From an uncultured Eubacterium sp. (GTDB lineage Bacteria; Bacillota; Clostridia; Lachnospirales; Lachnospiraceae), in NCBI GenBank assembly GCA_945910225.1, contig CAMDYG010000024.1, positions 1 to 37,485 on the forward strand: 37,485 nt of DNA, read 5' to 3'. Positions 1 to 37,485 of this stretch are shown here, piece after piece. How positions within the stretch are numbered: position 1 is the first letter of the stretch; every line of letters starts with the position of its first letter. The notes beneath the pieces were generated by a model, which was given only the letters and a program-made list of their open reading frames with translations, was not told the DNA's origin and ran no database searches. The translations under genes were made by a program, and so were the position numbers.

Positions 1-1538
<1,538 letters not shown>

Positions 1539-1540
1539 TT

Positions 1541-1600
1541 GTCAGTAATGACTGACGAAAAAGAACTGCATGGGGTGAAAACTCCGTGCAGTTTCTGTTG
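1541..1600 (+). terminator. Hairpin pair between dnaK and dnaJ, weak terminator or mRNA processing site
   Basis: Two stem-loops lie in the gap. The first is GTCAGT/ACTGAC (1541-1546 with 1551-1556). The second pairs AACTGCA (1564-1570) with TGCAGTT (1587-1593) and extends inward through G-C and G-T pairs to a TGAAAA loop. Only a broken T tract follows the second stem. It therefore probably allows read-through into dnaJ and lowers or stabilises the upstream message. Confidence 0.5.
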
Positions 1601-1628
1601 ATTAAATAAGAAAGAGGAAGAAGCAATC

Positions 1629-2756
1629 ATGGCAGATAAGAGAGATTATTATGAAGTCCTTGGTGTACCTAAGGATGCCGATGACGCTGCTATTAAGAAA
1701 GCATACAGACAACTTGCAAAGAAATATCATCCAGATATGAATCCGGGAGATAAAGAAGCTGAAGTAAAATTTAAGGAGGCTTCTGAAGCTTATGCGGTGT
1801 TAAGCGATGCTGAGAAGAGAAGACAGTATGACCAGTTTGGCCATGCCGCATTTGAAGGCGGAGCAGGTGGAGCTGGAGCAGGTGGCTTCGACTTCGATTT
1901 TGGAGATATGGGAGATATCTTTGGAGATCTCTTTGGTGGTATGTTTGGCGGCGGCGGAAGCAGACGAAGCAGTAATGGACCAAGAAGAGGTGCTGATGTA
2001 AGGGTTAATGTCAGAATTACATTTGATGAATCAGTACGAGGAACAAAGAAACAGATAGATGTAACATTAAAAAACGAATGTGGTAAGTGTCATGGAACAG
2101 GTGCTAAGGCTGGAACATCTCCAGAAACCTGCAGCAAATGTCACGGAACAGGTCAGGTTACATTTACACAGCAGTCATTCTTAGGAATGGTAAGAAGCCA
2201 GCAGCCTTGTCCGGATTGTCACGGAACAGGAAAGATAATAAAGGAAAAATGTCCGGATTGTTATGGAACTGGTTATATAAGCAGCAAGAAGACAATTGAA
2301 GTTAATATACCTGCTGGTATTGATAATGGACAGTGCGTAAGAATACAGGGCAAAGGTGAACCGGGAACTAATGGAGGTCCAAGAGGAGATCTGTTAGTTG
2401 CGGTTATTATTTCACAGAGTACGGAGTTTGAAAGAGATGGATATAATATATTCTCTAATGTAGTGATTAGTTATCCTACAGCAGTTCTTGGCGGGGAAAT
2501 CAAGGTTAAGACAGTTGATGGTGAAGTACTTTATGAAGTTAAGCCGGGAACAGCTTCTGGCACAAGAGTAAGACTTAAAGGCAAAGGCATGCCTACAGTA
2601 AGAAATCCTCAGATGAGAGGAGATCATTATATGACTCTTGTTGTTGATATTCCTACAAAGCTTAACCAGGAGCAGAAAGATGCACTTCTTGCATATGACA
2701 AGACACTTACAGGAGCAGAGAGACACTCAAAGAAAAAGGGCTTGTTTGGAAAGTAA
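1629..2756 (+). CDS. dnaJ: Chaperone DnaJ (Hsp40)
   Basis: Co-chaperone that delivers clients to DnaK and stimulates its ATPase. The 375-aa product has the full class I layout: an N-terminal J domain with the HPD triad at residues 34-36, a Gly/Phe-rich linker at about 75-115, four CxxCxGxG zinc motifs beginning near residue 151 ([32 protein letters not shown]), then the two beta-barrel client-binding domains. An AGGAAG-type ribosome binding site precedes the ATG. It is downstream of dnaK and ends at a strong terminator, so the chaperone unit closes here. Confidence 0.98.
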
Positions 2757-2803
2757 TTTAAATGCACTTTAAGATATACGCATAGTATAAGTAAGTTTAC
2801 ACT

Positions 2804-2848
2804 TACCCCACAATGTGGTAAAATCCTACATTGTGGGGTATTTTATTT
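2804..2848 (+). terminator. Rho-independent terminator after dnaJ
   Basis: A perfect 13-bp inverted repeat (TACCCCACAATGT at 2804-2816, its complement at 2828-2840) with an 11-base loop is followed by TTTTATTT. It closes the dnaK-dnaJ transcript. Confidence 0.93.
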
Positions 2849-2924
2849 AGAAGATGTCAGCGTGAAAAACAGGGGCTTTTCACACACAAGATTCTGTTAG
2901 AAACGGGCAGAAATGGAGATTGAT

Positions 2925-5885
2925 ATGAATTTAGAAACAAGATATAGTGAACTTAATAAAGATTACGGCGCATATGAGCTTGTTAATATTGAAAAGCTTA
3001 ATGACCTTAATTCTGTGGGACTTTTATTAAAGCATAAGAAATCAGGTGCAAGAGTTGCCATTATTTCAAATGATGATGATAACAAGGTGTTTTCTATAGG
3101 ATTCAAGACACCACCGGATAATGATACTGGAATGCAGCATATTATTGAACATTCTACTTTGTGTGGTTCAAGAAAATATCCGGTTAAAGACCCGTTTGTG
3201 GAGTTATGCAAGGGTTCTCTTAATACATTTCTTAATGCCATGACTTATCCGGATAAGACAGTATATCCTGTTGCCAGCTGCAATATGGCGGATTTCAAGA
3301 ATATAATGGATGTATATATGGATGCTGTATTCTATCCTGCAATGTATGAACATGAAGAGATATTCAAGCAGGAGGGCTGGCATTATGAGCTTGAAGATGT
3401 TGACGGAGAGCTTGCTTACAACGGAGTTGTATTTAATGAGATGAAGGGTGTGTATTCTTCAGCAGATGATGTGCTTTCAAGATATACATTTGTATCACTC
3501 TTCCCTGATTCCGAATATAAGAATGAATCCGGTGGTGATCCAGAGGTTATACCACAGCTTAAGTATGAAGACTTCATTAAGTATCATAAGGAGTATTATC
3601 ATCCTGTGAATAGTTATATCTACCTGTATGGTGATATTGATGTTGATGAGAGACTTGAATATCTTGATAAGGAATATCTGTCAGCTTTCGATAAGAATGA
3701 TGTCAATATAGACGCTGAAGTGACTTTCCAGAAAGCATTTGACGCACCTGAGTATGAGACAAGAGAGTATGCAATTACTGACGATGAACCAGAAGAAGAT
3801 AATACTTATCTTTCTTACAATGTTGTTATCGGAACATCAACAGACCCTGTAAGCTATCTTGCATTACAGATTCTTGATTATGCACTTATTATGGCTCCGG
3901 GGGCACCGCTTAAGCAGGCACTTATTGATGCAGGAATTGGAACAGATGTGTACAGCGTGCTAGAGACTTCTGTGTACCAGCCGGTGTATTCAATTATTAC
4001 CAAGAATGCCAATGAGAGTGACAGAGACAGATTTGTAAAAGTTGTTGAAGATACCCTTTCAGATATTGTTAAAAATGGTCTTAGCAGGAGAATGGTTAAG
4101 GCAGGAATTAACTATTACGAATTCAAATACAGAGAAGCTGATTTCGGCCCATATCCAAAAGGACTTATGTATTATCTTACGATGATGGACAGCTGGCTTT
4201 ATGATGAGAATAAGCCGTTTATTCATGTTGAGGCAGGTGAAACATTTGAAATAATCAAGAAGAATTCAGAGAATGGGTTCTTCGAGAAATTCATAGAAGA
4301 TAATATTATTAATAATAACCATGAGGTTGTATTGAGCCTTGTTCCAAAGCACGGACTTGCAGAGGAAAAGGAAGCAAAAGAAGCAGAGAAGCTTGCAAAG
4401 TATAAGGCAACTCTTTCTAAGGGAGAGCTTGAGGAGCTTGTTAAGCAGACAAAGGCACTGAAAGAATATCAGGATACACCTTCAGACCAGAAGGATCTTG
4501 AGAAGATTCCTCAGCTCGAGTTAAAGGATATCACAAGGGAGCCGGCTAAGTTATATATTGATCCTAAAAAGATTGGTGATGTTGATGTAATCCACCATAA
4601 TATGTTTACTAATGGAATCGCATATATAATGATGTGTTATGATTGCAGGAACGTGCCTGATGAGCTTCTTCCATATATCGGACTTTTAAGTTCGGTTCTT
4701 GGTCTTATGGATACAGAAGAATACACATATACTGAACTGACTAATGAAATCAATATCAACTGTGGCGGGATTACAACAGATGCTGCCATATACACAGATA
4801 ATAAGGATTTTGACAAATGTACTATCATGTATGAGGTTAAGGGCAAGGTTCTTTACGACAATATCCGGTTTGTGCTTGATATGATGAATGAAATTATATA
4901 TAAGACAAAGTTTTCGGATTATAAGAGACTCAAGGAAATAATTGCAAAGCTTAAGTCAAGGATGGAAAGCACTATGACAAGTGCAGGACATTCGACAGCA
5001 ATGCTTGCAGGTATGGCACAGTTCTCAAGAAATGCTTATTATTCCAACGAGATGAGAGGATATGGTTTCTATGAACTTATCCAGAAACTTGATTCTCAGT
5101 TTGACGAGCTTAAGGAAGACATTGCAGACAAGTTAAAACAGCTTGTAACTTATATATTCCATAAGGAAAACATTATTGTAAGCTTTACTGCTGATGATAA
5201 GGGATATGACGCATTTAAGCCTGCTTTTGAAATATATGCGGCTGAATTGAAGAAATCGGACATGCCAGTATGCGAGAGGAAGTATACACCTGCAAATGTA
5301 AAGACAGGATATACCTCAGCCTCACAGGTCCAGTATGTTGCCAGATGCGGTAATTTCAGGGATGGAGGTTATGAATATACAGGAGCATTAAGAGTGCTTA
5401 AGGTTATATTCTCATATGACTATCTCTGGATTAATATAAGAGTTAAGGGCGGCGCATATGGCTGTATGAGCGGTTCGTACAGAAATGGTGATATGTATAT
5501 GGTTTCTTACAGAGATCCTAATTTAAGAAAGACTAATGAGATATATGAAAATGCAGCGGATTATCTTAAACATTTTGACGTAAGCGACAGAGATATGGTG
5601 AAGTTCATAATCGGAACAATAGGAGATATTGACACACCTATGAATCCGGCTGCAAAGGGAACAAGATCGTTTGGTGCATACATCTGTAACACAGATTACG
5701 AGTCACTGAAGAAAGAAAGAGGACAGGTTCTTGACTGTACTGTAGAGAAGATAAGAGAACTTGCACCCCTTGTAAGATGTGCGATGGACGAGGATTATTT
5801 CTGCGTTGTGGGAAGCAGCAAGGAAATTAATAAAGAGAGTGAACTTTTTGATAAGATACAGCCACTTATTAAGGTACAGGGTTAA
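2925..5885 (+). CDS. M16C zinc metallopeptidase, presequence-protease/insulinase type
   Basis: Large peptidase expected to degrade short unstructured peptides inside a closed chamber. The inverted zinc motif HxxEH is at residues 72-76 (HIIEH), and a candidate third zinc ligand is the Glu of NEMKG at residue 172, a normal spacing for the family. The length of 986 aa matches the single-chain four-domain M16C enzymes (PreP and Clostridium relatives), which carry an active N-terminal half, a linker and an inactive C-terminal half. No signal peptide is seen, so it is probably cytoplasmic. I chose ATG 2925 because GGAG at 2915-2918 sits six bases upstream; an in-frame ATG at 2913 overlaps that site. 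It follows the dnaJ terminator, and era begins 16 bases after its stop. No gene symbol is given because the bacterial member has no settled name. Confidence 0.93.
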   Translation: MNLETRYSELNKDYGAYELVNIEKLNDLNSVGLLLKHKKSGARVAIISNDDDNKVFSIGFKTPPDNDTGMQHIIEHSTLCGSRKYPVKDPFVELCKGSLNTFLNAMTYPDKTVYPVASCNMADFKNIMDVYMDAVFYPAMYEHEEIFKQEGWHYELEDVDGELAYNGVVFNEMKGVYSSADDVLSRYTFVSLFPDSEYKNESGGDPEVIPQLKYEDFIKYHKEYYHPVNSYIYLYGDIDVDERLEYLDKEYLSAFDKNDVNIDAEVTFQKAFDAPEYETREYAITDDEPEEDNTYLSYNVVIGTSTDPVSYLALQILDYALIMAPGAPLKQALIDAGIGTDVYSVLETSVYQPVYSIITKNANESDRDRFVKVVEDTLSDIVKNGLSRRMVKAGINYYEFKYREADFGPYPKGLMYYLTMMDSWLYDENKPFIHVEAGETFEIIKKNSENGFFEKFIEDNIINNNHEVVLSLVPKHGLAEEKEAKEAEKLAKYKATLSKGELEELVKQTKALKEYQDTPSDQKDLEKIPQLELKDITREPAKLYIDPKKIGDVDVIHHNMFTNGIAYIMMCYDCRNVPDELLPYIGLLSSVLGLMDTEEYTYTELTNEININCGGITTDAAIYTDNKDFDKCTIMYEVKGKVLYDNIRFVLDMMNEIIYKTKFSDYKRLKEIIAKLKSRMESTMTSAGHSTAMLAGMAQFSRNAYYSNEMRGYGFYELIQKLDSQFDELKEDIADKLKQLVTYIFHKENIIVSFTADDKGYDAFKPAFEIYAAELKKSDMPVCERKYTPANVKTGYTSASQVQYVARCGNFRDGGYEYTGALRVLKVIFSYDYLWINIRVKGGAYGCMSGSYRNGDMYMVSYRDPNLRKTNEIYENAADYLKHFDVSDRDMVKFIIGTIGDIDTPMNPAAKGTRSFGAYICNTDYESLKKERGQVLDCTVEKIRELAPLVRCAMDEDYFCVVGSSKEINKESELFDKIQPLIKVQG

Positions 5886-5901
5886 TAGAAAAGGAGAATT
5901 T

Positions 5902-6870
5902 ATGAATTTAGACGAAATGCTTGCGGCCAGCGGGATTACCGGGGGAGCTAAGGCAGAAAACACAAGGACTAAGACAGGCTTTGTAACATTTATAGGAAGA
6001 CCTAATGTTGGTAAGTCAACACTTATGAACCAGATAATCGGACAGAAGATAGCGATTACTTCTAACAAGCCTCAGACTACAAGAAACAGAATACAGACTG
6101 TATACACTGATGAGCGTGGACAGATTGTTTTTGTTGACACTCCGGGTATCCACAAGGCTAAGAATAAGCTTGGAGAATACATGGTTGGTGCAGCAGAGAA
6201 GACAATCAGCGAGGTTGACCTTATATGCTGGCTTGTTGAGCCTACAACACATCTTGGAACTGCCGAGGAGCATATCGTAGAGAAGCTTAAAGAGTGCAAA
6301 ACTCCAATTGTTCTTGTTATCAATAAGACTGATACAATTAAGAAAGAGGAGATTCTTCCTGTTATTGACTGCTACAGAAAGGAACTTGATTTCGTTGATA
6401 TTGTTCCTGTGTGCGCAAGAAACGGCAATAATGTTGACGACCTGCTTGATGTTATATTCTCACATCTTGACTATGGTCCGATGTACTATGATGAAGATAC
6501 AGTTACAGACCAGCCAATGAAGCAGATTGTTGCAGAGCTTATAAGAGAGAAAGCACTTCATGCATTAAACGATGAGATTCCACATGGGATCGCAGTTGTT
6601 ATCGACAGCTTCAAGGAAAGAAGAAATGCAAGAGGTCCTATAACAGATATCGACGCATCTATTGTATGCGAAAGAGATTCCCACAAAGGAATTATTATCG
6701 GCAAGGGCGGAGAAATGCTTAAGAAAATCGGAACTAATGCCAGATACGAGATTGAGAAGCAGCTTGACATGAAGGTTAATCTTAAGCTCTGGGTTAAGGT
6801 TAAAAAGGAATGGCGTGACAGTGATATTCTTCTTAAGAATTTCGGATATGATAAGAAGAAAGATAAATAG
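5902..6870 (+). CDS. era: GTPase Era
   Basis: Essential GTPase that binds 16S rRNA during 30S subunit maturation. The 322-aa product shows G1 GRPNVGKS at residues 32-39, G3 DTPG at about 79-82, G4 NKTD at about 141-144, and a C-terminal KH RNA-binding domain with the GKGG loop near 267. ATG 5902 was chosen because AAGGAG (5891-5896) lies five bases upstream; longer frames reach back into the preceding peptidase gene. An N-terminal tail of about 25 residues precedes the G domain. recO follows, a common Firmicutes neighbour. Confidence 0.97.
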   Translation: MNLDEMLAASGITGGAKAENTRTKTGFVTFIGRPNVGKSTLMNQIIGQKIAITSNKPQTTRNRIQTVYTDERGQIVFVDTPGIHKAKNKLGEYMVGAAEKTISEVDLICWLVEPTTHLGTAEEHIVEKLKECKTPIVLVINKTDTIKKEEILPVIDCYRKELDFVDIVPVCARNGNNVDDLLDVIFSHLDYGPMYYDEDTVTDQPMKQIVAELIREKALHALNDEIPHGIAVVIDSFKERRNARGPITDIDASIVCERDSHKGIIIGKGGEMLKKIGTNARYEIEKQLDMKVNLKLWVKVKKEWRDSDILLKNFGYDKKKDK

Positions 6871-6921
6871 TTTACAAAATGTCCGGGTAATCTGAAGACT
6901 GTAAACATACAGGAGGAGAAA

Positions 6922-7665
6922 ATGGCAGAAGTTACTACTGTTACAGGCATGATACTTTCTGCCATGCCTGTCGGGGAATATGACAGAAGACTGGTTATTC
7001 TTACAAAGGAACTTGGTAAAATAACAGTGTTTGCAAAAGGTGCAAGAAAGCCGAACAGTGCTCTGATTGGAGTTACAAGAAGCTTTATATTTGGAACATT
7101 TGATGTATACCGGGGACGTGATTCATATACGATGTATAAGGCGTCAGCGAGGGAGTATTTTGAAAGTGTTGTGAATGACCTTAATGCAGTGTGCTATGCG
7201 TGTTATTTTGCTGAGATTGCAGACTATTATGGCAGAGAGAATCTGGATGCGTCAGAGATGATAAATGTTTTGTATATAACTCTGAAGGCACTGGGTAAAA
7301 AACTCATAAGTTATGAACTTATAAGGTATATATATGAGATAAGGATGATAGCTGTTAATGGTGAGTGCCCGGATTTTTTCACATGCAGCAGATGTGGCAG
7401 CGAGAAAGAGCTTTCAGAGTACTCATTTTCAAGAAATGGAATGTTCTGCCGCAACTGTGCAGGGGAAGTGCATGATGGAGTACGTCTGTCAGGATCGGCA
7501 GTATATACATTACAGTATATTGTTACATCACAGCTTACGAAATTGTATTCTTTTACTGTTACAGTGGAAGTTGAGCGTGAACTGGGAATGATTGTCAACA
7601 GGTTGGAAAAACATGTGTTTGATAAAGAATTTAAGTCAAGGGAAATGCTTAATCTGACCATATAA
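6922..7665 (+). CDS. recO: DNA repair protein RecO
   Basis: Mediator that, with RecF/RecR, loads RecA on SSB-coated single-stranded DNA and anneals complementary strands. The 247-aa product is of usual size, with an N-terminal OB fold (residues 1-80, including the conserved stretch GKITVFAKGARKP), a helical domain and a C-terminal zinc module with CxxC pairs at 155/158 and 176/179. AGGAGG at 6911-6916 supports ATG 6922. The 51-base gap after era holds a 7-bp inverted repeat (GTTTACA at 6870-6876, TGTAAAC at 6900-6906) with no T tract, so era and recO are probably co-transcribed. Confidence 0.96.
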   Translation: MAEVTTVTGMILSAMPVGEYDRRLVILTKELGKITVFAKGARKPNSALIGVTRSFIFGTFDVYRGRDSYTMYKASAREYFESVVNDLNAVCYACYFAEIADYYGRENLDASEMINVLYITLKALGKKLISYELIRYIYEIRMIAVNGECPDFFTCSRCGSEKELSEYSFSRNGMFCRNCAGEVHDGVRLSGSAVYTLQYIVTSQLTKLYSFTVTVEVERELGMIVNRLEKHVFDKEFKSREMLNLTI

Positions 7666-7674
7666 TTGTAATGC

Positions 7675-7706
7675 AAACTGGCTATGTTATCATATGCCAG
7701 TTTTTT
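7675..7706 (+). terminator. Rho-independent terminator after recO
   Basis: The 8-bp stem AAACTGGC (7675-7682) pairs with GCCAGTTT (7696-7703), and the 3' arm runs into TTTTTT (7701-7706). It starts ten bases after the recO stop and separates era-recO from the kinase gene. Confidence 0.85.
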
Positions 7707-7759
7707 GTATATTAAAGGGTAAAGATTTTACGCTATATTCAGATGAAAGGAGAGACAAT

Positions 7760-8602
7760 ATGTCAGAGAATAAAGTGTCTCATAACAACCAGAAGAAAAT
7801 AGCTGCAATTAATGATTATTCTGGCTTTGGAAGATGTTCTATAGCAGTTGAACTGCCTGTTATATCAGCAATGAAAATCCAGTGTTGTCCAATGCCTACA
7901 TCGATTTTTTCTAATCATACAGGCTTTGAGAGCTTCTATTTTAAGGACTTTACAGATAGTATGCTGGATTATATGGCGGAGTGGAAGAAGTTAAACCTTA
8001 AATTTGATGGAATTATAACAGGATTTTTAGGTTCACATAATCAGATTGCTATTGTTGAGGAATTTTTTAAAAATTTTAAAACAGAAGATAATATAGTTGT
8101 GATTGACCCTGTTATGGGAGATTATGGAAGCATGTATCCTACATATACAGATGAAACTTGTCAGGAGATGAAGAAGCTCGTAAAATATGCGGATATTCTT
8201 ACACCTAATCTGACAGAAGCATGTATTATAACGGATGAACCATACAAGCCGGATTATTCTAATGACGAACTTAAAAAAATTGCCATGAAGCTTGTTGCAA
8301 TGGGACCTTCCAGAATAGTTATTACCGGAATCCAGCGTGGGCAGTATATAGGCAATTACTGTTACGAGAAGAACAGGGAAGATTATCTTATTAAAACAAT
8401 GAAGGTCGGAACTCAGCGTTCAGGTACAGGAGATATATTTGCATCAATAATAGCGGCAGATGCTGTTAATGGCGTGAATTTTCATGAGTCAGTAAGAAAG
8501 GCCTCAACATTTATTAAAAAATGTATTCTTAAAGCTATTGAGATGGATATACCGCTTACGGACGGAGTTCCATTTGAAGAATTGCTGACAACTTTAAAAT
8601 AA
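7760..8602 (+). CDS. PdxY/PdxK-like pyridoxal/pyridoxamine kinase
   Basis: Ribokinase-fold enzyme expected to phosphorylate B6 vitamers (pyridoxine, pyridoxal, pyridoxamine) with ATP in PLP salvage. The 280-aa product begins with the substrate-lid region DYSGFGRCS, has DPVMGDYG near the middle, the TPNLTEA segment, and the catalytic anion-hole motif GTGD at residues 222-225. Those features fit the pyridoxal kinase branch of the PfkB family rather than sugar kinases or the ThiD-type. ATG 7760 is preferred because AGGAGAG (7748-7754) lies just upstream; a longer frame from 7694 starts inside the recO terminator. The radical SAM gene follows after 30 bases and may be co-transcribed. Exact vitamer preference cannot be read from sequence. 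Confidence 0.85.
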   Translation: MSENKVSHNNQKKIAAINDYSGFGRCSIAVELPVISAMKIQCCPMPTSIFSNHTGFESFYFKDFTDSMLDYMAEWKKLNLKFDGIITGFLGSHNQIAIVEEFFKNFKTEDNIVVIDPVMGDYGSMYPTYTDETCQEMKKLVKYADILTPNLTEACIITDEPYKPDYSNDELKKIAMKLVAMGPSRIVITGIQRGQYIGNYCYEKNREDYLIKTMKVGTQRSGTGDIFASIIAADAVNGVNFHESVRKASTFIKKCILKAIEMDIPLTDGVPFEELLTTLK

Positions 8603-8632
8603 TAAAATAGGTCAAAGAAAAGGAGATATACT

Positions 8633-9235
8633 ATGGAAATATTATATAAGGTTCATAATAATTTGTATGTTAATCTGACTAATAAATGTCCGTATTCATG
8701 CACATTCTGCTTAAGACAGACTATGGACAGAATTGGGGAGTCAGGAAGACTCTGGCTTGAGAGAGAACCATCATATGATGAGGTTGTTGAGGAATTCTCT
8801 AAGTTTAATATGGATGAGTATGAAGAGGTTGTGTTCTGTGGATTTGGTGAGCCCACAGAAAGATTCGATGTACTTATTAAAGTTGCTTCTTATGTTAAGA
8901 AAACATTTGGGAAGAAGATAAGAATTAATACGAACGGGGTTGGAAATCTTGTTAATGGAAGGGATATTGTACCAGAGATGAAAGGTCTTGTTGATACAAT
9001 ATCTATCAGCCTTAATAATCCACATAAGGACGAATATAATGCATTGGTAAGAAGTAAGTTTGGAGAGAAATCTTTTGATGAAATGATTAACTTTGCCAAG
9101 GAGTGTACACAGTATATTCCAAATGTTGTTCTTACAACAGTTGATACTACCATATCACATGAAGAAGAGGCTGAATGTCAGAAAATATGTGATGAAATAG
9201 GAGCAACATACAGAATACGTCCATGGGAAGATTAA
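8633..9235 (+). CDS. Small radical SAM protein, TatD-linked type
   Basis: The 200-aa product binds a 4Fe-4S cluster through CxxxCxxC at residues 19, 23 and 26 (CPYSCTFC) and has the glycine-rich GFGEP SAM-binding strand. The opening NNLYVNLTNKCP and the following LWLEREP match what I remember of the 'TatD family-associated radical SAM' family. Here no tatD gene is adjacent: the neighbours are a B6-vitamer kinase and glyS. It is short for a radical SAM enzyme, with no auxiliary cluster domain and no peptide-recognition extension visible. An AAGGAG site (8619-8624) precedes the ATG. The reaction and substrate are unknown, and the family assignment is from memory. Confidence 0.8.
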   Translation: MEILYKVHNNLYVNLTNKCPYSCTFCLRQTMDRIGESGRLWLEREPSYDEVVEEFSKFNMDEYEEVVFCGFGEPTERFDVLIKVASYVKKTFGKKIRINTNGVGNLVNGRDIVPEMKGLVDTISISLNNPHKDEYNALVRSKFGEKSFDEMINFAKECTQYIPNVVLTTVDTTISHEEEAECQKICDEIGATYRIRPWED

Positions 9236-9249
9236 GCTGTCAGTTTCCC

Positions 9250-9278
9250 TTGCTAATTAGAAACAAATATTATAAAAT
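9250..9278 (+). promoter_or_regulatory. Sigma-A-type promoter for glyS
   Basis: TTGCTA (9250-9255), a 17-base spacer and TAAAAT (9273-9278). The expected start near 9285 gives a leader of about 65 bases. That leader can form a small bulged hairpin (GCCCGA at 9296-9301 against TCAGGGC at 9317-9323) and holds an imperfect GATGCAGTTC/GATGTAGTC repeat. It is too short for a T-box. Confidence 0.6.
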
Positions 9279-9350
9279 AATATAGATTACGTGAAGCCCG
9301 ATGCAGTTCGATGTAGTCAGGGCAGCACATAGAATTTTGGAGGAATTATA

Positions 9351-10742
9351 ATGGTGGAAAAGACAATGGAGAAAATTGTTTCTTTAGCTAAAGCTAGAGG
9401 ATTTGTTTACCCAGGCTCTGAGATATATGGTGGTCTGGCTAATACATGGGATTACGGCAATCTCGGTGTTGAGTTAAAGAACAATGTTAAGAAGGCATGG
9501 TGGCAGAAGTTCGTACAGGAAAGCCCATATAATGTTGGTGTTGACTGTGCAATTCTTATGAACCCTCAGACTTGGGTAGCATCAGGTCATCTTGGTGGAT
9601 TTTCTGATCCATTAATGGACTGCAAGGAATGTCATGAGAGATTCAGAGCAGATAAACTTATAGAAGACTGGGCAGACGAGAATTCATATGATCTTGGAGG
9701 ATCAGTTGATGGCTGGACACAGGAGCAGATGAAGAGTTTCATTGATGAGAAGAATATCTGCTGTCCTTCATGTGGAAAGCATAATTTCACAGATATCAGA
9801 CAGTTTAACCTTATGTTTAAGACATTCCAGGGTGTAACAGAAGATGCTAAGAACACAGTATATTTAAGACCAGAGACAGCACAGGGTATATTTGTTAATT
9901 TCAAGAATGTTCAGAGAACATCAAGAAAGAAAGTTCCTTTTGGTATCGGACAGATTGGTAAGTCTTTCCGTAATGAGATTACACCTGGTAACTTCACTTT
10001 CAGAACAAGAGAATTTGAGCAGATGGAATTAGAGTTCTTCTGCAAGCCGGGAACAGATCTTGAGTGGTTTACATATTGGAGACAGTATTGTATAGACTGG
10101 CTTAAGGCATTAGGAATGAAGGAAGATGAGATGAGAGCAAGAGATCATTCACCAGAAGAACTCTGCTTCTACTCTAAGGGAACAACAGATATTGAATTCC
10201 TTTTCCCATTCGGATGGGGCGAACTCTGGGGTATTGCTGACAGAACAGATTATGATCTTACACAGCATCAGACAGTATCTGGAGAAGATATGTCATACTT
10301 TGATGATGAGTCTAAGGAAAAGTATGTTCCATATGTTATTGAGCCTTCACTTGGTGCAGATCGTGTGACATTAGCTTTCCTTTGTTCAGCTTATGATGAA
10401 GAAGAGCTTGAAGGCGGAGATGTAAGAACAGTTCTTCATTTCCATCCAGCGTTAGCACCAGTTAAGATTGGTATTCTTCCACTTTCTAAGAAGCTTAATG
10501 AAAGCGCTGAAAAGATATATGCAGAGCTTTCTAAGTATTACAACTGTGAATTTGATGACAGGGGTAATATTGGAAAGAGATACAGAAGACAGGATGAGAT
10601 AGGAACACCTTTCTGTATAACATATGATTTTGATTCTGAAGAAGATGGAGCTGTAACAGTAAGAGACAGAGATACCATGCAGCAGGAAAGAATCAAAATT
10701 GAAGACCTTAAGGCATATTTTGAAGATAAGTTCAGATTCTAA
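9351..10742 (+). CDS. glyS: Glycyl-tRNA synthetase, alpha2 dimer type
   Basis: Class II synthetase that charges tRNA-Gly. The 463-aa product is the eukaryote/archaea-like single-chain form found in many Firmicutes, not the GlyQ/GlyS alpha2beta2 form. Landmarks are the N-terminal [17 protein letters not shown], motif 2 around [21 protein letters not shown], a Cys-rich zinc insertion (CKECHERF and [10 protein letters not shown]), motif 3 [14 protein letters not shown], and a C-terminal anticodon-binding domain. GGAGG lies upstream of ATG 9351; ATG 9366 is a less likely alternative. The symbol glyQS is also used for this form. It heads a long run of same-strand genes. Confidence 0.95.
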
Positions 10743-10776
10743 TGAATATTGGATGGATTAAATAAAGGATATAATT

Positions 10777-12441
10777 ATGTTGTGTACAAAATGTGGTCAG
10801 GAATATGAGGGAAGTCAGTGCCCAAGATGTGATGGACCTGTCATATTAGTTAATAACAGTGATTATCTTGCCAGAAGAAAGGCATATGAAGAGAAGCAGG
10901 CTTTGAAAGACAGGTCTGCTTCTTCTGATAAAAAGGATGAATCACCAAAGGAAATTGGACAGGCAATAAAGAAAGCAGTTAAGAAAACTTTAGAGAGAAA
11001 CGATTCGGAAAAGAAAAGAAATAAAGATAAAGAAAAAAGTAAAGATAGAGAAAAGAATAAAGATTCAGGGACATCTGTAAGAATTGCAAGACACAAAAGT
11101 AAAAAAAGATGGAAAATAATCGGCGCGCTGGCTGTACTGCTGGTAGTGGTTATAGCGGCAGCATTTGGAATATACAGGTTATCAAAGAGAAAGAATTATG
11201 AACTGTTTGTAAGTTACAATAATAAAATATATGACATAGCAGGAATCGACAGTAATTATATATGTGATGAGTCTGATGCTGTGTTTGCAGCGGATAATAA
11301 GACATTTTATATACCTGAATGGCCGGATGATATAGACAAATCACAATGTATACGGAATGTTGCAAGTGATAATGGAAAGTATTATGTGTCAGTTGTCTAT
11401 GATGAATCCAGAACAGAGAATAAATATTCAATGTATATATGGAATAAGAGAGAATGTATTCTTGTTTCAGAAGATGATCTGGATAAGGATATTCTGTATG
11501 TATCAGATGATGGAGTAGTCATATATACTAATACCAATGTAATTAATGACGAAGGCGGAATGGATGGAACAAGTCTTATTGTTGTAAGCGTGAAGGAAGT
11601 AAAGAAGAAGCTTGTAGCACAGACATATACAGTTGAAGCTAATCTTAACAGGGCATATGTGTACAGTGATAAGAAAGATATTATATATTTAAATGCAACA
11701 GGCAATCTGTATTCATATAGTTATGATAAGACGGGAAAACCAGTACTGATTGCAGATTCAGTGTCACAGCTGTGGATGCCATCCGAATCAAAGAATGTAT
11801 ATACAGGCATGGCAGACAGTCTTATAAATGCTAAGGATGCAGAGACATTTATATATGGAGTGTCTGATGGGGTGTATTACTATAATAATGCAGATTCAAG
11901 TCTTATAAAGATTGACAGCAGGACAGACACGGATGCTGATTATGTATATGATACTGATAATTCTGTTATATACAGGATTAATTCATCTTCTGTCAGATCA
12001 GCAATAGTAGCAGATAAGAAAGTCAGTGAATATAATGAGATAGATTCAATGACTAAAGAAAAGAATTACCTGTATATATCACAGGATAAACAGCTTATAT
12101 ATGTTAATGAGGATAATGTTTTAAGAGTTGTTGCTGATAATAAGATATCTGATATTGATAATAATGTGAGTGCAGGAACTTTATCAAAGGTGTACAATAA
12201 GAGCAAAGCTATTACCTATGTCAGTGATTCATCACAATATTATATGGACAATATTAAGTCCAAGAAAGTAGCGGTTCTTACTTCGGTTACAATGACAAGT
12301 ACGGAGGGAACACATTTTTATAAGAACAGAATATATTCATACGATTCTGATAATATATTGTATTCCAATACGTTAAAGGGTAACAGCAGCAGTGAAATAG
12401 GATATGTTGAGAGATTGTGGCTGGGAACACAATTGAAATAA
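10777..12441 (+). CDS. Zinc-ribbon membrane protein with large extracytoplasmic domain, unknown function
   Basis: I do not recognise a named family. The 554-aa product has three parts. Residues 3-17 hold a CxxC...CxxC zinc ribbon (CTKCG and CPRC). Residues 40-112 are a highly charged Lys/Asp/Glu linker. A transmembrane helix at about 113-133 (ALAVLLVVVIAAAFGIY) follows a basic cluster, so the ribbon should face the cytoplasm and the last 420 residues the outside. The outer part is rich in Tyr, Asp, Asn and Ser with short beta-like repeats (for example NLYSYSYDKTG, GVYYYNNADSSL, QLIYVNEDNV), suggesting a beta-propeller. It starts 34 bases after glyS and ends 30 bases before rarA. A sensor or envelope role is only a guess. 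Confidence 0.7.
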   Translation: MLCTKCGQEYEGSQCPRCDGPVILVNNSDYLARRKAYEEKQALKDRSASSDKKDESPKEIGQAIKKAVKKTLERNDSEKKRNKDKEKSKDREKNKDSGTSVRIARHKSKKRWKIIGALAVLLVVVIAAAFGIYRLSKRKNYELFVSYNNKIYDIAGIDSNYICDESDAVFAADNKTFYIPEWPDDIDKSQCIRNVASDNGKYYVSVVYDESRTENKYSMYIWNKRECILVSEDDLDKDILYVSDDGVVIYTNTNVINDEGGMDGTSLIVVSVKEVKKKLVAQTYTVEANLNRAYVYSDKKDIIYLNATGNLYSYSYDKTGKPVLIADSVSQLWMPSESKNVYTGMADSLINAKDAETFIYGVSDGVYYYNNADSSLIKIDSRTDTDADYVYDTDNSVIYRINSSSVRSAIVADKKVSEYNEIDSMTKEKNYLYISQDKQLIYVNEDNVLRVVADNKISDIDNNVSAGTLSKVYNKSKAITYVSDSSQYYMDNIKSKKVAVLTSVTMTSTEGTHFYKNRIYSYDSDNILYSNTLKGNSSSEIGYVERLWLGTQLK

Positions 12442-12471
12442 AACAATACTTAACAGACAAGGACGGATACT

Positions 12472-13794
12472 ATGGATTTGTTTGATTTCATGAGAGAGAA
12501 TAATAAGAATGCAGAATCGCCACTGGCAATGAGGCTAAGACCAGAAACTCTTGATGAGATGGTAGGACAGTCACATATAATAGGTAAGGACAAGCTGTTA
12601 TACAGAGCTATTAAGGCAGATAAATTAAGCTCGGTTATATTCTACGGACCACCTGGTACCGGTAAAACAACGCTTGCAAAGATTATTGCCAATACAACGA
12701 GTGCACAGTTTTGCCAGGTCAATGCAACGATTGCCGGAAAGAAAGAGATGGAAGATGTTGTTGCAAAGGCAAAGGATAATCTGGGCATGTATGGAAAGAA
12801 GACTATTCTTTTTGTTGATGAGATTCATCGCTTTAATAAAGGACAGCAGGATTATCTTCTTCCATATGTAGAGGATGGTACTATTATATTGATTGGAGCT
12901 ACAACTGAGAATCCATATTTTGAAGTGAATAAGGCTTTAATATCAAGATCAATAATATTTGAACTCAGACCATTAGAGAAAGATGATATTAAGAAAATAA
13001 TTAATAAAGCCGTATACGACGAGAAAAAGGGAATGGGAAGTTATAATGCGGCTATTGATGATGATGCGCTTGAGTTTCTTGCAGACATATCAAATGGAGA
13101 TGCAAGAAGCGCACTTAATGCCATTGAACTTGGAATACTTACTACGGACAGATCAGAAGATGGAATAATCCATATAAATCTTGCAACGGCACAAGAGTGC
13201 ATCCAGAAACGGACAGTAAGATATGACAAAAATGGTGATAACCATTATGATACGATATCCGCATTTATAAAAAGCATGCGTGGTTCCGATCCGGACGCCG
13301 TTAGTTATTATCTTGCCAAAATGCTGTATGCAGGGGAAGATATTAAGTTTATTGCAAGAAGAATTATGATATGTGCAAGTGAGGATGTGGGGAATGCAGA
13401 TCCCAATGCATTACAGGTGGCAGTAGCAGCAGCACAGGCTGTTGAACGTATCGGAATGCCGGAGGCAAGGATAATACTTAGCCAGGCTGCGCTTTATGTT
13501 GCCACAGCACCTAAGAGTAATTCATGTTATATGGCAATAGATAAAGCACTTGATATTGTGCGAAATTCCAAAACAGCACCTGTGCCAGCACATCTTCAGG
13601 ATGCTCATTATAAGGACAGTGCCAAGCTTGGACATGGTGTTGGATATAAGTATGCGCATGACTATCCTAATCATTTCGTTAAACAACAATATCTTCCAGA
13701 TGAGTATATTGGAATGAAATTTTATGAACCTGGTGATATGGGGCATGAAAAGGATATTAAGAAACATTTAGCAAAAATTAATTCGGAGGCATAG
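12472..13794 (+). CDS. rarA: Replication-associated recombination protein RarA (MgsA), AAA+ ATPase
   Basis: AAA+ clamp-loader-like ATPase that acts at stalled replication forks and interacts with SSB. The 440-aa product has Walker A GPPGTGKTT at residues 59-67, Walker B FVDEIHR around 114-120, sensor 1 GATTENP, and the C-terminal tetramerisation/MgsA region with GHGVGYKYAHDYP. The N-terminal PLAMRLRPETLDEMVGQ is typical of the family. The next gene starts six bases after the stop, and its GGAGG site (13785-13789) lies inside the rarA 3' end, so translation is probably coupled. Confidence 0.95.
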   Translation: MDLFDFMRENNKNAESPLAMRLRPETLDEMVGQSHIIGKDKLLYRAIKADKLSSVIFYGPPGTGKTTLAKIIANTTSAQFCQVNATIAGKKEMEDVVAKAKDNLGMYGKKTILFVDEIHRFNKGQQDYLLPYVEDGTIILIGATTENPYFEVNKALISRSIIFELRPLEKDDIKKIINKAVYDEKKGMGSYNAAIDDDALEFLADISNGDARSALNAIELGILTTDRSEDGIIHINLATAQECIQKRTVRYDKNGDNHYDTISAFIKSMRGSDPDAVSYYLAKMLYAGEDIKFIARRIMICASEDVGNADPNALQVAVAAAQAVERIGMPEARIILSQAALYVATAPKSNSCYMAIDKALDIVRNSKTAPVPAHLQDAHYKDSAKLGHGVGYKYAHDYPNHFVKQQYLPDEYIGMKFYEPGDMGHEKDIKKHLAKINSEA

Positions 13795-13800
13795 TTTCCA

Positions 13801-16800
13801 ATGAGGGATTATATTAATAGATTGTCCAGAGGAAAGTCAATAATTGACGTACCAAGAATAATATATGATGAAGACAAAGTTGCCATGAATGTCTATAGTG
13901 ACAGGATAACTGAGGGCAGCTTTGATTTTGCTGCCACGGATGATATTAAAGGGATGATTTATTCAGATAATCCAAGAGTTTCAGTTATAACAAAAGCATT
14001 TAATGGAACTCAGGTTCATGCTAAATATATGGTAAATACTTCTGAACTGGAGGAAAATGATGAAATCGAAGGAAAGTTTACTATAGTAAGTAATGCCGGA
14101 GAGAAAGAGATTGTTTTTTCATTTCTGTGTGTTAAGGAGAATAATGATAATGGTATTGCTGTTATTAAGGAGAGCATTGTCATAAGCACAGATACGCAGA
14201 GCATAAATGCTGATATTGCTGACAGTAACCAGATGTATACATTTATGCTTGAAAAAACAGGTGATGGAAGTGTTGATGTTTTTATAAAATCAGATGCAGA
14301 GTTTATTCAGCCGGTAAAAAACCAGATATCAACGGATGATTTTACAGGAGACAGACTGGAACTGGAATTTCTTGCTGTTGCAGATAAACTGCATGCTGGA
14401 AAGAATTATGGATATATATATATTGATACATACAGACAGCATTTAAAGATTGCAGTAGAGGCATACGGAAGTAAAGAAGGACCTGATGAGGAGAATGGAG
14501 TAAGAAGAGAAGACAAGAATGCACTTATGTTACTTACGAAAGAATATCTTGACTTCAGAATGCATCGGATCAAGAAAGAAAAGTGGTTTTCAGAATGTAC
14601 TAAGATAGTTGACAGAATCAGGGGCATAAAGGGGGCAGATGTATTTTATGATCTTGTATGGGTCCAGCTGTTGTGCATGTCTGGAAGAGATGAAGAGGCT
14701 GAGGATTTATATGAAAAGCTGAAAAAAGATATTCTTGGCAGAATAGATGATGATGTGGAGTTATATTGTTATTTTCTGTATGTATCAACTCTTGTTGTTA
14801 AGTCAGAGGAATATACTACAGAAGTAGAGAAACAGGTAAGAAAGTTCTTTGAAAATGGATACGATACATACAGAATTTTATGGGTACTCTTTTATCTTAA
14901 TTCTGATACGGAGAGCAACAGAAGTATACGTCTGATCAGAATCAAGGATATTGTTAATGAGGGCTGTAATAGTCCGGTTATGTATCTGGAGGCTATGAAT
15001 ATCATTAATTCACAGCCATCATTACTCAGGGTGCTTAATAATTTTGAGATTAAGGTTATAGCTTTTGGATGCAGATATCAGATTATAAGTGAAAAGCTTG
15101 CCATGCAGATTGCGGATGTTGCAGCAAGAGAGAAGACACTTGATTTAAGAATGCTTGCTATTCTGGAAAGACTGTACGAACAGTATGACAAGGATGAGAT
15201 TCTTACAGCACTTGTTACACATATGGTAAGACTTGGACTCACGGGAAAAGAGTGTTTTCCTGCATATGAGAAGGGTGTGCTTAGAGGATTAAGAATAACA
15301 CGCCTGTATGAGTTTTATATATCAAGTATGGAAAAGAATCTGGACAGACAGCTTCCAAAGATTGTTTTATTGTATTTTGCATATGACAATACACTGGGAG
15401 ATTATGATAAAGCATTTTTATATGCCAATATTGTTAATAATAAGCAGGCATATAAGGATGTGTATGAGAATTATAAGAAGAATATAGGAATATTTGTGTA
15501 CGAGCAGTTAAAGCAGGGAAAGATTAATGATTATCTTATTGTTTTATATAAGGAGTTCCTTGGAGCAGAATACATAAGGGAAGATACAGGGCTTTTTGTT
15601 GGAAGATTAAAATATGTACACAGACTTGTTGTGTTTGATAATATTGTTACATCTGTAATTGTTGATAATGTTCAGATGAAAGAACCATGCAGGTATGAGC
15701 TTGTGGATAATAAGGCGTATATTTATACATATACAGGGGAATGTAATATAACATTTGAATGTATTGATGGTAATATACGGGATAATATTGACTATGAAAT
15801 TGAAACAGTATTTGCACCCGGGGATTATGATGAAGTGTGGAATGAAGCTGGCAGATACTGCGCACAGGATGCAGGATACCTTGTTAATAACTCATATGTA
15901 ATGCATAGAAAAGGAATTAACGATGACAATACACTTACAATGTATAAGTCCGTTAAAAGGTGTGACGCTGTCAACAGGGAATACAAGAAAAAAGTTAATT
16001 CATGGATGATAGAGTACTACAGTAAATATTACACTTATGATGATTTCTGGCATGAATATCCACATATAGATACAGATGAATTATCTGATACGGATGCAAG
16101 GATGCTGACGGAAGTGCTGATAGATGCCGGAATGTATTCTCAGGCATATGAGATAACACAGAAGTATGGCTGTAAGAATACTGCACCTGCAAAGCTTCTT
16201 AAAATGGTAGATTATATTCTGCAGAATGTAACGGATGCCCATAATGATATTATTGATGATATAACAACAGATATATTCAGGGAACATATATACAATGAGC
16301 ATGTACTTTCATATATGGTCCAGTATTTTAATGGAACTAATGATGAAATGTATACTGTATGGAAAGCAGCTGTTAATTATGGAGTAAATGTAACAGCCAT
16401 GTCAGAACGTATAATTGCGCAGATGATGTATACAGGCGTTCATACAGGACGTCTGACAGAAGTGTTCGCGGATTATTACAGCAAGATTCCTGATATGCTT
16501 ATTGTTAAGGCTTATCTGTCATATAATTCTCAGCTGTATCTTATAAGGCAGAAGAAAGCTAATGATATTGTTTTCAGGGTTATTGAGGAATGTATGCAGG
16601 ATGGTTATGGACTTCCAGAATGCTGTTATGTGGCATGGCTTAAGGATATATCCAGAAACCCTGCTGCACTTGCTGACAATGATAAGAAAAAAGAAATTGT
16701 CCAGAATGTATTTGATGAGTTATGCGCGGCAGACAAGATATATGGTTTCTATAAAAGATTCGAGGGAATTCTTAATATGCCATATAATGTCATAGGTGTT

Positions 16801-17175
16801 ACTGTTATAGAGTATATAGCTGATCCAATGAGCAAAGTGGATATAACATACTCACTGAATGACAGCAGGGATAAAATAACCCAGACAATGAAATCTAATG
16901 AGTGGGGCATATATACATGCAGATTTACTCTTTTTTATGGGGATCATATTAATTATTGTATTTCTATTAATGGCATTAAAGAAAAATGTGTTACAGAAGA
17001 TATGTATTATGAGTATAAGGATGTAAGTCCCGATATGGCAGATGGAAGATTTGCAGCAATTAATGACTGTCTTGACAGCCGCAGCCAGCATGATCTTGCA
17101 ACACTTAAGAAGCTGATGCGCAGTTACAGCGTTGAAGAATATGTTACTAAGCAGATGTTTAGACCAATGAAATAA
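13801..17175 (+). CDS. Very large DUF5717-like protein, unknown function
   Basis: A 1124-aa protein that resembles the DUF5717 family of Lachnospiraceae; that name is from memory. Residues 1-230 look like two beta-sandwich repeats, with strands such as YMVNTSEL and GKFTIVSNAGEKEIVFSF followed by LHAGKNYGYIYIDT. Residues about 240-990 are almost entirely helical with TPR-like pairs (for example FYDLVWVQLLCMSGRDEEAEDLYEKL), indicating an alpha-solenoid. The last 130 residues return to beta strands (VIEYIADPMSKVDITYSL) before a helical tail. There is no signal peptide or membrane helix, so it is probably cytoplasmic. No catalytic motif is visible. It starts six bases after rarA and ends 11 bases before the Hsp70-like gene; the architecture suggests a scaffold. 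Confidence 0.75.
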   Translation: MRDYINRLSRGKSIIDVPRIIYDEDKVAMNVYSDRITEGSFDFAATDDIKGMIYSDNPRVSVITKAFNGTQVHAKYMVNTSELEENDEIEGKFTIVSNAGEKEIVFSFLCVKENNDNGIAVIKESIVISTDTQSINADIADSNQMYTFMLEKTGDGSVDVFIKSDAEFIQPVKNQISTDDFTGDRLELEFLAVADKLHAGKNYGYIYIDTYRQHLKIAVEAYGSKEGPDEENGVRREDKNALMLLTKEYLDFRMHRIKKEKWFSECTKIVDRIRGIKGADVFYDLVWVQLLCMSGRDEEAEDLYEKLKKDILGRIDDDVELYCYFLYVSTLVVKSEEYTTEVEKQVRKFFENGYDTYRILWVLFYLNSDTESNRSIRLIRIKDIVNEGCNSPVMYLEAMNIINSQPSLLRVLNNFEIKVIAFGCRYQIISEKLAMQIADVAAREKTLDLRMLAILERLYEQYDKDEILTALVTHMVRLGLTGKECFPAYEKGVLRGLRITRLYEFYISSMEKNLDRQLPKIVLLYFAYDNTLGDYDKAFLYANIVNNKQAYKDVYENYKKNIGIFVYEQLKQGKINDYLIVLYKEFLGAEYIREDTGLFVGRLKYVHRLVVFDNIVTSVIVDNVQMKEPCRYELVDNKAYIYTYTGECNITFECIDGNIRDNIDYEIETVFAPGDYDEVWNEAGRYCAQDAGYLVNNSYVMHRKGINDDNTLTMYKSVKRCDAVNREYKKKVNSWMIEYYSKYYTYDDFWHEYPHIDTDELSDTDARMLTEVLIDAGMYSQAYEITQKYGCKNTAPAKLLKMVDYILQNVTDAHNDIIDDITTDIFREHIYNEHVLSYMVQYFNGTNDEMYTVWKAAVNYGVNVTAMSERIIAQMMYTGVHTGRLTEVFADYYSKIPDMLIVKAYLSYNSQLYLIRQKKANDIVFRVIEECMQDGYGLPECCYVAWLKDISRNPAALADNDKKKEIVQNVFDELCAADKIYGFYKRFEGILNMPYNVIGVTVIEYIADPMSKVDITYSLNDSRDKITQTMKSNEWGIYTCRFTLFYGDHINYCISINGIKEKCVTEDMYYEYKDVSPDMADGRFAAINDCLDSRSQHDLATLKKLMRSYSVEEYVTKQMFRPMK

Positions 17176-17186
17176 GGAGTTAAGGT

Positions 17187-18353
17187 ATGGAACAGGGGAA
17201 AGGTCTTATTGTTGGAATTGACATGGAAAATACTATCACTCAGGCAGCAGTGTATGATGCAAAGAGTTCATCTGTGCAATCGGTTAATCTGGCGCAGGAT
17301 TCGAGAGAATATGTGAACCAGGTACCACTTAAGGATATTATATCAGGTGATGATGGTACAGATGCAGACAGTCTTACAAGAATACTTAATAATGTAATAG
17401 CAGAGTGCATGAGAGTAACTAATACAACAGAAGTTCTTAGTGTATGTATTTCTTTCCCGTATTTTTACATGGATGCACTCAATGCTTTAAGGGAAGCTAT
17501 CAGAAGAACAGGAATCAAAGATGGCAGATGGCAGATAATAAGCAAGACGGATAGCTTTGCATATTATTCTTACAGTCAGAAAAGAGAACTTTCTTCTTCA
17601 GGAGTTGCATTAATTGAGTATGATGAAGATGGTATCCATTGTGTAAGACTTGGAGTAAGAAAGATAGATAATGTAAGTTATCTTTTGCAGGAAAATGTGG
17701 AATATACATCAGAAAATATAAAAAATGTTGTTTTACAAAGAACCGGATTAGAGAGTGTCGAAGAAGAATTGTGCAGGTTTGTTGAGGAATACTTTTTAAA
17801 GCGTCCTGTTTCAGCAGCTTATCTTACAGGAACCGGATTTGATGCGGCTGAACTTCCACCTAAGTTTGCCAAGCTGATGGTTACAAGAAGAAAAGCATTT
17901 GTAGGACAGAATCTTTTCTCCAAAGGAGCGTGCTATGCAGCAATGGAACTACTTAAACCGGAATTGTTCAGGAATGTGGAACTGCTGCTGGATAACAGAG
18001 TAAAATATGGAATTGAAATGGATATTTCACAATATGGACAGGCAAAGAGATTCAGGATTGTCAGAGAAGGAACTAACTGGTATATGATTGACAGAACAAT
18101 GGAATTCGTGCTTGATGATATCAGGACAATAACTTTAAGAATAACAACTCCTGATAAAAGGTATTATGATGAAGACATTGATATAAGTGAAATACCTTTC
18201 AGAGAAGGGAAGACAACAAGGATATCAATGAATATAAGATTTGCCGGAGTTGACAGATGTCTTATATGCATTAAGGATAAAGGATTCGGGGATTTCTTTA
18301 AAAGTTCTGGAAAAGTTATATATAAAGAATTAGAGTTTAAGAATGAAGATTAA
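17187..18353 (+). CDS. Divergent Hsp70/actin-fold protein (DUF5716-like), unknown function
   Basis: The 388-aa product carries weak but ordered traces of the actin/Hsp70 ATPase fold: a phosphate-1-like start LIVGIDMENTITQAAVYD (residues 7-24), a phosphate-2-like strand ALIEYDEDGIHCVRL near 141-155, an adenosine-like YLTGTGFDAAELP near 212-224, and FSKGACYAAMELL near 243-255, comparable to the last Hsp70 helix. Residues about 265-385 are beta-rich and could be a substrate-domain analogue. The usual glycines of phosphate-1 (DxGTT) and phosphate-2 (DxGGGT) are missing, so hydrolysis may be lost. I recall the DUF5716 name for this neighbour of DUF5717. AAGGAG precedes ATG 17187, 11 bases after the previous stop. 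Confidence 0.7.
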   Translation: MEQGKGLIVGIDMENTITQAAVYDAKSSSVQSVNLAQDSREYVNQVPLKDIISGDDGTDADSLTRILNNVIAECMRVTNTTEVLSVCISFPYFYMDALNALREAIRRTGIKDGRWQIISKTDSFAYYSYSQKRELSSSGVALIEYDEDGIHCVRLGVRKIDNVSYLLQENVEYTSENIKNVVLQRTGLESVEEELCRFVEEYFLKRPVSAAYLTGTGFDAAELPPKFAKLMVTRRKAFVGQNLFSKGACYAAMELLKPELFRNVELLLDNRVKYGIEMDISQYGQAKRFRIVREGTNWYMIDRTMEFVLDDIRTITLRITTPDKRYYDEDIDISEIPFREGKTTRISMNIRFAGVDRCLICIKDKGFGDFFKSSGKVIYKELEFKNED

Positions 18354-18385
18354 ATCTGTTATTTGTATACAGAAGGAGATTACAA

Positions 18386-19210
18386 GTGGGAAGAATTATA
18401 TTGTGCAGGGGAAAAGAGACGGACAGACCACTCATTGTAGAGGGAACAGGTATCCGGCTATATACTGCTGAAGAGCTCTGTTATTACATATATAATAATA
18501 TATATCTCATAGGACATGAATTTATTAATGGACGGCTTGTTGAATTCTTAAGGCAGACAGGAGAAGAAGAACTGGCTGACAGAGTACGGAATCTGATGGA
18601 AAAAAAGGCGGGACTTGCCCAGATAATTGTCACAATACTTAAAACAGTAGATTATTACTCTGTGGAAGAGATTGAACAGATAAGAGAGATCCTTGGAACA
18701 CTTGGCAAGCAGAATATATGTGAAAGACTAAAGTCAAGGGGTGACAGCTTCCTTAATAATGAATGTTATTTCAGTGCAGTTAAATGTTATGAATCAGTTA
18801 TAAAAGAGTATCAGTGTAAAGGACTGCTGGCAGTTGATGTTACAAGGTTATATCATAATCTTGGAACTGCATATGCAAGGATGTTCATGTACAGTCAGGC
18901 AGCTGATTATTATGATGAAGCGTATAAATATGGCCAGCATGAAGAATCTAAGAAATGTGCTATTGCTGCAAGAATTCTGGCTAAAAGAGATAAGGCACCG
19001 GTAAATGTTGATGTTACAGAGGATGAGTATGTGGCAGGATGTGAACTGGAAACACTCATGGACAATGCAAGATATAGTGATGAATACAGAGAACTTGAAA
19101 GGCTTGAAGCATTGAAAGAAAATGACAATCTTGGAAATTATAACAGGGCAGTTAATGCTAAACTGTATGAATGGAAGAATAATTACATTAAATACAGCAA
19201 GATATTTTAG
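18386..19210 (+). CDS. TPR-repeat protein, unknown function
   Basis: The 274-aa product is read from a GTG start at 18386, supported by AAGGAG at 18373-18378 seven bases upstream. Residues 1-105 form an uncharacterised mixed domain, opening with strands (GRIILCRGKE) and continuing with helices. Two TPR-like units follow: about 115-140 (GDSFLNNECYFSAVKCYESVI) and about 153-182 (LYHNLGTAYARMFMYSQAAD, then YYDEAYKYG), with the small and aromatic residues expected for TPR helices A and B. The remainder is charged helix. No signal peptide or membrane segment is present. It sits between the Hsp70-like gene and the coiled-coil membrane protein, so a protein-protein adaptor role in this set is likely but unproven. 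Confidence 0.7.
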   Translation: MGRIILCRGKETDRPLIVEGTGIRLYTAEELCYYIYNNIYLIGHEFINGRLVEFLRQTGEEELADRVRNLMEKKAGLAQIIVTILKTVDYYSVEEIEQIREILGTLGKQNICERLKSRGDSFLNNECYFSAVKCYESVIKEYQCKGLLAVDVTRLYHNLGTAYARMFMYSQAADYYDEAYKYGQHEESKKCAIAARILAKRDKAPVNVDVTEDEYVAGCELETLMDNARYSDEYRELERLEALKENDNLGNYNRAVNAKLYEWKNNYIKYSKIF

Positions 19211-19228
19211 AAGGCAGATGGTGAATGT

Positions 19229-20758
19229 ATGGGATTGCTTAAATTTTTAAAAAAGACATATGTACAGGATTATGACCTCGAGAATCTGGAAGATCTTGTT
19301 TATGATGATGAACATATAAGTGAAGATGATGATTTACAGGATATAACAACTGATAAAGACAGCAGAATGGATATATCTGAGCTGTTTGAAGGGTTTGATA
19401 TTGATGGCAAAGATAATAAAAAGCCAGAGAAAGAAAAGGCTTATGTGCCAGATAAAAAGACACAGGGAAGACAGAAACAGTCCATGCTTGATGAAGAAAA
19501 GTATGATCATCTTCTTAAAAGTGTCCAGGCACAGAATCTTATAAAGACAGTTGAGAATCTTGGAGGAGACAGTAAGGATAAACAGGAGAAGGAAGAAAAA
19601 GAGAAAGAACCGGTTATTCTTCCGGATGTAACGAGAAAACCCAAAAAACTGGAAAAGGTTGATACTGAGAAATTCAAGACAAGTGATATAGAATTATATG
19701 TAAAAAGCCAGTGTGATATCATGGAAGAGGCTGCGGCTCATGCAGAAGCTGCAAAAGATGAATATGAATCTGTGACTGAGGAATTTAATGATATAACACT
19801 TATAGAGGAAGCTCCTGATGATATAAGAAAAAATATAGAGGAAATGGCTTCCAGAATTGATTCAATGTCTGTAGACAGAAGAATAATTAAGGTATCAGAA
19901 CAAAAGTTGTCAAATGCTTCTTATAGAAGAATGGAAGCTGTAGAGGATGAGATGCCAGGAGGTTTAAAGCTTTTAAGAGCCCAGGAAGAATATTATGATT
20001 CTGTAAAACGTGACATGAGAATGGTGGAAGGCGAGAGACTGGGATTAAGGCTTGAAGCTAAAGACCTTGTAAAAAAACAGATAAGGATAAGAAGCCTGGC
20101 CAAGCTGGCGCTGTTTGCATTTGCATTGGTATTTGTTGTTTTTCTTATATCAATAGGTGTATCAGAAGATGATTCTGATATAGGATTTTTTATTATGGTT
20201 TCTTTACTTGCTGCAATTCTGGTTGTTGGTATGGTTGCAGTATTAAAGATAACTGAAAGAAAAGTGCTTATAACAGAGATAAAGCTTAATAAAGCAACAG
20301 CTTTGCTCAATAAGGTAAAGATTAAATATATCAATGCTGCTAATACGCTTGACTATGAATATACCAAATTCGGAGTAAAGAGTGCATATGAACTTAGCAA
20401 TAAGTATCAGGTGTATCTTGATATGAAGGACGAACAAAAAAGGATGCTTGATATGACTTCAGCACTTAATCAGGCAGAATTAAACCTTGAACAGAATCTT
20501 AAAAAGCTAGGATTGTATAATGTCCATGTGTGGCTTGGAAGAGTCAGGGCTTTGTACAACCCGAAAGAAATGGTCGAGATAAGACATGAACTGGTTGTAA
20601 GAAGGCAAAAGCTCAGAAATCAGATTGAATATAATGAGAATCAGATTAATGAAGCAAAACAGAACATTAAGAATGTTACTTTATCTAATCCGGAATACAG
20701 TCAGGATGCAATCAGGGTAATTGAAATGTATGAGAGAAGACACAGGGTTGCAAAATAA
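19229..20758 (+). CDS. Coiled-coil protein with a two-helix membrane hairpin, unknown function
   Basis: No family is recognised. The 509-aa product opens with an acidic, disordered region of about 150 residues rich in Asp, Glu and Lys. A helical coiled-coil stretch follows at about 155-285, then two membrane helices near 292-312 (LALFAFALVFVVFLISIGV) and 318-340 (IGFFIMVSLLAAILVVGMVA), joined by only five or six residues (SEDDSD). A second coiled-coil stretch fills 345-509. With so short an outer loop, both ends should be cytoplasmic, so the protein looks like a membrane anchor presenting coiled coils inside the cell. It starts 18 bases after the TPR gene with a weak site (AAGGCAG). It closes the uncharacterised cluster; no terminator is visible before the pheS promoter. 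Confidence 0.7.
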   Translation: MGLLKFLKKTYVQDYDLENLEDLVYDDEHISEDDDLQDITTDKDSRMDISELFEGFDIDGKDNKKPEKEKAYVPDKKTQGRQKQSMLDEEKYDHLLKSVQAQNLIKTVENLGGDSKDKQEKEEKEKEPVILPDVTRKPKKLEKVDTEKFKTSDIELYVKSQCDIMEEAAAHAEAAKDEYESVTEEFNDITLIEEAPDDIRKNIEEMASRIDSMSVDRRIIKVSEQKLSNASYRRMEAVEDEMPGGLKLLRAQEEYYDSVKRDMRMVEGERLGLRLEAKDLVKKQIRIRSLAKLALFAFALVFVVFLISIGVSEDDSDIGFFIMVSLLAAILVVGMVAVLKITERKVLITEIKLNKATALLNKVKIKYINAANTLDYEYTKFGVKSAYELSNKYQVYLDMKDEQKRMLDMTSALNQAELNLEQNLKKLGLYNVHVWLGRVRALYNPKEMVEIRHELVVRRQKLRNQIEYNENQINEAKQNIKNVTLSNPEYSQDAIRVIEMYERRHRVAK

Positions 20759-20775
20759 AATCGATATGTTACAAT
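20748..20775 (+). promoter_or_regulatory. Sigma-A-type promoter for pheST
   Basis: TTGCAA (20748-20753), a 16-base spacer and TACAAT (20770-20775), overlapping the end of the preceding gene. The leader to ATG 20837 is about 55 bases and contains an 8-bp inverted repeat, GCTTTTTA/TAAAAAGC, at about 20784-20811. Confidence 0.55.
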
Positions 20776-20836
20776 AAACAGTGGCTTTTTACGCAAATGA
20801 TTGATAAAAAGCGAAAGAAGTATGGAGGCTATAAGG

Positions 20837-21856
20837 ATGAAAGAAAGACTTGAAGCAATTAGAGAGAGAGCTTTAGCACAGATTAATGAAACTGATTCGC
20901 TTGATAAGCTGAATGATATCAGAGTTGCTTTTCTTGGAAAGAAGGGTGAACTTACTGAAGTACTTAAAGGTATGAAGGATGTTGCACCAGAAGACAGACC
21001 TAAGGTTGGTCAGATTGTTAATGAGACAAGACAGGCAATTGAAGAAGTATTAGATAAGGCTAAGACAGAATTAGCTGCCAAGAAGAGAGAACTTCAGTTA
21101 AAGAGTGAAGTAATAGATGTTACTCTTCCATCTAAGAGAGATGAGTTAGGACATAAGCATCCTAATACACTTGCTTTAGAAGAAATCCAGAAGATATTCA
21201 TTGGAATGGGTTATGAAGTAGTTGACGGACCAGAAGTTGAGTATGATTACTATAACTTTGAGGCACTTAATATACCAGCTAACCACCCGGCTAAGGATGA
21301 ACAGGATACATTTTACATCAATGATAAGATAGTACTCCGTACACAGACTTCCCCTGTTCAGGCAAGAGTTATGGAGAAGGGAAAGCTTCCTATCAGAATG
21401 ATTTCTCCTGGACGTGTATACAGAGCAGATGAAGTTGATGCTACACATTCACCTTGCTTCCATCAGGTAGAGGGTCTTGTAATTGACAAAGGAATTACAT
21501 TTGCAGATCTTAAGGGAACTTTGGCAGAATTCGCCAAGGAGCTTTTCGGACCTGATACTAAAGTTAAATTCAGACCACATCATTTTCCATTCACTGAGCC
21601 TAGTGCTGAGATGGATGTAAGCTGTTTCAAATGTGGTGGTAAAGGATGCCGTTTCTGTAAGGGCGAGGGCTGGATTGAAATTCTCGGCTGTGGAATGGTT
21701 CACCCACATGTATTTGAGCTTTGCGGAATTGATAAGGAAGAATATACAGGATTTGCCTTTGGTGTAGGACTTGAGAGAGTTGCTCTTCTTAAGTACGAAA
21801 TCGATGACATGAGACTCCTTTATGAGAATGATATCAGATTCATAAAGCAGTTCTAA
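20837..21856 (+). CDS. pheS: Phenylalanyl-tRNA synthetase alpha subunit
   Basis: Catalytic subunit of the alpha2beta2 enzyme that charges tRNA-Phe. ATG 20837 gives 339 aa, the usual PheS length, and GGAGG at 20824-20828 is eight bases upstream; in-frame starts at 20822 and TTG 20801 are less likely because the first overlaps that site. Landmarks are the N-terminal coiled coil, the HPNTLALEEIQ segment, motif 2 with SPGRVYRADEVDATHSPCFHQ, the FKCGGKGCRFCKGEGWIEILG stretch and motif 3 GFAFGVGLERVALLKY. A Cys-rich pair (CFKCGGKGCRFC) is retained. pheT follows after 46 bases. Confidence 0.96.
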   Translation: MKERLEAIRERALAQINETDSLDKLNDIRVAFLGKKGELTEVLKGMKDVAPEDRPKVGQIVNETRQAIEEVLDKAKTELAAKKRELQLKSEVIDVTLPSKRDELGHKHPNTLALEEIQKIFIGMGYEVVDGPEVEYDYYNFEALNIPANHPAKDEQDTFYINDKIVLRTQTSPVQARVMEKGKLPIRMISPGRVYRADEVDATHSPCFHQVEGLVIDKGITFADLKGTLAEFAKELFGPDTKVKFRPHHFPFTEPSAEMDVSCFKCGGKGCRFCKGEGWIEILGCGMVHPHVFELCGIDKEEYTGFAFGVGLERVALLKYEIDDMRLLYENDIRFIKQF

Positions 21857-21902
21857 TGACTGATTAGCAATTGATTATAGTATATTTAAGGAGAATGACG
21901 AT

Positions 21903-24329
21903 ATGAATACATCATTAAATTGGATAAAAGCAATGGTTCCAGGTCTTGAGTGTACAGATCAGGAATTCAGAGATGCAATGACACTTTCAGGAACTAAGGT
22001 AGAGTGTTTCAACGCATTTGACAAGAACCTTGATAAAATCGTAGTTGGACAGATTCTTTCAGTTGAGAAGCACCCTGATGCAGACAAGCTTGTTGTATGC
22101 CAGGTTAATGTAGGAAGCGAGAATGTACAGATTGTAACTGGAGCACCTAACATTGAAGTTGGTTCAAGCGGACAGAAGGTTCCTGTAGTATTAGATGGAG
22201 GAAGAGTTGCCGGAGGACATGACGGCGGAGCGCTTCCAGAAGACGGAATTAAGATTAAGAAGGGCAAGTTAAGAGGAGTAGAGTCATGTGGCATGATGTG
22301 CTCTATCGAGGAACTTGGTTCTTCAAGAGAGTTCTTCCCAGATGCACCAGAGGGCGGAATCTATATATTAGGTGATGATGCAGTTGTTGGTTCAAGTGCA
22401 GTTGAGTACTTAGGACTTAACGATACAGTATTTGAATATGAAATTACTAATAATCGTGTAGACTGCTACAGCGTTATCGGTATTGCAAGAGAGGCAGCTG
22501 CTACATTCAGAAAGCCTTTCAATCCACCAGTTGTTACTAAGACAGGTAATGACGAGGACGTTAATACAATGGTTTCAGTTGATATTGAGGCTAAAGAGCT
22601 TTGTTCAAGATATGTTGCAAGAGTTGTTAAGAATATAAGACTCGCTCCATCTCCAAAGTGGATGCAGCAGCGTCTTATGACAGCAGGTATCAGACCAATT
22701 AATAATATTGTTGATATCACTAATTATGTTATGGAAGAATATGGCCAGCCAATGCATGCATATGACTATGATACTCTTGCAGGTCATAAGATTGTTGTAA
22801 GAACAGCTTCTGAAGGAGAAAAGTTCGTAACACTTGACGGACAGGAAAGAACCCTTGATGCACAGACACTTCTTATATGTGATGGTGAGAAGCCAGTTGG
22901 TATTGCAGGTATCATGGGCGGAGAGAACTCAATGATTACTGACGATGTCAAGACAATGCTTTTTGAAGCAGCTACATTTGACGGAACTAACATCAGAAAG
23001 TCAACTAAGAAGATTGGTTTAAGAACAGACGCTTCTGGTAAGTTTGAGAAGGGACTTGATCCGGAGAATGCTATGGAAGCTATCAACAGAGCATGCCAGC
23101 TTATAGAAGAACTTGATGCAGGTGATGTTGTAGGTGGTGCAGTTGATGTATATCCTAATCCTGTAACTAAGAAGAGACTTCCATTTGAACCAGCTAAGTA
23201 CAATGCTTTACTTGGTACAAATGTATCAGATGAAGATATGCTTTCTTACTTTGAAAGACTTGAGGTTGAGTATGATAAAGATGCTAATGAACTTATTATC
23301 CCAACATTCAGACAGGATCTTAACAGAGATGCTGATATAGCAGAGGAAGTTGCAAGATTCTTCGGATATGACAACATTCCTACAACTCTTCCTAAGGGAG
23401 AGACAACAATGGGTAAGATTTCATTTGAGCAGAGCATTGAAGATGCAGCTTCAGAGGTTGCCCAGTTTACAGGATTCTCACAGGCTATGACATACTCATT
23501 CGAGAGCCCTAAGGTATTTGATAAGTTAAAGCTTCCTGCAGATTCTGTATACAGAAAGACAGTTGTAATCTCTAATCCATTAGGAGAGGATTTCTCAGTT
23601 ATGAGAACACTTCCAATCCATGGAATGCTTACATCTTTATCAACTAACTATAACAGAAGAAACAAGAATGTTAGGTTATATGAATTAGCTAAGGTTTACC
23701 TTGCAGCAGATGATGTTAACGAACTTCCAGATGAGAGAGTTGAATTCACACTCGGAGCATTTGGCAATGTTGATTTCTACTCAATGAAGGGTGTTATTGA
23801 AGAATTCCTTGAGAAGATTGGAATGAAGAAGAAGCCAACATATGATGCTAAGGCTGGTATTCCATTCTTACATCCAGGTCGTCAGGCTGACGTATATTAC
23901 GATGATAAGAAGATTGGTTATATCGGAGAACTTCACCCAGATGTAGCTGATACTTATTCAATCGGTGAGAGAACATATATTGTTGTTATTGATATTCCAA
24001 CTGTTACAGAAATGGCAAGCTTCGATAAGAAGTTCACAGGAATTGCAAAGTTCCCAGCGGTAACAAGAGATATCAGTATGGTAATGCCTAAGGAACTTCC
24101 AGTTGGTGAAGTTGAGAAGATTATTGAGAAGCGCGGTGGCAAGATATTAGAGAGCTACAGCCTCTTCGATATTTACGAAGGTAGCCAGATTAAAGAAGGC
24201 TTCAAGTCAGTTGCTTATTCAATTGCATTCAGAGCTAAGGACAGAACACTTGAGGATAAGGATATAACACCAGTAATGGAGAAGATATTCAAAGATCTTG
24301 AGGCTGACGGAATTGAACTTAGAAAGTAA
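21903..24329 (+). CDS. pheT: Phenylalanyl-tRNA synthetase beta subunit
   Basis: Structural and editing partner of PheS. The 808-aa product has the normal order: N-terminal helical start, EMAP/tRNA-binding fold at about 40-155 (VEKHPDADKLVVCQVNVG), the B3/B4 editing domain at about 210-390 with the IMGG stretch, the B5 domain at about 400-475, a catalytic-like core and the C-terminal anticodon-binding FDX-ACB domain (FPAVTRDISMVMP through the end). AAGGAG precedes the ATG. queA begins 13 bases after the stop, so the two are probably co-transcribed. Confidence 0.97.
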   Translation: MNTSLNWIKAMVPGLECTDQEFRDAMTLSGTKVECFNAFDKNLDKIVVGQILSVEKHPDADKLVVCQVNVGSENVQIVTGAPNIEVGSSGQKVPVVLDGGRVAGGHDGGALPEDGIKIKKGKLRGVESCGMMCSIEELGSSREFFPDAPEGGIYILGDDAVVGSSAVEYLGLNDTVFEYEITNNRVDCYSVIGIAREAAATFRKPFNPPVVTKTGNDEDVNTMVSVDIEAKELCSRYVARVVKNIRLAPSPKWMQQRLMTAGIRPINNIVDITNYVMEEYGQPMHAYDYDTLAGHKIVVRTASEGEKFVTLDGQERTLDAQTLLICDGEKPVGIAGIMGGENSMITDDVKTMLFEAATFDGTNIRKSTKKIGLRTDASGKFEKGLDPENAMEAINRACQLIEELDAGDVVGGAVDVYPNPVTKKRLPFEPAKYNALLGTNVSDEDMLSYFERLEVEYDKDANELIIPTFRQDLNRDADIAEEVARFFGYDNIPTTLPKGETTMGKISFEQSIEDAASEVAQFTGFSQAMTYSFESPKVFDKLKLPADSVYRKTVVISNPLGEDFSVMRTLPIHGMLTSLSTNYNRRNKNVRLYELAKVYLAADDVNELPDERVEFTLGAFGNVDFYSMKGVIEEFLEKIGMKKKPTYDAKAGIPFLHPGRQADVYYDDKKIGYIGELHPDVADTYSIGERTYIVVIDIPTVTEMASFDKKFTGIAKFPAVTRDISMVMPKELPVGEVEKIIEKRGGKILESYSLFDIYEGSQIKEGFKSVAYSIAFRAKDRTLEDKDITPVMEKIFKDLEADGIELRK

Positions 24330-24342
24330 ATAGGAGCAGTAC

Positions 24343-25374
24343 ATGGATTTACATGATTTTTATTATGATCTGCCAGAGGAACTTATTGCACAGGATCCGT
24401 TGTCAGACAGATCAAGTTCAAGACTTATGGTGCTTGATAAGGAAACAGGTGCAATTGAACATAAGATATTCAGGGATATTGTAGATTATCTTAAACCGGG
24501 TGACTGCCTTGTTGTTAATGATACTAAGGTAATACCAGCAAGACTTATAGGAACTAAGGTTGATACAGGAGCTGCTATTGAAGTGCTTCTTCTTAAGAGA
24601 CTTGAGGACAGACAGGATACATGGGAAGTTCTTGTTAAGCCAGGAAAGAAGGCTAAGGTTGGTGCGAAGATAAGCTTTGGCGAAGGCAGACTGACAGGCG
24701 AGGTTATTGATATAGTTGAGGAAGGAAACAGACTTATCCGGTTCACATATGATGGAATATTTGAAGAGATTCTTGATGAACTCGGACAGATGCCGCTTCC
24801 TCCATATATAACACATAAGCTTGAGGATAAGAACAGATATCAGACTGTATATGCAAAACATGAAGGTTCTGCAGCAGCACCTACAGCCGGATTGCATTTT
24901 ACAACAGAGCTTCTTGAAAAAATCAAGGCTATGGGAGTTAATATTGCAAGAGTAACACTTCATGTAGGACTTGGAACATTCAGACCTGTTAAGGTAGAGA
25001 ATATTCTTGATCATCACATGCATTCAGAATTCTATGTTGTTACACAGGAAGCTGCTGACATGATTAACAATACAAGAAAGAATGGCGGCAGGGTAATAGC
25101 TGTTGGAACAACAAGTACAAGAACACTTGAATCAGTTGCACTTGAGGATGGAACGATTCCTGCAAAGAGCGGATGGACAGAGATATTCATATATCCTGGA
25201 TACAAGTTCAAGGCAATTGACTGCCTTATAACTAACTTCCATCTTCCAGAGTCAACTCTTGTTATGCTTGTATCAGCACTTGCCGGAAGAGAGCATGTAC
25301 TTCATGCATATGAAGTTGCAGTGCAGGAAAAATATAGATTCTTCAGCTTTGGAGATGCTATGTTTATTAAATAA
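24343..25374 (+). CDS. queA: S-adenosylmethionine:tRNA ribosyltransferase-isomerase QueA
   Basis: Transfers and isomerises the ribosyl group of SAM onto preQ1 at the wobble base of GUN-anticodon tRNAs, forming epoxyqueuosine. The 343-aa product is of standard size with the family start ([18 protein letters not shown]), [10 protein letters not shown], the strongly conserved APTAGLHFT, and [10 protein letters not shown]. It starts 13 bases after pheT, with a GGAG site upstream. Other queuosine genes are not in the window; tgt is a frequent neighbour elsewhere. A PilZ gene follows after 23 bases. Confidence 0.96.
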
Positions 25375-25397
25375 TATTTAAATTATAGAAGGTAATA

Positions 25398-25766
25398 ATG
25401 GGGATTGAAAAAAGAAAGTCAAAAAGAACGGATGTTGATGTTACAATATCATTAAGAAAGCTTGATGATAAGTATGTTTCCGGATATTCAGGAGACACAA
25501 TTGATGTTAATGTAATCAATATCTCAAAAGATGGTATAGCTTTTAAATCAGAATATGAATTTAAGCTCAACACTTATCATGATACAGTCATTACTCTTGA
25601 TAATAAAGAATCGTTTGAAACAGTAATTGAGATTATCAGAATGGAGAACATGGGGGAACTTGAGACAACTTATGGATGCAGATTTGTTGGCATCAATTCA
25701 GAAGACAGATTTAAGATAGAGGTATACCAGATTCTTTATGAAAGCAATCAGAATAAAACAGAATAA
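25398..25766 (+). CDS. PilZ domain protein, probable c-di-GMP receptor
   Basis: The 122-aa product is a single PilZ domain. The c-di-GMP binding signature is intact: RxxxR at residues 6-10 (RKSKR) and (D/N)xSxxG at 41-46 (NISKDG), followed by a beta barrel and a short C-terminal helix. There is no extra domain, so it should act as a small adaptor that binds another protein when loaded with c-di-GMP. It lies 23 bases after queA on the same strand. Whether the two are functionally linked is unclear; its output could be motility or envelope, but no flagellar or polysaccharide gene is nearby. Confidence 0.85.
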   Translation: MGIEKRKSKRTDVDVTISLRKLDDKYVSGYSGDTIDVNVINISKDGIAFKSEYEFKLNTYHDTVITLDNKESFETVIEIIRMENMGELETTYGCRFVGINSEDRFKIEVYQILYESNQNKTE

Positions 25767-25770
25767 TTAA

Positions 25771-25799
25771 TGGCTGATTGTTGTACAATTGAATAATAT
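25771..25799 (+). promoter_or_regulatory. Possible rnpB promoter
   Basis: A good -10 TAATAT (25794-25799) lies 17 bases after a poor -35 (TGGCTG, 25771-25776). The implied start near 25806 coincides with the 5' end of the RNase P RNA P1 helix, which is the main support. Confidence 0.4.
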
Positions 25800-25806
25800 C
25801 AGAATA

Positions 25807-26164
25807 TATATGAGTAGCACAGATGATCGCGGCTGCATATGTGCAGGTGAGGAAAGTCCGGGCTTCATAGGGCAGGATGCCGGATAACATCCGGTGGAGG
25901 CGACTCCAAGGACAGTGCAACAGAAATAAACCGCCAGCAGATTTTGCTGGTAAGGGTGGAAAGGCAGTGTAAGAGACTACCGCATTACTGGTAACAGTAT
26001 TGGCACATGTAAACCCCATCCGAAGCAAGACCAAACAAAAGCGTTATTAAGGCTGCCCGTCAAGCTTTAGGTAGGTTGCTTGAGCCTGCTGGCAACAGCA
26101 GGACTAGATAGATGATCATCACAGCGTCAGCTGACATAACCCGGCTTATAGTGCTGCTCATATA
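25807..26164 (+). ncRNA. rnpB: RNase P RNA (class A-like M1 RNA)
   Basis: Catalytic RNA that removes the 5' leader of pre-tRNAs. The P4 hallmark GAGGAAAGTCCGGGCT is near 25850, and ACAGAAA with the following ACCGCC is seen near 25919-25934. The conserved 3' part includes the GTAAACCCCATCCGAAGCAAGACCAAA-type region around 26008-26038 and AGATAGATGATCATC near 26106-26120, then ATAACCCGGCTTATAG. The ends close helix P1: TATATGAGTAGCAC (25807-25820) pairs with GTGCTGCTCATATA (26151-26164) with one mismatch. Length of about 358 bases is normal. The exact ends are inferred from this pairing. Confidence 0.95.
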
Positions 26165-26172
26165 AAAAACAC

Positions 26173-26223
26173 ACAGTAAGCAGATAAAGGATCCCCTTCC
26201 GGTTTGCTTACTGTCTGTTTTTA
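26173..26223 (+). terminator. Rho-independent terminator after rnpB
   Basis: A perfect 10-bp stem, ACAGTAAGCA (26173-26182) with TGCTTACTGT (26205-26214), and a 22-base loop are followed by a T-rich stretch (CTGTTTTTAA). Confidence 0.82.
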
Positions 26224-26225
26224 AT

Positions 26226-26435
26226 AGGGTCAGAGAGTTACATTGTGGAAGAACAGATGAGGAATTGGTAATTGATATTGAGATGGCTATAGACTACTGT
26301 ATTGAACACAATATATTAAGGGAATTTCTGATATCTCGAAGGAATGAGGTGACAAAGAATATGAAACTTGATTATACGTTTGACAGGCAGTTAGAACTGA
26401 AGAGAGAAGATGCTCGTGAAGAAGGACGAAATTAA
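26226..26435 (+). pseudogene. C-terminal relic of an Rpn-family (PD-(D/E)XK nuclease) transposase-like gene
   Basis: The frame ending at TAA 26433-26435 stays open back into the rnpB terminator and reads RELHCGRTDEELVIDI, then DYCIEHNILREFLISRRNEV, then MKLDYTFDRQLELKREDA before the stop. This matches the C-terminal tail I know from the Rpn/PDDEXK-family transposase-like proteins. The nuclease core (normally about 200 residues upstream) is absent and no start codon with a ribosome binding site is visible, so the 5' part was lost at the rnpB terminator. The stop codon overlaps the next gene's start (TAATG). Confidence 0.8.
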
Positions 26436-26914
26436 TGATGGTTTTTAAAAATCCACGACAAGTAATATTTGCAATACTCACAATTCTATGGATGATTGTT
26501 ATATTTTCTTTTTCGGCAAAACCTGGGAATGAATCGGAAGAACAGAGTATTAAAGCAGGAATGATAGTCTGCCATATGTTTGTTCCTGGCTTTGGAGATT
26601 TAAGTGAACAGCAGCAGATTGATATGGCACAGGCTATTGATCATCCGGTGAGAAAGACAGCACATGCAGCAGAATATGCCATGCTTGCAGGACTGGTGCT
26701 TGGGGCGGTTACAGTAAGCATAATCAGGTGGAAGAATGTTCTGATTGCCATATCTGTATCTGTACTATATGCAGCAACTGATGAATTTCATCAGCTTTTT
26801 GTGCCAGCCAGAAGCGGGCAGGTAAAGGATGTTTTAATTGATGGATGCGGAGCTGTTATTGGAACGTTAATTATATGGGGAATATATTATCTGGTTCATA
26901 AAAAGAAAAGCTGA
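26435..26914 (+). CDS. VanZ-like membrane protein
   Basis: The 159-aa product has the VanZ family pattern: an N-terminal helix with FSFSAKPGNESEEQS, the HPVRKTAHAAEYAMLAGLV region with conserved His, Lys and Glu, a helix, then ATDEFHQLFVPARSGQVKDVLIDGCGA and a last helix. Four membrane helices are expected. VanZ members occur in teicoplanin resistance clusters and widely elsewhere without known function; no resistance role is implied here. ATG 26435 overlaps the stop of the transposase relic (TAATG), and ATG 26438 is an alternative. Only a weak AAGGAC site precedes it, so the relic may supply the translation-initiation context. Confidence 0.85.
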   Translation: MMVFKNPRQVIFAILTILWMIVIFSFSAKPGNESEEQSIKAGMIVCHMFVPGFGDLSEQQQIDMAQAIDHPVRKTAHAAEYAMLAGLVLGAVTVSIIRWKNVLIAISVSVLYAATDEFHQLFVPARSGQVKDVLIDGCGAVIGTLIIWGIYYLVHKKKS

Positions 26915-26921
26915 TTATCAG

Positions 26922-26949
26922 TTGCAAATCTAATCATAAGGACTATAAT
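26922..26949 (+). promoter_or_regulatory. Sigma-A-type promoter for the MATE transporter gene
   Basis: TTGCAA (26922-26927), a 16-base spacer and a consensus TATAAT (26944-26949) lie between the VanZ-like gene and the transporter. The start near 26956 leaves a leader of about 30 bases. Confidence 0.65.
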
Positions 26950-26987
26950 GGTTAAGAATTAGTAGTTTTTACGATGGGAGAGCAATG

Positions 26988-28349
26988 ATGAGTAAAGCAG
27001 ATACACTGGATAATACAAATATGACATCAGGACCTATAACAAAGATTTTATTATCTTTTGCAGGTCCTGTTTTTTTAGGACAATTATTACAGCAATTATA
27101 TAATATTGCTGATGCTGCAATTGTAGGTCAGTTCTTAAGTTCTAAAGCGCTGGCAGCAGTTGGTGCAACGTCATCGCTTACATATATTGTGTGTTATTTC
27201 TGTATAGGCTCATGTATAGGAATAAGTGTTCCGGTGTCACAGGCATTTGGCGCGGGAAAGAATGATGATCTGAGAAAATATTTTGTTAACGGGGTATACT
27301 TTGCAATTGCAATTGCGGTTATTATGACGGCAGTTACAGCGTCTATGAGTGGACTTTTTCTAACATGGTTAAAGACACCTCAGAGTATATTCAGGGATGC
27401 ACATGTGTATCTTGTAATTATATTTCTTGGACTTCCGCTGACGGTGTTATATAATTTTTGTTTTGGGCTTCTTATGGCCTTTGGTGACAGCAAGAAATCA
27501 ACAATGTTTATGGCAGTATCAACTGTTATGAATATATTTCTAGATCTGTTTTTAGTGGTTGTTGTGAAATGGGGAGTAGCCGGAGCGGCAGTTGCAACTA
27601 TTTTTTCACAGGGTGTCGCAGGGGTTTTAAGTGCTGTATATATATTTAAAAAGTATAAACTTCTGTTTCCTGTTAATGAAGATGAGAGGAAGTTTCATCC
27701 GTATTATATGAAGAATATTATCAGAATGTGTATGCCTATGGGATTACAATATTCAATAACTGCAATAGGAGCCATAATTCTGCAGTATTATGTTAATGCG
27801 TTAGGAGAGAATGCTATTGCCGGATTCACATCTGGATATAAGATTAAGAATCTTATCCTTTGTCCGTTAAATGCACTTGGAACAGCTCTTTCTTCTTTTG
27901 TAGGACAGAATTTTGGCGCTAAGAGATTTGACAGGATAAGCGAGGGATTTAGAAAAACGCTGATAATCGGACTGATATATTCTGCTATTACTATGGTTGT
28001 ATGTTTTATTACAGGAAAGTATATGGCACTTATATTTGTTGATGCATCAGATACTGTTGTGGTTGATTATACAGTGAAGTTTATAAGATATATCAGCATA
28101 TTTAACGCTGAACTCGCACTTCTTTTTACAGCGAGATATTCGGTACAGGGTATGGGATATGGCAAATATTCAATTTTGTCAGGTATTGCAGAAATGGCTG
28201 GAAGAGCAGCTGTTGCAGTGCTTCTTATACCACATTTTGGGTTTGATGCAGTATGCTGGAATGAGGGACTTACATTCCTTGCGGGAATTGCTGTGATTCT
28301 GCCAATTTATATCAAACTTTTTTGCCATTTACGCAAAAGTATGGTATAA
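26988..28349 (+). CDS. MATE family efflux transporter
   Basis: Predicted twelve-helix antiporter that exports cationic drugs or metabolites using a sodium or proton gradient. The product of about 453 aa has the two repeated six-helix halves of the family, with the opening GPITKILLSFAGPVFLGQLLQQLYNIADAAIVGQ-type segment (residues about 15-48) and the equivalent second-half stretch FTSGYKIKNLILCPLNALGTALSSFVGQN. ATG 26988 has GGGAG (26976-26980) seven bases upstream; ATG 26985 is also possible. Substrate cannot be predicted. Its stop codon overlaps the trpS promoter. Confidence 0.92.
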   Translation: MSKADTLDNTNMTSGPITKILLSFAGPVFLGQLLQQLYNIADAAIVGQFLSSKALAAVGATSSLTYIVCYFCIGSCIGISVPVSQAFGAGKNDDLRKYFVNGVYFAIAIAVIMTAVTASMSGLFLTWLKTPQSIFRDAHVYLVIIFLGLPLTVLYNFCFGLLMAFGDSKKSTMFMAVSTVMNIFLDLFLVVVVKWGVAGAAVATIFSQGVAGVLSAVYIFKKYKLLFPVNEDERKFHPYYMKNIIRMCMPMGLQYSITAIGAIILQYYVNALGENAIAGFTSGYKIKNLILCPLNALGTALSSFVGQNFGAKRFDRISEGFRKTLIIGLIYSAITMVVCFITGKYMALIFVDASDTVVVDYTVKFIRYISIFNAELALLFTARYSVQGMGYGKYSILSGIAEMAGRAAVAVLLIPHFGFDAVCWNEGLTFLAGIAVILPIYIKLFCHLRKSMV

Positions 28350-28350
28350 T
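28322..28350 (+). promoter_or_regulatory. Sigma-A-type promoter for trpS, overlapping the MATE gene stop
   Basis: TTGCCA (28322-28327), a 17-base spacer and a consensus TATAAT (28345-28350). The TAA stop of the transporter (28347-28349) is inside the -10 box. The leader to trpS is only about 27 bases. Confidence 0.75.
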
Positions 28351-28383
28351 TCTTACAATTTTGGGATGAAGGAAGGATAGGCT

Positions 28384-29475
28384 ATGTCTAAGATTATTTT
28401 AACAGGTGACAGACCAACAGGAAGACTTCATTTAGGTCATTATGTTGGATCTTTAAAGCGCAGGGTTGAATTACAGAATTCAGGCGAATATGAAAAGATT
28501 TTTATTATGATTGCGGATGCACAGGCATTAACAGATAACGCTGATAATCCAGAGAAAGTAAGACAGAATATTATAGAGGTTGCACTCGATTATCTTTCAG
28601 TTGGACTTGATCCGGCTAAGTCTAATATATTTATCCAGTCACAGATTCCACAGCTTACAGAGCTTACATTTTATTATATGAACCTGGTTACAGTTTCAAG
28701 ACTTCAGAGAAATCCTACAGTGAAGTCAGAGATACAGATGCGTAATTTTGAGGCAAGTATTCCGGTAGGATTCTTCTGTTATCCTATAAGTCAGGCAGCA
28801 GATATTACAGCATTTAAGGCAACTACTGTACCAGTAGGAGAAGATCAGGAACCTATGCTTGAGCAGTGTCGTGAAATCGTAAGAAAGTTTAATTCTGTAT
28901 ATGGGGATGCATTAGTTGAACCAGAGATTCTTCTTCCAGATAATAAGGCTTGTTTAAGACTTCCGGGAACTGATGGTAAGGCTAAGATGAGTAAGTCATT
29001 AGGAAACTGCATTTATTTATCTGATACACCTGAAGAGGTTAAGAAGAAGGTTATGAGTATGTATACAGATCCTAACCATATTCAGGTATCTGATCCAGGA
29101 CAGGTTGAAGGTAATACAGTATTTACTTATCTTGATGCTTTCAGTTGTGATGAAGATTTTGCGGAATTCCTTCCTGATTATAAGAATCTTGATGAATTAA
29201 AGGATCATTACAGAAGAGGTGGTCTTGGAGATGTTAAGGTTAAGAAGTTCCTTCTTAATGTAATTAATAAGGAGCTTGAGCCAATCAGAGCCAGAAGACA
29301 TGAGTATGAGAAAGATATTCCTGCCGTATATGATATTTTAAGGAAGGGAACTGAAGCTGCATATGAAGTGGCACAGGAAACTCTTAATGATGTCAAGGCT
29401 GCTATGAAGATTGATTATTTTAATGATGCAGAGCTTATAAAGGTTCAGTCAGAGAAATACAGCAGAACAGAGTAA
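28384..29475 (+). CDS. trpS: Tryptophanyl-tRNA synthetase
   Basis: Class I synthetase that charges tRNA-Trp. The 363-aa product has the HIGH-equivalent HLGH at residues 16-19 ([11 protein letters not shown]) and KMSKS at 201-205, within a Rossmann fold, with the [11 protein letters not shown] and [11 protein letters not shown] segments that line the Trp and ATP sites. It is slightly longer than the usual 330 residues, with a longer C-terminal part. A GAAGGA site precedes ATG 28384. pyrB follows after 38 bases with no terminator, so read-through is likely. Confidence 0.96.
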
Positions 29476-29513
29476 TAATTTTAATTAAATATACACACGG
29501 AGGCTTTTCTATT

Positions 29514-30476
29514 ATGAGACATTTATTAAGTCCGCTTGATTTAAGCGTTGATGAACTGGCAAGACTATTAGATCTTGCAAGAGACATTTCAAAGGATCCA
29601 TCAAAGTATGGTCATGTATGTGATGGAAAGAAGATAGCCACATTGTTCTATGAGCCAAGTACAAGAACAAGATTAAGCTTTGAGGCAGCCATGATTAACC
29701 TTGGTGGTCAGGTATTAGGCTTTTCTGAGGCTTCTTCAAGCTCAGCATCAAAGGGGGAAAGTGTTGCAGATACTATAAGGGTTATCTCTTGTTATGCAGA
29801 TATCTGTGCTATGAGACATCCTAAGGAAGGCGCTCCTATGGTAGCTTCTGAGTATTCACGCATTCCTATTATTAATGCAGGCGATGGTGGACATCAGCAT
29901 CCTACACAGACGCTTACAGATCTTATGACAATAAGAGAACTCCGTGGTTCATTGGATAACTTTACTATTGGATTATGTGGAGATCTTAAGTTCGGAAGAA
30001 CAGTTCATTCACTTATAAGTTCTTTAGTAAGATATAAGAATGTAAAGTTTGTGCTTATATCTCCTAAGGAATTAAGAATTCCTGATTATATCAGGGACGA
30101 TGTGCTAAGGGCAAATAACTGTGATTTTGTTGAGGTTGAGAACCTTGAGGAGGCTATGCCAGAACTTGATATTCTCTATATGACAAGGGTACAGAGAGAA
30201 AGATTCTTCAGTGAGGATGAGTATTTAAGAATGAAGGATTTCTACATACTTGATGAAGATAAGATGGCGCTTGGAAAGCCTGATATGTATGTACTTCATC
30301 CACTTCCAAGAGTCAATGAGATATCAGTTGATGTTGATAATGATGAGAGAGCTGCTTATTTCAAGCAGGTTCAGTTCGGAGTATATGTCAGAATGGCACT
30401 TATACTTACATTACTGGGATTTGACACCGCAGTTAATCCATCATTAGCACACGTACTTGATTCATTGGATGCATAA
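29514..30476 (+). CDS. pyrB: Aspartate carbamoyltransferase catalytic subunit
   Basis: Condenses carbamoyl phosphate and aspartate, the committed step of UMP synthesis. The 320-aa product has the carbamoyl-phosphate loop STRTR at residues 49-53, the [14 protein letters not shown] region, HPTQTLTDL and the aspartate-binding [15 protein letters not shown] precedes the ATG. The regulatory subunit gene follows with its start 14 bases after this stop, so the holoenzyme should be the pyrBI type. No PyrR-type leader is visible in the 38 bases before it. Confidence 0.97.
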
Positions 30477-30489
30477 GGAGGATATGAAT

Positions 30490-30912
30490 ATGTTAAATGT
30501 AGGCGAACTTAATGAGGGCTTTGTACTTGATCATATTGAAGCCGGAAAAGCAATGATGATATATAATTACTTAGGGCTTGATAAGCTTGACTGTCAGGTT
30601 GCTATTATCAAGAATGCAAGAAGCAATAAGATGGGAAAGAAGGATATCATTAAGATTGAAGGAGGACTTGATCTTGTTGATCTTGATGCTATTGGATTCA
30701 TTGACCATAATATAACTGTTAATATTATTAAGAATGGTGAGATAGTAGATAAGAAGAGACTTTCGCTTCCTAAGCAGGTAGTTAATATTATTAAATGCAA
30801 GAATCCAAGATGTATCACATCTATTGAACAAGGATTGAAGCAGATATTTGTGCTTGCCGACGAAGAAAAGCAGGTATACAGATGCAAGTATTGCGAAGAG
30901 AAATATTCTTAG
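30490..30912 (+). CDS. pyrI: Aspartate carbamoyltransferase regulatory subunit
   Basis: Binds nucleotide effectors and allosterically controls PyrB. The 140-aa product has an N-terminal nucleotide-binding alpha/beta domain and a C-terminal zinc domain with the four expected cysteines: CX4C at 103/108 and CX2C at 132/135. ATG 30490 is chosen because GGAGG at 30477-30481 is eight bases away; ATG 30484 would leave only two bases, and a longer frame overlaps pyrB. The gene ends just before a two-way terminator. Confidence 0.95.
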   Translation: MLNVGELNEGFVLDHIEAGKAMMIYNYLGLDKLDCQVAIIKNARSNKMGKKDIIKIEGGLDLVDLDAIGFIDHNITVNIIKNGEIVDKKRLSLPKQVVNIIKCKNPRCITSIEQGLKQIFVLADEEKQVYRCKYCEEKYS

Positions 30913-30915
30913 TAT

Positions 30916-30943
30916 AAAAAGGGATGCCGTCGGGCATCCCTTT
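30916..30943. terminator. Bidirectional terminator between pyrI and the lactonase gene
   Basis: GGGATGCC (30921-30928) pairs with GGCATCCC (30933-30940) around a four-base loop, flanked by AAAAA on the left and TTT on the right. The minus strand therefore has the better T tract. It serves two convergent genes, starting a few bases after the pyrI stop and ten bases from the lactonase stop. Confidence 0.87.
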
Positions 30944-30952
30944 AGTTATATA

Positions 30953-31999
30953 TTAAAGTTCTTTTATTATCATATTATTAGGTCTTGATATTTTTAATTC
31001 AGGTCCATTCATAATTAAAAGTCCCCTGTCATACTTAATAGTAAAGATTGTTATAGAATTACCTTCGTTATTCATTGACATGATATGTTTATCATCAGGG
31101 AATAACTGTATGTATTTAGGGTATTCACCGCTGATTGGAAGAGAATTAAGGCTGGAAAGCTTTCCTGTCTTAGTATCAACCTTGTATATAGTAACTGTGT
31201 TGTCTCCTGCATTAGAACAAAGAAGATGATTTCCTTTACTGTCAAATGTTATATTAGCGGCAGCACTGTTAGTCTTGTGGTTTCTTCTCACGGTAAATAT
31301 ATTCTGTATTAAATCAAAACGATTCTTATCAGAATTCTTATCATATGAATAAACATTGATATAATTCTTCATTTCACATACAACATATGCATATTTACCA
31401 TCCGGGCTGAACTCAATCTGCCTTGGAGCAGATTCCTGTTGTGAACGGATGATATCATAAAGCTTTAACTTTCCTGTTACATGGTTGAATTCATAAAGCT
31501 TAATCTGATCTATACCAGGGTCACATACGCATAAGAGCTCTTCATCGGGGGTGAAAGCACTCCAGCTGATATGCGGTCTGAAATTACGTTCAGCTACACT
31601 TCCGATTCCCTTGTGGAAGACTTCATCAGCTATTACACCAACTGAACCATCGGCATTGATGTGCATAACTGTTATCTTGCCATCATGGTAACCAGATACA
31701 ACAAGAAATCTGTTGTCACTGCTTACATTGATGTGACATCCACGCATACCATTAATAGATACTACGTTCATAAGTTCAAGATCGCCATCCTCTAATATGG
31801 CATAAGCTGAGACACCCTGATCACATATTGAATATAAGAAATTCTTGTTTTTTGATAATGCGATGAAAGAAGGATTGTCGATGGCTACTTCTTTTCTTTC
31901 AGTTATACGACCCTTTGCGGTATCACAGTCATATATATGAATTCCCTTGCTGCTTTCATGGGTATAACTGCCCACATAAGCTACATATTTCTTATCCAT
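30953..31999 (-). CDS. Lactonase family protein, seven-bladed beta-propeller (YbhE/Pgl type)
   Basis: The 348-aa product fits the 6-phosphogluconolactonase-like beta-propeller family: repeated strands such as YVAYVGSYTH, SPDGKYAYVVCEMKNYINVYS, NHLLCSNAGDNTVTIYKVD and the conserved HPH-like region RPHISWSAFTPDEELLCV. Members hydrolyse 6-phosphogluconolactone or other sugar lactones, or have no proven activity. No signal peptide is visible, so it is probably cytoplasmic. A GAGGAGGC site precedes the ATG, and a near-consensus promoter lies upstream. No pentose-phosphate gene is close, so the substrate remains open. Confidence 0.88.
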   Translation of the reverse strand: MDKKYVAYVGSYTHESSKGIHIYDCDTAKGRITERKEVAIDNPSFIALSKNKNFLYSICDQGVSAYAILEDGDLELMNVVSINGMRGCHINVSSDNRFLVVSGYHDGKITVMHINADGSVGVIADEVFHKGIGSVAERNFRPHISWSAFTPDEELLCVCDPGIDQIKLYEFNHVTGKLKLYDIIRSQQESAPRQIEFSPDGKYAYVVCEMKNYINVYSYDKNSDKNRFDLIQNIFTVRRNHKTNSAAANITFDSKGNHLLCSNAGDNTVTIYKVDTKTGKLSSLNSLPISGEYPKYIQLFPDDKHIMSMNNEGNSITIFTIKYDRGLLIMNGPELKISRPNNMIIKEL

Positions 32000-32041
32000 A
32001 AAGCCTCCTCATCATTGTGCGTACTTTGTTTATTAATTATC

Positions 32042-32070
32042 ATTGTATAGCATAAGGTGCTTTTTTTCAA
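32042..32070 (-). promoter_or_regulatory. Sigma-A-type promoter for the lactonase gene
   Basis: On the minus strand, TTGAAA (32070-32065), a 17-base spacer and TACAAT (32047-32042) sit in the gap before the lactonase start. It gives this gene expression separate from the sigG-ylmC pair. Confidence 0.68.
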
Positions 32071-32076
32071 TACTGC

Positions 32077-32334
32077 TCATATACATTTTTGCCTTACTTT
32101 ATCTGGACATACGCTTACCAGAATTATGTCCGGTCCTATTGAGCGGATGCATTTAAAAGGAATTACATACTCGTAATCTCTTCCTAAAAGACCGCATAAT
32201 CTTGCAGGACCAGGGACAATTAAAGCAATAATACAGCCGGATGAAGGTTCAAAATCGATGTCGACTACAAATCCGAGAATACAACAGTCAGTATCATTTA
32301 TCACAGTTTTACCTTTAAGTTCGCATAGACGCAT
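32077..32334 (-). CDS. YlmC/YmxH family sporulation-associated PRC-barrel protein
   Basis: The 85-aa product is a small beta barrel with the family start RLCELKGKTVIN, GFVVDIDFEPSSGCI, and the YVIPFKCIRSIGPDIILV stretch. YlmC/YmxH proteins are conserved in spore-formers, and their exact role is unknown. AGAGGA lies eight bases before the ATG. It starts 50 bases after the sigG stop on the same strand, the arrangement typical of Clostridia, and is probably transcribed with sigG. Confidence 0.85.
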   Translation of the reverse strand: MRLCELKGKTVINDTDCCILGFVVDIDFEPSSGCIIALIVPGPARLCGLLGRDYEYVIPFKCIRSIGPDIILVSVCPDKVRQKCI

Positions 32335-32384
32335 GAACTATATCCTCTGGTGGGCTTACTGGTTATATTATAATATTCAGCCAA

Positions 32385-33161
32385 TCAGCTTAAGTGCTTT
32401 TTCATATTTTTTAAAGCACATTTTTCAAGACGGCTTACCTGTGCCTGGGAGATATTTAGCTTTTTAGCAACCTCTGTCTGTGTCAGACAGTCAAAAAATC
32501 TCATGGTAATTATCTGGCGTTCTCTGGCTGACAGACGGGAGATGGCTTCTTTTAGTGCCAGATTGCGCACCCAGTGTTCTTCAGTATTCTTCTTGTCGCG
32601 AACCTGATCTATAACATACAGCGTATCACCTCCGTCATTAAATACGGGTTCATACAGCGAGATAGAGGGGGTTACAGCTTCAAGGGCAATAACAATATCA
32701 GCTTTTGAAACACCTATTTCTTCTGCGATTTCAGTAATAGTCGGTTCTTTAAGATTCTTTTTCATAAGTGACTCTCTTGTTGTTATGGCTTTATATGCCG
32801 TATCTTTTAATGAACGGCTTACTCTTATTGTACTGTTGTCACGCAGAAAACGTTTTATTTCTCCTATAATCATTGGAACAGCATATGTGGAAAACTGTAC
32901 ATTTAAAGACATATCAAAGTTGTCAATGGCTTTAATCATACCTATGCATCCAATCTGGAAAAGGTCGTCGAGATTCTCACCGCTTTGGTTAAAACGCTGC
33001 ACAATACTAAGCACTAGTCTTAAGTTTCCTTTAATAAATGTTTCACGGGCGCCAGATTCTCCCGCTTTTATCTGATATAGAAGTTCTTTGGATTCTTTTG
33101 GCTTAATAAGAGGTAAATCCTGTGTATTAACTCCGCATATTTCAACTTTGTAACCAGCCAT
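32385..33161 (-). CDS. sigG: Late forespore RNA polymerase sigma factor SigG
   Basis: Directs late forespore gene expression after engulfment. The 258-aa product begins with YKVEICGVNTQDLPLIK, the SigG-specific N-terminus that separates it from SigF. Region 2 (NLRLVLSIVQRFNQSGENLDDLFQIG, then FSTYAVPMIIGEIKRFLRDN), region 3 and a C-terminal helix-turn-helix of region 4 (QTEVAKKLNISQAQVSRLE) are all present, so it looks intact. AAGGAG sits nine bases before the ATG. In Clostridia sigG commonly follows spoIIGA-sigE; here the upstream neighbour is divergent nrdR. I did not find a convincing SigF/SigG promoter in the 103-base gap. Confidence 0.93.
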   Translation of the reverse strand: MAGYKVEICGVNTQDLPLIKPKESKELLYQIKAGESGARETFIKGNLRLVLSIVQRFNQSGENLDDLFQIGCIGMIKAIDNFDMSLNVQFSTYAVPMIIGEIKRFLRDNSTIRVSRSLKDTAYKAITTRESLMKKNLKEPTITEIAEEIGVSKADIVIALEAVTPSISLYEPVFNDGGDTLYVIDQVRDKKNTEEHWVRNLALKEAISRLSARERQIITMRFFDCLTQTEVAKKLNISQAQVSRLEKCALKNMKKHLS

Positions 33162-33264
33162 TTATCTGTACTCCTTAAATTCTATTTTACTGATATTAAA
33201 AGGATTGACATTTTGGCTGGGCTTATTCATAATTAATTTATATATTTGATTGGAGGTATTCAGC

Positions 33265-33711
33265 GTGAAGTGTCCATTTTGTGGTAAAGATAATACAAAA
33301 GTAATAGATTCAAGACCAACTGACGACAGCTCTATAAGAAGAAGAAGACAGTGTGATGAGTGTGGCAAACGTTTCACTACATATGAGAAGGTTGAGTCTA
33401 TGCCACTTATTGTTATTAAGAAGGATAATAACAGAGAGCCATATGACAGAGAGAAGATTACAGCTGGAATAGTAAGATCTTGTCATAAAAGACCAGTATC
33501 AATTTCTCAGATTAATAATATGGTTGATGAGATCGAGACACAGATTTTTAATATAGGCGAGAAAGAGATTCCTACTAATACAATTGGTGAGATCGTTATG
33601 AGCAAGTTAAAGGCTGTAGATGAGGTTGCTTATGTAAGATTTGCTTCGGTGTATAGGGAATTTAAGGATGTTGATTCATTTATGGATGAAATTAAGAAGA
33701 TTCTCAAGTAA
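33265..33711 (+). CDS. nrdR: Transcriptional repressor NrdR
   Basis: Represses ribonucleotide reductase genes when dATP is bound. The 148-aa product has an N-terminal zinc ribbon with cysteines at residues 3, 6, 30 and 33 (CPFC and CDEC, with the DSRPTDD and [13 protein letters not shown] landmarks), followed by an ATP-cone. The start is GTG at 33265 with GGAGG eight bases upstream; an in-frame TTG at 33250 would overlap that site. The gene is divergent from sigG, and yqeG follows after 26 bases. Confidence 0.95.
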
Positions 33712-33737
33712 TTATTAAGAAAAGGCAGCTTTAGGTT

Positions 33738-34250
33738 ATGTTTAAGAGATTTTATCCTGATATATATATTGATTCAGCGTATGATATTGATTTTAAGGGC
33801 ATGTATAATGCTGGATACAGAGGGATTATATTTGATATTGACAATACACTGGTTGAACATGGAGCACCAGTAACAGACAGATGCAGACAGCTTTTTGCAC
33901 AGTTAAGGGATATGGGTTATAGAACCTGTATTATATCTAATAATAAAGAACCACGTGTAAAGCCTCTGGCTTTAGCGGTTGATTCTGATTATGTAAGCAA
34001 GGCAGGTAAGCCATCTCCTGATAATTATGTAAGGGCAATGGAAATCATGGGGACAGACAGGAGTAATACTTTTTTTGTCGGAGACCAGATATTTACTGAT
34101 GTATGGGGAGCTAACAGGGCAGGAATCAAGTCCATTCTTGTGAAGCCAATAGATAAACATGAAGAGATTCAGATTATCTTGAAGAGAAGACTGGAATGGA
34201 TTGTTCTGCATTTTTATAATAGGTATAATAAGAAGAAACATAATGATTAA
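33738..34250 (+). CDS. YqeG family HAD IIIA-type phosphatase
   Basis: The 170-aa product carries the HAD catalytic motif DIDNT at residues 33-37, a second motif in SNNKE, the motif-III lysine of KAGKPSPDNY, and VGDQIFTDVWGANRAG. The YqeG subfamily is widespread in Firmicutes and often lies beside aroE and yqeH. Its physiological substrate is not known; some relatives act on phosphatidylglycerol phosphate or sugar phosphates. aroE starts 11 bases after the stop. Confidence 0.9.
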   Translation: MFKRFYPDIYIDSAYDIDFKGMYNAGYRGIIFDIDNTLVEHGAPVTDRCRQLFAQLRDMGYRTCIISNNKEPRVKPLALAVDSDYVSKAGKPSPDNYVRAMEIMGTDRSNTFFVGDQIFTDVWGANRAGIKSILVKPIDKHEEIQIILKRRLEWIVLHFYNRYNKKKHND

Positions 34251-34261
34251 GGAGAGGCATA

Positions 34262-35140
34262 ATGACAGATATAAAAGGAACAACAAGGGTATGCGGTCTT
34301 ATAGGTAATCCGGTAGGACATTCTATTTCTCCAGCAATACATAATAATCTTGCAGCACTTACAGATAATGATATGGTGTATACAACATTTAAGGTTGAGC
34401 AGGGAGACGTTGCAACTGCAGTAAAAGGAGCTTACAGTCTTAATATATTAGGACTTAATGTTACTGTTCCACATAAGTCGGAAGTAATAGGAGCACTTGT
34501 TGATATTGATCCTCTTGCAAAGGCTATTGGTGCGGTTAATACGCTTGTAAGGACAGATGGCGGATATAAGGGATATAATACAGATATCCTTGGACTTGCG
34601 AGGGAACTTGAGGAAGAGAATATTGAACTTGAGGGAGCTGATGTTATTATTCTTGGTGCCGGTGGAGCGGCAAGAGCTATTACATTTTTATGTGCAAGCC
34701 GGAAGGCAGCAAGAGTTTATCTGCTTAACAGAAGCGTTGATAAGGCAGAAAGTATAGCAGAGGCTGTCAATAATCATTTCCATAATGAATGTGTTGTGCC
34801 AATGAATATTAAGGATTATGCCAGCATACCTGGAAATGGATATGTTGTCATACAGACAACAAGTGTAGGGTTATATCCTGATGTTAATTCAGCTGTTATC
34901 GAGGATGAAGAGTTTTACAAGAAGGCAGCAGTTGGTGTCGATATTATATATAATCCTGCTGTAACGAAGTTTATGAAGCTTATTAATGCACAGGGAAAGA
35001 AATCTTTTAATGGTTTGAAAATGCTTCTTTATCAGGGAATCAGTGCATATGAACTATGGAATGACTGCAGGATATCTAAAGAAAATGCTGATAAAGTATA
35101 TAAGATTTTATTAAAAGATCTTGGAATAGAGGAAGCTTGA
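34262..35140 (+). CDS. aroE: Shikimate dehydrogenase
   Basis: NADPH-dependent reduction of 3-dehydroshikimate to shikimate. The 292-aa product has the shikimate-binding N-terminal part (LIGNPVGHSISPAIHNN), the VTVPHKSEVI stretch with the catalytic Lys, NTD (YNTDILGL), and the nucleotide-binding glycine loop GAGGAARAI in the middle, with the C-terminal LLYQGISAYELW. AAGGAG precedes the ATG. aroK starts one base after the stop, so the genes form one unit. Confidence 0.96.
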   Translation: MTDIKGTTRVCGLIGNPVGHSISPAIHNNLAALTDNDMVYTTFKVEQGDVATAVKGAYSLNILGLNVTVPHKSEVIGALVDIDPLAKAIGAVNTLVRTDGGYKGYNTDILGLARELEEENIELEGADVIILGAGGAARAITFLCASRKAARVYLLNRSVDKAESIAEAVNNHFHNECVVPMNIKDYASIPGNGYVVIQTTSVGLYPDVNSAVIEDEEFYKKAAVGVDIIYNPAVTKFMKLINAQGKKSFNGLKMLLYQGISAYELWNDCRISKENADKVYKILLKDLGIEEA

Positions 35141-35141
35141 G

Positions 35142-35681
35142 ATGAATAAAGAAAATGGCAATATTATTCTTATAGGATTCATGGGAAGTGGAAAAACAAC
35201 ATTTGGCAAATGGATATCAGAAAAGCATGGAATGAAGTTCATAGATACTGATGAATATATTGAGAATAAGCAGGGAAGGCTCATTAAAGATATATTCCGC
35301 GAGTCTGGAGAAGAAGTGTTTCGTGACATGGAGACAGCTGCAGTAAGGGAGCTTATTGATAACACCACGAATACAGTTATATCTGTGGGAGGAGGACTTC
35401 CATTAAGAGAAGTTAACAGAAAGCTGCTAAGACAGTTGGGATGTGTTGTTTTTCTTGATACATCTGTTGATGAGCTTGTGAGAAGACTTGACAAGGATAC
35501 ATCAAGACCATTGCTTGCAGGAGGTGATGTGAGACAGAAAATAGAATCACTCATGCAGGCAAGAATGGAGTATTATAAGGAAGCAGCGGATTTAATAGTT
35601 ACAACAACTAATAATAATTTTACAGATATATACAATACAATTGTGTCAGCAATTAATATGAATCTGACAGGGGAGGACTAA
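35142..35681 (+). CDS. aroK: Shikimate kinase
   Basis: Phosphorylates shikimate at O3 with ATP. The 179-aa product has the P-loop GFMGSGKTT (residues 12-20), the DTDEYIE segment, FRDMETAAVREL with its substrate-binding Arg, and the GGG loop (VGGGLPLRE). It starts one base after aroE. aroQ starts one base after its stop (TAAGATG), so the three pathway genes are translationally close-packed. Confidence 0.96.
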   Translation: MNKENGNIILIGFMGSGKTTFGKWISEKHGMKFIDTDEYIENKQGRLIKDIFRESGEEVFRDMETAAVRELIDNTTNTVISVGGGLPLREVNRKLLRQLGCVVFLDTSVDELVRRLDKDTSRPLLAGGDVRQKIESLMQARMEYYKEAADLIVTTTNNNFTDIYNTIVSAINMNLTGED

Positions 35682-35682
35682 G

Positions 35683-36126
35683 ATGAAGTTACTGGTTATT
35701 AACGGACCTAATATTAATTTCCTTGGAATAAGAGAAAAGGGAATATACGGAGAGCAGAATTATGAGACTCTGGTGTCTATGATCAATGAAAAGGCCGGGC
35801 AGCTTGGAGTATCAGTAGAAGTATTCCAGAGCAATCATGAGGGTGCTATAATTGATAAAATACAAGAGGCATATTATCAGAATGTAGATGGAATAGTAAT
35901 TAATCCGGGAGCATTTACACATTACAGTTATGCGGTAAGGGATGCTCTGGCATCAGTTGCAGCTATTCCTAAGATAGAAGTCCACATATCTAATGTACAT
36001 ACAAGAGAAGAGTTCAGACATACATCAGTTACTGTTCCTGTATGTAATGGTCAGGTCGTAGGTTTAGGGCTTAAGGGATATTTATATGCATTAGAGGCTG
36101 TAAAAGAACTGGCTGATAAAAAGTAG
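35683..36126 (+). CDS. aroQ: 3-dehydroquinate dehydratase, type II
   Basis: Converts 3-dehydroquinate to 3-dehydroshikimate, the substrate of the AroE encoded upstream. The 147-aa product is the small dodecameric type II form: GPNINFLGIREKGIYG with catalytic Arg and Tyr, QSNHEGAIIDKI, NPGAFTHYSYAVRDAL and EVHISNVHTREEFRH with the catalytic His. GGGGAGG lies just before the start. A promoter for efp follows the stop, so transcription of aroEKQ probably ends near here. Confidence 0.95.
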   Translation: MKLLVINGPNINFLGIREKGIYGEQNYETLVSMINEKAGQLGVSVEVFQSNHEGAIIDKIQEAYYQNVDGIVINPGAFTHYSYAVRDALASVAAIPKIEVHISNVHTREEFRHTSVTVPVCNGQVVGLGLKGYLYALEAVKELADKK

Positions 36127-36155
36127 TTGCCAAATGTATATATTTATTATAAAAT
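36127..36155 (+). promoter_or_regulatory. Sigma-A-type promoter for efp
   Basis: TTGCCA (36127-36132), a 17-base spacer and TAAAAT (36150-36155). It begins immediately after the aroQ stop codon. The leader to efp is about 30 bases. Confidence 0.6.
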
Positions 36156-36193
36156 AGTAGAAGTTATTGATTATTTAGGAGGTATACCAAAGA

Positions 36194-36751
36194 ATGGTAG
36201 ATGCAGGTAGTTTTAAGAACGGTATTACAATTCAGTATGAGAACGGAATTTGGCAGGTAATTGAATTCCAGCATGTTAAGCCTGGTAAGGGATCACCTTT
36301 CGTTAGAGCTAAGTTAAAGAATATCATTTCTGGTGGTGTTATAGAGAATTCTTTCAGACCAACTGAGAAGTTTGATCTTGCACACATCGACAGATCAGAA
36401 TATCAGTATTTATATGCTGATGGAGATCTTTACAACTTCATGAATACAGAAACATATGACCAGATTGCATTAAGCGCTGATCAGGTTGGTGATTCACTTA
36501 AGTTTGTAAAAGAGAATGAGATGGTTAAGCTCTGTTCACATGAAGGCAATGTATTTGCAATTGAGCCACCTATTTCAGTTGAGCTTGAAGTAACAGAGAC
36601 AGAGCCAGGTATTAAGGGTAACACAGCTACAGGTGCTACTAAGCCAGCTATTGTTGAGACAGGAGCTAAGATTATGGTTCCATTATTTGTTAACCAGGGC
36701 GATAAGATTAAGATTGATACTCGTACAGGAGAGTATACATCAAGAGCGTAA
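36194..36751 (+). CDS. efp: Translation elongation factor P
   Basis: Relieves ribosome stalling at polyproline stretches. The 185-aa product has the three-domain beta-barrel layout. The modifiable loop reads [17 protein letters not shown], with Lys at the tip, and the C-terminal signature is around [23 protein letters not shown]. The tip Lys rather than Arg points to a Lys-type modification or none; no EpmA/EpmB/EarP-type gene is in the window. AGGAGG precedes the ATG. It is transcribed from its own promoter and followed by a strong terminator. Confidence 0.97.
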
Positions 36752-36779
36752 TTGTTATAAGAATTATGCAATACTAAGT

Positions 36780-36825
36780 AAAGGCTGCGGTCGGGACACA
36801 TGTGTGTCATGGCCGCAGCCTTTTT
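36780..36825 (+). terminator. Rho-independent terminator after efp
   Basis: AAAGGCTGCGG (36780-36790) pairs with CCGCAGCCTTT (36813-36823), enclosing a second small hairpin (GACACA/TGTGTC), and ends in TTTTT. The stem is G/C-rich and the T tract unbroken. Confidence 0.93.
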
Positions 36826-36839
36826 AAATTAACTGGACA

Positions 36840-37151
36840 CTATCTTTCCTGAAAAGTAGCACAGACAGTGTCTGATGAGGTAGAGGCCTTGATTCCCGAT
36901 ATATCTACGTGTTCAGCATCACATTTTTTGTTGCTGTTATAAACACAGTTAGTGACCTCACAAGAGATTGACAGTGAATCTTTTGGCATGTGGCACATAT
37001 TGCCAGATGACTCACTTTTGTGCTGATAATCGCTACAGCATGTTTCATCACAATGACATGCCGAACTACCATCTACACAGATAGAAGAAAGACAACATTG
37101 GTTATCGCAGTTGTTTACGCAGGAAGCTGCGTTACAGTTAAGATTACTCAT
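36840..37151 (-). CDS. Cysteine-rich protein with two DUF1540 units
   Basis: The 103-aa product contains 15 cysteines. Two DUF1540-like units are visible: residues about 5-42 (NCNAASCVNNCDNQCCLSSI to CSDY) and about 63-101 (SCEVTNCVYNSNKKCDAEHV to VCATF). Each has the C-x4-C spacing, a central I-x-(V/I) strand and a terminal T-x-C or V-C-x-x-F. DUF1540 has no known function; the cysteine spacing suggests metal binding. ATG 37151 is preceded by AGGAGG; a longer frame to 37214 runs through a terminator and is not real. It lies downstream of the signal peptidase gene on the same strand. Confidence 0.82.
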   Translation of the reverse strand: MSNLNCNAASCVNNCDNQCCLSSICVDGSSACHCDETCCSDYQHKSESSGNMCHMPKDSLSISCEVTNCVYNSNKKCDAEHVDISGIKASTSSDTVCATFQER

Positions 37152-37179
37152 AATTCCTCCTTGTCCTGCACAGTAGTGC

Positions 37180-37214
37180 AAAAAAATATGACCGGTAAGT
37201 AATATACCGGTCAT
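37180..37214 (-). terminator. Rho-independent terminator after the signal peptidase gene
   Basis: A perfect 10-bp inverted repeat, ATGACCGGTA/TACCGGTCAT (37188-37197 with 37205-37214). Read on the minus strand it runs into a seven-base T tract (37186-37180). It ends the lepB transcript 29 bases before the DUF1540 start. Confidence 0.85.
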
Positions 37215-37249
37215 ATTATTATCTGCATAAAATACTGGCTTATGCGTAA

Positions 37250-37485
37250 TTATTTTATTATTTTGAAAGATATCCGCTTGGTTTTAACATTGAAATATCT
37301 GAAAGATACTTTGGCAATTATTTTGTCTTTTTTTACAAATGTATTAGTCCAGTATCTTGAATCTTTGGAATTATTACGATTATCACCCAGCATAAAGTAT
37401 GAATCAGCTGGAACAACATAAGTTAATTCTTCACCTTCATCATTCATTGATTCACGGATGTAGCTTTCGTTAAGTATGTTGCCAT
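37250..37485 (-). CDS. lepB: Signal peptidase I, 3' end only
   Basis: Membrane protease that removes Sec/Tat signal peptides. Only the last 77 residues are in the window, read in from the right edge. They contain the conserved box E, GDNRNNSKDSRYW, preceded by YVVPADSYFMLG, which is diagnostic of the S26 family. The catalytic Ser and Lys and the N-terminal membrane anchor lie outside. The end KTKRISFKIIK is short and basic with no second membrane helix after box E. A Bacillus-type name sipS/sipT would be equally valid. Confidence 0.92.
   Translation of the reverse strand, partial: GNILNESYIRESMNDEGEELTYVVPADSYFMLGDNRNNSKDSRYWTNTFVKKDKIIAKVSFRYFNVKTKRISFKIIK

What the first reader, a model, noticed from the sequence alone, without database searches (positions are those of the whole stretch)
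13801..20758. Four-gene uncharacterised cluster that looks like a membrane-tethered Hsp70-like assembly
Four consecutive genes with gaps of 11, 32 and 18 bases encode a 1124-aa beta-sandwich plus alpha-solenoid protein, a divergent Hsp70/actin-fold protein, a TPR protein and a coiled-coil protein with a membrane hairpin. Tight packing shows they are expressed together. An ATPase-like fold with helical-repeat partners and a membrane anchor is the composition of a scaffold or remodelling complex. None has a known function to my knowledge beyond DUF names. This is the best candidate for an undescribed system in the window. The link between the parts is inference from order and domain type.
Basis: partly seen in the sequence, partly recalled or inferred. 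Interest (0 to 1): 0.78.

Follow-up and report, generated by a model that had tools for sequence, protein, structure and literature searches.

The report
Remnant of a multi-Hsp70 machine
A gene cluster carried by a family of gut bacteria appears to be the leftover scaffold of a larger chaperone machine: it keeps an Hsp70-like protein that has lost its ATP-burning residues, while related families still carry working-looking Hsp70 partners beside it.

Summary
The four genes are real, at the stated coordinates and gaps, and form a conserved unit. In Lachnospiraceae (window genus Lachnospira, judged by its closest named relatives) DUF5716 was found in 69 of 69 genomes. The order DUF5717-DUF5716-TPR held in nearly every locus examined; the coiled-coil gene is often lost. 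The Hsp70 reading is right, the ATPase reading is not: DUF5716 proteins are Hsp70 homologues without lid helices and without the catalytic Lys and Thr (0 of 86 rows each). Other families of the order carry an expanded locus: beta-sandwich, solenoid, Hsp70, GrpE-like, DUF5716, Hsp70, Hsp70-vWA, TPR; 23 of 32 such loci hold the five Hsp70/GrpE genes, all in one order. DUF5716 branches with one of those Hsp70s, and the Lachnospiraceae form nests inside expanded-locus forms. The window cluster is best read as the ATPase-dead remnant of a lidless multi-Hsp70 machine, probably a membrane-tethered client-holding scaffold; that function is inference. I found no description in the open-access papers searched. 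DUF5717 is modelled as four beta-sandwiches with two alpha-solenoids.

The parts
13801..17175 (+). DUF5717 protein, 1124 aa; equals the fusion of two separate genes (beta-sandwich 'SAND' and solenoid 'SOL') of other families
   Evidence: L041 SAND and SOL match DUF5717_N/DUF5717 piecewise; SAND profile matches window residues 18-221, SOL profile 237-1088
13858..14478 (+). two N-terminal beta-sandwich domains (residues ~20-226)
   Evidence: AlphaFold2 model
14485..15609 (+). alpha-solenoid I (residues 229-603)
15613..15816 (+). third beta-sandwich (residues ~605-672)
15829..16761 (+). alpha-solenoid II (residues 677-987)
16798..17157 (+). fourth beta-sandwich (~1000-1075) and C-terminal helices (1083-1119)
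17187..18353 (+). DUF5716 protein, 388 aa: lidless Hsp70 homologue without catalytic residues; remnant of the nucleotide-binding domain, then a substrate-binding-beta-like domain from about residue 278 (18018-18350)
18386..19210 (+). TPR protein, 274 aa: conserved N-terminal domain plus TPRs (residues ~119-181)
   Evidence: homologous to the longer TPR protein of the expanded locus, hhalign P 99.9, E 3.2e-31
19229..20758 (+). coiled-coil-type protein, 509 aa, with two adjacent hydrophobic segments
   Evidence: family alignment A10
20105..20245 (+). predicted membrane hairpin of the coiled-coil protein (residues 293-311, 321-339)
   Evidence: Kyte-Doolittle scan
12472..13794 (+). rarA/mgsA AAA ATPase, 6 bases upstream; flank, not part of the unit
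   Evidence: beside the cassette in 17 of 19 fetched same-genus loci (the other 2 are cut short) and in few other Lachnospiraceae
20801..21856 (+). pheS, 42 bases downstream; flank, not part of the unit

Best explanation
The cluster is one functional unit and the reduced descendant of a lidless multi-Hsp70 machine. SHOWN by sequence: DUF5716 descends from an Hsp70, has lost the lid, the catalytic residues and, in Lachnospiraceae, most of nucleotide-domain lobe IIB; it still has a substrate-binding-beta-like domain; sister families carry in one gene row three Hsp70s with intact motifs, a GrpE-like protein, DUF5716, a TPR protein and the two halves of DUF5717; the Lachnospiraceae loci lack the three Hsp70s and the GrpE-like gene and have the two halves fused. 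INFERRED: that the lack is a loss; that DUF5717 (beta-sandwiches and solenoids), DUF5716 and the TPR protein form a complex that binds clients or partner proteins without its own ATP cycle, as a static scaffold or holdase; that the coiled-coil protein, where present, fixes it to the cytoplasmic face of the membrane. What the clients are is unknown.
For: Homology: L041 DUF5716 matches both DUF5716_C (2.2e-33) and HSP70 (1.8e-14), and the neighbouring Hsp70 'H3' matches HSP70 (1.6e-63) and DUF5716_C (1.3e-12). Profile of 31 non-Lachnospiraceae DUF5716 against PDB: DnaK 9.4e-26; of 128 hits the 60 shown are Hsp70-family names (DnaK, BiP, Hsc70, mortalin, Ssb1) except one 'putative uncharacterized'. 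That profile against the Lachnospiraceae one: P 100, E 5.5e-49, 424 columns. Lachnospiraceae profile against PDB: 7 of 7 hits are Hsp70s, but weak, E 0.06-0.63. Dead site: DnaK Lys70 and Thr199 equivalents kept in 36 of 36 rows of the three sister Hsp70s (12 rows each of 24, 29, 24), in 0 of 31 and 0 of 55 DUF5716 rows (24 of the 55 have a gap at the Lys). No lid in any of the locus Hsp70s; DnaK positions ~183-264 missing in 13 of 13 Lachnospiraceae rows (occupancy 0-26%), kept at 83% or more in 31 of 31 others. Expanded locus: 23 of 32 loci hold H1, GrpE-like, DUF5716, H3, HvWA, all in that order. Tree of 130 sequences: DUF5716 with H3 (support 0.985); Lachnospiraceae grouped first with f4 (0.972), then f22 (0.99), both with expanded loci. 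GrpE genes: 1 in 4 of 4 Lachnospiraceae, 2 in 4 of 4 expanded-locus genomes, 1 in reduced G051 and 1 in G258, which has no DUF5716 match. Unit; DUF5716-TPR fusion ORF in L202; SAND-SOL fusion also in G265 and G347.
Against: No interaction, localisation, expression or phenotype data. Lobe-IIB loss is not tied strictly to loss of the GrpE-like gene: L050 (family f16) has only SAND-SOL-DUF5716 at its locus but keeps the lobe (84%). 9 of 32 outside loci are incomplete or split (some end at contigs, two come from one genome), and unrelated genes interrupt several. Many genomes of the order lack a DUF5716 match (129 of 246). The coiled-coil protein is dispensable, and its older link may be to valS. 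Support for H3 as a clade is nil (0.062), and the other 29 outside DUF5716 group with only 0.157. The window genome holds other Hsp70s: dnaK, a second DnaK-type gene and one in two pieces; all score higher with a DnaK profile than with H1, H3 or HvWA profiles. DUF5716 itself was not modelled (job failed) and the DUF5717 fold was not compared with PDB (tool off).
Confidence: 0.62

Rival explanations
1. Adaptor for the housekeeping chaperones: the cluster recruits cellular DnaK/DnaJ/GrpE, through the TPR or DUF5716, to a membrane site, so the ATP cycle is supplied in trans.
For: Canonical dnaK (cut at the window start), dnaJ and grpE remain (window 147 and 1629); TPR proteins are classical Hsp70 partners (general knowledge).
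Against: No test of binding was possible; no sequence link between DnaK and the locus was found.
Confidence: 0.22
2. Actin-like cytoskeletal or septal scaffold rather than a chaperone derivative.
For: Actin/Hsp70 superfamily fold, membrane coiled-coil partner; MreB_Mbl matches to the sister Hsp70s at 2.6e-8 to 1.3e-17.
Against: The same proteins match HSP70 at 1.6e-63 to 8.1e-92; DUF5716 keeps a substrate-binding-beta-like domain aligned to DnaK residues ~430-500, a part that MreB/FtsA lack (recalled); the nucleotide site is gone.
Confidence: 0.08
3. A chaperone-coupled conflict/defence system, like the GAP1-N2 GTPase systems with HSP70 and GrpE.
For: Kaur et al. 2020 (PMC7159879, passages read) describe GAP1-N2 neighbourhoods with HSP70, GrpE, a second HSP70 without its peptide-binding domain and TPR or DnaJ fusions, mainly in actinobacteria and firmicutes.
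Against: No GAP1-N2 in 7 of 7 genomes incl. four with the expanded locus; the only PADLOC match is PDC-M61B in 2 of 10 proteins, H3 and HvWA; single copy in 69 of 69 Lachnospiraceae genomes, not patchy; DUF5717 has no match on plasmids.
Confidence: 0.05
4. Adjacent but functionally unrelated genes.
For: Flanking housekeeping genes (rarA, pheS, valS) are also adjacent in several lineages.
Against: Flanks change while the core order is kept; natural fusions (L202; SAND-SOL); same partners in the expanded locus of other families.
Confidence: 0.03

Closest known systems
Hsp70/DnaK chaperones (PF00012; DnaK, HscA)
   Same: DUF5716 aligns over the nucleotide domain and substrate-binding beta domain; three sister proteins of the expanded locus are clear Hsp70s
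   Different: no lid in any of them; DUF5716 lacks catalytic residues and in Lachnospiraceae much of lobe IIB; no DnaJ gene noticed at the loci read (by eye and the scan of L041)
GrpE nucleotide exchange factor (PF01025)
   Same: C-terminal ~150 residues of the expanded-locus helical protein match GrpE: 7.1e-11, PDB 4ani 3.1e-4
   Different: 279-645 aa, mostly with a long extra helical part; absent from the 56 and 80 Lachnospiraceae-type loci
GAP1-N2 GTPase-centric HSP70/GrpE/TPR neighbourhoods (Kaur et al. 2020, PMC7159879)
   Same: combination of HSP70, GrpE, a second HSP70 lacking its peptide-binding domain, and TPR fusions; vWA in a related theme
   Different: no GAP1-N2 GTPase here; that paper does not contain the terms DUF5716 or DUF5717; here a core, vertically kept locus
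Hsp110-type Hsp70 relatives
   Same: an Hsp70 paralogue working beside active Hsp70s would be analogous (recalled)
   Different: Hsp110s keep nucleotide binding and a long lid (recalled); neither is seen here
Pfam DUF5716_C (PF18980), DUF5717 (PF18983, PF18984)
   Same: the window proteins are members
   Different: described only as families of unknown function

Membership tests
Hsp70 chaperone (as a working ATPase chaperone) | homology over nucleotide-binding domain and substrate-binding beta domain | tested here: met
   (via the non-Lachnospiraceae DUF5716); weak alone
Hsp70 chaperone (as a working ATPase chaperone) | catalytic/phosphate residues (DnaK Lys70, Glu171, Thr199; numbering recalled) | tested here: not met
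   Lys and Thr 0 of 31 and 0 of 55; Glu 6 of 31 and 0 of 55
Hsp70 chaperone (as a working ATPase chaperone) | helical lid (SBD-alpha) | tested here: not met
   DnaK positions from about 480 on mostly missing in DUF5716 and likewise in H1, H3, HvWA
Hsp70 chaperone (as a working ATPase chaperone) | nucleotide-domain lobe IIB | tested here: not met
   positions ~183-264 missing in 13 of 13 Lachnospiraceae rows; kept in 31 of 31 rows of other families
Hsp70 chaperone (as a working ATPase chaperone) | client binding, J-protein stimulation | not testable with these tools
   needs bench work
DUF5716_C / DUF5717 Pfam families | score above curated cut-off | tested here: met
   258.9 vs 34.7; 714.4 and 244.3 vs 25 bits
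GAP1-N2 conflict system | GAP1-N2 GTPase gene | tested here: not met
   0 of 7 genomes
GAP1-N2 conflict system | defence-family proteins | tested here: not met
   window proteins 0 of 4; of 6 expanded-locus proteins, H3 and HvWA match PDC-M61B (3.9e-11, 2e-7) over about 190 residues of the Hsp70 part
MreB/FtsA-type actin homologue | closest relatives are actin-like cytoskeletal proteins, no SBD-beta | tested here: not met

The most novel reading that the evidence does not exclude
The order to which Lachnospiraceae belong has its own chaperone machine built only from lidless Hsp70s: two plain ATPases, one with a vWA domain in place of the lid, and one dead Hsp70, with a private GrpE-like factor and a beta-sandwich/solenoid client arm. 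Lachnospiraceae discarded all its ATPases yet kept the dead Hsp70 (69 of 69 genomes), its client arm and the TPR protein, so a pseudo-chaperone has outlived its enzymes and become a universally kept, often membrane-tethered scaffold.
Probability: 0.45. Interest if true: 0.82.

Novelty: new variant of a known kind. Interest (0 to 1): 0.66.

Why it matters
Lachnospiraceae are among the commonest bacteria of the human gut (recalled). A single-copy cassette of about 7 kb whose DUF5716 gene is in all 69 genomes checked, with no function on record in the libraries searched, is a gap in their core biology. The finding gives two DUF families an origin, identifies a dead Hsp70 in bacteria that can be compared with live sisters from the same locus, and makes a clear question testable: what does an Hsp70 do once it has lost lid, ATPase and exchange factor.

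Tried and rejected
Single-protein scan of genome contigs with DUF5716: nothing. Alignments A1 and A2 too divergent for the scan; a narrower DUF5717 alignment A3 worked (509 of 536 candidates confirmed, best 80 kept). Extra genes in and around 11 expanded loci were read by eye for a shared partner or a J protein; they look like unrelated inserts (not searched against Pfam). Promoter/terminator scan: no excess over shuffles (61 vs mean 56.7; 2 vs 5.2), so no transcript boundary can be claimed. Four 'Bacteriophage sp.' records match DUF5716; three were opened: all carry rarA near the cassette, two also the TPR and coiled-coil genes, one also valS, so they look like mislabelled chromosomal scaffolds; the fourth was not opened. 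The window genome's other Hsp70s were checked as possible surviving H1/H3/HvWA; they are DnaK-type. Defence and actin-filament readings were rejected as in the rivals. Paper searches that found no description: (open-access PMC only, no preprints; listings seen, passages of two papers). The only paper holding DUF5716 is a stray motif label in a cancer study.

Rows dropped before counts: searches used the first 12 of 24 H1, 29 H3 and 24 HvWA; one search used 13 of 55 Lachnospiraceae DUF5716 rows and HvWA cut to its first 520 residues; length filters. One search printed only the five commonest letters per column; one search gave the full counts. One search also held G067, a genome outside the order put in by mistake (no match).
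Full report
WHAT IS THERE. The four ORFs and the 11-, 32- and 18-base gaps are as reported. The upstream neighbour is rarA (6 bases away) and the downstream neighbour pheS (42 bases). Pfam names the first two DUF5717 and DUF5716; the third has weak TPR matches; the fourth has no family. No NCBIfam or PADLOC model claims the window proteins. A model of the DUF5717 protein (44 sequences, mean pLDDT 85.4, pTM 0.55) shows two beta-sandwiches, an alpha-solenoid, a third beta-sandwich, a second solenoid, a fourth beta-sandwich and two C-terminal helices. The pTM is moderate, so the arrangement of the domains is less sure than the domains.

WHERE IT OCCURS. With PF18980, 37 of 37 genomes of the window's family f1 and 33 of 33 in a second draw (its list of misses is cut, but is sorted by kinship and starts outside f1) carry the gene, one copy each; the draws share only the window's genome, so 69 distinct genomes. 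Outside f1, 84 of 213 genomes of the order match, some only through the related Hsp70 'H3'. In a draw of 398 genomes over the phylum 5 match, all f1 and one of them the window's own. The closest named relatives are Lachnospira (L. multipara, 'Lactobacillus rogosae', uncultured Lachnospira and Eubacterium), so I take the window to be a Lachnospira.

THE UNIT. The sets overlap by at least 13 contigs. The coiled-coil gene follows in 40 of 54 and 67 of 70. Of 13 f1 genomes without it beside the TPR gene, 12 have no match anywhere and one a short weak match. Flanking genes change from lineage to lineage: rarA and pheS in Lachnospira, valS in some others, other genes in the rest.

THE EXPANDED LOCUS. 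In other families of the order the locus is larger: a beta-sandwich protein matching the first part of DUF5717_N, a solenoid protein matching the rest, an Hsp70 (H1), a helical protein ending in a GrpE domain, the DUF5716 protein (about 520 aa), a second Hsp70 (H3), a third Hsp70 with a C-terminal vWA domain (HvWA), and a TPR protein. Of 32 such loci (31 genomes; L048 and L051 are one genome), 23 contain H1, GrpE-like, DUF5716, H3 and HvWA, all in this order (in L040 the HvWA frame is in two pieces; in several, unrelated genes intervene). The other 9 are cut by contig ends, split or reduced; L050 has only SAND-SOL-DUF5716, and the Hsp70 search of its genome shows DnaK plus low-scoring hits, none in the range of H1, H3 or HvWA. 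The coiled-coil gene lies between TPR and valS in the f4, f7 and f22 loci read, and next upstream of valS but away from the locus in G265 and G271; one f11 and one f19 genome have it elsewhere. None of the 56 or 80 f1-type loci holds H1, H3, HvWA or the GrpE-like gene; the one such label, in the window, is canonical dnaK. Whole-genome searches agree for GrpE: four f1 genomes have one each, four expanded-locus genomes two; reduced G051 and G258 (no DUF5716 match listed) have one. The window genome has further Hsp70s: a second intact one and one in two pieces. Both score higher with a DnaK profile (1055; 162 and 100 bits) than with H1, H3 or HvWA profiles (at most 418; 133 and 59), so they are not the missing partners.

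DUF5716 IS A DEAD HSP70. The link is by sequence, through the longer DUF5716 proteins: one protein matches both families, their profile finds DnaK structures at 9.4e-26, and the f1 profile aligns to it nearly end to end at 5.5e-49. Directly, the f1 profile only reaches Hsp70 structures at E 0.06-0.63, though it reaches nothing else. At the positions of DnaK Lys70 and Thr199 the three sister Hsp70s keep the residue in 36 of 36 rows; DUF5716 keeps it in none of 31 and none of 55 (24 of the 55 have a gap at the Lys). Glu171 is E in 6 of 31 and 0 of 55. None of the four kinds has the helical lid. The f1 form has in addition lost DnaK positions about 183-264, roughly lobe IIB (boundary recalled), part of where GrpE docks (recalled): occupancy 0-26% in 13 of 13 f1 rows against 83% or more in 31 of 31 others. 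That fits absence of the GrpE-like gene, but L050 keeps the lobe (84%) without one, so the two losses are not strictly tied.

DIRECTION OF CHANGE. In a FastTree phylogeny of 130 sequences and 494 columns rooted on DnaK, DUF5716 joins H3 (0.985), and f1 joins f4 (0.972), then f22 (0.99), both with expanded loci. H3 as a clade (0.062) and the remaining DUF5716 as a clade (0.157) are unsupported. The simplest reading is that the expanded locus came first and f1 lost the three ATPases and the GrpE-like gene. SAND and SOL are one ORF in f1, in G265 (1326 aa) and, shortened, in G347 (1006 aa), but two genes in f4, so fusion happened or reverted more than once. The branches are long and the sample of families is uneven; a broader tree is needed.

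MECHANISM. What remains in Lachnospiraceae is a client-type domain set (beta-sandwiches, two solenoids, a substrate-binding-beta-like domain, TPRs) without an engine. I therefore favour a static scaffold or holdase, membrane-tethered where the coiled-coil gene is present; an adaptor that borrows housekeeping DnaK is the main rival. Neither is tested. The DUF5716-TPR fusion in L202 (one metagenome contig) supports direct contact of those two.

AGAINST KNOWN SYSTEMS. The nearest described neighbourhoods I found are the GAP1-N2 GTPase systems with HSP70, GrpE, a truncated HSP70 and TPR or DnaJ fusions (PMC7159879; passages read). The defining GTPase is absent here (0 of 7 genomes). I found no paper on DUF5716/DUF5717 as an Hsp70-derived system (searches; open-access only). 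I file it as a new variant of Hsp70-based systems and not as a working Hsp70, since catalytic residues and lid were tested and not met.

Noticed in passing
window 25811-26164 +: RNase P RNA, class A (306.8 bits).
   Followed up: no
window 13801-14500: The window's DUF5717 lacks about 60 residues (profile positions ~125-187), a helical insert between the two N-terminal beta-sandwiches. Close relatives L109, L111, L114, L120 have the same short length (1123-1126 aa), while most others are near 1185; their gap was not mapped.
   Followed up: partly
L040 3099-9000: In family f4, closest to Lachnospiraceae in the DUF5716 tree, the Hsp70-vWA and TPR frames are each in two pieces: sequencing error or decay in progress.
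   Followed up: no
L106 5261-8113: Coiled-coil gene runs in frame into what reads like a glutamyl-tRNA synthetase (950-aa ORF; named by eye). With pheS in Lachnospira and valS elsewhere, this gene often lies next to aminoacyl-tRNA synthetase genes; no reason known.
   Followed up: no
L102 (genome G391, family f8): A Lachnospiraceae-type cassette in a genome of another family with 5% contamination: transfer or mis-binning.
   Followed up: no
L075 19145-19852; L081 15912-16820: Upstream of the beta-sandwich gene in an f19 and an f11 locus lie coiled-coil or membrane-like genes (by eye) that could be alternative anchors.
   Followed up: no
L224 3-1947 (window genome contig C4): An Hsp70 gene of DnaK type in two pieces beside a short J-domain-like ORF (by eye).
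   Followed up: no
phage records MT835486, MT835988, MT837190: Unverified 'Bacteriophage sp.' fecal scaffolds carry rarA and cassette genes (one also valS): probably chromosomal DNA filed as phage.
   Followed up: partly
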